A stretch of DNA of 64,000 bases from contig CANLNT010000001.1 of the NCBI GenBank assembly GCA_947492825.1, positions 248,001 through 312,000 on the forward strand, written 5' to 3'. This stretch comes from an uncultured Paracoccaceae bacterium (GTDB lineage: Bacteria > Pseudomonadota > Alphaproteobacteria > Rhodobacterales > Rhodobacteraceae). The notes below the pieces were generated by a model. The model saw nothing but the letters and a program-made list of their open reading frames with translations, did not search any database and was not told the DNA's origin. Below are positions 1-64,000 of the stretch, in pieces. The position numbers were made by a program, and so were the translations under genes. The number at the start of each line of letters is the position of its first letter. Within the stretch, counting starts at the first letter, position 1.

Positions 1-458
1 GTAATCCGTTGAAAACCAATGGACCTGCGCCACTGCCTGTCCGCCTGCAAGCCGCGCGCGCGGTGATGCAGCACCCGGATGTCGTGGTGACGGATATCGA
101 GGCGCGGATCGGGACGCGTTTTACAGCTGAGACATTGGGCGCTTTGCAACAGATGTATCCCGGTGTGCGCTTTGTCTGGCTGATGGGTGCGGACAATCTG
201 GTGCAGTTTCATCGCTGGCAAAGCTGGCGTCAGATCATGGAAAATGTCCCGGTTGGTGTGCTGGCGCGTCCTGGCGAACGGGTCGCGGCGCGCTTGTCCA
301 AGGCCGCGCGCGTCTATCGCAGCGCCAAGATACCCGCACGCGGATCACGGTTGCTGGCGCGGGCGGACGCGCCGGCGTGGTGCTTTGTCAATTTGCCGAT
401 GAATGCCCAATCCTCGACCGCGATCCGGCGGCGTGGCGAATGGGTCGCGTCAGCGTGA
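1..458 (+). CDS. nadD: Nicotinate-nucleotide adenylyltransferase, 3' part
   Basis: NadD transfers AMP to nicotinate mononucleotide in cytoplasmic NAD synthesis. The reading frame is already open at the window edge (frame beginning at base 3, reading [11 protein letters not shown]), so the N-terminal nucleotide-binding part lies outside. The visible part carries the family motif [15 protein letters not shown] and the C-terminal SSTAIRRR, equivalent to the ISST-IR adenylyltransferase motif. A TTG at 9 is internal, not the true start. It is followed 47 bases later by dacB on the same strand. The identification is confident; only the missing 5' end is uncertain. Confidence 0.93.
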
Positions 459-505
459 TGGTTGTGTGGTTGAACATCAGGTCACGGCATGGCTAGGGTC
501 CAGGC

Positions 506-2008
506 ATGACAACCAAGCTGACACGCCGCGCGATGATTGCCGGGCTAAGCCTTTTTGGCAGCACCGCACTTGCCAATGCGCCGCTGACATCTTTGCGCCC
601 ACAGGCACGGCAAAGCAATTTGCCCCGTGTCAGGCCGCGCGCGCGGTTTAGCACAGCGGATATGATCGCAGCCGCAGGATTGGACGGTCAAGTTGGGTTT
701 GTGATCGCTGATGCTGAGACGGGCGAAATTTTGGAAGCCATTGATGGCGCAACCGCCCGGCCACCGGCGAGCGTGACCAAAGCTGTCACCGCGCTTTATG
801 CGATTGAAGCCTTGGGCGGCGATTATCGTTTCAAGACAACGGTCTATGGTACTGCCCCGATTGTGAACGGCGCGCTGGACGGCGATCTGATCCTTGCGGG
901 CGGTGGCAACCCCAATCTACTGACAGATGACCTTTATGCGCTATCCGAAACGCTGAAAGCGACAGGGCTGAAAGAGGTCACCGGGAAGTTTCTGGTCTGG
1001 GGCGGTGCGCTACCCGGGGTCGAAGAGATTGACGACACCCAGTTGGACCATCTGGGCTACAACCCTGCGGTGTCGGGGCTGAACCTGAACTTCAATCGGG
1101 TCCATTTTGAGTGGAAACGCGAAGGGTCAAGCTATGCCGTTGCGATGGACGCTCGAAGCGAGACATTGCGGCCCCCAGTCAGTATCGCGCGGATGCGGCT
1201 CGCTGATCGGTCCAGCCCGGTTTACGCCTATCAGGACGGCGGTGGTGTTGACCAATGGACCGTCGCGCGTGGCGCGCTGGGTAAGGCCGGGTCGCGTTGG
1301 TTGCCGGTGCGTTACCCTGCGCTTTATGCAGGCGATGTCTTTCGCACCTTTATGAAGGATCACGGGCTGGATCTGCCTGTCGCCACGCGGATTCCCACAC
1401 TGCCAGACGCGCAGGTGCTGGCCGATCATGAAAGCGAATCGCTGACCGGCGTCATGCGCGCGATGTTGCGGTTCTCGACCAACCTGACGGCAGAGGCGGC
1501 GGGTATGACGGCGAGTGCTGCGTTGACCGGGCAGCGGCGTGGTTTGCGAACTTCTGCGCTGGGTATGACGCGCTGGGCCACGGCGCGTGCAGGGATTACG
1601 CCCGCGTTTGTGGATCATTCCGGCCTTGGTGATCAGTCGCGGATCGCGGCAAGCGACATGGTGACGCTGCTGAACGCGCAGGATGTGCGCGGGCGGCTGT
1701 CGCCGATCCTGAAGTCGATCACGATGCGCGACAGCGAAGGGCGGCCGATCAAGGATGCGCCGGGCGACGTGCGCGCCAAGACGGGTACGCTGAACTTTGT
1801 ATCAACGCTGGCGGGCTATTTAACGACGTCAGGCGGTCGCACGCTAAGTTTTGCAATCTTTGCGGCAGACCTTGATGCCCGCGCGCGCGGCAAGGCCGCA
1901 GGCGACGAACAGCCCGCCGGGTCAATCACATTCAACACCAAGGCCAAGCGATTGCAGCAGGATATCTTGCAGCGCTGGGCGCTGATGGGTGATCTGGGCG
2001 GAACCTAA
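506..2008 (+). CDS. dacB: D-alanyl-D-alanine carboxypeptidase/endopeptidase (PBP4, peptidase S13)
   Basis: A periplasmic penicillin-binding protein that trims or cuts cross-linked peptidoglycan peptides. The 500 aa length fits the PBP4 family. Residues 1-25 form an export signal with a twin arginine (TRRAMIAGLSLFG) ending ALANA, so Tat export is possible. The three catalytic motifs are present: S89-V-T-K92, S324-T-N326 and K425-T-G427. The long insertion between the first two motifs is characteristic of PBP4. It follows nadD in the same direction and its stop overlaps the stop of the convergent TerB-like gene by four bases (CTAA, 2005-2008). Confidence 0.93.
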   Translation: MTTKLTRRAMIAGLSLFGSTALANAPLTSLRPQARQSNLPRVRPRARFSTADMIAAAGLDGQVGFVIADAETGEILEAIDGATARPPASVTKAVTALYAIEALGGDYRFKTTVYGTAPIVNGALDGDLILAGGGNPNLLTDDLYALSETLKATGLKEVTGKFLVWGGALPGVEEIDDTQLDHLGYNPAVSGLNLNFNRVHFEWKREGSSYAVAMDARSETLRPPVSIARMRLADRSSPVYAYQDGGGVDQWTVARGALGKAGSRWLPVRYPALYAGDVFRTFMKDHGLDLPVATRIPTLPDAQVLADHESESLTGVMRAMLRFSTNLTAEAAGMTASAALTGQRRGLRTSALGMTRWATARAGITPAFVDHSGLGDQSRIAASDMVTLLNAQDVRGRLSPILKSITMRDSEGRPIKDAPGDVRAKTGTLNFVSTLAGYLTTSGGRTLSFAIFAADLDARARGKAAGDEQPAGSITFNTKAKRLQQDILQRWALMGDLGGT

Positions 2009-2424
2009 AGGGTCATATGACGCGCGCGCGCGCCTCGCTCGATCGCGGCGGCATGCAGGCGGTCGATATTCAGCTCGTACCGGATTTCTTCCAGCAACCG
2101 CGCCTCTGCCTCGCCAATGGCGCCATCAGCTGCGGCCACGTCACACGACAGCGCATAGGCCGTTTCATAGAGCTTTTCGGGCAGGCACTCGCGCACAAGG
2201 CCAAACAGCGCCTCCAGCCCGTCTTCCTGTTCAAAAAGGTCAAACACCAATTGGGTCAATCGCGACAGGTGGTCGGTGTCGTAATCGGCAAATACCGGCA
2301 GGTTATTGATGGCGTTGTTGATCTTCACCAACTCAGCGGTGCGAATGTCGGCATCAGACGCAGACATGGCGAACATCAGTGCTGCAAGGGCATCCTGTGC
2401 TGACATGGGGTGTTCTATGGTCAT
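2005..2424 (-). CDS. TerB-like (tellurite resistance family) protein
   Basis: A 139-residue, mostly helical acidic protein. The pattern with MFAMSASDADIRTAELVKI near the N-terminus and AAADGAIGEAEARLLEEIR near the C-terminus gives two acidic D-x-D/D-G-x-I-x-x-x-E helices typical of TerB/DjlA-type domains. The start MTIEHP at 2424 was chosen because translation upstream of it runs into the promoter region shared with lysK. The molecular role of stand-alone TerB proteins is not established, and tellurite resistance should not be assumed. The 110 bases between it and the divergent lysK must hold both promoters. Confidence 0.8.
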   Translation of the reverse strand: MTIEHPMSAQDALAALMFAMSASDADIRTAELVKINNAINNLPVFADYDTDHLSRLTQLVFDLFEQEDGLEALFGLVRECLPEKLYETAYALSCDVAAADGAIGEAEARLLEEIRYELNIDRLHAAAIERGARARHMTL

Positions 2425-2534
2425 TGGGTGTCCTTTCGTCGCCAATGCATCCCATTTATTGACGCGCGCGGGCGCTCGCAATAGGGAGTGCGCGAATGTG
2501 GCCATCGGGGCCGCAGGTGAAGTGAGATATTCCA

Positions 2535-4100
2535 ATGACCAGTTTGCGCGAAGCAGCGATGAATTCCAAGGCGTGGCCCTTCGAAGAAGCACGCCGCTTG
2601 CTCAAACGTGTGGAAGCCTCGGGCAAGGATCACGTGCTGTTCGAAACCGGCTATGGCCCGTCAGGCCTGCCGCACATCGGCACCTTTGGTGAGGTGCTGC
2701 GCACCACCATGATCCGGCGCGCGTTCGAGGTAATCTCGGACATTCCGACCAAGCTGATCTGCTTTTCGGACGATCTGGATGGCATGCGCAAGGTGCCGGG
2801 CAATGTGCCGCAACAGGACATGCTGGCCGAACATATGCACAAGCCGCTGACCTCTGTGCCCGATCCTTTTGGCGAGTATGAAAGTTTTGGTCACCACAAC
2901 AATGCGATGCTGCGGCGATTTCTGGACACCTTCGGGTTTGAATACGAATTTTATTCGGCGCGCGAGTTCTACCGCTCTGGTCAGTTTGACGAGGTGCTCA
3001 AGCGTGCCGCAGAGCGTTATGACGATGTGATGAAGGTCATGCTAAAGTCGCTGCGCGAAGAACGTGCCGCGACCTATTCAATCTTTCTGCCGATCCATCC
3101 AGAGACCGGTCGGGTGCTTTATGTGCCGATGAAGAACGTTGACCCGGTCAACCACACGGTGACCTTTGACGACGAAAACGGCAAGGAATGGACCCTGCCG
3201 GTCACGGGCGGCAATGTGAAGTTGCAGTGGAAGCCCGATTTTGGCGCACGCTGGGCCGCGCTTGACGTCGATTTTGAGATGTACGGCAAGGAACACGCCA
3301 CCAATACCGCGATCTATGACCGGATTTGCGAGATCTTGGGCGGCAAGAAGCCGGAACATTTCAGCTATGAGCTGTTCCTCGATGAGAACGGCCAGAAGAT
3401 TTCCAAGTCTTCGGGCAACGGGATTTCGATTGATGAATGGCTGACCTATGCCAGCACCGAAAGCCTGAGCTATTTCATGTACCTCAAGCCCAAGACAGCC
3501 AAGCGGATGCATTTTGATGTGATCCCCAAGGCGGTGGATGAATATCATCAGCAGCTGCGCGCCTATGCCGATCAGGACACCGCAGCACGGGCAAATAACC
3601 CGGTGTTCCACATCCACGGCCACAATGTGCCAGCCTCCGACATGGTGGTGCCGTTCGCGATGCTACTGAACCTCGCGTCGGTGTCTGGGGCAGAGGACAA
3701 GGATACGCTCTGGGGCTTCATTCAGCGTTATGCGCCCGACGCGTCGGCGGAAAAGAACCCGCAGATGGATCAGGCCGCCGGTTTTGCGGTGCGCTACTAT
3801 AATGACTTTGTGAAGCCTACAAAGGTCTATCGCGCGCCCGACGAAAAGGAACGCGCCGCGATGGAAGATTTGGTGGCCCGGCTGAAGACATGGGACGGCG
3901 GATTGGATGCCGAAGCGTTGCAGTCAGAGGTCTTTGCCGTCGGCAAAGCGCATGACTTTGACCCGCTGCGCAGCTGGTTCACGGCTCTTTATGAGGTGCT
4001 GCTGGGCGCATCCCAAGGGCCGCGGTTCGGCGGTTTCATCGCACTTTACGGCGTCGACGAGACCATTGCGCTGATCGAGGGGCGGTTGGCCGAAGCGTAA
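2535..4100 (+). CDS. lysK: Lysyl-tRNA synthetase, class I
   Basis: Charges tRNA-Lys in the cytoplasm. The 521 aa protein has the class I signatures: a HIGH-like motif at PSGLPHIG (residues 42-49) and a KMSKS-like motif KISKS (288-292). Class I LysRS is the archaeal-type enzyme that alphaproteobacteria commonly use instead of the class II form, so this is lineage information rather than an anomaly. An in-frame ATG nine residues in ([10 protein letters not shown]) is an alternative start. The gene is monocistronic, divergent from the TerB-like gene and convergent with the AlkD-like gene. Confidence 0.95.
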
Positions 4101-4126
4101 GCAATGCTTGCGCGTGGTCAAAGCGG

Positions 4127-4768
4127 CTACTGCAACTTGGCACGTTCAATCGCAATGAACTCTGGCAGGTAGTTGGGTGTGCAGCCGCGCGCGACGGGAT
4201 CGCCCTTATAAAGGCCAGTGCGTTCGCCAAGCTTGATGCAGGCATCGCGAAACGCATCATCATAGATACCAATCTGCCCGGCGGTAAAGTTCATCGCCCA
4301 TTGGACCTGCGGGTCCTCTGACCCAAGGTCGGATGTCAGCTTTGCCATCAGCGCGGCGGTGTTGTCGGGCGGGATCTTGCCCGTCCAGCGTAGGCGGGCC
4401 TGATGGTACCAATACAGGCGGCGCAACACGGGCGAGGGATGGTCCTGCCACGTCTCGATCAGTGCAGCGGTCTTCTTCGCTTTGGTCAATTGATGCGCAA
4501 GCAGCCATTCTGACAATTTGTCACGCTCGTCGTTGGAGTGGCGCGCCATGTCATCGGCCAAAGCCTCGATCGTGGGCTGGTCAAGCTGCATCTTGTCCAT
4601 GATGAGCAGGGCCAAAAGGCGCGGGCCGAAGCCACCGCCCGCCCAAAGTTCTGTTGCCAGTGCGTGGTCTTTCTTGATCGCCGTGGCGAGTGACTTGATC
4701 GCGCCCATTTTGGGGGCGACCGGGTCAATCTGCGCAAGAATGTTCCTGGCTTTATCCGTTTGTGTCAT
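4127..4768 (-). CDS. DNA alkylation repair protein, AlkD-like HEAT-repeat family
   Basis: A 213 aa helical-repeat protein resembling the DNA alkylation repair family (AlkC/AlkD-like): helices such as ATAIKKDHALATELWAGG and FGPRLLALLIMD, ending in a short tail. AlkD-type enzymes remove bulky or cationic alkylated bases without base flipping, but activity of this branch is not proven. The start at 4768 (MTQTDKARN) was chosen over an upstream in-frame ATG (MGARRM), which would place the start within a 10-bp tandem repeat (4774-4793). The gene is monocistronic, read towards lysK. Confidence 0.8.
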   Translation of the reverse strand: MTQTDKARNILAQIDPVAPKMGAIKSLATAIKKDHALATELWAGGGFGPRLLALLIMDKMQLDQPTIEALADDMARHSNDERDKLSEWLLAHQLTKAKKTAALIETWQDHPSPVLRRLYWYHQARLRWTGKIPPDNTAALMAKLTSDLGSEDPQVQWAMNFTAGQIGIYDDAFRDACIKLGERTGLYKGDPVARGCTPNYLPEFIAIERAKLQ

Positions 4769-4773
4769 GCGGC

Positions 4774-4793
4774 GTGCCCCCATGTGCCCCCAT
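4774..4793. repeat. 10-bp tandem duplication at the ribosome-binding region
   Basis: GTGCCCCCAT occurs twice head to tail directly in front of the AlkD-like gene. On the coding strand each copy reads ATGGGGGCAC, so each carries an ATG and a G-run that could act as a ribosome-binding site. The last G-run sits about nine bases from the chosen ATG. Confidence 0.85.
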
Positions 4794-4858
4794 GTACAAG
4801 GTAAGAAGCACCATAGCACATAAGGGCAGTCACGTTCCAATCGCGCGAGGGGTGCGCC

Positions 4859-5416
4859 TTAGCCGAACCAGCCCTTGACCTTGCCCCAAACCGATTTTTC
4901 TTCCGAGGTCTCAGCCACTTCGACGGCCTCGCCTTTGACGGGTTCAACACCTTTGACCTCTGGCAAAGGCTCGCTTTCAAAGTGTTCCTCTTCGGGCTTC
5001 ACCTCTGCCAGTTTCACGGTTTGTGGGGTCATCATGCCGGCGAACATCAGCATCTGAGACAAGGTGTTTGGCCCCGCAATCCCGTCAGCAGGCAGACCCT
5101 TGGCGGTCTGGAAGGCCTGTACGGCCTTTTTGGTGCCGGGGCCGAATTTGCCGTCTGCCTCGATCCCAAGGTCCATTTGCAAAAGCTTGACCGCCTCACC
5201 CCGAGAACCGACACGCAGCAGGATCAATTCAGGCAAGCCGATTACGGTAAAGGTGTCAGGACCCGCGATGCCATCCACGACAAGATCGTTGGCCTTTTGA
5301 TAGTCCTTCAGCGCCCGTTCGGTGCCGGGCCCAAATGCGCCATCCGCGTCGATCCCCAGTTTTTCCTGCAGCCGTTTGACCGGCGCGCCCTTCATCCCGC
5401 GTTTGAGAATTGACAT
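4859..5416 (-). CDS. Peptidoglycan-binding protein with two PG_binding_1 domains
   Basis: A 185 aa protein with two repeats of the PG_binding_1 fold: G-MKGAPVKRLQEKLGIDADG-FGPGTERAL near residues 6-50, and GSRGEAVKLLQMDLGIEADG-FGPGTKKAV near 68-110. An acidic, Glu/Val/Pro-rich tail follows, ending VWGKVKGWFG. There is no signal peptide, so either the start is internal or the protein stays in the cytoplasm. Cytoplasmic PG_binding_1 proteins are known, with roles other than murein binding. The start MSILKRG (5416) was preferred because the upstream extension has no family similarity. The family call is confident, the function is not. Confidence 0.82.
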   Translation of the reverse strand: MSILKRGMKGAPVKRLQEKLGIDADGAFGPGTERALKDYQKANDLVVDGIAGPDTFTVIGLPELILLRVGSRGEAVKLLQMDLGIEADGKFGPGTKKAVQAFQTAKGLPADGIAGPNTLSQMLMFAGMMTPQTVKLAEVKPEEEHFESEPLPEVKGVEPVKGEAVEVAETSEEKSVWGKVKGWFG

Positions 5417-5498
5417 AAGTTGTCCCTTTCCTTGTTGTTGCGCTGACCCCACCACAACGCTGCGTGATGTGAAAGGGGAACTGTGCTAAGCTTGCAGC

Positions 5499-5849
5499 AT
5501 GGCCATGGACCGGGACACTGTCATCGCAATCTATGATCGCCTGATCGCGGCGCATCCCGACCTCGTGCGCAAGGGCAAGACCAGCGCCTATACGGCGATG
5601 AACGGCAACATGTTCAGCTTTGTCGGCCCGGACTGTGAGATGTGCCTGCGCATGTCCAAAGACGACATCGCTGACTATGGCGCGGACTGGGATGCCTCCC
5701 CGGTGATCCGCCACAATGCGGTGATGAATGGTTATGTGGCTGTTTCTGATGCGCTTTTGGCCGACGAAGTCGCCCTTGCCGCGTGGTTTTCCCGGTCAGT
5801 GGCCTTTGCAGGAACGTTGAAACCAAAGCCCACAAAGAAGAAGAAATGA
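5499..5849 (+). CDS. Small TfoX/Sxy N-domain-like protein
   Basis: A 116 aa cytoplasmic protein. The core MNGNMFSFVGPDCEMCLRMS with a following R-H-x-x-M-x-G-Y-V segment resembles the TfoX N-terminal-like fold found in many small alphaproteobacterial proteins, and it ends in a lysine-rich tail KPKPTKKKK. Alternative families with a similar fold (YjbR/DUF1801-like) cannot be excluded. There is no sign of competence genes nearby, so the name says nothing about DNA uptake. It is divergent from the peptidoglycan-binding gene and 51 bases before the next gene. Confidence 0.6.
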   Translation: MAMDRDTVIAIYDRLIAAHPDLVRKGKTSAYTAMNGNMFSFVGPDCEMCLRMSKDDIADYGADWDASPVIRHNAVMNGYVAVSDALLADEVALAAWFSRSVAFAGTLKPKPTKKKK

Positions 5850-5900
5850 AACCTCTGGTCGTTGTCTTGCGTATCTAGAAAGACAGCAGGAGGAAGTCTG

Positions 5901-6302
5901 ATGCGTTTTTTTGCGATGATCCTGGCCTTTTGGGCCTTCGCCGTGCCAGTGCAGGCGCAGGATAACAAGGCGATTGAGGATGTGATCGGCCAGCAATTGC
6001 AGGCCTTTACCGACCGTGACGTTGCCGCCGCCTGGGAACATGCCAGCCCGATGATCCAGGGCATGTTCGGCAATTCCGCACGGTTCGGGCAGATGGTTGA
6101 ACAGGGCTATCCGATGGTCTGGGACAATCGCGACGCCGCCTTCATGGAACTTGAAGGTTCGGGCCAGTTGGTGCTGCAAAAGGTGTTTATTCGTGATGCA
6201 GAAGGGGCAGGGTGGGTGCTGTCCTATGCGATGCTGGAAACAGACGCCGGTTGGAAGATCAATGGTGTCAGCGTGGTGCCAGCGCCTGAATTGTCGGCCT
6301 GA
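5901..6302 (+). CDS. Secreted DUF4864-like protein
   Basis: A 133 aa protein with a clean Sec signal peptide (MRFFAMILAFWAFAVPVQAQ) and a mature domain of about 110 residues resembling DUF4864: an amphipathic helix with TDRDVAAAWEHASPMIQGMF, then a beta-rich half. The start at 5901 is supported by the Shine-Dalgarno AGCAGGAGGAAG just upstream. The function is unknown. The fold suggests an NTF2/SnoaL-like periplasmic protein, which is inference. A short hairpin (6313-6327) lies just after the stop. Confidence 0.72.
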   Translation: MRFFAMILAFWAFAVPVQAQDNKAIEDVIGQQLQAFTDRDVAAAWEHASPMIQGMFGNSARFGQMVEQGYPMVWDNRDAAFMELEGSGQLVLQKVFIRDAEGAGWVLSYAMLETDAGWKINGVSVVPAPELSA

Positions 6303-6312
6303 TCAACTTCGG

Positions 6313-6327
6313 CCACCGTCACGGTGG
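6313..6327 (+). terminator. Short GC hairpin after the DUF4864-like gene
   Basis: CCACCG-TCA-CGGTGG forms a 6-bp stem 11 bases after the stop codon at 6302. Only a weak T-containing stretch follows (TCTTAGCGGTTCTTT), so termination efficiency is uncertain. Confidence 0.4.
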
Positions 6328-6466
6328 TCTTAGCGGTTCTTTACGCGCAAGCCTTATCCCTGATCCCGGTGACTGCCCGACATCCGGTGCGGTCTTTTTC
6401 AAACATACGCGGATGTGCACCGGGCCCGCGCCCGGCACTGACCTGCGTCCGGGCGAGGGATTTTTC

Positions 6467-8758
6467 ATGAACAAGGCAATTACTGACGGGATCGTGCTGA
6501 TGCCGCTGCCCTTTGCGGCAGGCTTGAGTGTCTGGTCAAGCGGCAATGGCACACCGGGGTCAGACACCTATGCGGGAAGCGGCACCGGTGTTTTCGTCAG
6601 CGCCGATCAGGATTTTGGCGGTTGCCTTGAGGTGCAAAAGACCAACAACACCCAAAAAGTCCGCTACATGGCGGAAACGCCAATCTTGCCGGGCTGTTAT
6701 TTGCAGATCACCGCGCGGGTCAAGGCGGTGGCAGGCCCGTTGCCTAATGTGCGGATCGCAGGGTGGGCCGGGGCAGCAGGTGGCGGCTCTGCCAGTGTTG
6801 CAACGTCTGTGGGTCCTGCCACGCCACTGACCACCTATGGCGAGGTGGTCGAAATTTCGGCAATCGTGGGCACCGGTGACCGCAATGGTGTTGATCTGAT
6901 CTGGCCCGAGGCCGCTTATGGCCACTTTGGCATTGATCTGACAGGCAATAGCGGCGGGCTTGTCCGGGTCGATGACATTCAGATTGTTGACATCACAAGT
7001 GCTTTCCAGCGCGATATGATGGCGATGGTCGATGTGCGGGACTATGGCGCGTTAGGCGATGGCAGCACAGACGATTCCGATGCGTTTGAAGCAGCGGATG
7101 CTGCTGCAGATGGGCGCGAAATTCTGGTGCCCGCCGGTGTTTTCAAGTTGACCAAGAACGTCACCATTGAAAACCGGATCCGGTTTGAAGGCACGGTCGA
7201 CCAGACCCGTGGTAAGCATTTCATCCTGCGCAAAGACTTCAATTATCAGACCTACGTCGATGCTTTTGGCGATGAAGAGGAAGCGTTCAAAAAGGCCTAT
7301 CAGGCGCTGATCAACTTTGCTGATCATGAATCGCTTGATCTGTGTGGGCGGCGGATTTCGCTGACAGAACCGCTTGATATGCAGGGTTGCGACCCGGATC
7401 GCACCAGCTTTGCCACGCGTCGCGTGATCCGCAATGGGCAGTTTCAGTCGGTCACAGGTAATGCGTGGAACACAAACACCATCAACAGTCAGGCACGCTA
7501 TACCCCCGGCACCAATGAAAAGCGCCTGACCAACGTGGTCAACGTCGCCAACGTCAAGGTTGGGGCGCTGGTCGAAGGCTCTGGCGTGGGCCGGGAAGTC
7601 TATGTGACATCCGTCAACGTGGGGGCCGCGACGGTGAACATCAGCCAACCGCTATATGACGCAGCGGGTACGCAAAACTATACCTTCCGGCGCTTTGCCT
7701 ACCTGCTCGACTTCTCCGGCTACGACAGCCTTAGCCAGTTCATTCTGGACGACATCGAGTTCCAATGTTCGGATGAATGCAGCGGGGTCATCATGGCGCC
7801 TGACGGGCTGACGTTCCATGTGCGGGATTGCTTCATCAACAACCCAAAGGATCGCGGCATCACTTCGCCGGGGCGCGGGTGTCAGGGTATGCTGATCGAC
7901 CGCTGCCAGTTGATTTCAAGCGAAGAACCACTGCCGGTGCAAAGCCGCAAGTCCATTGCGCTGAACGCCAATGCCAATGACATCAAGCTGCGTGACAACC
8001 GCGTCTCCAAGTTCAAGCATTTCTGTGTGCTGGCCGGGACCGGGAACATCATCACGGGCAACCACTATTTCCACGGGGACAACGAACAAGACGGCATCCG
8101 GCGCGGCGGTGTCGTCCTAACCCGGCCAAATTGCGCGACGATCATCAATGGCAACTACATCGACAACAACTTTATCGAGTGGACGAACGAACACGAGGCC
8201 GATCCGGGCTTTGCCAATCAGTTCTCGTTTGGCGGGCTGACGGTCACGGGCAATATCTTTATCGCCACGAATGTCGGTGCCGGCTTTGGCTTCATTGTGA
8301 TCAAGCCCTTTGGATCAGGCCACTTCGTGCATGGGTTCTCTGTTGTCAGCAATGCGTTCCGCGTCTTCAACGGCAATATCACCCGGGTCGACAAGGTGGA
8401 CACCACATTTTCGGACCTTGATTATGACCGGATGCGGGTTGTCACGTTCGAGGCCAATTCGTTCCACGGGATCAACAACCCGGTCTTTAACCCCGCGCGG
8501 TTGGAGCATACGCAAAATACCGCGTCGCGGAATTGGGTGGCGGATACAGAACCAGCACTGCCGTTCAAAGGCCAGGCCCGGTTTGTCGATGCAGCCGTGC
8601 CGTCAGGGGCGATTACCACGAGCAGCGGCGGGCAGATCTATGAACAACCATGGGCGGACACCAACTATGGCGGGGACAAGCGGTCCGTTCGTTTTGTGTG
8701 GGACACACCGGTCAAGGGCAAGCTGCGCTATGTGGTGCGGATGGATAACCCAACCTGA
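6467..8758 (+). CDS. Right-handed beta-helix protein, GH28/pectate-lyase-3-like
   Basis: A 763 aa protein. Residues 1-185 form a beta-rich N-terminal module. From about 190 the sequence YGALGDGSTDDSDAF starts a parallel beta-helix of the pectate lyase superfamily/GH28-related type. It continues through Asn/Gly-rich rungs such as INGNYIDNNF, and a small C-terminal beta module follows. Such proteins bind or cleave acidic polysaccharides; phage tail spikes share the fold. I see no classical signal peptide at MNKAITDG, so the export route is unclear. The start at 6467 has a nearby GAGGGA ribosome-binding site. No phage genes surround it. Confidence 0.75.
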   Translation: MNKAITDGIVLMPLPFAAGLSVWSSGNGTPGSDTYAGSGTGVFVSADQDFGGCLEVQKTNNTQKVRYMAETPILPGCYLQITARVKAVAGPLPNVRIAGWAGAAGGGSASVATSVGPATPLTTYGEVVEISAIVGTGDRNGVDLIWPEAAYGHFGIDLTGNSGGLVRVDDIQIVDITSAFQRDMMAMVDVRDYGALGDGSTDDSDAFEAADAAADGREILVPAGVFKLTKNVTIENRIRFEGTVDQTRGKHFILRKDFNYQTYVDAFGDEEEAFKKAYQALINFADHESLDLCGRRISLTEPLDMQGCDPDRTSFATRRVIRNGQFQSVTGNAWNTNTINSQARYTPGTNEKRLTNVVNVANVKVGALVEGSGVGREVYVTSVNVGAATVNISQPLYDAAGTQNYTFRRFAYLLDFSGYDSLSQFILDDIEFQCSDECSGVIMAPDGLTFHVRDCFINNPKDRGITSPGRGCQGMLIDRCQLISSEEPLPVQSRKSIALNANANDIKLRDNRVSKFKHFCVLAGTGNIITGNHYFHGDNEQDGIRRGGVVLTRPNCATIINGNYIDNNFIEWTNEHEADPGFANQFSFGGLTVTGNIFIATNVGAGFGFIVIKPFGSGHFVHGFSVVSNAFRVFNGNITRVDKVDTTFSDLDYDRMRVVTFEANSFHGINNPVFNPARLEHTQNTASRNWVADTEPALPFKGQARFVDAAVPSGAITTSSGGQIYEQPWADTNYGGDKRSVRFVWDTPVKGKLRYVVRMDNPT

Positions 8759-8764
8759 TCTGGC

Positions 8765-9430
8765 CTAGAACGTCAGCCAGGTTTCCAGCTTCAGGGCCGC
8801 GCCACGATCACCGGTGAGGCCCTGAACGGCACCTATGGCCACTTTCATATTGGGTTTCCAGTTCCAGATGACCGTTGGGCTGATCTTGGCATAGACATCA
8901 TCGGTCCAGCCTTGCCCGGTCTGCAATTGCAATGTGGTGGTCCAGCGGTCATTCCAGTTGCGGCCCCATGTGGCGTCCATTTTTGGCCGCCAAGTTGTGT
9001 CTATGGTGCCGATGGTGGCGCTGGTATCAACCGCGAGCCAACCGTTTTCGATGCCACGCCCCCAGGAAAACCCAGCCCGCAAAAGCGTTTCGGTGGGTTG
9101 CCGATTGGTCGCACGCACCCCGTAAGCCACGTTGACCGCCCAACGATTTTGCGCCGTCAGATCGCCGATGGGGATATTGGCAAAGGCAAAGGCTGTGCCG
9201 ATCTGTCCCTTGTCAGCGGTATGCACGTCAATACCAAGAGTGATGCGGTCGGTCAGACCCCATTCGGCATATAGCGTCGGGTCGTAGTGCACAGGCAGTT
9301 GCGCGCCTTCTGACAGCAGAAAATTTCCGCCAGCCGCAATGAATAATTCGCCCTTTTCGCGCGCCCATGCGCCTGCAAGGGCAGGGGATGCCGACACCAT
9401 CAGCAAACAAGACAGCAGCACAGATTTCAT
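8765..9430 (-). CDS. Outer-membrane beta-barrel-like protein
   Basis: A 221 aa protein with a Sec signal peptide ending PALAG. The rest consists of alternating amphipathic beta-strands rich in Trp, Gly and Thr (TLYAEWGLTDRITLGID, TTLQLQTGQGWTDD) and finishes LETWLTF with the C-terminal Phe typical of barrels recognised by BamA. No enzymatic motif is visible. It is probably a small roseobacter barrel of unknown cargo. A perfect CtrA-type site sits 25-39 bases upstream of the ATG, suggesting cell-cycle or motility-linked expression. It lies downstream of ydcF on the same strand. Confidence 0.7.
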   Translation of the reverse strand: MKSVLLSCLLMVSASPALAGAWAREKGELFIAAGGNFLLSEGAQLPVHYDPTLYAEWGLTDRITLGIDVHTADKGQIGTAFAFANIPIGDLTAQNRWAVNVAYGVRATNRQPTETLLRAGFSWGRGIENGWLAVDTSATIGTIDTTWRPKMDATWGRNWNDRWTTTLQLQTGQGWTDDVYAKISPTVIWNWKPNMKVAIGAVQGLTGDRGAALKLETWLTF

Positions 9431-9454
9431 GCGCCACAGGGTCGTTCATCTTGA

Positions 9455-9469
9455 TTAATGTTGTGTTAA
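9455..9469 (-). promoter_or_regulatory. Perfect CtrA-type binding site TTAA-N7-TTAA
   Basis: TTAATGTTGTGTTAA is a full match to the alphaproteobacterial CtrA consensus with the correct 7-base spacer. It lies in the 40-base gap between the ydcF stop and the start of the barrel gene, so it would control only the latter. Confidence 0.65.
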
Positions 9470-9470
9470 T

Positions 9471-9947
9471 TCAACCTTTGCGCCGCCTTATGTGCAGTCG
9501 TGCGGCATAGATCGGCAAGGCCAACCCTTCGCGAATATATGCCTTGATCATCATGCGGTCCGGTTGCGGGCTCGAGGTGCGTGCGCGCAGGCCGAAGTGC
9601 CGGGCGACCATCGCCGCGCGGCGCGCGTGATAGCGGTCGGTCACAATCACCACCTCTCGCGCGTTTTTGGCCGACAGGATCGGCATGGCATTGCGGATGT
9701 TTTCCAGCGTCGTGGTCGATTGATCCTCTGGCGCAATGGCGTCAGCGGGTAGGCCTGCGTCCTGCAAGATTTGCGCCATGACCGCTGCCTCTGTCGGCGG
9801 GTGCTGGCCCAGCCCGCCGCAAGGGATAACCAGTGGCGCAACCCCGTCGTGCCACAACATGGCCGCATGCTGTGTTCGCCGCAAAAGCGTGGGCGAGGGG
9901 CCGGTTTGCCACACCGCAGCGCCAAGGATCAGGATTGCATCCGCCAT
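9471..9947 (-). CDS. YdcF-like (DUF218) protein
   Basis: A 158 aa protein matching the DUF218/YdcF core: ILILGAAVW at the N-terminus, the GG-G-x-x-P-P-T-EA loop (PCGGLGQHPPTEAAVM), S-T-T-T-LEN-R, then VIVTDRYHARRA. The family is linked to SAM binding (E. coli YdcF) and to vancomycin sensitivity/envelope polysaccharide handling (SanA, ElyC), but no reaction is settled. Unlike SanA or ElyC there is no N-terminal membrane segment when started at 9947 (MADAILILG). An upstream extension of the frame is antisense to acs and was discarded. It is divergent from acs. Confidence 0.82.
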   Translation of the reverse strand: MADAILILGAAVWQTGPSPTLLRRTQHAAMLWHDGVAPLVIPCGGLGQHPPTEAAVMAQILQDAGLPADAIAPEDQSTTTLENIRNAMPILSAKNAREVVIVTDRYHARRAAMVARHFGLRARTSSPQPDRMMIKAYIREGLALPIYAARLHIRRRKG

Positions 9948-10169
9948 AGGGTGAAACTTGGCCGTCAGTCTGAAAACCGCAAGGGGTTGTAAATTAGTTT
10001 TCAGCCCAGCGTGCCTTTGGTCCTGTTTTTTGACAGCACGCCCGTGCCCAGGATCGCCACACCTTGGCAAGACCCGACAAACCCGCATAGTGCAGCAACA
10101 GGAGGGCACGCCGCTTTGGCGGTGTGCAGCACAACTCGTGCGAGAAAGACCAGTTTGGGGGGATCCACC

Positions 10170-12119
10170 ATGACCGATACGCTTTATCCGCCAAGCGCTG
10201 CGATGGCCGCAGGCGCACATGCCGACAAGGCCACCTATGACAAGATGTACGCCGAATCCATCGCGGACCCGGCGGCGTTCTGGGGCACCCACGGCAAGCG
10301 TGTTGACTGGATCAAACCCTATACCACGGTCAAGAATACCAGCTTTGCCCCCGGCAACGTCAGCATCAAATGGTTCGAGGACGGCACGTTGAACGTCAGC
10401 GCCAATTGCATCGACCGGCATCTGGCAACGCGCGGCGATCAAACCGCGATCATCTGGGAACCCGACAACCCAGCCGATGACGCTCAGCACATTACCTACA
10501 AGCAGTTGCACGCCAAGGTCTGTACATTCGCGAATGTCCTCAAGTCGATGGGCGTGGGCAAAGGCGATCGGGTGGTCATCTATATGCCGATGATCCCCGA
10601 AGCGGCCTATGCCATGCTGGCAAGTGCGCGCATCGGCGCGATCCATTCCATTGTTTTCGCAGGCTTCTCGCCCGATGCGCTGGCCGCCCGGGTCAACGGG
10701 TCAGAGGCCAAGGTCGTCATCACCGCAGACGAGGCCCCGCGCGGCGGACGCAATACGCCGCTGAAGGTCAATGCCGACAAAGCGTTCGAGAAGATCACAG
10801 GCAATGCCAAGATGCTGGTCGTGCAGCGCACTGGTGGTGGTGTCGACATGCAGGATGGGCGCGATGTCTGGCTGCACGAGGCCGAAGCAACCGTTGATGC
10901 CAATTGCCCGCCCGAAGAGATGAACGCCGAAGATCCGCTTTTCATCCTTTATACGTCGGGCTCGACCGGCATGCCCAAGGGCGTGGTGCACAGCACCGGC
11001 GGCTACATCGTCTATGCCTCGATGACGCATCAATACACGTTTGACTATCACGATGGCGATGTCTTCTGGTGCACCGCCGATGTGGGCTGGGTCACAGGCC
11101 ACAGCTATATCGTCTATGGGCCGCTGGCGAATGGCGCCACGACGCTGATGTTCGAAGGCGTGCCGACATATCCTGATGCGGGCCGGTTCTGGGCGGTCTG
11201 CGAAAAACACAAAGTGAACCAGTTCTACACGGCCCCCACCGCGATCCGGGCGCTCATGGGCAAAGGGACCGAGTGGGTTGCGCCTTACGATCTGTCAGAC
11301 CTCAAGGTGCTGGGCACCGTGGGCGAGCCGATCAATCCAGAGGCCTGGAATTGGTATAACGAGGTTGTGGGCAAGGGGAACGTGCCGATTGTCGACACCT
11401 GGTGGCAAACCGAGACAGGCGGGCACCTGTTAACGCCGCTGCCGGGGGCCACCACCACCAAGCCGGGGTCGGCGACGACGCCCTTCTTTGGTATCCAGCC
11501 GGTCATTCTGGAACCCACCAGCGGGGAAGAGATCACTGACACAGCGGCGGAAGGTGTGTTGTGCATCAAAGACAGCTGGCCTGCCCAGATGCGCACGGTC
11601 TGGGGCGATCACGAACGTTTCGAAAAGACCTATTTCGCCGATTACAAGAACTACTACTTCACCGGCGACGGCTGTCGCCGGGATGAAGACGGCTATTACT
11701 GGATCACCGGGCGCGTTGACGATGTGATCAACGTCTCGGGCCACCGTATGGGCACCGCAGAAGTCGAAAGCGCGCTGGTGGCGCATCCCGCAGTCAGCGA
11801 ATCCGCCGTGGTTGGCTATCCGCATGACGTCAAAGGGCAGGGCATCTATGCCTATGTCACGCTGATGGGCGGGCAAGAGCCAACCGATGCGCTGCGCAAA
11901 GAATTGGAAACCTGGGTCCGGTCCGAAATTGGGCCAATCGCCAAACCTGATCTGATCCAATGGGCACCCGGTTTGCCCAAAACGCGGTCCGGCAAAATCA
12001 TGCGCCGCATCCTGCGCAAAATCGCCGAAGATGACTTTGGTTCGCTGGGCGATACCTCGACCCTGGCAGAGCCTGAAGTGGTCGATGACTTGATCGCAAA
12101 CCGGATGAACCGCAGTTAA
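10170..12119 (+). CDS. acs: Acetate-CoA ligase (acetyl-CoA synthetase)
   Basis: Activates acetate to acetyl-CoA through acetyl-AMP in the cytoplasm. The 649 aa length is standard. It shows the AMP-binding loop [14 protein letters not shown], the WWQTETGG motif and, near the C-terminus, [14 protein letters not shown] with the lysine that is reversibly acetylated in the family. The start at 10170 (MTDTLYPPS) follows GGGGGGATCCACC. The 222-base gap to the divergent ydcF contains a TTGACA hexamer at 10030-10035 but no convincing -10 partner. Confidence 0.96.
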
Positions 12120-12221
12120 CGCAGGTTAACCAAACGTTTCGATATTCCTGAGGTTTGGACACCTCCTGTGGTAGGCTCTCATCTGTAAAGGTGGGGGCCT
12201 TTCGCTTGAAAGGAGGGGGCT

Positions 12222-12686
12222 GTGCTCAGTCCAATCTCTCCTGTTGGGGCACTGACGTCCGGGTCACGGACCGGGGCCGAAGGGCAGCAGGATCAGAACG
12301 CAAATCAGCGGGCAGGGGCCGCGAAAGGGGCCGATGCCGTCGCACAGGCCAGCGCCGCTGGGACGGTTGATCTGGCGCGCACCGCAAAAGTGCCAGCGGC
12401 AGAGGCTGCGACGCGCGCCGATCCACCGCCGCCGCCGCGCCCGGCGATGCAAAACCTCAGCCTGCCGGTACGTGCGGATGCGCGCTCTGTCATGATGGCG
12501 ATTGCATCGGACCGGGATCCGCAAATCTATGGACCAGAGGCTGATATGGCCGCCAATGCCGCCGCGGCAGAGCGTGCGCGCATTTTGTCACGCGCGCAGG
12601 CCATCGTAGAGGCGGTGATGGCGCAAGACACAGAGATTGCAGCCCAAGACCCCTATAGTGCCGCTAAATCTGGGCGCCATATTTAA
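12222..12686 (+). CDS. Hypothetical alanine/proline-rich protein
   Basis: A 154 aa protein that starts with GTG behind a very strong AAAGGAGGGGG ribosome-binding site. Residues 1-75 are low-complexity (Ala, Gln, Gly, a run PPPPPRP) and look disordered. Residues 95-145 form an Ala-rich helix with AANAAAAERARILSRAQAIV. I recognise no family and no signal peptide. Its 3' end overlaps the convergent hemerythrin-like gene by 23 bases. Confidence 0.6.
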   Translation: MLSPISPVGALTSGSRTGAEGQQDQNANQRAGAAKGADAVAQASAAGTVDLARTAKVPAAEAATRADPPPPPRPAMQNLSLPVRADARSVMMAIASDRDPQIYGPEADMAANAAAAERARILSRAQAIVEAVMAQDTEIAAQDPYSAAKSGRHI

Positions 12687-13230
12687 GGATCACCGGCACC
12701 ACCAATTCTTCTTCATCGGTCAGGTGCCGGTCCAGCAGCCGGTGCAGCAACCCCAGATGATCGTGCAGATCACCAACGGCGCCCCTTAGCGGGTCGCGAT
12801 TGTCCAGCTTTTGCAATGCGCCATTCGCAAGATCGACGAAATCGGACAGGTGCCTGTCGATGGCATGGTGATCGGCATCGAGGATCGCAAAGCCCTTAGT
12901 GATCCGTGCGTCCTTTTGGGACAGCACCGGAAAGTAGTGCGTATCTTCGATAGTGTGATGTTCGTGTAGCCCGTTCACGAAATGCCCGCCATAGCGCGAC
13001 ATGACTGCGCCGAAACGCGGTGCTTCCATCGTTTCGTCGATCAGCGCTTCGGCGGTTTTGGTCATATCGGCCAAAAGCCGCCGAAACATCAAATGCCGGT
13101 CCAGCCAGAACCGGATCAGCGCGTCAAAACCGGGGTCTGTGGTCCAGCCGTCGCGTGGGTATGCCGCCAGCAAGACCCGCAGCGGATCGGGCAATCCGGC
13201 GCGATTTTCCAGGTTTAAGGCCTCTGACAT
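12664..13230 (-). CDS. Hemerythrin domain-containing protein
   Basis: A 188 aa helical protein with the His/Glu pattern of a hemerythrin-like di-iron (HHE) domain: an H in FWLDRHLMF, GLHEHHTIEDTHYFP, ILDADHHAIDRHL and LHRLLDRHLTDEEELVVP. Such cytoplasmic proteins sense or store oxygen, NO or iron. The start MSEALNLE at 13230 has AAGGTG upstream; an ATG four codons earlier is possible. It is monocistronic, and its tail overlaps the convergent gene at 12664-12686. Confidence 0.85.
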   Translation of the reverse strand: MSEALNLENRAGLPDPLRVLLAAYPRDGWTTDPGFDALIRFWLDRHLMFRRLLADMTKTAEALIDETMEAPRFGAVMSRYGGHFVNGLHEHHTIEDTHYFPVLSQKDARITKGFAILDADHHAIDRHLSDFVDLANGALQKLDNRDPLRGAVGDLHDHLGLLHRLLDRHLTDEEELVVPVILKYGAQI

Positions 13231-13467
13231 GTCACGAATCACCTTCTACGCGCCGTTTTCGGTCTGCCCCGGCCGTACGTGCAGGCAGGGCCAATTACGA
13301 TTGTTTGCGGGAATGGGGCCGCGGTGTCTATATCTTGCGCACGAAGGGGCTTTGGATTGCGTGATCCAATTTGCCGCGGGGTCAGCCCAAGATCACCCTT
13401 GCCATTTTGTGAAACCTCTCAAAGGATACCCTATCGGCGCTTTACGCGCATGAGTTGATCACAAAGC

Positions 13468-13486
13468 CGGGCCGGACAACGGCCCG
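13468..13486 (+). promoter_or_regulatory. Hairpin in the oppA leader
   Basis: CGGGCCG-GACAA-CGGCCCG gives a perfect 7-bp stem that ends seven bases before the GGGAGA ribosome-binding site of oppA. It could affect mRNA stability or translation; no riboswitch family is recognised. Confidence 0.45.
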
Positions 13487-13503
13487 CCAATTGGGAGAAA
13501 TCT

Positions 13504-15138
13504 ATGACATTCAAAACAAAAATGATGGCCTCTGCCGCGGCACTGCTTATCGCGACCAGCGGTGCTGCATGGGCTGACGGCCATGCAACCCATCCCGAAA
13601 CCGGCGATGCGCTCGCTTCTGAACAAGTCTTTACCTATCGCGATCTCGACGAAAGCCCGTCGATTGATCCCGGTGTTGCCGAAGACAGCGCCGGCGGTGA
13701 TATCCTCCGCGACTTGTTCGAAGGCCTGATGAACCAGGACGCTGACGGTAACCTGATCCCCGGCGTCGCCACCGGTTTTGAGGTCAGCGATGACAACCTC
13801 GTCTACACCTTCACGCTGCGTGACAATGCCAAGTGGTCCAACGGTGATCCGGTTGTCGCCGGCGACTTTGAATACGCCTGGAAGCGGGCCGCGTCGCCTG
13901 AACTCGCCTCGCCTTACAGCTGGTTTATCGAGCTGATGAGCCTTGAAAACGCATCCGCCGTGATCGCGGGTGAGATGGATCCATCAGAGCTGGGCGTGAC
14001 AGCCGTTGACGACAGTACGCTTGAGGTACGCCTGACCCAGCCGCTGCCCTATTTCGCGCAGATGACCACCCACTTCACCACCTTCCCCGTGCACAAGGCG
14101 ACCGTTGACGCACATGGGTCCGAATGGACACAAGCGGGCAACATGGTGTCCAACGGGGCCTACAAGCTGACCGAGTTCGTGCCGCAGGAACGCATGGTGC
14201 GCGAGCGCAACGAAATGTATTGGGACAACGAAAATACCTATATCGACAAAGTTGTCCGTCTGGTGATCCCGGATGAGAACGTGGCCCTGACCCGTTATCT
14301 TGCGGGCGAGCTTGACCGCACCGCAGTCCCCACAGGCCAGTTCCCACGCCTGAGCGAGGAATTCCCGGATGAGGCACTGTCCGTGCCAACGGCATGTTCC
14401 TACTACTACACCATCAACCTGACCGACACGGGCAACCCTGCGCTGATGGACGCCGACGTCCGCAAAGCGCTGAGCCTTGCGATTGACCGTGACGTGATCG
14501 TCGAGAACGTGCTCGCCGGTGGTCAAAAGCCTGCATATACGTTCACCCACTGGGCGACGGCTGGCTTTGAAACCCCTGACATTCCAATGGCTTCGATGAC
14601 CCAGGCCGACCGGAACGCCAAGGCGGCAGAGATGATGTCAGCTGCAGGTTATGACGCGGACAACCCGCTTGAGATCGACCTGATCTACAACACCTCCGAA
14701 GGCCACAAGTCGGTCGCCATCGCGGTCAGCCAGATGTGGAAGCAAACACTGGGCGTCGAGACAACGCTTGCCAACCAGGAATGGCAGACCTTCCTCGAAA
14801 CCCGTGGCAATCAGGACTATCAAGTGGCTCGTGCCGGTTGGTGTGCTGACTACAACGAAGCCTCTACCTTCCTTGACCTGATGGACTCGGGCTCTGGCTA
14901 TAACGACGCCAAGTACGAGAACGCCGAAGTGGACGAACTGCTGGCAGCCGCCAAAACGGCAGATAACCCACAGGCCAACTATGACCGCGTGGAAGAGATC
15001 GTCGCGCAGGATACGCCGATCATTCCGATCTACCACTATGCATCCGTGAACATGCTGAACGATGCGCTGGTGGGCTGGCCGGTCAATAACTTCCAACAGA
15101 ACTGGTACTCGAAAGACTTCTACAAGAAGGCCGAGTAA
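13504..15138 (+). CDS. oppA: Peptide ABC transporter substrate-binding protein
   Basis: The periplasmic receptor of an oligopeptide importer. 544 aa, with a Sec signal (residues 1-25, ending GAAWA) and an SBP_bac_5 fold: the entry motif FTYRDLDESPSIDPG, NLVYTFTLRDNAKWSNGDP and YYYTINLTDTGNPALMDADV are all typical of OppA/MppA proteins. It heads the oppABCDF cluster and is separated from oppB by a strong hairpin, so it is probably made in excess of the membrane components. The substrate cannot be deduced; murein peptides are an alternative to nutrients. Confidence 0.93.
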   Translation: MTFKTKMMASAAALLIATSGAAWADGHATHPETGDALASEQVFTYRDLDESPSIDPGVAEDSAGGDILRDLFEGLMNQDADGNLIPGVATGFEVSDDNLVYTFTLRDNAKWSNGDPVVAGDFEYAWKRAASPELASPYSWFIELMSLENASAVIAGEMDPSELGVTAVDDSTLEVRLTQPLPYFAQMTTHFTTFPVHKATVDAHGSEWTQAGNMVSNGAYKLTEFVPQERMVRERNEMYWDNENTYIDKVVRLVIPDENVALTRYLAGELDRTAVPTGQFPRLSEEFPDEALSVPTACSYYYTINLTDTGNPALMDADVRKALSLAIDRDVIVENVLAGGQKPAYTFTHWATAGFETPDIPMASMTQADRNAKAAEMMSAAGYDADNPLEIDLIYNTSEGHKSVAIAVSQMWKQTLGVETTLANQEWQTFLETRGNQDYQVARAGWCADYNEASTFLDLMDSGSGYNDAKYENAEVDELLAAAKTADNPQANYDRVEEIVAQDTPIIPIYHYASVNMLNDALVGWPVNNFQQNWYSKDFYKKAE

Positions 15139-15155
15139 CTTTACCTGACCAAGAC

Positions 15156-15183
15156 CGCGCCCCCTGAGATTTCAGGGGGCGCG
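15156..15183 (+). terminator. Intercistronic hairpin between oppA and oppB
   Basis: A perfect 12-bp GC-rich stem (left arm from 15156, GATT loop at 15168-15171) sits 17 bases after the oppA stop. No T-run follows, so it is more likely an mRNA-stabilising or partial-attenuation element that raises oppA over oppBCDF than a full terminator. Confidence 0.7.
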
Positions 15184-15222
15184 ATTGCATTTGCCGTCTT
15201 TCCTGATGCGGACCCTGACATC

Positions 15223-16146
15223 ATGACCGCCTATATTATTCGCCGCCTCGCTGTGGCCGTCCCGACGTTGTTGATCCTTGTGATCCTGTCGTTCATCCTG
15301 ATGTACGCAGCCCCCGGTGGCCCGTTCAATTCTGAACGCCCGCTGCCGCCGCAGGTGCTTGCCAACCTCGAAGCCAAGTACGGATTGGATCAGCCGTTCT
15401 GGAAACGCATCACGACCTACGTCTGGAGCGTGACAACTCAATTCGACTTTGGCCCATCGTTCAAATTCAAGGATCGGTCAGTCAACGACATCATCGCCCA
15501 AGGCTTTCCGGTGACGCTGACCTATGGCTTTTGGTCCTTTATCGTGGCCGTTGTCGTCGGCGTCTCACTCGGCGCTGCCGCTGCGATCCGTCAGAACAGC
15601 TGGCTGGATTATCTGGCCGTCGGCGTCTCTGTTGGCGCGCAGGTGCTGCCAAACTTTGTGCTGGGCCCGATCCTCATCATCATCTTCACCTTGTGGCTGG
15701 GTGTGCTGCCCGGCGGTGGCTGGAACGGGGGGCAATGGCAATATCTTGTCATGCCGGTCATTGCACTTTCAACATCCTACATGGCCTCGATCGCGCGGAT
15801 CACCCGATCATCCATGCTTGAGGTGTTGAACACCAACTTCATTCGCACCGCGCGGGCCAAGGGCCTGTCATCCAGCCGCGTGATCTGGAAACACGCACTC
15901 AAACCCACCATGTTGCCCGTCATTTCCTATCTGGGGCCCGCGTTCGTGGGTATGATCACCGGCTCTGTGGTGGTTGATCTGATATTCTCCACCGGCGGCA
16001 TCGGGCAGTTCTTTGTGAACTCTGCCTTTAGCCGTGACTATTCGGTGATCATGGGGATCACGATCCTCGTGGGGTCACTGACCATCCTGTTCAACCTTGT
16101 GGTCGACATCCTCTACGCGTGGATCGATCCCAAGATCCGGTATTAA
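15223..16146 (+). CDS. oppB: Oligopeptide ABC transporter permease
   Basis: A 307 aa inner-membrane permease of the binding-protein-dependent family. The N-terminus TAYIIRRLAVAVPTLLILV is the classic OppB/DppB first membrane helix. The EAA coupling loop is visible at FIRTARAKGLSSSRVIWKH near residues 205-225, and about six hydrophobic segments are present. It pairs with OppC to form the channel. It follows the intercistronic hairpin and precedes oppC by 12 bases. Confidence 0.94.
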   Translation: MTAYIIRRLAVAVPTLLILVILSFILMYAAPGGPFNSERPLPPQVLANLEAKYGLDQPFWKRITTYVWSVTTQFDFGPSFKFKDRSVNDIIAQGFPVTLTYGFWSFIVAVVVGVSLGAAAAIRQNSWLDYLAVGVSVGAQVLPNFVLGPILIIIFTLWLGVLPGGGWNGGQWQYLVMPVIALSTSYMASIARITRSSMLEVLNTNFIRTARAKGLSSSRVIWKHALKPTMLPVISYLGPAFVGMITGSVVVDLIFSTGGIGQFFVNSAFSRDYSVIMGITILVGSLTILFNLVVDILYAWIDPKIRY

Positions 16147-16158
16147 GGAGGGCAGCGC

Positions 16159-17085
16159 ATGTTTCCCAACCGAGCAACCGTAGAAAGCCTTGAAGACGCC
16201 GCACACATGGCCGAAGTGCAGGGGCGGTCCTTGTGGGGCGATGCCCGCGAGCGTTTCTTTCGCAACCGTGCAGCCGTGGTGTCGCTGATTGTGCTGATCT
16301 GCATCGCGGCCTTTGGATTTCTGGGTGAGCTTGTCGCCCAGTACGAACGCGATTTTGTCGACTTTTCCCTGATGGGGGCCAATGCGACTCAAGGTGTGCC
16401 GTCGTTCGAGACGGGCCACTACTTTGGCACTGATGCCTCTGGCCGTGACCTGTTTGCGCGCGTCGTACAAGGGACGCGGATATCGCTGATGGTGGGCATC
16501 GCCGGCGCGATGGTCGCTGTGATCGTCGGTACGCTTTATGGTGCCACGGCGGGCTATTTCGGGGGCCGGGTCGACGGCATCATGATGCGCACCGTTGATG
16601 TGCTTATGTCGATCCCCTTCATGTTCGTGCTGATCCTGATGCTGGTCATCTTTGGCCGCTCGCTCTTCATGCTGTTTCTGGGCATCGGTTTGATTTCATG
16701 GCTGGATATGGCCCGCATTGCGCGCGGCCAGACGTTGACGATCAAGAACAAGGAATTTGTCGAGGTCGCCTTTGCCACCGGTGTGCATCCGCTGAAAATC
16801 ATCCTGCGCCACATCGTGCCGAACCTGCTGGGCATCGTGATCGTCTACGCCACGCTGCTGGTACCTTCGATGATCATCTTCGAGTCCTTCATCAGCTTCC
16901 TTGGGCTTGGGGTGCAGGAACCCAACACCTCGCTTGGGGCGCTGATTTCCGAGGGCAACAAGAACATTGGCAACGGCACGCCGTGGCAATTGGCCTTTCC
17001 TTTGGGCTTTTTCGTGATCACCATCTTTGCGTTCTTCTTTGTGGGCGATGGCCTGCGGGATGCACTCGATCCTAAGGACCGCTGA
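16159..17085 (+). CDS. oppC: Oligopeptide ABC transporter permease
   Basis: The second inner-membrane permease (308 aa). It has the longer cytoplasmic N-terminus typical of OppC, the SGRDLFARVVQGTRISLMVG segment and the EAA loop near residues 190-225 (VEVAFATGVHPLKIILRHI). A ribosome-binding site AAGGAGG lies between oppB and oppC. The next gene starts one base after its stop. Confidence 0.94.
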   Translation: MFPNRATVESLEDAAHMAEVQGRSLWGDARERFFRNRAAVVSLIVLICIAAFGFLGELVAQYERDFVDFSLMGANATQGVPSFETGHYFGTDASGRDLFARVVQGTRISLMVGIAGAMVAVIVGTLYGATAGYFGGRVDGIMMRTVDVLMSIPFMFVLILMLVIFGRSLFMLFLGIGLISWLDMARIARGQTLTIKNKEFVEVAFATGVHPLKIILRHIVPNLLGIVIVYATLLVPSMIIFESFISFLGLGVQEPNTSLGALISEGNKNIGNGTPWQLAFPLGFFVITIFAFFFVGDGLRDALDPKDR

Positions 17086-17086
17086 C

Positions 17087-18054
<968 letters not shown>

Positions 18055-18055
<1 letters not shown>

Positions 18056-19062
18056 TGTCCACGATCCTGTCTGTTCGCGACCTGTCCGTCACCTTTGACG
18101 TGCGCCGCCCCGGGTCCTGGCCCTGGACCCCGCCCAACAAACTGCACGCCGTCAGTCAGATGACCTTTGACCTTGAGGCAGGGCAGTGTCTTGGCGTCGT
18201 TGGCGAATCCGGGTCCGGCAAATCAACGCTCGCCCGCGCGATTGTCGGCACGGTGCAGTCCTCGGGCGGGGTGATCGATTTTGAAGGCCACGATCTGGCC
18301 GCCATGTCGCCCGCGCAACGCCGTGTGCACCGCCGTGATGTGCAGATGATCTTTCAAGACCCGCTGGCGGCTTTGAACCCGCGCATGACCGTGGGTGAGA
18401 TTATTGCAGAACCGCTTGTGACCCACGAACCCGGCACCAGCCGCGCCGAGCGCAAGAAACGCGTGCAAGAGTTGATGGAAAAGGTCGGCCTGCTGCCCAA
18501 CCTGATCAACCGCTACCCGCATGAATTTTCCGGCGGCCAATGCCAGCGGATCGGCATCGCCCGCGCGCTGATCATGAAACCCAAGCTGTTGATCTGTGAT
18601 GAACCGGTTTCGGCGCTGGATGTCTCGGTGCAGGCGCAGGTGGTGAACCTGCTGATGGACCTGCAGCGCGACATGGGGCTGTCGATGATCTTCATCGCCC
18701 ATGACCTGAGCGTGGTGAAACACATCAGCGACCAGATCATCGTGATGTATCTGGGCCGCCAGATGGAAATGGCCGATGCCGAAGCGCTGACCACGCGGCC
18801 TGAACACCCCTATAGTCAGGCACTGATCTCGTCAGTCCCGATCCCTGATCCCGCACTGGAAAAGGCCCGTGTGCGGCCCATTCTGGAAGGTGAACTGCCG
18901 TCCCCCTTGGCCCCACCCTCTGGCTGCGTGTTCCGCACCCGTTGCCCCAAAGCACAGGCGTCCTGTGCTGCGGCCTTGCCGGTGTTCGAAGACGTCGGTG
19001 ATAGCCATTTCGTCGCCTGCCCATTCCACGCAGCAGAGGACGTGCTGGCCGCAACCGCCTAG
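18055..19062 (+). CDS. oppF: Oligopeptide ABC transporter ATP-binding protein
   Basis: The partner ATPase of OppD (335 aa). Walker A GESGSGKST, signature FSGGQCQRIGIARAL, Walker B LLICDEPVSALD and IAHDLSVV are intact. A C-terminal Cys-rich element (CVFRTRCPKAQASC) matches the family. It is the last gene of the operon. Its stop shares four bases (CTAG, 19059-19062) with the convergent hypothetical gene. Confidence 0.95.
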
Positions 19063-19745
19063 CGGCCCCAGACCTGCAGCGGGCCGGTCAAGGTAAACCC
19101 GGCCTGTTGAATATCTCGCAGTTGGTCGCCGTGGGCGTAGCCCACAATCGGTTTGCCGGATTGCGCGGCGATTTGTGCAAAACCCGGCAGGACTTCGGGG
19201 CCAAAGACGTTCGACAGGCCAATGCAATCCGCTGATTGGTTGAGCACCGCGCCTGCCGAAAACCCCGCGCCCTCCGTGCGTCCCCAAAAGGCGATGTCGT
19301 CGCGCTGCAACACGCTGTCTGGAAACTGCCGCTGATCACTGGGGGACCCGCCCGCTTTCCAGGCTTCCTCCCACACGCGCAGCGCGGCGGGCTGCGTGAT
19401 GTGCTGCCATCCGGTGGGGGCGATAGCGGCAAGGTGATCGGCCCAGAACCACTGTGCGGCGAACATCTTTGACAGTCCCAAAGGGGCCAGATCAAGGCAT
19501 GCAAAGCTGTCTTTGATTGCAAAGCCCGGTGTCGCGTGATGGGCCGCCACCCGCGCCCTCAACTCCTGACCCGCGGCAGGGTCCAACGCCACCATATGTC
19601 CGTGATAGGGCGGGGGATCGCCCCGCAGTTCAAGCGCGACTTTATCACGCTGAATCGGTACCCCGTGCGCGGCTGCCATTATCGCATACCAATCCGCGTT
19701 GTTGGCCGCCGCCAGAACGGCACGGGAGTCAGTAGTCGCGCTCAA
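19059..19745 (-). CDS. Conserved hypothetical protein, possibly GNAT-related
   Basis: About 228 aa from the likely TTG start at 19745. This makes the gene overlap the tamB stop by 17 bases, and upstream GTG or ATG codons would extend the overlap. Recognisable features are the N-terminal NNADWYAIMAAAHGV, the acidic/proline stretch GDPPPYHGHMVALD and the C-terminal KPIVGYAHGDQLRDIQQAGF, which resembles the end of an acetyltransferase fold (a Gly-Phe position followed by G-P-L-x-V-W). I do not recognise a characterised family. It is probably co-transcribed with tamAB. Confidence 0.62.
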   Translation of the reverse strand: MSATTDSRAVLAAANNADWYAIMAAAHGVPIQRDKVALELRGDPPPYHGHMVALDPAAGQELRARVAAHHATPGFAIKDSFACLDLAPLGLSKMFAAQWFWADHLAAIAPTGWQHITQPAALRVWEEAWKAGGSPSDQRQFPDSVLQRDDIAFWGRTEGAGFSAGAVLNQSADCIGLSNVFGPEVLPGFAQIAAQSGKPIVGYAHGDQLRDIQQAGFTLTGPLQVWGR

Positions 19746-22700
19746 AGAACACACCGATGCTGGTCTCACCATCGGCATCTACCGTGCCCTTGGCGGTGAT
19801 TTCAGAGGTGATATCGAGGTTCAGATTGATCTCTGTCTCGCCCTCGGAATTGATCGTTACATCGGTATAGACGTTTTCGGTCAGATACTTACCGGCCCGC
19901 ACCGCCGCATTGCCATCGGCATCGGTGGTGACGTCAAAGTCATCCAGGCCCACGCCCGCGCGAAAATTGTCGATGATTCCGCCACCACCGCGCCCGGCCA
20001 ACGTGCCGACAGCAGCGGCCAGTTGCACGGCCTGCAACGGGCTGATTTCTGATATGTTGCGCCCAAAGATCAACTGCGACAGCACCTCGTCCTGCGGCAG
20101 GTCCGGCGTCGATTGGAAGGTGACATCAGGCGCATTTGCTGGCCCTTCGACGATGATGCGGATCTGGGTGCCTGTGCGGGCCTCTGTTGCGGCCACAAGG
20201 CGCAGGTAGGGCAGGAAGTCGCCCTGCAAGGTCGCTGACCCCTCGGTCAGATCAAAGCGCTGCTGCAGGATATCCAGCCGCCCGCGCACCAGTTCAAACT
20301 GCCCGATAGGCACGACCGCATTGCTGGTGCCGCCGATGTTCAGCGTGCCGCCAAGCTCGGCATCCAGTCCGCGCCCACGGATGAAAATTCGGTTGGGCGC
20401 ATTGACGGTGATATCCAGCGGGAAACCGGGGCCTGCGGCTGCGGCGCTGTCCTGCGTGTTGCCGCTGGTGCTGGCGCCTGCGCGGTCCAGCGTGGCCCTG
20501 ACCCGCCCGTCGGCCCCGATGTGGGTCACATCCGGCAGATCACCCAAGGCCCCGATCCCCGACGATGGCACTTGCACGTCGGTCTGGCCGATGTTCAGCG
20601 TGCCGGCAATGCGCGCGCCACCGGCCAACGGGCCATTCAGGCCAACGGTGCCATCCACGGTTGTCCGGTACAGATTGGGGTCCTCCAGCACGACGCCCTG
20701 CAGATCAATCGCCAGATCACCATTGAAAGGTGCCGCCAGCGTGACCGGCCCATTCACCGAAAGACTGCCGCCGTTGCCGACATTGCCGCGCAGGTCCACC
20801 TGCGCACGTTCGCCCGCCAATGTTACGCCGCCGGTCAGGTCTTCCAGCGCCAGCCCAAGGGTGGGGGCCGTGGCACGTGTACCAGCGGTGCTGATCCGGC
20901 CCGAAACGGATGACAGAGCAGGTGGGCCGTTGACCGCGATGTCAAACGTCACATCCCCGTCAATGCGGCGCGGCTCGATAAAGCTGTTAGCCAGACCAAG
21001 CGGGGCTGTGCCATCAATCGTCAAGTTCAAGGTGCCGCTGTCCGCGACCTGACCGCCGACAGTTGCACCAATGCCGCCGGGGCCAGTGGCATTGACGTCC
21101 ACGCCCCATCCGCCGCTCAGGCGGCTGGCGCTGCCGCTTGCTGTCGCCGGGCCAGACAGGCTGCCGCCGGTCAGCGGGCCGATGTCATTCAGGCGCGCAT
21201 CGAAATTTGCGCGGCCGGTGCCATCATCGCGCGCATCAACCGTACCGCTGGCCTGTAGCGCCGGTGTTTCGGCGGCAAAGTTGCGCACCGCATAGCCGCC
21301 ATCTGTTCGCTGTACTTCGGCCCGCAGGGATCCAGCCCCACGCAAGAGTTGATCCACCACCGGATTGCCGATGGCGGGGCTGATCGTGTCGATAGCGATC
21401 TGCGCGTCAATCCCGCTCAGGTCCGTGACCGCGCGGCCCGACAAACTTGCGGTCAAAGCGCCGGAAAGCGGCAGCCCCGCGATCCCGCGATAGCGTGCCA
21501 GTGAACCGATGCGCGCATCCAGCGTGCCCGCGATATCAAAGGCATCCCCCACCGGTGTGGCCGTCGCATCCACCGTGGCAGAGGTATCGCCCAGCGTCGC
21601 CCGCAGGTCCGCCTCTGCAACGCCGCCCGCATCGCGGCTTGCGGTGCCGATAAGGGCACCGTCGCCTGCGAGGATCGGGTCAATCGCCGCATCGCCAATC
21701 GCCAGATCGCGGCTGCCGATAGTCAGATCGGCGTTAAACGTGCTCAGATCGGACAGCGCCGTACCACTGATATCGGCCGAAATCTGCCCACCAATCGCGC
21801 GCCCCGCAAGCTGCGCAAAAGGTGCAAGGTCAGCCACATCAGCGTCTACCGTGCCCGCCAGTTGGTAAAGATCACCCTGCGGGGTTGCAGTCGCATCCAC
21901 ACGCACGTCCGTACCGGTACCAATGGCCACAAGGTCAGCGGTGATCTTGCCTGCGTCATCGCGGTCAGCTGTCAGGTCCAGATCAAGCGGACCGCTCAGG
22001 CCTTGCGCCACGCGGCCCGCATCGTTGATCGTCAGATCCAGAACAGTCTCCGCAGCACCTGTCATGCCGCCATCGGCGTCGGCTTTCAGATCAACCGCCG
22101 GTGTCTGAAGGTTCAGATCGGTCAGCCGGTAACGATCCTCCCCGGTGCGGGCCACGCTGGCCGAAACTCTGCCGGGCCCATCCAGCAAAGGGTCAAGCTG
22201 CGCGATGCCGGTCTGCAAATCCTGCGTTGTGGCGCTGATGTCCGCATCAAAGCGCAATCCATCGCTGAGCAGCACACCGGTCGCCGTGATCTCTGCCGCG
22301 CCGCCGAATGGCTGCCCGCTCAACGCGCGATAGCGGGTCAGATCGGTGATGGCCGCGGTCACTGCTGCGTTGATCGTCCGGCCAGTTTCGGCAGGGTTCA
22401 CGGTGCCGCTGGCGGTCAGCATGGCGGCGGGGCCGGTGCCTGCGATGTCAAAACGGATGACGCCTTCGGCATCGCGCGCCGCTTCTCCTGTCAGTTCTGC
22501 CGGACCGTCCAAACCCTCTTGCACCAACGCGACGTCGTTGACGCGCACACCAAAGGCTGCCGCACTCTCATCGCTCGTCAAGGTGGCGCTTGCGGTTACC
22601 ACCGCCTCGTCCGTGGCGATGCGCAGCCCTTCCAGCCGGGTCCCGGTGGTGTCGCGCACAGCCTGCAGGGACAGGCTGCCGTCGCCTGCTAGCAATGGGT

Positions 22701-24327
22701 CAAGCTGGGCAATGCCAACAGCCAGATCAGTGGTCACCCCGGACATCAGTACATCATACTGCCCGTCCAGCGGGCTGATCATCGGGATGATCGTCAGATC
22801 AGCAGACCCTGCCAGTCCGGGCTGGCCCACCAAGGTTGCAAACCGGTCCAGCGCCTCTGCCGACAGGACCACGTTTGCGGTGGTCCGCAGGTTGTCCGCG
22901 GGCGTGGCAATGGCGGCATCGGCCATCAGTTCAATTCCCGGCCCGGTCAGCGTCAGGCGGCTGATTTCGGTGGGGATGCCTTCTTTGTAGGCCAGCGACA
23001 GATTGCCTGTGATCGCATCGCCAAAGGCCTCTGCCGCGCCCGCGTCATCCAGTTCTACACCCGTGGCGTCATAGGTCAGATCTGCGGTCACCTCGCCAAC
23101 GGCAACGCCAGTGCCTGCGATGATCTTGCCGCCGCCCTCAAGCCCGATCCGGGCGACAAAAAGCCCGGGCCGGTCAAACCCGACGATGTCAAATGCCGCG
23201 GTCCAATCGTCGGATACCGCGCGGTCGTAACCGATGTTCAGGTTCACCCGGTCAACAAACGTCTTGGGGCCAGCAAGCGGCAGCAGCACGATGTCACCGT
23301 CGTCACTCGAGATCGCCCCTTGCAGCGCCAATTGATTGGGCCAGCCACCGGGCGCAATGGCGGCGCTGCCCGTCAAACGTAGCTTGTCGGCGCGCAAATC
23401 CAGCGTCGACAGATCAAAACCGCCCGTGGCACTTTGGGTGCCTTGGGCGACCAAGGCGACATCGGTGCCAAAGAATTCCTGATAATCCGGCGCCAGCAGC
23501 GGCGCGATATTGCCGCCAATATCCAGCCCAAAGCGGCTTTGACCGTTGTCTGTGGCTGTCAGGCTAAAGTCGCCCTGCACCCGTGGCTGACCTTCAGTCG
23601 CAAGGGCAAGGGTCGCAGCAAAGTCATTGAGCGGGCCCGCACCTTGCAGTTCCAGATCAAGATCAGGCGCGCCGGGCAGGTCGATCAGCTTGGCCACGAT
23701 ACCTGCGGGCCCTTCTTCCAGATCAAGGGTCAGGGTCAGATCGCGGGTTTCATTCACAAAAGCCCCGTCGATTACAAACGTGCCGGTCTTGCCGTCCAAC
23801 CGCTGTGCCGTGACATTGGCGCTGCCTTCGCCACCGGCCAGCCCTGCAGCACCCCTGACCGCAAAGGCCAGCGGTTCACCCAGAAAACTCTCGCCCAGTT
23901 CGATCCGGTCAATGGCCAACTGGTCCAACTGAATGCTGACCGGCAGCTCTGGCAGGGCAAAGGGGGTGGCCTCCGCGGCGGGTGCTTCGATGCCTGATGG
24001 CAGCGGCGCACGGGCCACAACGATCCGCTCTGCGCTCAGTTCCTCGACGTCAATCGCGCCGCGCAGCAGTGCGCTTCGGTTCCAGTCCAGTGTCACGTTT
24101 TCAAGCATCAGCCAGACGCCTTCACTGTCCGCGACGGTCAACTGCGTGATCGTGGCCTCAGAGCTTAGCGCGCCCTGAAAACCCTGAATATTTACCACCC
24201 GTTCATCGCCGGACAGGTTGTCCTCGATCAGCGTGGTCAGATAACCCTTGTCTTCATCAGAGGCGTCTTGCGCAGCAGCGGACAAGGGCAGGGCAACGGT
24301 CAGGGTGGCAAGGATCAGTTGTCTCAA
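19729..24327 (-). CDS. tamB: Translocation and assembly module protein TamB
   Basis: A 1532 aa AsmA-superfamily bridge protein that, with TamA, spans the periplasm in autotransporter/outer-membrane protein insertion or lipid transport. The N-terminus (LILATLTVALPLSAAAQ) looks like a cleavable signal rather than the uncleaved anchor of E. coli TamB. The middle is a long beta-taco region with four internal repeats (starting near residues 491, 662, 834 and 943). The last ~380 residues are the TamB/DUF490 domain (FELVRGRLDILQQRFDL, LSQLIFGRNISEISPLQ), ending VFFERDY. It starts at TTG in a TTGA overlap with the tamA stop, so it is translationally coupled. Confidence 0.92.
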   Translation of the reverse strand: MRQLILATLTVALPLSAAAQDASDEDKGYLTTLIEDNLSGDERVVNIQGFQGALSSEATITQLTVADSEGVWLMLENVTLDWNRSALLRGAIDVEELSAERIVVARAPLPSGIEAPAAEATPFALPELPVSIQLDQLAIDRIELGESFLGEPLAFAVRGAAGLAGGEGSANVTAQRLDGKTGTFVIDGAFVNETRDLTLTLDLEEGPAGIVAKLIDLPGAPDLDLELQGAGPLNDFAATLALATEGQPRVQGDFSLTATDNGQSRFGLDIGGNIAPLLAPDYQEFFGTDVALVAQGTQSATGGFDLSTLDLRADKLRLTGSAAIAPGGWPNQLALQGAISSDDGDIVLLPLAGPKTFVDRVNLNIGYDRAVSDDWTAAFDIVGFDRPGLFVARIGLEGGGKIIAGTGVAVGEVTADLTYDATGVELDDAGAAEAFGDAITGNLSLAYKEGIPTEISRLTLTGPGIELMADAAIATPADNLRTTANVVLSAEALDRFATLVGQPGLAGSADLTIIPMISPLDGQYDVLMSGVTTDLAVGIAQLDPLLAGDGSLSLQAVRDTTGTRLEGLRIATDEAVVTASATLTSDESAAAFGVRVNDVALVQEGLDGPAELTGEAARDAEGVIRFDIAGTGPAAMLTASGTVNPAETGRTINAAVTAAITDLTRYRALSGQPFGGAAEITATGVLLSDGLRFDADISATTQDLQTGIAQLDPLLDGPGRVSASVARTGEDRYRLTDLNLQTPAVDLKADADGGMTGAAETVLDLTINDAGRVAQGLSGPLDLDLTADRDDAGKITADLVAIGTGTDVRVDATATPQGDLYQLAGTVDADVADLAPFAQLAGRAIGGQISADISGTALSDLSTFNADLTIGSRDLAIGDAAIDPILAGDGALIGTASRDAGGVAEADLRATLGDTSATVDATATPVGDAFDIAGTLDARIGSLARYRGIAGLPLSGALTASLSGRAVTDLSGIDAQIAIDTISPAIGNPVVDQLLRGAGSLRAEVQRTDGGYAVRNFAAETPALQASGTVDARDDGTGRANFDARLNDIGPLTGGSLSGPATASGSASRLSGGWGVDVNATGPGGIGATVGGQVADSGTLNLTIDGTAPLGLANSFIEPRRIDGDVTFDIAVNGPPALSSVSGRISTAGTRATAPTLGLALEDLTGGVTLAGERAQVDLRGNVGNGGSLSVNGPVTLAAPFNGDLAIDLQGVVLEDPNLYRTTVDGTVGLNGPLAGGARIAGTLNIGQTDVQVPSSGIGALGDLPDVTHIGADGRVRATLDRAGASTSGNTQDSAAAAGPGFPLDITVNAPNRIFIRGRGLDAELGGTLNIGGTSNAVVPIGQFELVRGRLDILQQRFDLTEGSATLQGDFLPYLRLVAATEARTGTQIRIIVEGPANAPDVTFQSTPDLPQDEVLSQLIFGRNISEISPLQAVQLAAAVGTLAGRGGGGIIDNFRAGVGLDDFDVTTDADGNAAVRAGKYLTENVYTDVTINSEGETEINLNLDITSEITAKGTVDADGETSIGVFFERDY

Positions 24328-26123
24328 AACGCTTGTCCGATCCCGATGTAGACCTCAACCGATGAAAACGCATCATCGCCATTGGCCGGTGTGCCGACAT
24401 CCAGACGGATTGGGCCGATCCCGGTGTTATAGCGCACGCCGACGCCCAGGCCTGCGTGCCAGTCGCCATCTTCGCCCGGCACTTGCGTCGCGCCGACATG
24501 GCCGATGTCATAGAACCCGACCAATCCGATGCTGTCGGTCACGCCATAGCGGGCCTCTACCTGCGCACCGATAAAGGACAAACCACCGGTGGTGGTCGTC
24601 TCACCTGCGGCTACAGTCTCTACGCCCAGCGACTTGTAGGTTTGCCCGCGCACCGTGCCGCTGCCGCCCGAATAGAACAGGAAATCGGCAGGGGTCTTTG
24701 CGATGTCCGGCCCGATCACCGAACCGACTTGTCCGCGCGCGGCGATGCCGAACCTCTCCGCCTCTCCAAAGGTCTTGTAGTACCGCGCATCCACATAAAG
24801 CCGACCGCCATTGGCACCCCCGTCAAGCGAGACAAAGGGCGTCGCATCCACGTCGATGTAATATCCGTTCTGCGCGTTGGTCGGATCGTCGCGTTTGTCG
24901 TAAGTAGCGGACAGCGGCAGGGTGAACAGCGTGTATTCCCGCACGCCCAAATCGGTCTCTTCCCGCGCGGTCAGCAGACCCAGGCCGACCGAAGCACTGA
25001 GGTCATCGGTCAGTTTGCGGGTGGCGATTACCTCGATCGCGGCCTTGTCCAGCAGGTAATCGGGCTCGTCCTCGCGGCTGAGGCTGGCGTTAAAAGTCAG
25101 GTCGGTGTCCGCGCCATAGATCGCTGGGATCGTCAAGCTGGTGGCAATGCGATAGTCGGTCCCGCCTGTGCCGCCGCCGATGCCTGCAACTTCACCTTCA
25201 ACCCGCAGCCGTTCGGCCCCGCCCCAGAAATTGCGGTGCAGCCAATAGGACGACACCTTCAACCCTTCGACAGAGGATAGCTCGATCCCGAAACCGATCC
25301 GTCGGGGCAGGGCCTCGACCACCTGAATGTCAACAGGCAGCGTTTTTCCGGGGCCGATCGCCTCTGCCTCGCGCAGATTGATGCTGTCAAAGGCCCCGGT
25401 TTCGCGCAGGCGTCGCGCGGCCTTTTCCACCTCTTGCGGGGAATAGACGGCGCCCTCTGGCAGGCCCGCGATCCGGGTGATCGCCGTGGCGCGTACGTCC
25501 GCATTGCCGCTGACGGTCACGGCCCCAAATGTCAGTCGCGGGCCGGGGGCCAGCCTGACGCTCGCGTCCAACTTCTGCGCCGCATGTCGCGCCACGATCT
25601 GCTGATCCGCTACATCGGCCTTGGCATGACCGGCCTCACGCCAGGCGGTAACGCCCGCAAGCGCCGCTTGCCGGATCAGGTCGGCACCTGCGTCCTCACC
25701 GGGTGCAAATCCGTCGGGCAATTCAGTCGCTGGCGGCAAAGGGGCCACACGCGCCTGCCCAAAGGTGAACTTTGGACCCTTGTCGATCTCGATCCTGATA
25801 GTGTTGATCGCACCAGGGGCTGCAAGCGGTGAAATACCCGCCGCCTCGCGCCCGTTCAGTGTGATCGACACGGTGCCGCTGTAATACCCGGCACTGTAAA
25901 GTGCGGTCAGCAAAGCCCGATAATCGGCGCGCGCGGCTGCGACATAATCCTGTGGGGCGGGGTTCGTGTCTGGATCGAGCGCCAACACCAGCGACGCGCT
26001 TTCCAAAAGGCCGGTGATCTGCGGCCCGGTATCGGGGGCGTTCAAGGTAATATCCTGCGCGGCAACCGGGGCCGCCAACGCCATCACACTGGCAAAACCA
26101 AAACGCTTGATTGCAGACTGCAC
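24324..26123 (-). CDS. tamA: Outer-membrane protein TamA (Omp85/BamA family)
   Basis: A 599 aa Omp85 protein: a signal peptide ending PVAAQ, about 240 residues with POTRA-like repeats (GLPEGAVYSPQEVEKAARRL is a clear POTRA end), then a barrel of about 360 residues. The barrel contains the conserved VRGQTYKSLG motif (VRGY-like) and finishes VEVYIGIGQAF with a terminal Phe. The GTG at 26123 with AAGGGGTGG upstream was chosen as start; the frame extends much further but only as antisense of the dipeptidase gene. It is in an operon with tamB. Confidence 0.92.
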   Translation of the reverse strand: MQSAIKRFGFASVMALAAPVAAQDITLNAPDTGPQITGLLESASLVLALDPDTNPAPQDYVAAARADYRALLTALYSAGYYSGTVSITLNGREAAGISPLAAPGAINTIRIEIDKGPKFTFGQARVAPLPPATELPDGFAPGEDAGADLIRQAALAGVTAWREAGHAKADVADQQIVARHAAQKLDASVRLAPGPRLTFGAVTVSGNADVRATAITRIAGLPEGAVYSPQEVEKAARRLRETGAFDSINLREAEAIGPGKTLPVDIQVVEALPRRIGFGIELSSVEGLKVSSYWLHRNFWGGAERLRVEGEVAGIGGGTGGTDYRIATSLTIPAIYGADTDLTFNASLSREDEPDYLLDKAAIEVIATRKLTDDLSASVGLGLLTAREETDLGVREYTLFTLPLSATYDKRDDPTNAQNGYYIDVDATPFVSLDGGANGGRLYVDARYYKTFGEAERFGIAARGQVGSVIGPDIAKTPADFLFYSGGSGTVRGQTYKSLGVETVAAGETTTTGGLSFIGAQVEARYGVTDSIGLVGFYDIGHVGATQVPGEDGDWHAGLGVGVRYNTGIGPIRLDVGTPANGDDAFSSVEVYIGIGQAF

Positions 26124-26279
26124 CCGACCACCCCTTGTTTTTCCAAATGATAGCCCGCGCCGGGCGAAAGGAAAATGCCGCAAGCGTTCACATTGCGGGG
26201 AAACGCGCAGTTCTTTTCCCGCGCAAGCGTGGTCGCATTCGGGCATTGGCGGATCGGGCGAATCCGCTAATCTGCGGGC

Positions 26280-27266
26280 ATGGGATACCTCATCGACAAC
26301 CTGCAATACGCCAATTGGTCCGAAAAAATCTTTCGCCAGATGCGCGCGGGCGGCGTGGACGCCGTGCATGTGACCATCGCCTACCACGAAAGCTTTCGCG
26401 AAATGGTGCTGGAGCTGGAAAAGTGGAACCGCTGGTTCGAGCGCTTCCCGGACCTGATTTTGCGCGGGCTGACCGGCGATGACGTGCGCCGGGCGCACGA
26501 TACTAACCGCACCGCGATCTTCTTTGGCTTCCAGAACCCCAGCCCGATTGAGGATGACATCGGCCTGATCGAGATTTGCCACCAATTGGGTGCGCGGTTC
26601 ATGCAGTTGACTTATAACAATCAGTCGCTTCTCGCGACGGGCTGTTATGAAGACGACGACACCGGTCTCACCCGCTTTGGCAAACAGGCGGTGACTGAGA
26701 TGAACCGCGTGGGCCTTGTGGTCGATATGTCCCACTCGGCGGACCGTTCTACGCTAGAGGCGATCGACCATTCCAGCCGCCCTATCGCGATCACCCACGC
26801 CAACCCCGACTGGTGGCACCCGGCGCGCCGCAACAAACCCGATGAGGTGCTGCGCGCCCTGACCGCGCGCGGCGGAATGCTGGGCTTTTCGGTCTATCCG
26901 CACCATCTGGCGGGCGGCGGGGCCTGCACGTTGGACAGCTTTTGCCAGATGATCGCAGATGCCGCATCGCGCTATGGCGCGCAGAACCTCGGGATCGGCA
27001 CCGATCTTTGTCAGGACCACCCCGACAGCGTGGTCGAATGGATGCGCGTCGGACGGTGGAGCAAGGACATCGACTATGGCGAAGGCTCTGCCGACAACGC
27101 AGGCTTTCCCCCGATGCCGGATTGGTTCAACGACAACCGCGACTTTGGCAACATCCGTGATGGGCTGAGTGCGGTCGGCATGTCCCCGGCAGAGGTTGAC
27201 GGGATCATGGGCGACAACTGGCTGCGGTTCTATGATGCGAACTTTGGGCCCTGCGATGCTGGATGA
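26280..27266 (+). CDS. Membrane-dipeptidase (peptidase M19) homologue with altered metal site
   Basis: A 328 aa TIM-barrel protein of the M19/renal dipeptidase superfamily. The second metal half-site is clear: H152 in VDMSHSADRSTLEAI and H173 in IAITHANP. The first half-site is not: the family H-x-D at the first strand is absent (the protein begins MGYLIDNLQYANWSEKIF), and where M19 enzymes have a bridging Glu (IEG) this one has Q85 (FFGFQNPSP). I have the impression that related short proteins form a conserved proteobacterial subgroup, so this is probably a functional divergence, not decay. No signal peptide, so cytoplasmic. It leads a coupled three-gene operon. Confidence 0.82.
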   Translation: MGYLIDNLQYANWSEKIFRQMRAGGVDAVHVTIAYHESFREMVLELEKWNRWFERFPDLILRGLTGDDVRRAHDTNRTAIFFGFQNPSPIEDDIGLIEICHQLGARFMQLTYNNQSLLATGCYEDDDTGLTRFGKQAVTEMNRVGLVVDMSHSADRSTLEAIDHSSRPIAITHANPDWWHPARRNKPDEVLRALTARGGMLGFSVYPHHLAGGGACTLDSFCQMIADAASRYGAQNLGIGTDLCQDHPDSVVEWMRVGRWSKDIDYGEGSADNAGFPPMPDWFNDNRDFGNIRDGLSAVGMSPAEVDGIMGDNWLRFYDANFGPCDAG

Positions 27267-28905
27267 TTTCAAAGCCCCGCCGCAAATGCCGCTGCGCCCA
27301 CCCAGCGAAATGATGCGCCTGCGCCGCATGGGCGCATCCTTTCCCACGCGCTTGTCGTTTCTGCGGAGCCTGACCCGCAAGCTCGGGGCAGAGCAGGTGC
27401 AGGTCACCCGTTTGGTGTGGGAAATGTCGCCGGACGGTTTTGGCCATGCAGTCTACTGCTTGGACTTCGGCGGCTTTACCTATTCCCTTGTGGCCGTCTC
27501 TAACGACTTGCCGCCCGACCAACGCACCGACCGGGTGATCGCCACCGCATGGGACACGGCTTACGTCCTCTACGACGGCGTCCCATCAACGGATGAGGTC
27601 GCGCGCATTGTCGCCGCCGCACCCAAGCAAGAGGCATCGCGTTATACAGAGCGCGATCTGGTGCTCAGCCGTGCCAATAAGTCCGTCCGCCTTTGGGCGC
27701 ATGTGGTGGATGCCCTGCGCGCCGGGCGGCAACCCGACCGCCGGCTTGTCGCGCAAACCGGCTACCTGATGCGCACCACGGCCGTTTATGGCAACGGCAA
27801 GTTTGGCATCGCCGACCGCGCCCGCATCGCGGATCGTCCGGGACTCTCTGGTCCTTTTGCGGCCGAGATGCTGACCGTCTGGCTGATCCGGGGGTTTACC
27901 CATGATCTGGTCGAATATGTGGGCGGTGCCGCACTTGACCGCGATCTGAAACGCCACCTTGGGATCGGCAATTCCACCGGCCTTGGCATGGCACCATTTC
28001 TGGTCTCGCACCCGCTTTTGCTGGACGCTTGGATGCAGGTGCGTGAAACCGCATTGGCCCGGGTCCGCGCGATCCCAGCGCTGTCACCAATTCAGATTGA
28101 ACGCTTCTATGCGCTGGTCGCGCGTGGAGCCCAGCACCTTGCCGAATGGCAAGTGCCTGACGATATCGCAGCTGGTCGTATTGCAACCCTGCGGCAAGAA
28201 TTTCCAACCTTTGCAAATAGTTTGACGCCAGAGCTGATGTTAGGCGCGACCCCGATTGACTCAATCATCAAAGCCTCCACCGCCTATTCCGTCGATTGCC
28301 AAGAGCTGATCGTGGCCCTTTGTCTGGAACCCTTCGGTGACCTGATCGACGGGCTGACCGACTGCATGGCAACACCATTTCAGCCTCAGATTGACCCTGC
28401 CATGTCTTGTGCCGATCTGGCAGCCCTGATCGCCCGCGACTGGGGCTGGGCCTGCGACATCGACTATGCCACACCCGCCAACTGCGCGCGGTTCTGGTAC
28501 GTGTCAGAGGCCAAGCTGGAACCCCGCCTCGGCGACCGCCACGCAGAGCCGGGCGGTGACCGCGAAAGCCCGCTCGATATCGCCCGACAGGTTCAGGCGC
28601 TGTCCCGCGACCTTGGGACAGACGGCAATGTCGCCGCGTTCCTGCGCGCTCATCCACGGCACCGCTGTGCCCTGCGCCGCGTGCAAACGCTGGCCCTGCA
28701 TCCTTACGCCGAAATCCGCGACAACCTGATCGGTGAGGGCTGCCTGCCCATCGACATGCTGCGCTGCAAGTTGGCGTTCTTTGGGGCCGCCAAGTTCGAT
28801 CCCAAATCCGACCGCTGGACCCGGATCACACTGGCCCAAGGCGCACCGCTGTGGGATGAATTGGACAATGCTGACGACTGGTGGCTGCCCACCTTTGCTG
28901 CATGA
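27256..28905 (+). CDS. Protein of unknown function in the M19-homologue operon
   Basis: A 549 aa soluble protein starting MLDDFKAPPQMPLRP, overlapping the M19-like gene by 11 bases and the next gene by 4. Notable segments are MRLRRMGASFPTRLSFLRSL, GHAVYCLDFGGFTYSLVAVSNDL, TGYLMRTTAVYGNGKFGIADRA (quoted only as landmarks across residues 15-210) and a Trp/Asp-rich end. I do not recognise a family. There is no signal peptide, membrane segment or nucleotide-binding loop. The tight coupling suggests it acts with its neighbours. Confidence 0.75.
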   Translation: MLDDFKAPPQMPLRPPSEMMRLRRMGASFPTRLSFLRSLTRKLGAEQVQVTRLVWEMSPDGFGHAVYCLDFGGFTYSLVAVSNDLPPDQRTDRVIATAWDTAYVLYDGVPSTDEVARIVAAAPKQEASRYTERDLVLSRANKSVRLWAHVVDALRAGRQPDRRLVAQTGYLMRTTAVYGNGKFGIADRARIADRPGLSGPFAAEMLTVWLIRGFTHDLVEYVGGAALDRDLKRHLGIGNSTGLGMAPFLVSHPLLLDAWMQVRETALARVRAIPALSPIQIERFYALVARGAQHLAEWQVPDDIAAGRIATLRQEFPTFANSLTPELMLGATPIDSIIKASTAYSVDCQELIVALCLEPFGDLIDGLTDCMATPFQPQIDPAMSCADLAALIARDWGWACDIDYATPANCARFWYVSEAKLEPRLGDRHAEPGGDRESPLDIARQVQALSRDLGTDGNVAAFLRAHPRHRCALRRVQTLALHPYAEIRDNLIGEGCLPIDMLRCKLAFFGAAKFDPKSDRWTRITLAQGAPLWDELDNADDWWLPTFAA

Positions 28906-29429
28906 AACGCGCGCGGAACGAGATTGAGGGCATGGCGCTGAAAGCCGCGCGCGGGGCTGGCGTACCGCTGGGCCATGCCGAAGATTTTGCACGCGCTATT
29001 GGCACCTTGGCGATGACAGCGCCGGGCGAAATCTCCAAGCTTACCAACGTACTATCTGGGCTTTTTGACGTCGCAAGCTCAGACGATCCGCTCACGCTCG
29101 ACGGTCCGATACTGATGTGCGCGCCGCTTGCGATTGATGCACTGCGCGCAGGCGAATGCACTGTGACCTTGCGCCGCACGGAACCTGAGGCGCTGCTTAA
29201 CGCCTACCTGCGGAACGCAATGCAAGACTATGATCTTTATGTGAAACATAGTGGCGGCGTGCTAACCGCCTTACCCGCTGGCGACCCTGCACCGCTGCCC
29301 ACTGCGCCGATAAATATCCCCGATCACATCTGGCAGGAATGGGAGGCGTTGGCGGCCAAAACCTATGTGCCAGAAACGGAAGAATCGCGCTTGGCCGGGG
29401 CCGGTGCAGGTTTGACCGACAACGACTAG
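28902..29429 (+). CDS. DUF3726-like protein
   Basis: A 175 aa protein starting [10 protein letters not shown] in an ATGA overlap with the preceding gene. The N-terminal [26 protein letters not shown] (landmark, residues 4-29) suits the DUF3726 family, in which a start of this type (EIE-x-x-x-x-KAARG-G-x-x-x-G-AED) recurs. It ends with an acidic, glycine-rich tail. The function is unknown. Residues resemble a cyclohydrolase or lyase helix bundle only superficially. It is the last gene of the operon; its stop overlaps truA's stop (CTAG). Confidence 0.6.
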
Positions 29430-30193
29430 GCGAACGGATCGGCAGGATAGCCGACACCCGCCAGATACAACCCCTCAGGTGGGCAGACCGGGCCACAGGC
29501 CGCGCGATCCCGCGCCGCCAAGGCGCGCCCCACGTCCTCTGGGGCCCATGCGCCCGCGCCGACACGTTCCAACGTGCCCACAAAACTGCGCACCTGATTG
29601 TGCAGAAACGACCGCGCGCGGACGTGAAAATGAAAGATTTGCCCGCCACTTACGGGCAATTCCTCAACCCGCAATTCGTCCAAGGTGCGAAAGGGGCTAT
29701 CCGCCTGACAGATCGAGGATCGGAAGGTCGTAAAATCATGCCAGCCAAGCAACTGGTCCGCCCCGGCCTGCATCGCGGCCCCATCCAACGGATGACGCAC
29801 CTGCCACATCAGACCTTTTTCAAGCGTCAAGGGCGCACGCCGCACCGCGAGTTTGAACAGATATCGCCGTTCCACCGCCGAAAACCGGGCATGCCAACCT
29901 TCGGACACATGCGCGCAATCGACAATCGCAACCGGCGCGGGCTTCAGGTGATAATTCAGCGCCTCCGACAGCCGAAACGGGTCCCAATCCTGCGTCAAAT
30001 CGCAATGTGCTACCTGGCCGGTCGCATGCACCCCTGCATCCGTCCGGCCCGCCGCTGCAATGGTATGCGGTCCTTGTTCCAGCTTGGCCAATGCGGCCTC
30101 AATCGCGCCCTGCACCGATGGCTGGTCCTTCTGCCGCTGCCACCCGGCAAAGGGCGCACCATCATATTCAACTTTCAGGGCAAAACGGGGCAT
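29426..30193 (-). CDS. truA: tRNA pseudouridine(38-40) synthase
   Basis: TruA makes pseudouridine at positions 38-40 of the tRNA anticodon arm. The 255 aa length is standard. The catalytic aspartate lies in [15 protein letters not shown], and the N-terminal [12 protein letters not shown] and [14 protein letters not shown] motifs are diagnostic. It is monocistronic, and converges on the DUF3726-like gene with a four-base overlap. Confidence 0.96.
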
Positions 30194-30292
30194 AGCGCGG
30201 CTTTAGGGGGAGGATGCGCCAAAATCAATCCCTACCCAAGCCGCGACCCCGCGCCTATCTTGGGCTGAACGTCGAGCACAAAGGGTACGAAT

Positions 30293-31705
30293 TTGGTCAT
30301 TGGGGCAATTGCAGACGGAATCGCGCGGTCAGTTGAAACCGTGGCCGATACGGTGACAGCACCCTTTTCCGACCCGGTCATCCGGCTGGGTGTGACCGGG
30401 CTAAGCCGTGCGGGAAAGACAGTGTTTATCACGGCCCTTGTCGCCAATCTGATGAACCGGGGCCGGATGCCGGGGCTGCGTGCGGCAGCCTCTGGTGCGA
30501 TCCAGACCGCCTATCTGCAACCGCAGCCCGATGACACGCTGCCGCGCTTTGCCTACGAATCCCATCTGGCGCAATTGACCGCGTTTCAACCCAGCTGGCC
30601 CGACGGCACGCGCCATATCTCTGAACTGCGTTTGTCGCTCAAGGTGCAGCCATCGGGGCTTTTGGGCGGGCTGTCCGGCCCACGCACCGTGCATCTGGAT
30701 ATCGTGGACTACCCCGGCGAATGGCTGTTGGATCTGGCGCTCCTTGATTTGGATTATGCCGGCTGGTCAAAGGCGGCCCTGACCCGCGCCGCAGGGCGGC
30801 CCGGTGGTGACGCCTACCTCCAGCAGGTTGCGGGTGTTGATGCCCACGCGCCGCTTGATGAACCAACGGCGCATGCATTGGCCCAAGGATTTACCGCACA
30901 TTTGCAAGCCTCTCGTGCCGAGGGGTTTTCCGATTGCTCGCCAGGTCGTTTCCTGTTGCCCGGTGACCTCGCAGGCTCGCCCGTGTTGACCTTTGCGCCA
31001 CTGCCGCCGGGGTCTTATGCACGCAAATCACTCGGGCGCGAATTTGAACGCAGGTTCGAAAGCTACAAGCGCAACGTTGTGCGCCCGTTTTTTCGTAACC
31101 ACTTTGCCCGTATTGACCGGCAAGTTGTGCTGGTCGACGTGTTGGGGGCGATCCACGCAGGCCCGCCAGCGGTGGATGATCTTCGTGCGGCGATGGCCGA
31201 TATCCTTGGGGCCTTCCGGCCCGGTCGCAATGCGTTTCTGACCCGTATCTTTGCTGGCCGCCGGGTGGAAAAGATCCTGTTTGCGGCCACCAAGGCGGAT
31301 CATCTGCACCACACCCAGCATCCGCAGCTTACGGCGATCACGCAGGCGCTTCTGCGCGAGGCCAAGGACCGTGCCGACTTTGCTGGCGCACGCACCGCGG
31401 CAATGTCAATTGCCGCCCTGCGCACCACGGTCGAGGAAACCGTTGACCACCGCGACGGCCCACTCAATGTGGTCCGGGGGCGATTGTTGGAAAATGACAA
31501 ACAGGCGGCATTCTACCCCGGTGCCTTGCCCAGCGACCCGCAACACCTGCTGGGGCCTGCGCGCGCAGGCCAGGACAGGTGGCTGGATCAGGATTATCAG
31601 GTCATGCGCTTTGCGCCTGCGGCTCTGACCCTCAAACCGGGCGACGGCCCACCGCACATCCGGCTCGACAGGGCGGCGGAGTTCCTTTTGGGGGATAAGC
31701 TGTGA
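30293..31705 (+). CDS. ycjX: YcjX-family P-loop NTPase
   Basis: A 470 aa cytoplasmic NTPase of the YcjX/DUF463 family. The P-loop is GLSRAGKTVF (residues 36-45), with a later WLLDLALLDLDYAGW and a guanine-type specificity stretch ILFAATKADHLHHTQH (AATKAD in place of NKxD). E. coli ycjX sits with ycjF beside the phage-shock operon; its cellular role is unsettled. The TTG start at 30293 follows AAAGGG. It forms a coupled operon with the GNAT gene (GTGA overlap) and ycjF. Confidence 0.88.
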   Translation: MVIGAIADGIARSVETVADTVTAPFSDPVIRLGVTGLSRAGKTVFITALVANLMNRGRMPGLRAAASGAIQTAYLQPQPDDTLPRFAYESHLAQLTAFQPSWPDGTRHISELRLSLKVQPSGLLGGLSGPRTVHLDIVDYPGEWLLDLALLDLDYAGWSKAALTRAAGRPGGDAYLQQVAGVDAHAPLDEPTAHALAQGFTAHLQASRAEGFSDCSPGRFLLPGDLAGSPVLTFAPLPPGSYARKSLGREFERRFESYKRNVVRPFFRNHFARIDRQVVLVDVLGAIHAGPPAVDDLRAAMADILGAFRPGRNAFLTRIFAGRRVEKILFAATKADHLHHTQHPQLTAITQALLREAKDRADFAGARTAAMSIAALRTTVEETVDHRDGPLNVVRGRLLENDKQAAFYPGALPSDPQHLLGPARAGQDRWLDQDYQVMRFAPAALTLKPGDGPPHIRLDRAAEFLLGDKL

Positions 31706-32145
31706 CAGCGACCCTCCGCCATGCCCGGGTCGAGGATGCGATCCCCTGCGCCCGCATTCTGGGCGCATGGTTCACCGCAACCGAATGGGTGCCGCGCCTG
31801 CATTCCCCTCCGGAAGATTTGCAGTTTTTGCGCAAACTGATCGGCGGCGGTCTGGTCACCGTGGCTGATCTACGCGGCATCGCCGTTGGCTATTTGGCGC
31901 GGGATGGGGCTGACCTCATGCACCTCTACGTCGATGATGACCACCGCCGACAGGGCATCGGCACGCAACTCTTGCATGCCGCGCAACGCGCAAGCGGCCA
32001 CCTGCACCTGTGGTGCTTTCAGGCCAACACCGGGGCGCGGCGGTTCTATGAACGCCACGGCTTTACCGCAACAGACGAAACCGATGGTGCCGACAACGAA
32101 GAAGGCCTGCCCGATCTGCGCTATGAATGGAGGGCGCCCACATGA
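31702..32145 (+). CDS. GNAT-family N-acetyltransferase
   Basis: A 147 aa acetyltransferase with the GNAT core: the A motif LYVDDDHRRQGIGTQLLHAA (acetyl-CoA pyrophosphate loop R-R-Q-G-I-G) and the C-terminal NTGARRFYERHGF. The substrate is unknown. It starts with GTG in a four-base overlap with ycjX and ends in an ATGA overlap with ycjF, so it is inserted inside an otherwise conserved gene pair and translated with it. Confidence 0.9.
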   Translation: MTATLRHARVEDAIPCARILGAWFTATEWVPRLHSPPEDLQFLRKLIGGGLVTVADLRGIAVGYLARDGADLMHLYVDDDHRRQGIGTQLLHAAQRASGHLHLWCFQANTGARRFYERHGFTATDETDGADNEEGLPDLRYEWRAPT

Positions 32146-33131
32146 CCCGAGGCCCGGTTCTGATCGACCTTGACGATGACCCAACAGACGTCACGCCCGC
32201 CACAGCGCCTGCCGTCATTGACGATGACGCACCACAAGGCGCCGCAATGCAAACCGTCGCGGCCATTGCCACCCGTCGCCGGTCGGTGCTGGGGCGCTGG
32301 TTTTGGTCGCTGCTTCTGGCGCTGGCGGGCTTTGTGGTCAGCCTTGCGACGTGGGACTACGTGAGTGCCCTGATTGCGCGCAGCCCGTTGCTCGGGCTTT
32401 CGGTGACTGTCATTCTGGGTCTGCTCTGTCTTGTTCTTCTGGCCATAGCGGTGCGCGAACTGGCGGCCATTTCGCGCCTGCGCCGCATCGACCGGGTGCA
32501 GGCGGCAGCCGCAACCGCCATCGCCGAAGAAGACCTTGGGCAAGCCCGCAAGGTCACCGACCAGATCGTCGCGCTTTATGCGGGCCGCGATGACACCAAA
32601 TGGGGCCGCGACCGGCTGGCGGCGGGGCGCAATGACATGCTGGACGCCGATACGCTTTTGGGGCTGACAGAACGCACTTTGCTCGAACCCCTTGATACCC
32701 AAGCCCGGAAAGAGGTCGAGGCCGCAGCCCGACAGGTGGCGACGGTCACCGCCATCGTGCCGCTGGCGCTGGCGGATGTCTTCACGGCCCTGACCGCCAA
32801 TCTGCGCATGATCCGCCGGATCGCTGAAATCTACGGCGGTCGCGCTGGCACGCTTGGCAGTTGGCGGCTGACGCGCACCGTGCTGACCCATCTGGTTGCA
32901 ACCGGGGCTGTCGCTGTGGGCGATGACCTGATCGGATCGGTCGCAGGCGGCGGGGTGCTGTCCAAGGTTTCGCGCCGCTTTGGCGAAGGCGTGGTCAACG
33001 GTGCGCTGACCGCACGGGTCGGCGTCGCCGCGATCGAGGTATGTCGCCCACTGCCCTTTACGGCGCTGAAACGTCCCTCTGTTTCGGGCCTTGTCAGCCG
33101 CGCGCTGACCGGCCTGTTTAGCCGGGGCTAA
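32142..33131 (+). CDS. YcjF-like DUF697/TIGR01620 membrane protein
   Basis: A 329 aa inner-membrane protein. An acidic N-terminus (DLDDDPTDVTPA) is followed by two membrane helices at about residues 52-70 and 82-103. A cytoplasmic DUF697-type domain then contains the amphipathic LLEPLDTQARKEVEAAARQV and the glycine-rich GTLGSWRLTRTVLTHLVATG. It pairs with YcjX in many proteobacteria. The start MTRGPVLID at 32142 overlaps the GNAT stop. Its own stop overlaps the convergent DUF2125 gene (CTAA). Confidence 0.85.
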   Translation: MTRGPVLIDLDDDPTDVTPATAPAVIDDDAPQGAAMQTVAAIATRRRSVLGRWFWSLLLALAGFVVSLATWDYVSALIARSPLLGLSVTVILGLLCLVLLAIAVRELAAISRLRRIDRVQAAAATAIAEEDLGQARKVTDQIVALYAGRDDTKWGRDRLAAGRNDMLDADTLLGLTERTLLEPLDTQARKEVEAAARQVATVTAIVPLALADVFTALTANLRMIRRIAEIYGGRAGTLGSWRLTRTVLTHLVATGAVAVGDDLIGSVAGGGVLSKVSRRFGEGVVNGALTARVGVAAIEVCRPLPFTALKRPSVSGLVSRALTGLFSRG

Positions 33132-34111
33132 CGCAACCGTGGGGCAAGCCCCAGCGGGATCGCGCCCAGTGTCATAAACCCGTTCTGAAAGGTCAGCGGC
33201 ACGGTCAGGGTCTCGGACCCCTGCGCCAGCAGATCGCCCATGTTGCGATAGGTCTGGGCGATATCCGGTTCAATCGCTCCCACATTCGACAACCCCTCTA
33301 ACAAGTCTTCCCACGCCACCGCCGTGATCGTGATCTTGCCGGAAACCACGCCGCTTTGATCCACATCCAACGCGCCGCGCGCTGTCACCGACAGATCACC
33401 CCAGTTCAACACCAACTCGGTCAGTTTCAGCGCGGTCAGCACCGGGCCGGGGTCGGATTGCAGCGTGTTGCGGTTCAATTCCTGATCCAGTGTCGCGGTG
33501 GCATCCAATCGCAGCCCGTCAATGGTCAGCGGCAGCGCGCCATGCGGAAACATCTGCTGCCACAAGTCATCAGGCAGCGTGATCCGCTCTAACCCCAGAT
33601 AAGCGTCATAGGCATTGGGCATCGCCGATGCACGGGTCGCCAACAACGCAGGGCCAGTGCGCACGCCCGCCACATCTGTGGCCAACGACAACATCTTGGC
33701 TTCGACCGTCGCTTCGTCAAAGCTCAGCCCCGCGTTCGCCTTCACACCTGCACTTGCGCGCAATCCATCACTGCCCAGCATCAGGGTCAGCCCGCCCAGA
33801 CGAACGGTCTGGGTGGTGGGAAAGGCCGCAATCACGCGGTTGGGTTGATAGCTTAGCGCAAAGGCCTGCAAAAACGGCGCCTGATAAGACAAAAGACCAC
33901 TTGGTGCGGTCAACGACAGATCAGTCACCGTGGTGTCAAACCGCGAGGGAAAGCCGCGTGTGTCCAGATCACTGAATGCCACGTCCCAGCCCTGATCGGC
34001 CATGTCGGCCAGCGCATCCCGCGCACCGCCCTCGACCGCCCGGGCGCCGACAAACCAATAGCCGCCATAAAGCGTGGACAGCACCATCACGATGATGAAC
34101 AGACGGCGCAT
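33128..34111 (-). CDS. DUF2125-containing envelope protein
   Basis: A 327 aa protein with an N-terminal hydrophobic helix (MRRLFIIVMVLSTLYGGYWF) serving as signal or anchor, followed by the DUF2125 pattern GARDALADMADQGWDVAFSD and GFPSRFDTTVTDLSL. The remaining beta-rich body resembles AsmA-like lipid-binding proteins, which is inference. The function is unknown. It is divergent from chaC with 64 bases between. Confidence 0.8.
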   Translation of the reverse strand: MRRLFIIVMVLSTLYGGYWFVGARAVEGGARDALADMADQGWDVAFSDLDTRGFPSRFDTTVTDLSLTAPSGLLSYQAPFLQAFALSYQPNRVIAAFPTTQTVRLGGLTLMLGSDGLRASAGVKANAGLSFDEATVEAKMLSLATDVAGVRTGPALLATRASAMPNAYDAYLGLERITLPDDLWQQMFPHGALPLTIDGLRLDATATLDQELNRNTLQSDPGPVLTALKLTELVLNWGDLSVTARGALDVDQSGVVSGKITITAVAWEDLLEGLSNVGAIEPDIAQTYRNMGDLLAQGSETLTVPLTFQNGFMTLGAIPLGLAPRLR

Positions 34112-34175
34112 CTTTGGTCCTTTCCCTTTGCCTGTGGCCCGTGTTTATAAGGCCCATCTTGAAAGGACCAGAGAC

Positions 34176-34703
34176 ATGGCAATGTGGGTATTCGGCTACG
34201 GCTCACTTTTATGGAATCCGGGCTTTACCCCGGCAGAATCCCGCCGGGCAGTCCTGCGCGACTATCACCGCAGCTTTTGCATGCTGTCGATCCACCATCG
34301 CGGGTCTGAGGACGAACCGGGCCTTGTGCTGGCGCTGGATGAAACCCCTGATGCCACCTGTACCGGCGTGGCCTTTCGCGTAAAGCCCGAAGAAGAGGAG
34401 CCGGTCCTTGCCACGCTGCGCGAGCGAGAGCTGATTTCATCCGCCTACGAAGAACGGACACTCGATGTGACGCTGGATGATGGCAGTACCGTGCCGACGC
34501 TGGCCTATGTCATCAACCGCAACCATGTGCAGTACTGCCAGTTTGACCTTGAAACACAGGCACAGATGATTGCGCGCTCTGTGGGCGGGCGTGGGCCTAA
34601 CACCGAATATCTTTACAACACCGCCGAGCATCTGACCCAAATGGGCATCAGCGACGCGGATATGGATTGGCTCGTGACACGGGTCCGGGCGCTGACGGAA
34701 TAA
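34176..34703 (+). CDS. Glutathione-specific gamma-glutamylcyclotransferase (ChaC family)
   Basis: A 175 aa cytoplasmic enzyme that releases 5-oxoproline from glutathione. The N-terminal substrate loop VFGYGSLLWNPGF and the catalytic-Glu segment LRERELISSAY match the ChaC family. The start at 34176 with GAAAGGA upstream was chosen; the longer frame runs through the intergenic region. It may be co-transcribed with the stator-like pair 67 bases downstream, but no functional link is obvious. Confidence 0.88.
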   Translation: MAMWVFGYGSLLWNPGFTPAESRRAVLRDYHRSFCMLSIHHRGSEDEPGLVLALDETPDATCTGVAFRVKPEEEEPVLATLRERELISSAYEERTLDVTLDDGSTVPTLAYVINRNHVQYCQFDLETQAQMIARSVGGRGPNTEYLYNTAEHLTQMGISDADMDWLVTRVRALTE

Positions 34704-34770
34704 TCATTTCCGTTTGCAGCGACAGCACGTTAAGCTTTGCGCAACAACATCAAAGAGGACCCCGAAGCCT

Positions 34771-35937
34771 TTGACGGACAACAGGGAACCCGAGGCAAAG
34801 CCGCAGTTTTCACAGCCCGTGCGCCAGATCATTTCGATGATCTTCGTGCTCGTGGCGGTGGGGTCTGGTCTTTACATCGCGCGCGAGCAGATCATCGCGA
34901 TCTTTCTGGCGAACGCCTATCTGAACGGCGCGATCCTTGCCGTGTTCGTCATTGGTGTCTTGTCCACCTTCGGTCAGGTCTTTCAGCTTATGCGCTCGGT
35001 CGAATGGATCGAAGGGTTTGCGGGCCATCGGGTCGGCCACAACCTGACGCAGGCACCGGGGTTGCTGGCCCCCTTGGCAACGCTGCTGCGGTCGCGCGGG
35101 GCGATGATGCAAATCTCGTCCACCTCCAGCCGGTCCATTCAGGACTCAGTAGCCCAGCGGATCGACGAAGACCGCGAGATCACACGCTACATCGGTAACA
35201 CACTGATTTTCCTTGGCCTTCTGGGCACGTTCTACGGCCTTGCCACCACCGTACCCGCGCTTGTCGAAACCATCCGTAGCCTCAACCCCGGCGACGGTGA
35301 AAGCGGCGCGGACGTCTTTGGCCGCCTGCAAGCGGGCCTTGAAAGCCAGCTGGGCGGCATGGGCACGGCCTTTTCATCCTCGCTTTTGGGGTTGGCCGGA
35401 TCTCTTGTTGTGGGCCTTCTGGAACTCTTTGCCAGCCACGGCCAGAACCGGTTTTACCGCGAGCTTGAAGAGTGGTTGTCCACCATCACCCGCCTCGGCT
35501 TTGCGACCGGCGAGGACAGTGGCGGGTCAGAGGAAACCGGCATGATGTCTGCCTTTGCCGAACACATGGCGGGTCAGTTGGAAACCATGCAGGCCATGGT
35601 CAATCAGGCAGATGTACGACAGGCCGAAATGGACGCGCGCCTGGATGCGCTGACCGATGCGATTGCCAGCATGGGGCAGGGCGCCGCTGACAGTGATACA
35701 CTGGCCCGCGTCGCCGCTGGGCAGGAACGGCTGATCGAAAAGCTGGAAGAAGGCGGCGTTGACGGGCTCGATGCCGAAAGCCGGATGCGTCTGCGCTCGA
35801 TCGACGTGCAACTGCTGCGCGTGCTGGAAGAAATGTCAGCAGGCCGACAGGAAACGCTCGCTGATCTGCGCGCCGATATTGCGGCCCTGACCCGCGCGCT
35901 CAAAGGGCGGGGGCGGCCCGGGTCGGGGGGCAGCTAA
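34771..35937 (+). CDS. MotA/TolQ/ExbB-like stator protein (ZorA-like)
   Basis: A 388 aa inner-membrane protein from the TTG at 34771 (AAAGAGGA upstream). Predicted helices lie at about residues 19-35, 52-71, 141-164 and 199-221. The last two, GNTLIFLGLLGTFYGLATT and TAFSSSLLGLAGSLVVGLLE, are the MotA/ExbB proton-channel signature. The cytoplasmic tail (225-388) is a coiled coil. It is directly abutted by the MotB-like gene, so the two should form a proton-driven 5:2 stator. There are no flagellar genes nearby and no ZorC/D/E, so neither flagellar motility nor Zorya defence is supported. Confidence 0.82.
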   Translation: MTDNREPEAKPQFSQPVRQIISMIFVLVAVGSGLYIAREQIIAIFLANAYLNGAILAVFVIGVLSTFGQVFQLMRSVEWIEGFAGHRVGHNLTQAPGLLAPLATLLRSRGAMMQISSTSSRSIQDSVAQRIDEDREITRYIGNTLIFLGLLGTFYGLATTVPALVETIRSLNPGDGESGADVFGRLQAGLESQLGGMGTAFSSSLLGLAGSLVVGLLELFASHGQNRFYRELEEWLSTITRLGFATGEDSGGSEETGMMSAFAEHMAGQLETMQAMVNQADVRQAEMDARLDALTDAIASMGQGAADSDTLARVAAGQERLIEKLEEGGVDGLDAESRMRLRSIDVQLLRVLEEMSAGRQETLADLRADIAALTRALKGRGRPGSGGS

Positions 35938-38094
35938 ATGGCGCTTACCCGTCGCGGCCAGCGCATGAATCAGGCCATCTGGCCGGGGTTTGTGGACGCG
36001 ATGACGGGCCTTTTGCTGGTGCTGATGTTCGTGTTGACCATTTTCATGGTCATTCAGTTTGTGCTGCGCGAAACCATCACCGGGCAGGCCAGCCAGTTGG
36101 ACGAATTGGCCGAAGAAGTCTCGGCGCTCGCATCCGCATTGGGGTTGGAACAGGATCGCAGCGCCGATCTGTCCGCCAATCTGGCCGATGCAACCGGCAC
36201 CGCCAACCAGCAGGCCGCACTGATCGCGACACTGACCCGCGAACGCGACGATACGCAAGCCGCGCTTGTCGCCGCCCAGAACCAGATCACCGGGTTCGAA
36301 GCGCAGGTCGCTGGCCTCTTGGCGGACCGAACCGAAGCGCAGGCGCAAATTGCTGATCTGGAAGGACGCGAAGCTTCGCTCTTATCCGAACAAGAGACAC
36401 TGAACCTCGCCCTCGCAACGGCCCGCGATGAGATCGACGCCAGCGTTGAGGCCGCGCGCCTTGCCGCCGCCAGGCGCGAGGCGCTCGAGGCGATGATCTC
36501 CGATCTCGAAAACACGGGCGAGGTCAGCGCCGCCCGCATCGCGGCCTTGGAAGAGGCCGCAACCAACGACGCGGCACAGATCAGCGATCTGGAAGCCGCG
36601 CGTCTGGCCGATGCCGCCGCGGCAGAGGCCCTGCGCGAACGGCTGGCAAGTGCCGACACCGAATTGACTGCCATGACCCTCGCGCTGGAAGAAAAGCGAC
36701 GCGAGGCCGAAGAAACCCTGACCCTGCTCGCCGCGACGCAAGCCGCGCGGGAGCAGTTGGATATGAACCTTGCCGCCGCGCTTTTGGCGCAGCAAAACGC
36801 CGAGAACGAGCTGGCACAGGCGCTGGTCGAAGGCTCTAACCTTGATGCGCGGCTGCTGGCGGCATTGGGGCTGGCCGAAAACACCGCCGCTGAATTGGCA
36901 GAGGCGCGCGCCGCCCTTGAAGCTGCCAATGCGCAAACCGATGACTTGACCGTGCGTCTTGCGGCAGCCGTGTCGGCCGGGGCTGCGACCGCAGATGAAT
37001 TGTCCGCCGCTCAAACTGCGCTGGAAGAGGCGCTGGCTGGCAGTGCCGCGACAGAGGCCGAGATACAGGCGCAACTGGCCGCCGCGATCCTCGCGCAAGA
37101 GGCGGCAACGGCCACGGCCACCGATGCGGCCACGTTGAACGCCACGCTCGAAGCGCAACTGGCAGAGGCGCTTTTGGCGCAAGAGGCCTTGCAGGCCGAG
37201 GTTGCGTCTTTGTCAGATGGGCGCAGCCAGACCGAACAGGATCGCGCCGATTTGCAGGCCCGCCTCGCCGCCGCATTGGCGCAGGCGCAAGATCTTGAAG
37301 GCACCGCAGACGAACGGGCCGCACTGCTGGCCACCGCCAATCAGGCCCTGTCAGAGGAACAGGCGCTGTCCGCGGAAAGCCAGCGGCAGGTCGCCTTACT
37401 CAACGCGCAGGTGGCAGAATTGCGCAATCAGGTCGGCACCTTGCAATCGCTTCTGAATATCGCCGAAGAGGCGGACGCTGATGCCAATGTGCAAATCGAA
37501 CAGCTCGGCGCGCAATTGAACACTGCTTTGGCGCGTGTTGCTGCTGAAGAGCGCCGCAGGCGCGCATTGGAAGAGGCAGAGCGCGCGCGACTTGAAGAAG
37601 AACGCGCCCGGCTGGAGGCTGAGGCGCAGAATCTTGAACGATTCCGGTCCGATTTCTTTGGCGAGTTGCGCAGCATCCTCGAAGGGCAGGACGGCGTGCA
37701 GGTCGTCGGCGATCGCTTCGTGTTCTCGTCCGAGGTGCTGTTCCGCCCCGGCGAGGCAGAGCTGTCCTTTCAGGGCCGGGGCGAAATTGCCAAAGTGGCC
37801 GACATCCTCAAGACTATTGCCGATGACATCCCCGCTGGCATCGATTGGGTGATCCGCGTTGACGGACACACCGACAACATCCCACTGTCCGGCACCGGCC
37901 AATATCGCGACAATTGGGAACTGAGCCAAGCGCGCGCACTGTCGGTCGTGCGCTACATGCAGGGCGCGCTTGGCATCCCGCCGCAGCGGCTCGCGGCAAA
38001 CGGATTTGGGGAATATCAACCGCTGAACACCGCTGATACGGATGCCGCACGCGCCCAGAACCGCAGGATTGAGCTGAAATTGACCGAGCGTTAG
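35938..38094 (+). CDS. MotB/ZorB-like protein with giant coiled coil and OmpA domain
   Basis: A 718 aa protein starting on the base after the previous stop. A single helix (about 22-43) is preceded by PGFVDAMTGLLLVLMF. D20 matches the proton-carrying Asp of MotB. Residues 51-568 are an almost uninterrupted Ala/Leu/Glu/Gln heptad coiled coil. Residues 569-718 are an OmpA-like peptidoglycan-binding domain (VDGHTDNIPLSGTGQYRDNW, NRRIELKL). MotB normally has a linker of only a few dozen residues, so the coil is the oddity. The topology implied is N-inside with the coil in the periplasm. Confidence 0.85.
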   Translation: MALTRRGQRMNQAIWPGFVDAMTGLLLVLMFVLTIFMVIQFVLRETITGQASQLDELAEEVSALASALGLEQDRSADLSANLADATGTANQQAALIATLTRERDDTQAALVAAQNQITGFEAQVAGLLADRTEAQAQIADLEGREASLLSEQETLNLALATARDEIDASVEAARLAAARREALEAMISDLENTGEVSAARIAALEEAATNDAAQISDLEAARLADAAAAEALRERLASADTELTAMTLALEEKRREAEETLTLLAATQAAREQLDMNLAAALLAQQNAENELAQALVEGSNLDARLLAALGLAENTAAELAEARAALEAANAQTDDLTVRLAAAVSAGAATADELSAAQTALEEALAGSAATEAEIQAQLAAAILAQEAATATATDAATLNATLEAQLAEALLAQEALQAEVASLSDGRSQTEQDRADLQARLAAALAQAQDLEGTADERAALLATANQALSEEQALSAESQRQVALLNAQVAELRNQVGTLQSLLNIAEEADADANVQIEQLGAQLNTALARVAAEERRRRALEEAERARLEEERARLEAEAQNLERFRSDFFGELRSILEGQDGVQVVGDRFVFSSEVLFRPGEAELSFQGRGEIAKVADILKTIADDIPAGIDWVIRVDGHTDNIPLSGTGQYRDNWELSQARALSVVRYMQGALGIPPQRLAANGFGEYQPLNTADTDAARAQNRRIELKLTER

Positions 38095-39059
38095 GGCGCG
38101 ACAATGCGCAACTGAACCTCTTGCTGGTCAAGCAATTCGCCGTCCCGCATGTGCCGGGCCAGCCCGGTGTAGTCGCCTGTGGGCCAGCCATCGGGCGGCG
38201 CGCGCAGGCCTGTGGCGCGATAAAGCTGCGCTTGCGACCGGTTCAGACTTTCTTCGTGGCCCAAGACCAGACCGTCCGGGCCCGTGATGTCCAGCGTGAT
38301 CACATCGCCATCACGCCCGCCAAAGACAAGAGTCCACAGCACAAGGGCCGGGGCATCTGTTGGCAACGTATCCGGGCTGGGCATCCCTGCCTTGACCGCT
38401 TCATAGGCGGGCACGTCGGTGTGAAACCCGCTGCTGATCAGCCCGCCGGGCGGGGTTTCAAGCGGGGTCTGCCACAGGGTGCGTGATGGGGCTGCGCCGC
38501 AGGACAATGCACCATCAGGCGCAAAGGGGTCTACGGTTTGCCCGTCCCTGCGCACTGACAGATGGAGATGCGGGAATTGTGTTTGCCCGGACAGACCAAC
38601 GCTGCCAAGCCTTTGCCCTGCGGTGACCGTGTCGCCTGTGCTGACGGTCACACTGCCCTGTGCCAGATGGCAATACTGCGTTTCCCAGCCGTTTCCGTGG
38701 TCGAGGACAACACCATTTCCACATTCCCGGTCACTGACATCCGGTGCGCCGGGGCTGCCTTGCAGCACATCTGGCATGGTGTCACGCACCCCGCGCACCG
38801 TGCCGGGTGCAGCAGCCAGAACGGCCACATCATTGGCAAGCGCTGCGCGGTCGTGCAGCGCAAAATCGGTGCCTTTGTGACCGTCATAGCTGAGGTTGCC
38901 GCAGGTGAAATCCCGGGCGTCCGCGCCGGGATCATGGTCGACGAATTGCTGCAAGTAACAATCCTGATCCAGCGTGCAGGCGATCGGCATTTGCAGTGTT
39001 ATGTCTTGGGCCGCCGCACTTAGCGGCAGGCAAAAGATCAAGGCAGGCAGGTGGCGCAT
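38091..39059 (-). CDS. M23-family murein metallopeptidase
   Basis: A 322 aa secreted protein with a signal peptide (residues 1-18, SAAAQ). The LytM-type zinc site is intact: H and D in DGHKGTDFAL and HLH in TQFPHLHLSV, with another His in TQYCHLAQGSV. It would cut peptidoglycan cross-bridges or act as an activator. Four or more Cys suggest disulfides. The C-terminal third is a beta-rich domain of unknown role (LDITGPDGLVLGHEESLNRS). It converges with the MotB-like gene through a TTAG overlap. Confidence 0.9.
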   Translation of the reverse strand: MRHLPALIFCLPLSAAAQDITLQMPIACTLDQDCYLQQFVDHDPGADARDFTCGNLSYDGHKGTDFALHDRAALANDVAVLAAAPGTVRGVRDTMPDVLQGSPGAPDVSDRECGNGVVLDHGNGWETQYCHLAQGSVTVSTGDTVTAGQRLGSVGLSGQTQFPHLHLSVRRDGQTVDPFAPDGALSCGAAPSRTLWQTPLETPPGGLISSGFHTDVPAYEAVKAGMPSPDTLPTDAPALVLWTLVFGGRDGDVITLDITGPDGLVLGHEESLNRSQAQLYRATGLRAPPDGWPTGDYTGLARHMRDGELLDQQEVQLRIVAP

Positions 39060-39179
39060 GGTGGCAGCCTATCACTGGCGCAGGCGGCTGAAAACGGCCC
39101 GGCGGGACGCCGCTTGTCGCCGTGGCCTGCGCCACGTCAACACCGCCCCGCCCGCCGTCCCGAATGGGCACCCGGATGC

Positions 39180-39207
39180 AAAAAAGGGCCCCGGATAGGG
39201 GCCCTTT
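39180..39207 (-). terminator. Rho-independent terminator of clpA
   Basis: AAAGGGCCCC-GGATA-GGGGCCCTTT gives a 10-bp stem (39183-39207). Read on the minus strand it is followed by six T residues (complement of 39180-39185), 21 bases after the clpA stop. Confidence 0.85.
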
Positions 39208-39228
39208 ACGTTTCGCTTTGTCTGTCGC

Positions 39229-41547
39229 CTAGTCTGCGGTCAGCAGTGGCGGTTTGTCGCCTTTGCCGATCCGCGCCTGCGCAGGTTCCTCGAATTTCAG
39301 GTCCAGCTTGCCGGCTTTGACGCCAACCTTGACCAACCCGCCTTTGACCAGCTTGCCAAACAGCAGCTCTTCGGCCAGCGGTTTTTTGATGTGCTCCTGA
39401 ATCACGCGACCCAAGGGCCGCGCGCCCATCTTGCTGTCATAGCCCTTGTCGGCCAGCCATTCGGCGGCTTTCGGTGTCAGCTCGATATGCACATTCCGGT
39501 CGATCAACTGCGCCTCAAGCTGAAGCACGAATTTCTCGACCACCCGCAGGATCACCTCTTTCGGCAGCGCACCGAAGGAAATCACCGCATCCAGACGGTT
39601 GCGGAACTCGGGCGAGAAGGTGCGTTCAATCGCAGCGGTATCTTCGCCTTCGCGCGTCTCACGGCCAAAGCCCATGGCGTTCTTGGACATCTCAGCCGCA
39701 CCGGCGTTTGAGGTCATGATGATGATCACGTTGCGGAAATCCGTGGTCCGGCCATTGTGGTCGGTCAGTTTCCCGTGATCCATCACCTGCAGCAGGATAT
39801 TGTAGACATCCGGGTGCGCCTTTTCCATCTCGTCCAGCAGCAGAACACAATGTGGGTTCTGATCGACCCCATCGGTCAGCATGCCACCCTGATCAAACCC
39901 GACATAGCCCGGAGGCGCACCGATCAACCGGCTGACCGCGTGCTTTTCCATGTACTCCGACATGTCAAAGCGCAACAGTTCAACACCCAGCGTGTCCGCC
40001 AATTGTTTGGCGACCTCTGTCTTGCCGACACCGGTTGGGCCCGCAAACAGATAGTTGCCAATCGGCTTTTCGGGCTCGCGCAGGCCAGCCCGCGCCAATT
40101 TGATCGCCGAGGATAGCGCCACGATGGCGTCATCCTGACCAAAGACCACCCGCTTGAGCGATTTTTCGAGGTCTTTGAGGACCTCTGCATCGTCCTTGCT
40201 GACGTTCTTGGGTGGAATCCGCGCGATCTTTGCGACCACGGCCTCAATCTCTTTGGTGCCGATGGTCTTGCGACGCTTGGATTCTGCGACCAGATGCTGG
40301 GCCGCGCCTGCCTCGTCAATGACGTCAATTGCCTTGTCTGGCAGTTTTCTGTCGTTGATGTAGCGCGCGGACAGTTCCACCGCCGTCTTGACCGCATCAG
40401 CGGTATATTTGATGCTGTGATGCTCTTCGAAATAGGGCTTCAGACCCTGCAAAATCTTGATCGCATCCGGCACCGAAGGTTCAGTCACGTCAATCTTCTG
40501 GAACCGGCGCGACAGCGCGCGGTCCTTTTCAAAGTGCTGGCGGAATTCCTTGTAAGTGGTGGACCCCATGCAGCGCAGCTTGCCGCCCTGCAGCGCGGGT
40601 TTCAGCAGGTTGGACGCATCCATTGCCCCACCTGACGTGGCACCTGCGCCGATTACCGTGTGGATTTCGTCAATGAACAGCACCGCGTCGTCGTGCTCTT
40701 CCATCTCGGACATCACCGCTTTCAGGCGTTCCTCAAAATCGCCGCGATAGCGGGTGCCTGCCAGCAGCGCGCCCATATCGAGCGAATAGATCGTGGTGTT
40801 GGCCAGCACCTCTGGCGTTTCGCCGTTGACGATCTTATGCGCCAGACCTTCGGCAATCGCCGTTTTGCCCACGCCCGGATCACCCACCAGCAGCGGGTTG
40901 TTCTTGCGGCGACGGCACAGCACCTGAATGCAGCGTTCCACCTCGTGGGCGCGGCCGATCAGCGGGTCCACGTCGCCTTTCTGGCTTTTGGCGTTCAGGT
41001 CCACGCAGTATTTCGCCAGTGCGCTTTCTTTCGCCTCGCCATCGTCGACGGTGGTGTCTTCCTCGGACGGGGTGCCCGACACCGGGCGCGCCTCGCCAAA
41101 GGCGGGGTCTTTGGCGACACCGTGCGCGATGAAATTCACCGCGTCATAGCGGGTCATGTCCTGTTCTTGCAGGAAATAGGCGGCGTTGCTTTCGCGTTCG
41201 GCAAAGATCGCGACCAGCACATTGGCGCCTGTTACCTCTGTCCGGCCAGAGGATTGCACATGGATCGCCGCGCGCTGGATCACGCGCTGGAATGCCGCCG
41301 TGGGCACAGCTTCTGATCCTTCGACATCGGTCACAAGTGTGGACAGATCATCGGCAATGAATTCTTCAAGGTCCTTGCGCAACTCATCAAGATCGACCGA
41401 ACAGGCCTGCATCACGCGGGCTGCGTCGGGTTCATCAATCAGCGCCAGCAGCAAATGCTCTAGCGTGGCAAGTTCGTGACGGCGGGCATTGGCCAGTGCC
41501 AGCGCACCGTGGATCGACTGCTCGAGGGTCGTTGAGAATGACGGCAC
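39229..41547 (-). CDS. clpA: ATP-dependent Clp protease ATPase subunit ClpA
   Basis: A 772 aa AAA+ unfoldase that feeds substrates to ClpP. Two nucleotide-binding domains are visible: Walker [18 protein letters not shown] and [10 protein letters not shown] in the first, and [17 protein letters not shown] with [13 protein letters not shown] in the second. The Clp N domain (residues 1-145) is present, as is an acidic linker. The adaptor ClpS gene is not in the window. The 185-base upstream gap carries a TTCAAG (CTTGAA on the coding strand) that resembles half a heat-shock promoter, without a clear partner. Confidence 0.96.
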
Positions 41548-41700
41548 TTCAGTGCTCCTTCCATCGGGGGTCAGATTGGCAAGTCACCATTCTGACCGTG
41601 GCCTATACCAATAGAGTTTGGCTTATTTTCCAAACCTTCAAGGCTTTTTTTCGGTCATGCGATCACAATACACGTCAGAAGTTGTGAAAGCGTGTAACGG

Positions 41701-41723
41701 GGGCAACTTTTGTGAAGTTGCCC
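41701..41723 (-). terminator. Hairpin after gloB
   Basis: GGGCAACTT-TTGTG-AAGTTGCCC is a perfect 9-bp stem ten bases beyond the gloB stop. There is no T-run on either side, so it may only protect the 3' end. Confidence 0.5.
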
Positions 41724-41732
41724 GATGGATGA

Positions 41733-42494
41733 TCAAAACCGGTCCTTGCGGGCGCGGATTTCGGTGAAAACGGCAGTGGGATCAGCACCTTGCATGCCAA
41801 CATTGGCAGTCAAGCCGGGATCATCTGCACGCAAATAGGGGTTTGTGGTCAGTTCGTCCGACAGCGTCGATGGCACGGTGAACACCCCATTGCTGCGTGC
41901 CGCCTTGATCGCGTCTGCTCTAGAAATAAGCTGTGCGTTGTCGGGTTCAAGGGTCAAGGCAAAGGCGACGTTGCTGGCAGTGTATTCATGGCCCGAACAA
42001 ATCAGTGTTTTAGGCGGAAGCGCGCGGAGCTTCTGCATGGATGCCCACATTTGCGCAGGCGTCCCTTCGAACAACCGCCCGCAGCCCATCGCCATCAGGC
42101 TATCGCCGGTAAAGGCCAGGCCCGCACCGGGCAGATAAAACGCGATATGCCCCACAGTATGGCCGCTGACATCGAACACCTGGACCTCTTCGCCGCAGAC
42201 CGTGAACGTCTCGCCCTCGACCACAGCCAGATCAAGAGCAGGCAGGCGGTGCGCGTCGGCGCTGGCCCCAACGACGCGCGCGTCACCGCGCAGCGCGGGC
42301 AGGCCGTCGACATGGTCCCAATGGTGATGGGTCAATAGCACATCGGTCAGGGTCCAGCCGCGATCGGCCAATGCCGTCTGAACAGGGGCGGCGTCAGGCG
42401 CATCGATCAAGGCGGTGTCGCCCGTTTCAGCGTTGTGCACAAGAAAGGCATAATTGTCTTCAAGACAGGGAACAGTCACAAGCTCTAGGGGCAT
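41733..42494 (-). CDS. gloB: Hydroxyacylglutathione hydrolase (glyoxalase II)
   Basis: Hydrolyses S-lactoylglutathione to lactate and glutathione in methylglyoxal detoxification. 253 aa. The metallo-beta-lactamase binuclear site is LLTHHHWDHVDGL, with GHTVGHIAF and FTGDSLMAMGCGR following, and CSGHEYTASN as the glutathione-side motif. The start MPLELVTVPCLEDNYAF at 42494 is the family start; upstream translation is antisense to the divergent methyltransferase. Confidence 0.95.
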   Translation of the reverse strand: MPLELVTVPCLEDNYAFLVHNAETGDTALIDAPDAAPVQTALADRGWTLTDVLLTHHHWDHVDGLPALRGDARVVGASADAHRLPALDLAVVEGETFTVCGEEVQVFDVSGHTVGHIAFYLPGAGLAFTGDSLMAMGCGRLFEGTPAQMWASMQKLRALPPKTLICSGHEYTASNVAFALTLEPDNAQLISRADAIKAARSNGVFTVPSTLSDELTTNPYLRADDPGLTANVGMQGADPTAVFTEIRARKDRF

Positions 42495-42555
42495 GGCATC
42501 CTGCGCGTTGGTGTTTATGTTGACCCCAGACTGACCCAAGGAATGGCGAACCGCA

Positions 42556-43314
42556 ATGCACCTTGATGTGCTCGACCTGCGCAACTTTTACTATCGTTCG
42601 GCACTTGGCCGGGCGGCGCAGAAAGTCGTGCGCGATGAGCTGGTGCGCTTTTGGCCAGAGGCCAAGGGCCAGACCGTCGCGGGCTATGGCTTTGCCGTGC
42701 CGCTTTTGCGTCCCTACCTTGCGCAAGCGCGCCGCGTGATCGGTTTGATGCCGGGGCCGCAAGGGGTGATGCCCTGGCCCGCGGGGCAGCCCAATATCAG
42801 CGTGCTCTGCGAAGAAACGCTTTGGCCCTTGCAGGCAGGGCAGGTGGATAAGCTGGTGCTGCTGCACGGGCTGGAAACGTCCGAAACGCCTCCCGCGCTT
42901 CTGGATGAGGTCTGGCGCGTCCTTGGCCCAGGCGGCAAGGCGGTGTTTATCGTGCCCAACCGCGCGGGACTTTGGTCCCGGTCCGACCGGACGCCCTTTG
43001 GCTATGGCAGGCCCTATTCGCTGGGCCAGCTCGAGGCGCAATTGCGCACCCATGGGCTGTTGCCCGGTCGCCACGTCTCCGCACTCTATCAGCCGCCCAG
43101 CCAGCGCAAGGTCTGGCGTAAATCGGCCAACTTGTTGGAACGGGTCGGGCAGAAAATGCCGGTGTTCTACGCCGGTGGCGTGCTGATGGTCGAGGTCAGC
43201 AAACAGGTCCCGCAACCCAAGCGCCCCGGTCTGGGCGAAGCGGTCAAACGCCCTTTGCGTGTGCTCGAAGGTCTGGGTGCGCCGGTGCCCGAAGGGGCTG
43301 CCGGACGGGGGTAG
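42556..43314 (+). CDS. SAM-dependent methyltransferase, class I
   Basis: A 252 aa protein: the C-terminal half of the SAM fold is evident in [22 protein letters not shown] and [20 protein letters not shown]. The glycine-rich motif I is weak ([17 protein letters not shown]). The substrate is unknown. It is divergent from gloB, an arrangement often seen in this family, and ends at a bidirectional terminator shared with the convergent sulfate-activation gene. Confidence 0.8.
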
Positions 43315-43322
43315 CCGCCATG

Positions 43323-43354
43323 AAAAAAGGGCCGGTCAAAGACCAGCCCTTTTT
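43323..43354. terminator. Bidirectional rho-independent terminator
   Basis: A-rich left arm (43323-43328), stem GGGCCGGTC / GACCAGCCC with one mismatch and AAA loop, then five T residues (43350-43354). The A-run serves as T-run on the other strand. It lies between two convergent genes. Confidence 0.85.
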
Positions 43355-43371
43355 CCGTTCTCGCCTGCGGT

Positions 43372-45423
43372 TCAGGCCTTGATCAAACCCATCGATTCCA
43401 GCTTCAGGATCACCTGATGCGCGCAGTTGTCCACCTCAACATTTTCGGTATCGAGCGACAGCTCAGGGTTTTCAGGCACGTCATAAGGGTCTGAAATGCC
43501 TGTAAACTCCTTGATCTTGCCTTCGCGCGCCAGCTTATAAAGCCCTTTGCGGTCGCGGCGTTCGCATTCTTCGATCGACGTTGCCACGTGGACTTCGATA
43601 AAGGCACCAAAGGCCTCAATATCCTCGCGCACAGCCCGGCGCGTGGTGGCATAAGGCGCGATGGGTGCGCAAATCGCGATCCCGCCATTCTTGGTAATCT
43701 CAGAGGCGACATAGCCAATCCGGCGGATGTTCAGATCGCGGTGTTCTTTGCTGAACCCAAGCTCGGACGACAGGTTCTTGCGGACAATATCACCATCCAG
43801 CAACGTCACCGGACGGCCACCCATTTCCATCAGCTTGACCATCAGCGCGTTGGCAATGGTGGATTTACCAGAGCCCGAAAAGCCGGTGAAGAACACGGTG
43901 AACCCTTGGCTGGCGCGCGGGGGACGTGTCTTGCGCAGCTCTTCCACCACAGTCGGAAAGCTGAACCACTCGGGAATTTCCAGACCTTCGGCCAGACGGC
44001 GGCGCAATTCGGTGCCGGAAATGTTCAGGATCGTCACGTCATCCTTGTCGGTGATCTCGTCTGCAGGTTCGTACTGGGCGCGGTCTTGCACATAAACCAT
44101 GTGCTTAAAGTCGACCATTTCGATACCCATTTCCTCTTGATGCTCGCGGAACAGGTCCTGCGCATCATAAGGGCCATAAAAATCCTCGCCCTGGCTGTTG
44201 GCGCCGGGGCCAGCGTGGTCGCGGCCCACGATGAAATGGGTGCAGCCGTGGTTCTTGCGGATCAGCCCGTGCCAGACCGCTTCCCGCGGGCCAGCCATGC
44301 GCATGGCAAGGTTCAAAAGGGACATTGTGGTGGTCGAGGCGGGGTATTGATCCAGCACAGCCTCATAGCAGCGCACGCGGGTAAAGTGATCAATGTCGCC
44401 CGGCTTGGTCAGACCGACAACCGGGTGGATCAGCAGGTTGGCCTGCGCTTCCTTGGCGGCGCGGAACGTCAGTTCCTGATGCGCCCGGTGCAGCGGGTTG
44501 CGGGTCTGGAACGCAACCACACGACGCCAACCCAGCTTGCGGAAATAGGCGCGCAATTCGTTCGGCGTGTCGCGACGGGCACGGAAATCATAATGCACAG
44601 GCTGTTGAATGCCGGTCACCGGCCCGCCCAGATAAACCTCTCCGGCGGTGTTGTGCAGATAGTTTACGGCGGGGTGGGCGCTGTCGTCGGCACCAAACAC
44701 CATCTCGGCCTCGCGCGCCTTGTTCGGCACCCACTTGTCGGTCACGGTCATCGTGCCAAGGATCACGCCTTCCTGGTCGCGCAGCGCGATGTCCTGCCCA
44801 ATTTCAATGCTTTCGGCATAGTCCTTGGACACATCCAGCGTGATCGGCATCGGCCACAACTGCCCGTCGGCCAGGCGCATGTTTTCGACAACGCCGTTGT
44901 AGTCGTCTTCGCTCAGGAACCCTTTGAGCGGGTTAAACCCGCCGTTCATCAGAAGTTCCAGATCGCAAATCTGGCGTGGGGTCAGGTCGTGGCTGGTCAG
45001 CTCTGCAGCGTCCATCTTCATCTTTTGGGCGCTGTCAAAACTGACATAAAGCTCTGGAATGGGGGCAAGGTTATTTTGCATCAGTTGGGTCCTTTGGTTA
45101 GTCGGAACATAGCCACTGGCAGAGCCCTTCAGCTCTGCATGTAGGGCGTCGTATTCTTGAAATTTCCGGGCAAGGAAAAGGTCCGTCAGCCGGGCCTTTT
45201 CGGCGGCGCCCTTGGGGGTCAGCCCATATGCCATGCGCTGTCGTTTGTCGGTGCTGTTGCGGTTGCCGATCTTGATATAGCCTGCGGCCACAGCCGCCTT
45301 AAGCTGTGCGTTCAGCCGCCCCAAGGACACGCCGACCGCCTGCGCCGTTTGACGCTGGGCGGCGTCCGGCGCATGATCCAGTTGACGCAACAGGCGAAAC
45401 AACGCCTCTTGTTCATCCGTCAT
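43372..45423 (-). CDS. MarR-type winged helix fused to ATP sulfurylase and APS kinase
   Basis: A 683 aa protein from ATG 45423 (a GTG at 45447 is possible). Numbered from that ATG, residues 1-100 are a winged-helix domain like EPS-associated MarR regulators: AVGVSLGRLNAQLKAAVAAG, then LTPKGAAEKARLTDLFLARK. Residues ~115-500 are sulfate adenylyltransferase (QTRNPLHRAH 306-315, GRDHAGPG) and ~505-683 APS kinase (GFSGSGKST 514-522, LDGDIVRKNLS). It would convert sulfate through APS to PAPS. Close relatives begin at MQNNLAPIPELY, here an internal Met at 45081 with its own ribosome-binding site and no stop codon before it. So either a true fusion or a leaderless nested second start exists. Confidence 0.88.
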   Translation of the reverse strand: MTDEQEALFRLLRQLDHAPDAAQRQTAQAVGVSLGRLNAQLKAAVAAGYIKIGNRNSTDKRQRMAYGLTPKGAAEKARLTDLFLARKFQEYDALHAELKGSASGYVPTNQRTQLMQNNLAPIPELYVSFDSAQKMKMDAAELTSHDLTPRQICDLELLMNGGFNPLKGFLSEDDYNGVVENMRLADGQLWPMPITLDVSKDYAESIEIGQDIALRDQEGVILGTMTVTDKWVPNKAREAEMVFGADDSAHPAVNYLHNTAGEVYLGGPVTGIQQPVHYDFRARRDTPNELRAYFRKLGWRRVVAFQTRNPLHRAHQELTFRAAKEAQANLLIHPVVGLTKPGDIDHFTRVRCYEAVLDQYPASTTTMSLLNLAMRMAGPREAVWHGLIRKNHGCTHFIVGRDHAGPGANSQGEDFYGPYDAQDLFREHQEEMGIEMVDFKHMVYVQDRAQYEPADEITDKDDVTILNISGTELRRRLAEGLEIPEWFSFPTVVEELRKTRPPRASQGFTVFFTGFSGSGKSTIANALMVKLMEMGGRPVTLLDGDIVRKNLSSELGFSKEHRDLNIRRIGYVASEITKNGGIAICAPIAPYATTRRAVREDIEAFGAFIEVHVATSIEECERRDRKGLYKLAREGKIKEFTGISDPYDVPENPELSLDTENVEVDNCAHQVILKLESMGLIKA
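45090..45095 (-). promoter_or_regulatory. Internal ribosome-binding site for unfused Sat-CysC
   Basis: On the coding strand AAAGGA lies eight bases before ATG 45081, the start used by ordinary Sat-CysC proteins (569 aa from here). It would allow the enzyme to be made without the winged helix. Confidence 0.6.
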
Positions 45424-45465
45424 GGGTGTCTGGGGTGTTGGCTGCACAGGCCCGACTCAATCTTT

Positions 45466-45479
45466 GTTCACGCCTGAAC
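45466..45479. promoter_or_regulatory. Dyad operator candidate GTTCA-N4-TGAAC
   Basis: A perfect 5-bp inverted repeat with a CGCC centre, 43 bases upstream of ATG 45423. Its size and symmetry suit a dimeric winged-helix protein such as the domain encoded just downstream. Confidence 0.5.
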
Positions 45480-45497
45480 GTATTGCATGGCGAATGT

Positions 45498-45511
45498 GTT
45501 CACAAAAGAAC
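45498..45511. promoter_or_regulatory. Second dyad GTTC-N6-GAAC
   Basis: A related half-site pair 32 bases from the first, about three helical turns, embedded in TGTGTTCACAAAAGAACAAA. Confidence 0.4.
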
Positions 45512-45706
45512 AAACTTTTGGCGTTGCCCGAAAAACTGCGTTGAAGGTTAAGAAACGATGCGCTTTTGCGACAATGGGCGGGCAGGTGCCAATTTCACCC
45601 TGCGTCTCAACTTTTGGCTATGTCCCTGCGGGTTTGTTCTGGCGGGCCTGCTCGTGACGCGGCATTCCGACCAGTACGGATTCAAAGCAACCTCTGCCCC
45701 TCACAA

Positions 45707-46147
45707 TCAAAATGGAAGTGCCGGCCCAGCCACGCCGACGGCATCGGGATCGCCGGAAAAAACCACAAGATGCGTCAAATCAGGTCGCGAGCGCGAGGAA
45801 TATAGCAGCCCCTGCGCGCCACTCGCCCGCGCAGCATCGGAATAGGCCCAGGTGGGGGCGGGGGCACCAGTTGCGCGGATGTCCTGCCAAACCGTCGACA
45901 GCTCGGCCCGCCCACGCAGGTCAACGACTTTGGTCAGCCGCACGTCAAGCGGCACGATGATCCTCGGTGGCTCGTTGGACCCGACATAGCGCTTGATCGC
46001 CACCCGGCAGCCTTCGGCTGTCAGGGACGTGTAGATCGCCGTCTGCCCATCGTGATGAAATCGACCCTCGGTCGAAGCCACGGGGCGGGTTGCATCATCG
46101 GCCCCGGCAAAAATCGTGCGCCAGACCTGACCCGCAAAGGGGATCAT
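45707..46147 (-). CDS. RES-domain protein, catalytic Glu apparently missing
   Basis: A 146 aa protein resembling RES-type NAD+-degrading toxins: GRFHHDGQTAIYTSLTAEG corresponds to the conserved G-R-W-x-x-x-G-x-x-x-Y-T-S loop, and GLLYSSRSRPDLTHLVVF to the distal Ser strand. Eleven residues after the Tyr, where RES enzymes carry their catalytic Glu, this protein has Ala. No Xre/ParS-type antitoxin is adjacent. Instead it starts in an ATGA overlap with trxB, so it is translated with thioredoxin reductase. Possibly a non-toxic derivative with an NAD(P)-related role. Confidence 0.6.
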   Translation of the reverse strand: MIPFAGQVWRTIFAGADDATRPVASTEGRFHHDGQTAIYTSLTAEGCRVAIKRYVGSNEPPRIIVPLDVRLTKVVDLRGRAELSTVWQDIRATGAPAPTWAYSDAARASGAQGLLYSSRSRPDLTHLVVFSGDPDAVGVAGPALPF

Positions 46148-47112
46148 TCTGCCGCGACAGCCTCGCCTTCGTCTTCCATCTCAGCAAGAAACTTTTCCGC
46201 ATCAAGCGCCGCCATACAGCCCATGCCCGCCGATGTGACCGCCTGCCGGTAAACGTGGTCGGTCAGATCGCCAGCGGCAAAAACGCCGGGGATCGCGGTG
46301 CGCGTGCTGCCGGGCTCGACAACGACATAGCCGCCGGAATGGGTGTCCAGCTGATCCTTGACCAGCTCACTCGCAGGTGCATGGCCGATGGCCACAAAGA
46401 CGCCCTTGCAGGGAATATCCGTGATCTCTCCGGTCTTGGTGTGCTTGACTTTGATACCTTCGACACCCTTGGGGTTGTCTTCGCCGTAAACTTCTACCAG
46501 CTCGTGGAACCAGAGTGGTTCGATCTTGGGGTTCTTCATCAGGCGATGCTGCAGAATCTTTTCAGCGCGCAACTCGTCGCGCCGATGGACCAGTGTCACC
46601 TTGCTGGCAAAATTGGTCAGGAACAGCGCCTCTTCCACGGCGGTGTTGCCGCCGCCGATCACAACAATTTCCTGCCCGCGGTAAAAGAACCCGTCGCAGG
46701 TGGCACAGGCGCTGACACCGAACCCCTTGAACGCCTCTTCGCTTTCCAGCCCCAGCCATTTGGCCCGCGCGCCGGTGGCCAGAATGACCGCGTCTGCAGT
46801 GACCACCGCGCCGCTGTCGCATTTTGCGGTAAATGGCCGCTTGCTCAGATCCAGATCGGTCACGATATCATGCACAATATTGCACCCCATTGCGCGGGCG
46901 TGCGCCTCCATCCGGACCATCAGGTCAGGGCCCTGCACTTCGGTGTCGCCGGGCCAGTTTTCAACCTCTGTTGTGGTGGTCAACTGCCCACCTGGCTCGA
47001 TCCCCTGGATCAACATCGGCTCCAGCATGGCGCGGCTGGCATAGACCCCTGCGGCATAGCCCGCCGGACCAGACCCTACGATCAGAACCTTGGTGTGCTG
47101 TGTCTGGGTCAT
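46144..47112 (-). CDS. trxB: Thioredoxin-disulfide reductase
   Basis: A 322 aa FAD/NADPH enzyme that keeps thioredoxin reduced. The FAD loop GSGPAGYAAGVYASR, the redox site ACATCDGFFY (C-A-T-C) and the NADPH loop IGGGNTAVEEA are present, with FAAGDLTDHVYRQ near the end. The start MTQTQHTKV at 47112 follows GAAGGA; the longer frame is non-coding upstream DNA. It is coupled to the RES-like gene. Confidence 0.96.
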   Translation of the reverse strand: MTQTQHTKVLIVGSGPAGYAAGVYASRAMLEPMLIQGIEPGGQLTTTTEVENWPGDTEVQGPDLMVRMEAHARAMGCNIVHDIVTDLDLSKRPFTAKCDSGAVVTADAVILATGARAKWLGLESEEAFKGFGVSACATCDGFFYRGQEIVVIGGGNTAVEEALFLTNFASKVTLVHRRDELRAEKILQHRLMKNPKIEPLWFHELVEVYGEDNPKGVEGIKVKHTKTGEITDIPCKGVFVAIGHAPASELVKDQLDTHSGGYVVVEPGSTRTAIPGVFAAGDLTDHVYRQAVTSAGMGCMAALDAEKFLAEMEDEGEAVAAE

Positions 47113-47251
47113 CTTGGTCAATCCTTCGTGTCTGGCGCGCGCTGGGCCATTTGTTCCTTTGGCGATTCCGCCTTCCCCCGATATAGTCGGGCCAGACCCG
47201 GGCGCAAAGGCCCCGCGCGTTATTGTGTTAATGGTTTTTGAAGGATGAGAC

Positions 47252-47602
47252 ATGCAACGACTGATCTTGACGGCTGCGGCCGCAACCCTGCTCAGCACTG
47301 TGCCGCTTTTGGCGCAGGACACCTATGAACCGGTCTGTGAACAAAAGGGCGCTAACGGCATGGTCGCGATGCTCTTGTGTCCGGCGGGGCTTGATCACGC
47401 GGCGCTGTCGCAAGAGGGCAAAGCCTATTGCGGCGAGACTAAGCCCTGCGGCGCCTGGATCTGGGATGACGCCGCCTCTGTTCCATCAGAGGCGCCCGAT
47501 TCACACGACAAAATCCCCGGTGACAGCGTGCGCGCAGCACTTGGTATCTGGATGAACGAGGCGGACCAGCTTGTGATCCTGCAGGCCGAAGCGACAAACT
47601 GA
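47252..47602 (+). CDS. Small secreted cysteine-containing protein
   Basis: A 116 aa protein with a signal peptide (residues 1-21, ending LLAQ). The mature part of about 95 residues has four Cys (PVCEQ, LLCPAG, YCGETKPCG), probably two disulfides, and an amphipathic C-terminus WMNEADQLVILQAE. No known family is recognised. An AAGGAT sits upstream of the ATG. It is convergent with the VWA gene across a bidirectional terminator. Confidence 0.65.
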   Translation: MQRLILTAAAATLLSTVPLLAQDTYEPVCEQKGANGMVAMLLCPAGLDHAALSQEGKAYCGETKPCGAWIWDDAASVPSEAPDSHDKIPGDSVRAALGIWMNEADQLVILQAEATN

Positions 47603-47630
47603 CCCTGCCACTTTGACCCACACAAGAAAA

Positions 47631-47652
47631 ATGCCGGCGTCTCCGCCGGCAT
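47631..47652. terminator. Bidirectional terminator
   Basis: ATGCCGGCG-TCTC-CGCCGGCAT, a perfect 9-bp stem, with an A-run on the left and CTTTGTTTTC on the right. It lies between convergent genes. Confidence 0.85.
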
Positions 47653-47677
47653 CTTTGTTTTCAAGCTTTCAAACGAC

Positions 47678-48454
47678 TTACGCCGCTTTCTTACGCCGCT
47701 TCATGACGCCGAATGCTGCCAAACCGGCAATCATCAAAGGCATACCAGCAGGCAGTGGAACCTGCGGGGCAACAGTCCGCTGGATCTTGGTGTTGATCGC
47801 AGGCGAATACTGCGTGTAGTCGGTGACGGTCAGCACAAAGGAGTCCGTCAACGGGTTGGTGATCAAACCCGCATTGGCAATCACCGGCGCGCCGCCGATG
47901 CCATTTGTGTCAAACGCAAGTGCGCTCAGCGGTCCAGTGCTGACGCCCGGGCCGACGGCCTCAAAGCTCAGCGAGTCCCAGCCATTTGCACGCAAACCGG
48001 CTGTGCTTGGTGTGCCGGAGTTGTTGTTGCCATCCGTGGTCATGTTGATCAGGCTGGCCTGCGATCCGCTCACATCGCCAAACATTGCATTCAGTGCGTT
48101 GAAGGCTGAGTTGTAGTTGGTGCTGCCGGCGTTGGCAAAGTCGCTTGCCTCAGCACGCACCGCAGACACCAGCCCGTCAAGGTCGGCTTGACTGTTGATT
48201 GTGGTCAGCGGGATCGACGTATCCGCGGACGAACCAAAAGAGATCACGCCAATGCGATATGTCAGCGTTGGATCATTGACCGGGATATTTGCGTCCAGGG
48301 CGTCTGCCAGCGCATTCATCGCCGAGGCATAATTCGCTGAACGAACACTGCCTGATTCATCCATCAGGAACCCGAGGTCGATCACGGCAGCCATCGACGC
48401 AGTTGCGGACATAACCGCGATACTCGTCGCGGCCAAAAGATTCTTTATCTTCAT
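47678..48454 (-). CDS. VWA-domain protein with VPLPA-CTERM sorting signal
   Basis: A 258 aa exported protein: a signal peptide (ending SMAA), a von Willebrand A domain with metal-ion site D32-E-S-G-S36 and INMTTDGNNN, and a C-terminus (231-258) VPLPAGMPLMIAGLAAFGVM-KRRKKAA. That end is a VPLPA-CTERM signal (motif, hydrophobic helix, basic tail), recognised by exosortase-type enzymes of the PEP-CTERM system. The gene therefore predicts an exosortase elsewhere in the genome. The mature protein is Asn/Ser/Thr rich and probably a surface adhesin or matrix protein. Upstream is a perfect CtrA site. Confidence 0.85.
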   Translation of the reverse strand: MKIKNLLAATSIAVMSATASMAAVIDLGFLMDESGSVRSANYASAMNALADALDANIPVNDPTLTYRIGVISFGSSADTSIPLTTINSQADLDGLVSAVRAEASDFANAGSTNYNSAFNALNAMFGDVSGSQASLINMTTDGNNNSGTPSTAGLRANGWDSLSFEAVGPGVSTGPLSALAFDTNGIGGAPVIANAGLITNPLTDSFVLTVTDYTQYSPAINTKIQRTVAPQVPLPAGMPLMIAGLAAFGVMKRRKKAA

Positions 48455-48530
48455 TTACTCTACTCCAAAAAAAACATGGAGAACTGGCGAACACTTCAAT
48501 CTAAACAACGTCAAAAATGCACGCCGTCTT

Positions 48531-48558
48531 CCCCAAAAAGACAACGAACCCCAAAAAG
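48531..48558 (-). repeat. Direct repeat CTTTTTGGGG, two copies 18 bases apart
   Basis: CCCCAAAAAG at 48531-48540 and 48549-48558 (CTTTTTGGGG on the strand of the VWA gene), located between the CtrA site and the start codon. A possible operator or promoter spacer element. Confidence 0.5.
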
Positions 48559-48565
48559 GGCTGAG

Positions 48566-48580
48566 TTAACTTTACGTTAA
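48566..48580. promoter_or_regulatory. Perfect CtrA-type binding site TTAA-N7-TTAA
   Basis: TTAACTTTACGTTAA matches the CtrA consensus exactly. It is 112 bases upstream of the VWA/VPLPA gene and 144 bases upstream of the divergent lrp-type gene, so it could serve either. Confidence 0.65.
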
Positions 48581-48723
48581 GAATGTGGCGAAATCCAGTG
48601 AAATAAGGCATTTCGGCCATATTTTCGCAGCGATTTGCGACATTTTGTTGCGCGTTCTTGAAACTTTATTGCGCCCTTGTGGGTTCCAGCGTATGAATCG
48701 TAAATCCACAGAAGGAATAGCAA

Positions 48724-49224
48724 ATGCCAGGCACCAAGCTGGATGAGATTGACCGGACCATTCTCGCAGAGCTGCAAGCAGACGGGCGGATGACCAACGT
48801 CGAACTTGCCAAGCGCGTCGGCATTTCAGCGCCCCCTTGCCTGCGCCGCGTCCGCACGCTGGAAGAACAGGGGTTCATCCGCGGCTATCATGCCGATGTC
48901 GACGCCCGCGAACTGGGGTTCGAGGTGCAGGTCTTTGCCATGGTCGGCTTGCAATCCCAGGCCGAGGCGGACCTTTCAGCTTTCGAAGAACGCTGCCATG
49001 GCTGGCCGCTCGTGCGTGAATGCCACATGCTGAACGGCGAGGTTGATTTCATCCTCAAATGCGTGGCCCCGGACCTGCGCAGCTTCCAGCGTTTCCTGAC
49101 CGAAGAACTGACTTCGGCCCCGAATGTGGCAAGCGTCAAGACATCGCTGGTGATCCGTGGCGCCAAGGACGAACCGGGCGTGCCCTTCGACGTTCTCGAA
49201 GAGCGCCTCGCGCGCGAGGCATAG
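48724..49224 (+). CDS. Lrp/AsnC-family transcriptional regulator
   Basis: A 166 aa regulator: an N-terminal winged helix-turn-helix (TNVELAKRVGISAPPCLRRV, residues 22-41) and a C-terminal RAM/ligand-binding domain (VFAMVGLQSQAEADLSAFEE, CHMLNGEVDFILKC). It probably senses an amino acid. AGAAGGA precedes the ATG. It is divergent from the VWA gene. The target genes are not indicated by its neighbours, but it shares an intergenic region with the CtrA site. Confidence 0.93.
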   Translation: MPGTKLDEIDRTILAELQADGRMTNVELAKRVGISAPPCLRRVRTLEEQGFIRGYHADVDARELGFEVQVFAMVGLQSQAEADLSAFEERCHGWPLVRECHMLNGEVDFILKCVAPDLRSFQRFLTEELTSAPNVASVKTSLVIRGAKDEPGVPFDVLEERLAREA

Positions 49225-49299
49225 ACCGCCAATCCAACGCCGCATCATCCGACATCCCGCTGTTGGACCACGCCCCAAGCACGTTCGGAGACGCCCATC

Positions 49300-50433
49300 G
49301 TGACCACATCTCAACGTGCATTGATGCCCGACTATCTGCGTATCTTTGCGCTTTTTGGCATTGTTGTTGTCAACGTCGAAGGCCTGGCCTTCCCCCTTGC
49401 AACCGGCTATCCGCCCGCGGCTGACGGAACCTTTCTTGACGCGCTGGCGATGTGGTTGGTGCGCGGTTTGGCCTTGCTCAAAAGCTATGGCCTGTTTTCC
49501 TTTATGTTCGGCGTTGGACTTGGCTTTCTGATGCAGTCCGCCCACCGGCGCACGCTGCGATTTGGACGTCTTTACCGCAATCGCATTTTCGGGCTTTTGC
49601 TGCTGGGTGTGCTGCATGGGGTGTTCTTCTTTTTCGGTGACATTCTGGTGACCTATGCGGTGTTCGGCGCGGTCCTCTACCTCTTTCGAAACTGGGAGGC
49701 GCGGCGCTTGGTCAAGCTCGGCGGTGCGTTGCTTGCTGTTCAGATCATTCTGGCACTGCCACTGATCTACGCGCTGTCTGGTCTGGCGGATGACGATTGG
49801 ACGACGGAAGTTGCGGTCCTTACGACCGGTGGCTTTTGGGATGTGGTCGGTTTTCGCAGCCTGACCTTTGCCGTGGTTGTGCCGGTTGTCCTCGTGCTGC
49901 AGGGGATCGGCGTTTTGGGCTGGTTCTGTCTGGGTTTGGCAGCAGTCAAATCAGGCCTGATCGACAACGCGGCCCACCCGCTTTGGCGACGCGCACGGGT
50001 CTGGTGTGTCGGTCCGGGCGTGGCGCTTAGCCTTTTGGGCGCAAGCATCTGGCACTTTGGTGTCCCCGCCTTGGGCGAGATGTTGATAGCCCTTGCCGCC
50101 CCCATCGCCACCTTCGGCTATCTTGGTCTGATCGCTGCCATCGCGCGCCCACCGGGGCCGGTCACGGCGCGACTGCTGAACGCCGGCGGCTCCAGCCTCA
50201 GCATCTACCTTGGCCAGTCGATCATCCTGTCGACCATCTTTGCCCCTTATGGGCTTGATATGTGGAACGCCGTCGGCCCGGCGGCCGCAATTGCCATCGC
50301 CATCCTTGTGACCATCGGGCTGATCCTGTTTTTGTCAATTTGGCGTATCTGGTTCCGGTTTGGACCCTTCGAATGGGTCCTGCGGCGGATCACCTACGCA
50401 GGCACAGCCGCGCCGCCCCTTCCGAAAGCATAG
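49300..50433 (+). CDS. DUF418 multispanning membrane protein
   Basis: A 377 aa inner-membrane protein with about nine or ten hydrophobic helices. The opening LRIFALFGIVVVNVEGLAF and SFMFGVGLGFLMQ, followed by R-R-x-x-x-L-x-x-x-GLLHG-like RNRIFGLLLLGVLHGV, mark the DUF418 family (YeiB-like, related to acyltransferase 3 folds). The function is unknown. It starts with GTG, 75 bases after the Lrp-type gene, and may be co-transcribed. Confidence 0.85.
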   Translation: MTTSQRALMPDYLRIFALFGIVVVNVEGLAFPLATGYPPAADGTFLDALAMWLVRGLALLKSYGLFSFMFGVGLGFLMQSAHRRTLRFGRLYRNRIFGLLLLGVLHGVFFFFGDILVTYAVFGAVLYLFRNWEARRLVKLGGALLAVQIILALPLIYALSGLADDDWTTEVAVLTTGGFWDVVGFRSLTFAVVVPVVLVLQGIGVLGWFCLGLAAVKSGLIDNAAHPLWRRARVWCVGPGVALSLLGASIWHFGVPALGEMLIALAAPIATFGYLGLIAAIARPPGPVTARLLNAGGSSLSIYLGQSIILSTIFAPYGLDMWNAVGPAAAIAIAILVTIGLILFLSIWRIWFRFGPFEWVLRRITYAGTAAPPLPKA

Positions 50434-50507
50434 TTCACCCGCGATCAGGGTTTGATCGGCATACAATGTGCTTCTGATACGGGCACCGCACGCACCCTGC
50501 GCCGGGC

Positions 50508-51302
50508 TTAGGCCACGTCAAACAAATCCAGATCACGCAGCTTGACGCGCGGATGCAGCATCGACCCGAAGTCTTGCAAGGTTTCCATATGCGGGAACAG
50601 CGACAGGAACAGCGACAGCATCTCACCCTTCAGGCCAATCGTATGGGCCGCGCCGGGGTGCAGGCTTTCAATTTCGATCCCGTTGACGTTGATCCGGCAA
50701 TGATGGGCAAAGCCCAACTGGTAGCAGTGGACCGGCGCAATCGGTTTAAGTTCGATGATCTGCGATTGGTCGATAAAGTCGCGGACCGGCACAAAGGCCG
50801 CGTCCGAACCGGTCAACGTCCGCACACCGGGCGCGCGATGAATCATCCGGGCTGCCGGGCCCAGCACAAGATCAGGGGCAGGGCGGCCAAGGCCCAGGGC
50901 ATCTGCGGTGATCCGGGTCATCGTGCCCATTTCGGGGCGGGCATTCTGGGCGCCGGGCACAATGGTCATCGTGCCGCGCCATAGCAGGGTTTGGGTGCCG
51001 TGACTTTCGGTTAAGACCTTGTCACCGGGCAATAAATCCTCGACCGCGCAGGGGCCGAAACTGGTCTGGACAATCGCCCCGCGACCGATCGCGGCAAAGG
51101 CATCTTCGAACGGCGGCATGGCCGGGGCCAGACGGGTGACGTCAATGATGTCAGAGGAGGGTGTCAGATGGGCGACCTCATACTTGCGCATAAGAGGCTT
51201 GGAGCGCCGAGGGCGCCCATCTAGACGAGCAAACCGGTCTGAGGACACCGGGGACTGATTACGTACCGCGAGGCCTGCGGCATTAGGTGGGGTCGTCTTC
51301 AT
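50508..51302 (-). CDS. Hint-domain protein with no nucleophilic Cys
   Basis: A 264 aa protein. Residues ~95-250 match the Hint (hedgehog/intein) fold common in roseobacters: GRGAIVQTSFGPCAVEDLLPGDKVLT (landmark across residues 74-99) and LVLGPAARMIHRAPG. The position of the splicing Cys or Ser, before the G-x-x-I-x-T strand, is Ala/Ile (FAAIGRGAI), so self-cleavage is not expected. A basic linker RLDGRPRRSKPL precedes it and the C-terminus is variable. No signal peptide. The start MKTTPPNAAG at 51302 was chosen over a GC-rich extension. Confidence 0.72.
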   Translation of the reverse strand: MKTTPPNAAGLAVRNQSPVSSDRFARLDGRPRRSKPLMRKYEVAHLTPSSDIIDVTRLAPAMPPFEDAFAAIGRGAIVQTSFGPCAVEDLLPGDKVLTESHGTQTLLWRGTMTIVPGAQNARPEMGTMTRITADALGLGRPAPDLVLGPAARMIHRAPGVRTLTGSDAAFVPVRDFIDQSQIIELKPIAPVHCYQLGFAHHCRINVNGIEIESLHPGAAHTIGLKGEMLSLFLSLFPHMETLQDFGSMLHPRVKLRDLDLFDVA

Positions 51303-51489
51303 GTGCTTACCTTGCGGTTCGTCACAAATGCCGGCCCCCACCGACAACATCTGAGGAGCGTTGCTGTTGGATAGAATGTGGCGAATCCGGGCGGCGGCTG
51401 TCAAAAAGTTTTAATTTTCGGCCATGAACGGCGATCAATCGGGGGGTGCTGCACCGTATTGTCCCCGGTTCGTGGCTGATCGCGCCATA

Positions 51490-51506
51490 TTTCGCAAAAT
51501 TCGCCG
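51490..51506. repeat. 17-bp direct repeat, copy 1
   Basis: TTTCGCAAAATTCGCCG, in the gap upstream of the GGDEF-EAL gene. An exact second copy, same orientation, is at 53403-53419. Confidence 0.7.
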
Positions 51507-51571
51507 GTGCGGTAACACTCGAATCGCAACCGGTGACGATTCATTAAGTCTGACGCCCTAGTGAATATGTC

Positions 51572-53116
51572 ATGGCACGTCACGCATCACCCTCTTTGTC
51601 ATTGTGGCTGATCCCGCCTGCAACGGCGCTGATCTTTGGTGTTGTGCTCTGGGCTGACCCCGCCCGCTTTGTGGTGCCTGGGCTGCAAAACCTCTCACCG
51701 CATGCGGTGAACTCTGTGTTCGGGGTGATGATGGTGGTGTTGATCCTGTTTCCCGCAATCACGCTGCAGCGGACGCGGGCGATGCAGGCCAAATTGGATG
51801 CGCTGTCACATCTTCGGTCGCATCAGGCAGCCCGTGATGATCCGCTGACCGGTCTTGGCAATCACATGGCCCTGCAGGATGCATTGGACAGCCCGCAACC
51901 GGTCGGTGCTGGCCTGTCGTTCATCCTGATTGATCTCGATCACTTCAAGGCGGTGAACGCCATGCGGGGCAGGGACGTGGGTGATCAGGTTCTGATCGCG
52001 GTTGCCAAACGGTTGCGCTCTGCTGTGCCGGCGGGCGCGCTTCTGACCCGCATTGAAGAAGACCGCTTTGCAATCCTCGCGCCCACAAACAGCCCTGACT
52101 TTGATGCCGCATCCATTGCTTCGCAGTGTCTTGCCGCGCTGTCGGATCCGTTTTCCATCGGCCCCTTCACCATCGCGGTATCGGCCAGTTGCGGTGTGGC
52201 GCAATGTGCGGCGGGCATGATGGTCGCCGACATTCTGACAGAGGCGGGGCAGGCCCTGAGTGCTGCAAAGGCCGACGGGCGCGCGCAATTTCGGTTCTTT
52301 GACGCGGCCCTTGGCCTGACCCTGGAGGAAGAGGCGTCACTGCAAAGCGACCTGATCGCCTCAATTGACAGTGGCGGGCTCTATTGCGTTTACCAACCCT
52401 ATTTTGATCTGCCCAACCAACGACTTGCGGGGGCCGAAATGCTCGCGCGTTGGCACCATCCCACCTTGGGGCACGTCCCGCCGGACCGCTTCATTCGCCT
52501 TGCTGACAAGTTAGGGCTGATTGACAAACTGTCGGATCAGTTACTGCGACAGGCGTGTCGCGTGGCAGTAGACTGGCCCGATGACCTGGTGCTCAGCTTC
52601 AATGTGACACCATCACAATTTGCAGACCCGCACCTTGTGCCGCGTATCCTGCGGGTGCTGGATCAGTTTGGCCGCCCCCCCGCGTTGTTCGAGGTTGAAG
52701 TGACCGAACGCGCGCTCTTGTCCGATGAACCGCGGGCGCGCGTCTTGATGCAGGAACTGATGGACGCCGGTATCCGCATCGCACTTGACGATTTTGGGGC
52801 TGATCGGTCCAGCTTGTCCCTGCTGACGACCTATCCGTTTGACCGGATCAAGATCGACCGTCACCTGATCCGCGACGTCGACGATAGCCCGGTGAACCGC
52901 GCGGTGATCAAAGGGCTCGTCGACATCGCCCATACCTTGGGCATGGCGGTGACGGCGGTTGGTGTGGAACACCCGCCAGAACTGTCTTTCCTGCAGGACT
53001 TCGCCTCGATCCGGGCGCAAGGCTATCTGCTTAGCCGTCCGTTGTCTGCAACAGCACTACTGGCGCAGATCAACAGTGGCGGCCCGGGGCTGTCCGTGGT
53101 CCCGCTGCGCGCTTAG
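51572..53116 (+). CDS. GGDEF-EAL protein with degenerate GGDEF; probable c-di-GMP phosphodiesterase
   Basis: A 514 aa membrane protein with two helices (about residues 10-27 and 48-66). GGDEF domain 85-245: the signature is E162-E-D-R-F166, so the cyclase should be dead. EAL domain 255-505: the signature is E289-M-L291, but the catalytic set is otherwise intact (N344, E376/E379, D406-D407, K427, E466, QGY 483-485). It should therefore hydrolyse cyclic di-GMP, or bind it, controlling the planktonic-sessile switch. Its stop overlaps the following small gene (TTAG). Confidence 0.88.
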   Translation: MARHASPSLSLWLIPPATALIFGVVLWADPARFVVPGLQNLSPHAVNSVFGVMMVVLILFPAITLQRTRAMQAKLDALSHLRSHQAARDDPLTGLGNHMALQDALDSPQPVGAGLSFILIDLDHFKAVNAMRGRDVGDQVLIAVAKRLRSAVPAGALLTRIEEDRFAILAPTNSPDFDAASIASQCLAALSDPFSIGPFTIAVSASCGVAQCAAGMMVADILTEAGQALSAAKADGRAQFRFFDAALGLTLEEEASLQSDLIASIDSGGLYCVYQPYFDLPNQRLAGAEMLARWHHPTLGHVPPDRFIRLADKLGLIDKLSDQLLRQACRVAVDWPDDLVLSFNVTPSQFADPHLVPRILRVLDQFGRPPALFEVEVTERALLSDEPRARVLMQELMDAGIRIALDDFGADRSSLSLLTTYPFDRIKIDRHLIRDVDDSPVNRAVIKGLVDIAHTLGMAVTAVGVEHPPELSFLQDFASIRAQGYLLSRPLSATALLAQINSGGPGLSVVPLRA

Positions 53117-53301
53117 GCCGTTGCGGCCAGAAACACACCTTCGGGCATCGGCGGCAGGGTGATCTTTGCTTTGCGGTCACTGTCTTCCAGCCGCTGTGCG
53201 ATCATCGCCTGACGACGTGCGCCGCGTTCCCACGGCATCTTGGTTGTGCAGGCTTTCGCCTCGGTGATGGTGGCCTTCATCCAGCGTGTCTTGCTTGCCA
53301 T
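53113..53301 (-). CDS. Small basic conserved protein
   Basis: A 62 aa protein, MASKTRWMKATITEAK..., with the pattern KMPWERGARRQAMIAQRL. The strong GAGGAG ribosome-binding site and the structure (basic, Ala-rich, no signal) suggest a real gene. I recall similar short roseobacter proteins but cannot assign a function. It is convergent with the EAL gene (four-base overlap) and preceded by a repeat copy and a small GC hairpin (CCGCCA-GTTT-TGGCGG, 53366-53381). Confidence 0.65.
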   Translation of the reverse strand: MASKTRWMKATITEAKACTTKMPWERGARRQAMIAQRLEDSDRKAKITLPPMPEGVFLAATA

Positions 53302-53402
53302 GTACTCTTCTCCTCAATCCGATTGCCCCAGCAGGCATTTTGTTGCGAATTCGAGAACAGTTTGTCCGCCAGTTTTGGCGGGAGTTTGGCAAAGACAACG
53401 AT

Positions 53403-53419
53403 TTTCGCAAAATTCGCCG
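53403..53419. repeat. 17-bp direct repeat, copy 2
   Basis: Exact match to 51490-51506, in the gap upstream of the small basic gene. Together the copies bracket the EAL gene and that small gene. Confidence 0.7.
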
Positions 53420-53581
53420 CGACCCAAACGGACAAATCGCGGCAAGCCCCTGCCGCTGCGTCAAAGCCCGTGATTGCAGGGGATTTATGCCTGTTTTGTT
53501 GTATAATCCCGCATCGCCAGCCGGATTGTTTCGGGATTTGTGGCAATCAAAGGGCGCGTCGTCGCCGCAATCGCGCCAAAA

Positions 53582-54337
53582 TCACAGACGGATCGCCGCG
53601 ATCAGGCGGCCATAGTCGGCCTCTTTGGCGTGAACCGATCTGCGGTAGCTGTAGAACCGGTCCGGATCTGCATAGGTGCAATGCCGCGTCCACTGCGCCT
53701 GTGCGACGCCCGCTTGTCGCAACCGCCAAAGCCCATATCCCGGCAGGTCAAAGTGAAGCCGATCACCCGAGCCACCTGCGAAAAAGCGCGCAGCCTCGGC
53801 ATCGGCGTCCAGAAACCGCTCCAGAAACTCGGGCCCAACCTCATAATTGCGCTGGCTGATGCTTGGCCCGATCACCGTGTTGATGCGGCTGCGGTCCGCG
53901 CCCAATTGTTCCATCGCGGCAATGGTGTTTTCCAGCACGCCGTCCAACGCACCTTTCCACCCCGCGTGAGCGGCACCCACAACCTTGGCTTCCGGGTCGG
54001 CAAAAAGCACGGGCTGACAGTCCGCAGTCAGCACCGACAGGGCGACGCCCGGTGTGGCAGTGACCAAGGCATCGGCCTTTGCCCCGCCCTCTGCGGCACT
54101 TTTCACATGAACAACCTCGGCGGAATGCACCTGATGCACGCCGGCCAATTCATCGGCAGGGACGGACAACGCCTTGGCGACACGGGCGCGGTTGATCGTC
54201 ACGATCTCGTGCTGATCCGCACTTCCATAGCCACAGTTCAACCCCGCAAACACACCCGATGACGCACCGCCCACACGGGTAAAAAAGCCGTGCGTTGTCC
54301 CGTGCAGGCTGTCGTCGGTGATGATGTCCAGCGTCAT
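53582..54337 (-). CDS. pgeF: Peptidoglycan editing factor PgeF (DUF152/laccase-domain)
   Basis: A 251 aa enzyme of the multicopper-oxidase-like YfiH family. The zinc site is seen in TADCQPVLFADP, AAHAGWKGALDGVLE and the Cys-less PSISQRNYEVG. It removes mis-incorporated L-Ser from muropeptide precursors and also has purine-nucleoside activities. The start at 54337 overlaps the midA-like stop by ATGA. Part of an lgt-midA-pgeF operon. Confidence 0.92.
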   Translation of the reverse strand: MTLDIITDDSLHGTTHGFFTRVGGASSGVFAGLNCGYGSADQHEIVTINRARVAKALSVPADELAGVHQVHSAEVVHVKSAAEGGAKADALVTATPGVALSVLTADCQPVLFADPEAKVVGAAHAGWKGALDGVLENTIAAMEQLGADRSRINTVIGPSISQRNYEVGPEFLERFLDADAEAARFFAGGSGDRLHFDLPGYGLWRLRQAGVAQAQWTRHCTYADPDRFYSYRRSVHAKEADYGRLIAAIRL

Positions 54338-55392
54338 GCATTCAATCCCGGGATCGGGGCCGCGCCTTGTGGCCACAGGCCCATTACCTTGAATAGGTCA
54401 CCCATTTCGCCGGGGTGGGTCAAGCGGCGATGCGCGGCAATATGCTCATCCAGCGCCGCACCTTGCATCTGTGCGGCCAAGGCCTGCGCCCGCGCGGTGA
54501 TGCCCAGGCGCTCCAGGAACACCCCTTGGGGGGTCAGGCGGCTATGGTGGCTGCGCGAAACTGCTCCGGCGATCGCCGAAAAATCCACATGGGCCGTCAG
54601 ATCGGCCTGACCGGGGTCTGCAAGAACATCCGTCAGCTTGTGCTGGCGCATCGCTTGAAATGTGTCGCCCTGGCTGACCCAATCGCCATAGTCGACGATC
54701 AGCGCGGCCCCCCCGTGATCAGCGATACGCGCGTCAATCTCTGCGATGATCGTGGGCAAGCCGGGGCAATGTTCGATCACATCACCCTCTGCAGTGTCGG
54801 CCAGCCGCGCCGTCAGAAACGCGCGCGGCGCTGCGGCAGAGCGGCCAAGGTGCAATGCCCCTTCAGCCACACCTACAAGTGTTTCGGCCCACCCGTCACC
54901 GGCACGGGTGAACTGACGGATCGGCAGCGCATCAAAGAACTCATTCGCCACCAGCAACAGCGGGGCATCCGGCAGATCCGCAATCGTGTCAGCAAAGCGT
55001 GCTTGCGGCACTGCATCGGCCTGAAGCGCGCGCAGGCGCGGCGATGCCTCGACCAGATGAACCTGAACAGCGTCGTGAAAACCGGGCACCCCCCGCGTCG
55101 CGCGCAGGATGTCGGCCATCAGCGTGCCGCGCCCCGGCCCCAGTTCTGCAAGGGTGACGGGGGCAGGTGCGCCCTGATCCAACCAGCTTTGGGCCAGCGC
55201 CAGCCCCAGCAACTCTCCGAACATCTGGCTGACCTCCGGGGCGGTGACAAAATCGCCGCCCGCGCCAAAAGGTTCGCGGGTGGTGTAATAGCCGTGGGTC
55301 GGGTCAAAAAGGCAGGCGGCCATGAAATCGGCCAGCGTGATCGGGCCATTTGCCGCAATTTGTGCCGCCAGTTTTTGCGCCAAAGCGTTCAT
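54334..55392 (-). CDS. MidA/NDUFAF7-family SAM-dependent methyltransferase
   Basis: A 352 aa protein of the DUF185 family (human NDUFAF7 methylates an arginine of a complex I subunit). Markers: FDPTHGYYTTREPFGAGGDF, TAPEVSQMFGELLG and the SAM loop ELGPGRGTLMADILR. In bacteria it is often linked with lgt and pgeF, as here (ATGA overlaps both sides). The target in bacteria is not proven. Confidence 0.9.
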   Translation of the reverse strand: MNALAQKLAAQIAANGPITLADFMAACLFDPTHGYYTTREPFGAGGDFVTAPEVSQMFGELLGLALAQSWLDQGAPAPVTLAELGPGRGTLMADILRATRGVPGFHDAVQVHLVEASPRLRALQADAVPQARFADTIADLPDAPLLLVANEFFDALPIRQFTRAGDGWAETLVGVAEGALHLGRSAAAPRAFLTARLADTAEGDVIEHCPGLPTIIAEIDARIADHGGAALIVDYGDWVSQGDTFQAMRQHKLTDVLADPGQADLTAHVDFSAIAGAVSRSHHSRLTPQGVFLERLGITARAQALAAQMQGAALDEHIAAHRRLTHPGEMGDLFKVMGLWPQGAAPIPGLNA

Positions 55393-56261
55393 CGCTTGCG
55401 CAGTGCCACAAAGACCAGCGCCAGTCCCACAAGGATCATCGGGGTCGACAGAATTTGCCCCATCGTCAGACCCCATTCGCCAAAATCAAGCCGCCAGCCC
55501 AGGGGATTGTCGGGGGTCTGGAAAAAGTCATCGGGTTGGCGGACGAATTCCACCACAAAGCGGGACACACCGTAGCCCAGAAAGAACACGCCCGTCATCA
55601 GCCAACCGCGTTTCAACGCACCAAACCGGAAGGCCAGCACAAGCAGGATCAGCCCGAGCAGCAGGCCCTCCAGCCCTGCCTCATACAGCTGGCTGGGATG
55701 GCGCGCGCAAGCACCGGTGATGCCGGGGCAATCCTGTGCTGCAACGCCGGGAAAGATCACCCCCCAAGGTGCATCCGTTGGACGGCCCCAAAGCTCTGCA
55801 TTGATGAAATTTGCGATCCGCACCAGCAGCACGGCGGGCGTGGCGGCCAGTGCGATGATGTCGGACAGCGCAGGCAGTGGCACCGCGTGCCTGCGCGAAA
55901 ACAGCCAGACGGCAAAGACGACACCCAGAAATCCACCATGAAACGACAGCCCGCCGGTCCAGATCATCGGGATTTCCAGCGGGTTTTGCAGGTAGTGGCC
56001 GGGCCGATAAAGCAAGACATAGCCCAGACGCCCGCCACCGATCACACCCAGCACAATATAGGTCGCCAGATCCTCTAGCTTAGCCGGGGCCATCGGCGGC
56101 GTGTCGTTCAGCCACAGGCGCGTGCGGCGCAGGGCGGCGGCAATCAACAGCCAGCCAAGTCCGATCCCCACCACATAGGCAAGCGCATACCAGCGCAACG
56201 CCAGCGGGCCGATCTGGACAATCACCGGGTCAATCTGAGGGAAAGGAATGGCGCCAAACAT
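55389..56261 (-). CDS. lgt: Prolipoprotein diacylglyceryl transferase
   Basis: A 290 aa inner-membrane enzyme that adds diacylglyceryl to lipobox Cys, the first step of lipoprotein maturation. About seven hydrophobic helices, with the catalytic-site motifs LSFHGGFLGVVFAV and VRIANFINAELWGRPT (the Lgt signature). The start MFGAIPFPQIDPV at 56261 is the family start. It heads the operon with midA and pgeF. Confidence 0.95.
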   Translation of the reverse strand: MFGAIPFPQIDPVIVQIGPLALRWYALAYVVGIGLGWLLIAAALRRTRLWLNDTPPMAPAKLEDLATYIVLGVIGGGRLGYVLLYRPGHYLQNPLEIPMIWTGGLSFHGGFLGVVFAVWLFSRRHAVPLPALSDIIALAATPAVLLVRIANFINAELWGRPTDAPWGVIFPGVAAQDCPGITGACARHPSQLYEAGLEGLLLGLILLVLAFRFGALKRGWLMTGVFFLGYGVSRFVVEFVRQPDDFFQTPDNPLGWRLDFGEWGLTMGQILSTPMILVGLALVFVALRKR

Positions 56262-56363
56262 GGGGCCATTCCTGTGACGCGGCGGGGGTGAAGTCAACCG
56301 GGGCAGTTGCGCTTTGCGCGTGCCCGCCCCATATGAAGTGCAGATCAAAATTCGGAGGGTGCG

Positions 56364-56609
56364 ATGCAGCCCAATAACAAATTCTTTGATGACCTCAGCC
56401 AGTTGATGACCAATGCGATGGGCGTCGCACAGGGCGCCAAGGATGAGGCGAACACAGCCATGAAATCCATGATGGATCGCTGGCTGGCGGACCGCGACTT
56501 TGTCACCCGCGAAGAATTCGACGCGGTACGGGCGATGGCCCAGAAAGCGCGCGAAGAGAACGCAGCGCTCGAGGCGCGGATCGCAGCCCTAGAAGGCAAA
56601 GAAGGCTAA
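56364..56609 (+). CDS. ubiK: UbiK-family accessory factor of ubiquinone synthesis
   Basis: An 81 aa protein with an amphipathic N-terminal helix (FFDDLSQLMTNAMGVAQGAK) and a C-terminal coiled coil (AREENAALEARIAALEGK), as in UbiK/YqiC. E. coli UbiK assists the ubiquinone biosynthesis complex. GGAGG precedes the start. It lies divergent from lgt and ends six bases before the M42 gene. Confidence 0.85.
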   Translation: MQPNNKFFDDLSQLMTNAMGVAQGAKDEANTAMKSMMDRWLADRDFVTREEFDAVRAMAQKAREENAALEARIAALEGKEG

Positions 56610-56615
56610 GCGCCC

Positions 56616-57647
56616 TTAGAACTCTGACAGATAGGCCACAAGGATATCGAGCGCGGCTTGCAGATCATCCTTTTGGATCATCTCTGTCACCGTGTGGATA
56701 TAGCGGGTACCCACAACGATCCCCACGGCGCGCGCGCCTGCCGCGGCTTGCTGCGCCGCCGCGCCATCCTGACCGCCTGCGGCCAGCATTGTGCGCTGGT
56801 AGGGGATGTCATGCTTTTCAGCCAGTGCAGCGATGTCGCGCACCAGATCACGATCCGCGATAAAGCTGCTATCGCGCACGTGCAGGCCAAAACCTTTGCC
56901 TTGGATCGTCGTCGCATCCTTGTCCGGGATGCCGGGCGTGTCACAGGCCAGCGTTGTGTCGATGCCGATGCCGATGTCGGGCTGCACCGCAAAGGATGAG
57001 GTGCGCGCACCGCGCAGGCCGACCTCTTCCTGGGTGGTAAAGACCACATGCACCTCTGCCCCGCGTCCCTTTTTGCCCAACGCGCGGATCGCCTCGATCC
57101 CCAGCCAGCAGGCGATACGGTTATCCAGCGCCTTGCTGACGATCTTGTCGCCGATTTCGATAAAGGGTTCTTCCATCACCACAAAATCGCCCACCTTGAT
57201 GTGGTCATGCGTGGCCTCACCCAGCCCCAGATCGACAAAGAACTCGCCGACCTGCGGGATCTTCTTGCGGTCTTCGGGCGAGGAGATGTGGATCGGCTTG
57301 CCGCCGGGGTTCATCACCCCCAGAAAGTCACCGTCATCGGTACAAACCCGGACGCGGCGGGAAAACAAGTTGCGCGGATCAAATCCGCCGACCGGCTGCA
57401 GATAAAGGTAGCCCTTTTTGTCGATGTGGCTGACCAGAAAGCCGATCTCGTCCATGTGACAGAGCAGCATGACCTTGGGCGCATCAGCCTTGGTCGCGTC
57501 ACGGCGGCACAGCAATGACCCCATCGCGTCGGTGTCCACATGGTCAAAAAGGTCCGTGATTTCACCCATGATCAGATCGCGCACCCGGTGTTCATTGCCC
57601 GGCACGCCGGGCATCTCGCACAGGGCTTTCAAAAGGGTAAGGTTCAT
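56616..57647 (-). CDS. M42-family metallopeptidase (aminopeptidase)
   Basis: A 343 aa protein. The co-catalytic metal ligands are visible: LLCHMDEIGFLV, KALDNRIACWLG, TTQEEVGLRGA, GIDTTLACDTPG and YIHTVTEMIQKDD. This matches M42 (FrvX/PepA-like) aminopeptidases, which form dodecameric tetrahedra. The start MNLTLLKALCEMPG at 57647 is typical. Monocistronic. Confidence 0.92.
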   Translation of the reverse strand: MNLTLLKALCEMPGVPGNEHRVRDLIMGEITDLFDHVDTDAMGSLLCRRDATKADAPKVMLLCHMDEIGFLVSHIDKKGYLYLQPVGGFDPRNLFSRRVRVCTDDGDFLGVMNPGGKPIHISSPEDRKKIPQVGEFFVDLGLGEATHDHIKVGDFVVMEEPFIEIGDKIVSKALDNRIACWLGIEAIRALGKKGRGAEVHVVFTTQEEVGLRGARTSSFAVQPDIGIGIDTTLACDTPGIPDKDATTIQGKGFGLHVRDSSFIADRDLVRDIAALAEKHDIPYQRTMLAAGGQDGAAAQQAAAGARAVGIVVGTRYIHTVTEMIQKDDLQAALDILVAYLSEF

Positions 57648-57909
57648 GCTGCGTCTCCTGAGATTGGGTGTCCTGCGCCCAGCATGATCCAGTTTGCAGC
57701 AGGTGCAAGCAATTGGTGGCACAAGGGTGCAATGCGCAAAGAAACCGCGCCGCGCCAACAGTTATCCCCAAGAAAGTGCTTTACAGATGGGGTGTGGCTG
57801 GCCCACCATATGTCGTAGGGCGAGATACAAAAAATACCGCCCATTGAGCAGAGGCATAGCCGTTGGGGCTGCCAATTTCCCAAGGGCAAAGGACCAAGGG
57901 GCTGCAGGC

Positions 57910-58413
57910 ATGGCACTATCAGAGCATTATTTGGACGCGGATGAAATTCACCCGATCGATATGGTAGAACATGTCGCAGAGCATTATGCGTGGGAATTTG
58001 ACCGGATTCACGACGATCAGATCGCCATGGCGGTCGAAGGCCAGTGGCGCACCTATTCCATCACCTTGGCCTGGTCGGCCTATGACGAAACCCTGCGTCT
58101 GATCTGCACCTTCGAGATGGAGCCACCCGCCGAACGGATGGGCGCACTTTATGAGGCGCTGAACGCGATCAACGATCAATGCTGGGCCGGGGCGTTCACC
58201 TGGTGGGGTGAACAGCAGATGATGGTATATCGTTATGGACTTGTGCTTGCGGGGGAACAGACCGCCGGGCCAGAGCAGATTGACACGATGATCAATGCCG
58301 CGGTGATGAGTTGCGAGCGCTATTACCCAGCAATCCAGCTTGTGACCTGGGCCGAGCGGACCCCGGCAGAGGCCTTGCAGGTCGCGATGACAGAGGCCTA
58401 TGGCCGCGCCTGA
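57910..58413 (+). CDS. YbjN domain-containing protein
   Basis: A 167 aa protein with the YbjN pattern: AEHYAWEFDRIHDDQIAMAV, then the alternating strand/helix GQWRTYSITLAW and LYEALNAINDQCWAGAFTWW. The family is widespread, with an unsettled envelope/stress role in E. coli. The start MALSEHYLD at 57910 has few alternatives. A strong terminator follows. Confidence 0.82.
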   Translation: MALSEHYLDADEIHPIDMVEHVAEHYAWEFDRIHDDQIAMAVEGQWRTYSITLAWSAYDETLRLICTFEMEPPAERMGALYEALNAINDQCWAGAFTWWGEQQMMVYRYGLVLAGEQTAGPEQIDTMINAAVMSCERYYPAIQLVTWAERTPAEALQVAMTEAYGRA

Positions 58414-58451
58414 TTGAAAACGGTTTTGCGCCGCGCGATGCGCGTCGCGAG

Positions 58452-58483
58452 GGGGCAGCCCGCTGACGCGGGCTGCCCCTTTT
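58452..58483 (+). terminator. Rho-independent terminator of the ybjN-like gene
   Basis: GGGGCAGCCCGC-TGAC-GCGGGCTGCCCC, a perfect 12-bp stem, followed by TTTT at 58480-58483. Confidence 0.9.
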
Positions 58484-58508
58484 GACGTTTGCGCGGGATG
58501 GACAGGGC

Positions 58509-58570
58509 AGATGGGGGCCAGCCCCCGTCAGCAAAGCTGACTCCCCCGGGATTATTTTGGCCAGAAGAAG
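58509..58570. repeat. Intergenic structured repeat candidate of roseobacters
   Basis: Two short hairpins (GGGGG-CCAG-CCCCC at 58513-58526 and GTCAGC-AAA-GCTGAC at 58527-58541) are followed by CCCCCGGGATTATTTTGGCCAGAAGAAG. I recall similar CCCGGGATATTTT-GGCCA-AGAAG boxes between genes in this family, but no second copy was found in this window. Confidence 0.45.
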
Positions 58571-58642
58571 ATCGGACCCGCCCGGGACAGGTTGTTGTCA
58601 GGCGGGCAAGGGCCTACACAACTGGCAAAGGGGAGATGGCGC

Positions 58643-59458
58643 ATGGATATGAACGATGTTGCGCAGCGTGGCCTGGTGCTGCTGGGATGCGGCAAGATGG
58701 GCTCTGCGATGTTGGCCGGGTGGTTAAAAGGCGGGCTGCCGCCCACGTCGGTCTGGGTGTTGGATCCGTCGCAGTCGGACTGGGTGACGGACCAAGGCGT
58801 GCATGTGAATGCCACTTTGCCGGGCGATCCGGCGATTGTTCTGGTGGCTGTCAAACCGCAGATGATGGGGGATGCATTGCCCGCGATGACCGCGCTTGGC
58901 AATCGCACCACGTTGTTTGTCTCTGTCGCGGCGGGCACGTCAATTGCAGCATTTGAGGCCGCATTGGGTGATCAGACACCGGTGATCCGCGCCATGCCAA
59001 ACACGCCCGCGGCGATCGGGCGGGGGATCACGGCGCTGATTGGCAATGACCATACCACGCCTGCGCATTTGGCGCTGGCGGACACCTTGTTGGCCGCCGT
59101 CGGTCAGACCGTGCATCTGGAGGCCGAGGCGCAGATGGATGCGGTCACGGCTGTGTCGGGGTCTGGCCCGGCCTATGTGTTTCACCTGATCGAAACCCTT
59201 GCCGCGGCTGGCGTGGCGCAAGGTCTGTCACCGCAAATGGCGATGCAATTGGCCAAGGCCACCGTGGGCGGGGCAGGGCAATTGGCAGAAGATGCGGAGG
59301 AGGATCCGTCGCAATTGCGGGTGAACGTCACCTCGCCCAATGGCACCACGCAGGCGGCACTTGACGTGTTGATGGACGAAAGCCATGGATTTCCAGCGTT
59401 GCTGAACCGCGCGGTGACGGCTGCGGCAGATAGATCACGGGAGCTGGGGCGTGACTGA
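58643..59458 (+). CDS. proC: Pyrroline-5-carboxylate reductase
   Basis: Last step of proline synthesis. 271 aa. The NAD(P) loop LLGCGKMGSAMLAGWL at the N-terminus and the C-terminal signature (SGSGPAYVFHLIETL, LAKATVGGAGQL, NVTSPNGTTQAALDV) are intact. The start MDMNDVAQR at 58643 follows AAGGGGAG. It overlaps csaA by eight bases. Confidence 0.95.
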   Translation: MDMNDVAQRGLVLLGCGKMGSAMLAGWLKGGLPPTSVWVLDPSQSDWVTDQGVHVNATLPGDPAIVLVAVKPQMMGDALPAMTALGNRTTLFVSVAAGTSIAAFEAALGDQTPVIRAMPNTPAAIGRGITALIGNDHTTPAHLALADTLLAAVGQTVHLEAEAQMDAVTAVSGSGPAYVFHLIETLAAAGVAQGLSPQMAMQLAKATVGGAGQLAEDAEEDPSQLRVNVTSPNGTTQAALDVLMDESHGFPALLNRAVTAAADRSRELGRD

Positions 59459-59789
59459 GATTACGTTTGACGATTTTCTAAAGGTCGACGTGCGCGTCGG
59501 GCGCGTGACCCGGGCCGAGCCATACCCCGAGGCGCGCAAGCCCGCGATCAAGTTGTGGGTCGATTTCGGCGATGAGCTGGGCGAGAAAAAGACCAGCGCG
59601 CAGGTCACCGCGCATTACGACCCGGCGGCGCTGGTGGGCAGGCAGGTACTGGCCGTGGTGAACTTTCCCCCACGCCAGATCGGCAAATTCATGTCAGAGG
59701 TTCTGGTGCTTGGCATGCCCGATGCCGACGGAGAGGTCGTGCTGGTCGGTCCTGACCAAGACGTGCCAAACGGGGGGCGGTTGCATTGA
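59451..59789 (+). CDS. csaA: tRNA-binding protein, CsaA family
   Basis: A 112 aa OB-fold domain: FDDFLKVDVRVGRVTRAEPY, then the KTSAQVTAHY and NFPPRQIGKFMSEVLVLG blocks that identify CsaA/Trbp111-type homodimers. These bind tRNA and show chaperone-like activity with the Sec pathway in Bacillus. Starts at GTG inside the proC end. Confidence 0.92.
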   Translation: MTEITFDDFLKVDVRVGRVTRAEPYPEARKPAIKLWVDFGDELGEKKTSAQVTAHYDPAALVGRQVLAVVNFPPRQIGKFMSEVLVLGMPDADGEVVLVGPDQDVPNGGRLH

Positions 59790-60727
59790 AACGCCTTCTT
59801 TTGACGCGGACATTTCCGCAGGCCACGGTGCAGGCGGCGGCTGCGGATTATGCGGTCACAACCCGTGATGTCGACGCCCCGCTGACGGCGGTTGAGGCGG
59901 CGCAGGCGGCGAAGGACTTTGACGCGATCCTGTGTTCGATCGGTGACCAATTCACCGCCAGTGCTTTTGCCCAAAAAGACCTGCGCTGCGGCATGATTGC
60001 CAATTTCGGCGTGGGCTATAACCACATTGATGTGGCAGCGGCACGTGGTGCGGGCGTGCAAGTATCGAACACGCCGGATGTCGTGACCGATGCCACGGCT
60101 GACATCGCCATGACACTGATCCTGATGACCTGCCGTCGCGCGGGCGAAGGTGAACGGCTGGTGCGGCGTGGCACGTGGGACGGCTGGAAACCGACCCAGA
60201 TGCTGGGCGCGCATGTCACCGGCAAACGGCTTGGCATTGTTGGCATGGGCCGGATCGGGCAGGCGGTGGCGCGGCGGGCGCACTATGGCTTTGACATGCC
60301 AGTGATCTACTTCAACCGCTCTGAAAAAGTCGTCGACGTGCCCGCACGGCAAGTGCCGGACCTGCACAGCTTAATGAGTCAGTCGGACATCATTGTTATC
60401 ACTGTGCCGGGTGGTAACACCCATCTGATCGACGCGGATGCGCTGGCGCAAATGCAAGACGGCGCGGTGTTGGTCAACGTGGCGCGCGGTGACGTGCTGG
60501 ATGAGGCGGCGTTGATCGCAGAATTGCAAACCGGGCGCATCCGGGCCGGACTGGACGTCTATGCGCAGGAACCGGTGGTGCCGCAGGCCTTGCAGCAATT
60601 GGAAAACGCGGTGCTCTTGCCGCATCTGGGAACTGCTGCCCTGGAAGTGCGCGAGGCGATGGGGCAGATGGCGCTGGATAACCTGGCCGCTTGGGCCGCC
60701 GGTCAACCGCTGCTCAACCCGGTCTAG
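59786..60727 (+). CDS. D-isomer 2-hydroxyacid dehydrogenase (glyoxylate/hydroxypyruvate reductase type)
   Basis: A 313 aa NAD(P)-dependent enzyme. Rossmann loop LGIVGMGRIGQAVARRA; catalytic Arg in VNVARGDVLDEAAL, Glu in LDVYAQEPVV and His in LLPHLGTAALEVREAM. The probable substrates are D-glycerate/hydroxypyruvate or glyoxylate. It starts at TTG in a TTGA overlap with csaA, so a proC-csaA-dehydrogenase operon is likely. Its stop overlaps tdk (CTAG). Confidence 0.9.
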   Translation: MKRLLLTRTFPQATVQAAAADYAVTTRDVDAPLTAVEAAQAAKDFDAILCSIGDQFTASAFAQKDLRCGMIANFGVGYNHIDVAAARGAGVQVSNTPDVVTDATADIAMTLILMTCRRAGEGERLVRRGTWDGWKPTQMLGAHVTGKRLGIVGMGRIGQAVARRAHYGFDMPVIYFNRSEKVVDVPARQVPDLHSLMSQSDIIVITVPGGNTHLIDADALAQMQDGAVLVNVARGDVLDEAALIAELQTGRIRAGLDVYAQEPVVPQALQQLENAVLLPHLGTAALEVREAMGQMALDNLAAWAAGQPLLNPV

Positions 60728-61302
60728 TCGCCAACCGCTTTACGCCAGTGGCGGCGGCACAAGCTGACGTAGCTTTCGTTGCCGCCCACCTGCACCTGAT
60801 CCCCGTCGCGCAGCACGTTGCCCTTTGCGTCTTGCCGGATCACCATCGTGGCCTTCTTGCCGCAATGGCAGATCGTGCGCACTTCGCGCATTTCATCGGC
60901 CAGCGCCAAAAGCGCGGCAGACCCAGGGAACAGGTTGCCCTGAAAATCGACCCGCAAACCAAAGCACATGATCGGCACCGACAGGTCATCCACCGCGCGC
61001 GCCAATTGCCACACCTGCCCGCGCTCAAGAAACTGCGCCTCGTCCAGAAAAACGCACGCGCAGGGGCCCGCATCCAGCCGCGCGGCAATCTTGGCAAACA
61101 GGTCTTCGCCCGCGGCAAAGGTATCCGCCTCTTGTCCGATCCCGATCCGGCTGGCGATGCGGCCTGACCCCGCCCGGTCATCAAAGCTGGCGGTCAACAG
61201 ATAGGTCTGCATCCCACGTTCGATATAGTTGTGGCTGGCCTGCAAAAGCACCGTCGATTTACCGGCATTCATGGTCGAGTAGTTGAAATAAAGCTTGGCC
61301 AT
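60724..61302 (-). CDS. tdk: Thymidine kinase
   Basis: A 192 aa type II thymidine kinase. Walker A STMNAGKST, Asp-Glu FLDEAQFL, and a zinc ribbon with Cys/His at ICHCGKKA and LCRRHW. The start MAKLYFNYST at 61302. A strong hairpin sits in its leader. Confidence 0.95.
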   Translation of the reverse strand: MAKLYFNYSTMNAGKSTVLLQASHNYIERGMQTYLLTASFDDRAGSGRIASRIGIGQEADTFAAGEDLFAKIAARLDAGPCACVFLDEAQFLERGQVWQLARAVDDLSVPIMCFGLRVDFQGNLFPGSAALLALADEMREVRTICHCGKKATMVIRQDAKGNVLRDGDQVQVGGNESYVSLCRRHWRKAVGD

Positions 61303-61320
61303 ACCCGCCTGATACAAGCG

Positions 61321-61348
61321 CCGGGCACGCCTTTGCAAGCGTGCCCGG
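61321..61348 (-). promoter_or_regulatory. Leader hairpin of tdk
   Basis: CCGGGCACGC-CTTTGCAA-GCGTGCCCGG, a perfect 10-bp stem with an 8-base loop, ending 19 bases before the tdk ATG on its coding strand. It could modulate translation; no T-run follows. Confidence 0.5.
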
Positions 61349-61531
61349 TTGACGTGAGTGGCGGCCAGGCGTTGGTCGATTGGGGCAACCAAGTCCGGCC
61401 TGACGTTTGCAGCGGTTTGATCGTGAACCACCCCCGAAACATTGGGGTTACTGGGCAACGCTTCTGCTGCATCGTGTGATTAGAACATGACAATTCCCCG
61501 CATCCGTTTTAATGGGAATACCGGAGAGAGT

Positions 61532-61553
61532 TTCCCCACGGGGTGGTGGGGAA
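61532..61553 (+). promoter_or_regulatory. Hairpin at the ribosome-binding site of the CII-like gene
   Basis: TTCCCCAC-GGGGTG-GTGGGGAA (8 bp) lies just upstream of the TGGGGAT that may serve as ribosome-binding site. The G-run of the loop or the C-run of the left arm could also pair with it. Confidence 0.4.
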
Positions 61554-61569
61554 GAATGGGGATAACAAC

Positions 61570-62025
61570 ATGGCGACGCCAGACACCTATCTGAAACGTC
61601 ACACCGAGGCCCTCGTCAAGGACGTGGGCATCGCTGCGGCATGCGAGTTGACCGGTAAATCAAAGGCCACGTTGGGCCGCTATTATTCTGACAAGGTCGA
61701 GCATACCGACCGCTTCATGCCCATTGATACAGTGGCGCAGCTTGAAGCGGCAGCAAGCTATCCGCACGTGACGTCTGCTTTGGCAGATTTGCGTGGAATT
61801 ACAATGTCTTTGGGCGATGTCGATAGCGCTGGTGAAGGTGGCGTAAACTCCGAAGTTGTGGCACTTAGCCAGCGATTTGCGGCCCTGATGGCAGAGTATC
61901 ACGAGAGCATTCAGGACGGCACGATTTCGATCAATGAGGCCAAGCGCCTGCTGAACGAAACCACCGGTCTGCAAAAGGTGCTGTTGCGGATGAAGCTGCA
62001 TCTGGAAGGCGACGTCATTGGTTGA
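61570..62025 (+). CDS. CII-like helix-turn-helix protein
   Basis: A 151 aa protein. [22 protein letters not shown] (landmark, residues 17-38) is a helix-turn-helix resembling phage-CII or Mu-Ner-type regulators, followed by a helical oligomerisation half with [16 protein letters not shown]. It has no phage neighbours, and I recall similar proteins in roseobacters, so it is probably a chromosomal regulator. The start at 61570 has GGGGATAAC upstream. It overlaps arsH. Confidence 0.65.
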
Positions 62026-62734
62026 CACCTCGGACCTGCCCAACATCGCAAATGGGCAGCTGCGTGACATTGACGTGACGTCATTCGCCCCGCCAGATGA
62101 TCCGGGGCATCCGCCGCGCATTTTGCTGCTCTACGGATCGCTGCGCGAAAGCAGTTATTCGCGGATGGCAGCGGAAGAAGCTGCGCGCATTTTGCGCGCA
62201 TTGGGGTGCGAAACCCGGTTCTTTGATCCGCATGGTTTGCCGCTGCCGGACGACAACGCCGACGAAAAGCACCCCAAGGTGGCAGAGCTGCGTGAATTGG
62301 CGCTTTGGGCCGAAGGCATGGTTTGGTCCAGCCCGGAACGGCATGGCGCGATGACATCCGTGATGAAGGCGCAAATCGACTGGATCCCCCTGTCCGCCAT
62401 TGGCGGCATCCGCCCGACCCAAGGCAAGACACTGGCCCTGATGCAGGTCTGCGGCGGGTCGCAATCGTTCAACACGGTCAACCAGATGCGCATCTTGGGG
62501 CGCTGGATGCGGATGCTGACGATCCCCAACCAATCGTCTGTGCCTGCCGCGTGGAACCGGTTCAAGGATGGCCGCATGATCGAAGGCTCACATTACAACC
62601 GGATCGTCGATGTGATGGAAGAACTCGTGCGCTTCACCTACATGACCCGCGCCCGTGTCGGTGCGCTCACCGACCGCTACTCTGAACGGGTCGAGGACGC
62701 CGCCAAAGTCCACGAGCGCGTCAGCCGGATTTAG
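62018..62734 (+). CDS. arsH: ArsH-family NADPH-dependent FMN oxidoreductase
   Basis: A 238 aa flavodoxin-like protein: [16 protein letters not shown] (phosphate-binding loop), [17 protein letters not shown] and [15 protein letters not shown] are the ArsH signature. ArsH oxidises organoarsenicals or reduces azo dyes and quinones. No arsR, arsB, acr3 or arsC is nearby, so here it may serve general redox defence. The start TTG at 62018 overlaps the CII-like gene by eight bases. Confidence 0.9.
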
Positions 62735-62879
62735 ATTTAGGCGGCTTTGCGGGACGAAGCCGACTTTCGCGCATAGCCGGACCCATCGCCGACACGCGGG
62801 TGGGCGATCCGACGGAGATGCTTCTGCGCTTTATGGTTGTAGGGTCATCTTCCGCATCAGCGGTGCGCGCGGATGGCAA

Positions 62880-62909
62880 ATCGCCGACCCGTCGGGGCGG
62901 GTCGGCGAT
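62880..62909. terminator. Strong hairpin between arsH and the KAS III-like gene
   Basis: ATCGCCGACCCG-TCGGGG-CGGGTCGGCGAT, a perfect 12-bp stem in the gap between convergent genes. No T-run, so a factor-dependent or 3'-end protective role is more likely than intrinsic termination. Confidence 0.5.
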
Positions 62910-62990
62910 GGGCCCGGCGGGCTAAAGCCCTTGCTCCGGGCCTGCCAGCGCGCTGAATGAATGTCATTTTGGGCTCTTAGCCCCCCTTGC

Positions 62991-64000
62991 TCAGGCCCGC
63001 TCCACAATCACCGACCCCACCGAATACCCAGCACCAAACGAACAGATCAGCCCCACGTCACCGGGGTTCATATCGGCGGAGTGTTTGCTGAATGCGATGA
63101 TCGACCCGGCGGATGATGTGTTGGCATAATCTTGCAAGATGTTCGGTTGCTCGCCCGGTTTGGGGTCGCGGCCCAGCACCTTTTTGCCAATGTAGTCGTT
63201 CATCGTTTTGTTGGCCTGATGCAGCCACAACCGTTTCAGGTCATCCGCCGCCACGCCCTCATCGGCCATATGACCGGCGATGTGTTTGCTGACCATCGGC
63301 AACACCTCTTTGAACACTTTGCGCCCGTTCTGCATGAACTGCATGTCGCGGCGGTCTTCCATCTGGTCATGGGCGCGGCGCAGGTAGCCGTTGTTGTTGC
63401 GGATGTTGTTAGAAAACTGCGTGGCACAGCGGGTGGACTTCACCTTGAAATGCGGTCCGGTCAGCCCCTCATCCCGCTGCAACAGCGTGGCCGTGGCCAC
63501 ATCGCCAAAGATGAAATGACAATCCCGGTCGCGCCATTCCAGATGCGCGCTGCAAATCTCTGGGTTCACCACCAGCGCGGTCTTCACACTGCCGGTACGG
63601 ATCATGTCCGCTGCCGTCTGGATACCAAAGGTGGCCGACGAACAGGCCACGTTCATGTCAAAGGCAAAGCCGCCCGCGCCCAGCAACTGCTGCACTTCCA
63701 CAGCCACCGCCGGATAGGCGCGCTCCATGTTGGAGGCGGCACAGATCACCAGATCAATGGATGCCGGGTCGACATCCCCCAGCGCTTTGCGGGCGGCATC
63801 CACGGCAATCTCTGCCATGACGGCGGGGGCATCATCGGGGCGCGGGTCAAGTTTCGGATACATCCGGTCGGGGTCCAGAACACCTGCCTTATCAAGAACA
63901 TAGCGGCGCTCAATCCCGGATGCGGCGACAATGAAGTCGGATGACGAATGGGTCTTTGCCTCTGCCTCACCGGCAGCAATCGCATCCGCGTGTTCAGCGT
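62991..64000 (-). CDS. 3-oxoacyl-ACP synthase III-family protein, partial
   Basis: The frame is open to the window edge; 336 codons are visible. Thiolase-fold KAS III: the nucleophile Cys in NVACSSATFGIQTA, His in LWLHQANKTMNDYI, and Asn in YANTSSAGSIIAFS form the Cys-His-Asn triad. The type (GLTGPHFKVKSTRC, NGYLRRAHDQME) resembles long FabH-like synthases of alphaproteobacteria rather than canonical FabH. The start lies outside the window. Confidence 0.85.
   Translation of the reverse strand, partial: AEHADAIAAGEAEAKTHSSSDFIVAASGIERRYVLDKAGVLDPDRMYPKLDPRPDDAPAVMAEIAVDAARKALGDVDPASIDLVICAASNMERAYPAVAVEVQQLLGAGGFAFDMNVACSSATFGIQTAADMIRTGSVKTALVVNPEICSAHLEWRDRDCHFIFGDVATATLLQRDEGLTGPHFKVKSTRCATQFSNNIRNNNGYLRRAHDQMEDRRDMQFMQNGRKVFKEVLPMVSKHIAGHMADEGVAADDLKRLWLHQANKTMNDYIGKKVLGRDPKPGEQPNILQDYANTSSAGSIIAFSKHSADMNPGDVGLICSFGAGYSVGSVIVERA

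Follow-up and report, generated by a model that had tools for sequence, protein, structure and literature searches.

Fusion of a MarR-type winged helix to a complete sulfate-activation enzyme

What does a DNA-binding domain do at the front of a sulfate-activation enzyme, and to which DNA would it bind? The question is raised by one gene in a 64,000-nucleotide stretch from an uncultured Paracoccaceae bacterium (contig CANLNT010000001.1; the whole stretch is hereafter called the window), in which a winged helix runs in frame into a bifunctional ATP sulfurylase/APS kinase (Sat-CysC). The gene is organized as follows.

45445..45447, minus strand: GTG, the probable start of the whole 691-aa protein, at the position usual in the family
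45423-45421, minus strand: alternative ATG start, 683 aa
45127..45423, minus strand: winged-helix domain, residues 1-99 from the ATG (TIGR04176, AlphaFold2, Foldseek)
45286-45324, minus strand: recognition helix within this domain, residues 34-46, motif SLGRLN
43930..45081, minus strand: ATP sulfurylase part, PUA_2 plus ATP-sulfurylase (PF14306, PF01747, NF004040)
43375..43917, minus strand: APS kinase part, CysC (PF01583), with the motif GFSGSGKST, read in the sequence, which we take to be the P-loop
43323..43349, minus strand: terminator-like hairpin GGGCTGGTC-tttGACCGGCCC, then T6, read directly in the sequence by eye

An earlier note, made from the sequence alone, had described an uninterrupted frame joining a MarR_EPS-like winged helix to a complete Sat-CysC enzyme, and the sequence and profile searches bore out this description. 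The frame (43372-45447, minus strand, 691 aa from the GTG) is free of stops across the junction. Residues 4-99, counted from the ATG at 45423, match the MarR_EPS profile TIGR04176 with 94.6 bits when the whole protein is searched, and the winged helix as a 114-residue piece scores 99.5 bits, both above the cut-off of 88. Residues 112-682 match the bifunctional Sat/CysC profile NF004040 with 1045.6 bits (cut-off 669) over positions 3-571 of 572. Enzyme columns are mostly invariant or nearly so among 50 fusions, and both activities are predicted.

The winged-helix domain was modelled by AlphaFold2 with a mean pLDDT of 92.5, showing helices at residues 3-17, 23-30 and 34-46, wing strands at 50-54 and 64-68 and a long last helix at 70-99. 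A Foldseek search with this model returned 57 PDB matches at E<=0.001, the MarR family among them (best 3k0l, E 1.8e-5); the modelled domain is thus of the MarR-type fold. A model of the whole protein came out badly over the enzyme (mean pLDDT 66.8). For the winged helix, six same-genus comparisons gave a dN/dS of 0.06-0.10 at synonymous distances of 0.7-1.8, and by this measure it is under purifying selection. Residues S33, L34, G35, N38, R61, R63 and Y66, of which R61 and R63 lie in the wing, are invariant in 50 aligned fusions, and the recognition helix reads SLGxxN in 129/131 fusions, the other two being one SVGKLN and one poorly parsed sequence.

Distribution and history of the fusion

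As the earlier note had proposed, the fusion was sought in related genomes. It is present, in an open frame, in the window genome and in 4/4 other genomes of the genus (61 genomes searched). With the winged helix alone as query, 150/395 sampled family genomes gave a match and 95/395 gave the fusion (E<=3.2e-30, among the matches listed), in frames of at least 690 aa for 93 of the 95 (267 aa in G036 and 601 aa in G369). Below a gap in the scores came stand-alone genes whose frames mostly span about 110-225 aa (among the matches listed), and a weaker fused case, G295, was absent from the matches listed in this survey. The fusion is dispensable, since 300 of the 395 genomes were without it among the matches listed. 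Across 241 genomes of the class, no winged-helix match lay in a frame of at least 500 aa except in the window genome and in G218, whose fused winged helix falls below the TIGR04176 cut-off (83.7 versus 88). Carriers among the best 80 of 581 relatives include Phaeobacter, Leisingera, Shimia, Roseovarius, Sulfitobacter, Octadecabacter, Loktanella, Tateyamaria, Salipiger and Maritimibacter. Two annotated plasmid relatives are unfused and are named simply bifunctional enzyme.

An annotation or assembly artefact, or an accidental read-through frame, would be the most trivial account of the gene; nothing was found in its favour, and its probability is negligible in view of the recurrence in family genomes and the low dN/dS of the winged helix. 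A missed stop or an indel is ruled out because the fusion recurs in open frames of other genomes; the homologues are far from always separate, and no stop interrupts the junction. As judged from these comparisons, the fusion is genuine and conserved.

To trace its history, an enzyme tree was built from 189 enzyme parts (131 fusions, 57 unfused and 1 split) by a quick search, with SH-aLRT support only and with 76/186 inner branches unresolved. The best tree requires 37 gains or losses of the fusion, of which at least 13 fall on well-supported branches. The fused winged helices (63/131 used) form one group relative to 50 stand-alone ones, with a support of 91/84 that is not decisive. Because of this grouping, the simplest history would be a single fusion whose 5' end was later lost or replaced repeatedly. 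The G295 case (L210), which has a different linker and a long branch, is possibly an independent second fusion. Partial tblastn extensions at four unfused loci (L167, L193, L204 and L205) were considered as decayed winged helices and rejected, their translations being unrelated sequence.

A palindromic operator predicted at the promoter of the fused gene

The region upstream of the fused gene contains the following predicted elements.

45466..45479, minus strand: proximal operator GTTCAGGCGTGAAC, a GTTCA-N4-TGAAC palindrome, predicted from conservation
45489-45482, minus strand: CATGCAAT, promoter-like (family consensus taTGcNAT), from conserved columns in 109 aligned fusion promoters
45508-45503, minus strand: CTTTTG, promoter-like (family consensus CTTTG), from the same columns
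45498..45511, minus strand: distal palindrome GTTCTTTTGTGAAC, predicted second operator, lying 32 nt upstream of the proximal palindrome

Fusion promoters carry a palindrome, GTTC-N6-GAAC, mostly in the form GTTCA-N4-TGAAC. A first count within 250 nt upstream found it in 118/120 fusion loci (duplicates included) and in 0/20 unfused ones, the two misses (L048 and L082) having just 58 nt upstream before the stretch ends. The set was enlarged by 60 loci, of which 40 were among the best-scoring places that were unfused or odd and 20 were fusions of greater divergence, and identical enzymes, a copy of the window gene (L001) and a short, unfused locus without the site (L030) were dropped. In the final count, GTTC-N6-GAAC was found upstream of 130/130 fusions having at least 75 nt of upstream sequence, and in none of 58 non-fusions within 400 nt upstream. 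The operator tracks the fusion in 13/13 independent pairs (sign test p=0.00024), a comparison that, like the Fisher counts given below, rests on related sequences.

When 109 promoters were aligned on the palindrome, the flanks extended its symmetry to TGYGTTCA-N4-TGAACRCA, CTTTG appeared about 29 nt upstream, and an TATGCNAT-like element stood directly upstream of the palindrome. CTTTTG and CATGCAAT at the window gene (span 45482..45508) are accordingly listed as predicted promoter elements. A further palindrome occurs within 250 nt in 34/130 fusions, and 19 extra sites lie exactly 32 nt upstream. The operator would provide the fused DNA-binding domain with a target, namely its own promoter.

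The operator also offers a reference point for the translation start. GTG 45447 is 32 nt away from where the proximal operator begins; in 85/130 fusions the first ATG (or other start) lies 30-34 nt from the operator start, and an in-frame ATG, GTG or TTG is found at +28 to +34 in 103/130, a count that comes without a chance rate. Twelve of the 130 have no in-frame start at +28 to +39. Since other fusions start at the same distance from the operator, GTG 45447 is plausible as the true start.

Most MarR-type proteins are repressors. That the fusion instead activates its own gene is unlikely, as the proximal palindrome comes immediately after the -10-like element and the -35-like element is overlapped by the distal palindrome, which is the layout expected of a repressor. 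It is from this position of the palindromes that we infer repression.

Recognition helix and operator covary among stand-alone relatives

We searched for the site upstream of 50 stand-alone winged-helix genes, comprising the best-scoring 45 of a longer family list and five from other families. Exact GTTCA-N4-TGAAC was found within 350 nt upstream of 16/50, and 28/50 had it with at most one mismatch, leaving 22/50 without; seven control patterns gave 0 exact matches and 0-2 of 50 with one mismatch, and the same search gave 0/57 at unfused Sat-CysC genes. The exact GTTCA site accompanies 12/14 SLGxxN helices and 4/36 other helices (one row with an unparsed helix being counted as other), with a Fisher p=1.1e-6 that is indicative, the rows being related. 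Both SLGxxN misses, L264 and L266, come from other families. GCTCA-N4-TGAGC, sought within 400 nt with at most one mismatch, showed the reverse distribution: 0/14 SLGxxN genes, 25/36 genes with other helices and 0/58 non-fused enzyme genes, against 0-1 of 14, 0-4 of 36 and 0-4 of 58 for six control patterns. Neither the GTTCA nor the GCTCA site was found at genes with SFG or SIG helices (4/50). By these counts, base 2 of the site covaries with the recognition helix of the stand-alone relatives, and such helix-matched sites point to direct binding.

The palindrome could nevertheless belong to another factor, such as a general sulfur or EPS regulator, with the winged helix serving as a protein-interaction or oligomerisation module that does not bind DNA. 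Indeed, one fusion genome (G224) has a stand-alone MarR_EPS gene by ABC-export genes with the same exact site, which another protein could therefore in principle use. This explanation is quite unlikely for several reasons: the site is absent from 58/58 non-fused genes, although 30/57 of them share the upstream gene of most fusions; base 2 follows the stand-alone recognition helix; S33, L34, G35 and N38 of the helix and R61 and R63 of the wing are kept in the fused proteins; and the sole TIGR04176 match of the window genome (E<=0.001) is the fusion. Binding of the operator by the fused winged helix itself is therefore the reading that we retain.

Neighbouring genes were scanned at eight stand-alone loci. 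Seven are surrounded by polysaccharide genes (Wzt/ABC export, UDP-sugar dehydrogenases, epimerases, glycosyltransferases, YjbH, YjbF and Poly_export), and at the eighth, L306, a single protein was scanned, which gave no match. In G409 the two parts occur as unfused neighbours: a winged-helix gene, with an exact operator upstream of it, adjoins a second copy of sat-cysC within a polysaccharide locus. That stand-alone MarR_EPS genes usually sit beside sat-cysC was considered and rejected, Sat-CysC being present in 2/50 fetched stretches (L260 and L299). Extra sat-cysC copies elsewhere sit in polysaccharide loci.

The earlier note had also suggested a link to sulfated polysaccharide, which found no support at the window locus: upstream of the gene lie an ORF with a RES domain and a pyridine-nucleotide oxidoreductase (PF07992, Pyr_redox_2), the latter of which we take to be TrxB. 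A TrxB-like gene lies upstream of 96/117 fusions and of 30/57 unfused genes, each with at least 900 nt upstream. Five window neighbours were scanned (a Clp ATPase, a HAGH_C hydrolase, Pyr_redox_2, Lrp/AsnC and one without a match), RES and VWA are also among the neighbours, and no recognised polysaccharide gene was found among those scanned. We therefore do not call the fusion an EPS regulator; that it has the same DNA-binding domain stands.

The sat promoter as the conserved target

How many targets the fused domain might have was addressed by genome-wide searches. The 20-bp operator form occurred 15 times, once each in 15/30 fusion genomes (reversed control 0), and the other 15 lacked this strict form. 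Thirteen occurrences are at the sat promoter by coordinates, that of G358 is elsewhere, and that of G201, at a contig end, probably continues into the sat promoter. The 14-bp palindrome occurred 8 times in the window genome versus 2 for the reversed control, and 5 versus 0, 4 versus 2, 7 versus 3 and 4 versus 2 times in four relatives, or 28 versus 9 for the five genus genomes pooled.

We compared 24 site loci, the 8 of the window genome and 16 of the 20 sites in the four relatives. The sat site alone was common to all five genomes, and on this comparison sat is the one conserved target. One other site pair (L145/L317) was common to two genomes, the L145 site lying inside an NrdR-like coding frame. 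The site at L143, some 390 nt ahead of a gene of the sulfur-metabolism family Cys_Met_Meta_PP, was set aside, as it had no homologue among the compared loci, and the one PAPS_reduct match of the window genome (PF01507) is near none of the 8 palindromes. A search with longer flanks and 1 mismatch gave 11-16 sites per genome versus 1-8 for the reversed control (among the matches listed), and no regulon was drawn from it. Because the 14-bp palindrome outnumbers its reversed control, further, species-specific targets may exist, and sat as sole target is a prediction.

A conserved internal start, probably selected, for the enzyme alone

The linker between the two parts contains two further elements.

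45090..45093, minus strand: internal Shine-Dalgarno AGGA, part of AAAGGA in the linker, predicted from AGG codon conservation
45079..45081, minus strand: internal start ATG, residue 115, for a predicted free Sat-CysC, conserved in fusions

The internal Met (45081-45079) and the AAAGGA preceding it (45095-45090, minus strand) are as the earlier note had described them, and unfused relatives do begin near this Met. We followed both elements through 131 fusions minus L212 and L222, in which the anchor motif differed. The internal start codon is ATG in 121/129 and GTG in 7/129, and L214 has an ATG one codon earlier. The Arg codon four before the internal start is AGG in 127/129 fusions (129/131 with L212 and L222, which by eye also show AGG and ATG), whereas AGG makes up 10/5162 Arg codons in the enzyme parts and 34/1491 in the winged-helix parts of the same genes. 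One of AGGA, GGAG and GAGG is present within 20 nt of the internal start in 128/129, L215 having AAGG only.

These codons could in principle be a relic, or serve the linker peptide, with the full-length protein alone being made. The linker peptide HRT..M is indeed fairly conserved, and AGG is used somewhat more often in the winged-helix part than in the enzyme. Such a reading is very unlikely given the near-exclusive use of AGG at this one Arg codon and the fact that the Met, when replaced, mostly becomes Val as GTG, another start codon. The pattern is hard to explain other than by selection of the AGGA and the start for internal translation initiation, and since both appear strongly selected, the best reading is that the fusion and a separate enzyme would both be made, one of the options that the earlier note had named.

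Proposed mechanism

We consider it likely, from sequence comparisons, that the gene encodes an autogenous trigger enzyme that represses its own promoter and supplies free enzyme from the same gene. One gene would give winged helix-Sat-CysC, plus Sat-CysC alone by way of the conserved internal start. The winged helix of the long form would bind GTTCA-N4-TGAAC as a dimer, at a palindrome that directly follows the predicted -10 element of its own promoter and that, in some species including that of the window, has a second copy overlapping the -35-like element; binding would most likely repress the promoter. As the DNA-binding domain sits on the enzyme, its affinity for DNA is probably governed by the oligomeric or ligand state of the enzyme (sulfate/ATP, APS or PAPS), whose own occupancy would thereby adjust the capacity for sulfate activation. 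The short free form would carry out most of the catalysis and dilute the long form in mixed oligomers.

We propose APS, PAPS or substrate occupancy as the effector. In a more specific version, to which we give slightly less than an even chance, Sat-CysC would be its own sensor and repressor: APS/PAPS or substrate occupancy would alter operator binding by the winged helix, the two translation starts would fix the proportion of long and short subunits and thereby tune the feedback, and the helix code would be such that SLGxxN reads GTTCA and S[VTN]Gxx[HY] reads GCTCA.

If this is true, the enzyme at the entry to sulfate assimilation would itself sense metabolites and repress its own promoter. 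Built-in regulator, operator and second start, all readable in the sequence, would make a compact and directly testable homeostat, in Roseobacter-type bacteria that are abundant in the sea, and the stand-alone relatives yield a predicted operator and a helix-base code for the MarR_EPS family. A literature search of titles and abstract openings, mostly of freely available papers, returned no description of the fusion and no paper on the control of the Roseobacter-type sulfate-activation gene. A term search of the main text of a Ruegeria pomeroyi proteogenomics study (PMC3305630) did not find the enzyme.

Comparison with known systems

Residues 112-682 are a full member of the bifunctional Sat/CysC family (NF004040; solved structures 2gks and 3cr8), to which the fusion adds the N-terminal winged helix; matches of solved Sat-CysC and ATP sulfurylase chains to the fusion begin at profile position 119 or later. 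With the TIGR04176 MarR_EPS regulators it shares the domain, the fold and the operator class of the stand-alone SLGxxN members, but it is joined to an enzyme and lies outside a polysaccharide locus.

In Cryptococcus, ATP sulfurylase contacts a separate bZIP factor, Cys3, and is tied to sulfur-assimilation transcription, according to the parts of PMC10359356 consulted; the bacterial protein has a fused DNA-binding domain instead of a protein contact. TipAL/TipAS, of the MerR family, come from one autoregulated gene with two start codons that give a full-length regulator and its C-terminal domain alone (PMC7762955, in the sections used). The fusion resembles them in its conserved in-frame internal start, predicted to serve the C-terminal part, which is a metabolic enzyme here and a drug-binding domain in TipA.

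BirA and PutA combine a metabolic enzyme with a DNA-binding domain that acts on transcription, PutA on a single target, as described in the passages drawn on from PMC8249747. The fusion likewise joins enzyme and DNA-binding domain, with control of its promoter predicted; it differs from them, as they are described there, in having a sulfate-activation enzyme and a winged helix of another family, and possibly in its conserved second start for a predicted free enzyme.

Gene neighbourhood and two particular fusion records

Domain matches of two window genes in the neighbourhood of the fusion gene:

45707-46147, minus strand: RES-domain ORF (PF08808), flanked by the fusion gene and the TrxB-like gene
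47678-48454, minus strand: VWA-domain protein (PF00092)

Of 117 fusion loci, only 11 have such a RES-domain ORF upstream. The C-terminus of the VWA-domain protein gave a weak PEP-CTERM match, below the cut-off.

The divergent fusion L210 (genome G295) has a linker unlike the others, and its winged helix falls on a long branch; it has two palindromes and an AGGA and ATG of its own. L210 is perhaps a second, independent fusion event. A fusion gene is also present in a record titled Nocardioides marinus (L123, JAHVJD010000004.1), where it groups with Leisingera; this assembly is probably mislabelled or contaminated.

Operator type and links to polysaccharide genes

Among 50 stand-alone MarR_EPS relatives (L256-L306), GTTCA-N4-TGAAC lies upstream of 12 of the 14 genes with an SLGxxN recognition helix, whereas GCTCA-type sites were found at 25 of the 36 genes with other helices. 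Recognition helix and operator covary across these relatives, and from their sequences an operator code can be predicted for the TIGR04176 family.

One genome (G224) carries both a fusion (L044) and a stand-alone regulator (L304) of identical helix class. L304 has exactly the palindrome found at the fusion, and adjoins Wzt-type and ABC2_membrane export genes. Cross-talk between polysaccharide export and sulfate activation is possible in this genome.

Four sat-cysC copies without the fusion (L260, L299, L324 and L325) have polysaccharide genes or a stand-alone MarR_EPS gene nearby. Two of the four copies are plasmid-borne, one on pTB2 of Roseobacter denitrificans and one in Sulfitobacter pontiacus. 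Their location suggests that these unfused copies supply PAPS for sulfated polysaccharide.
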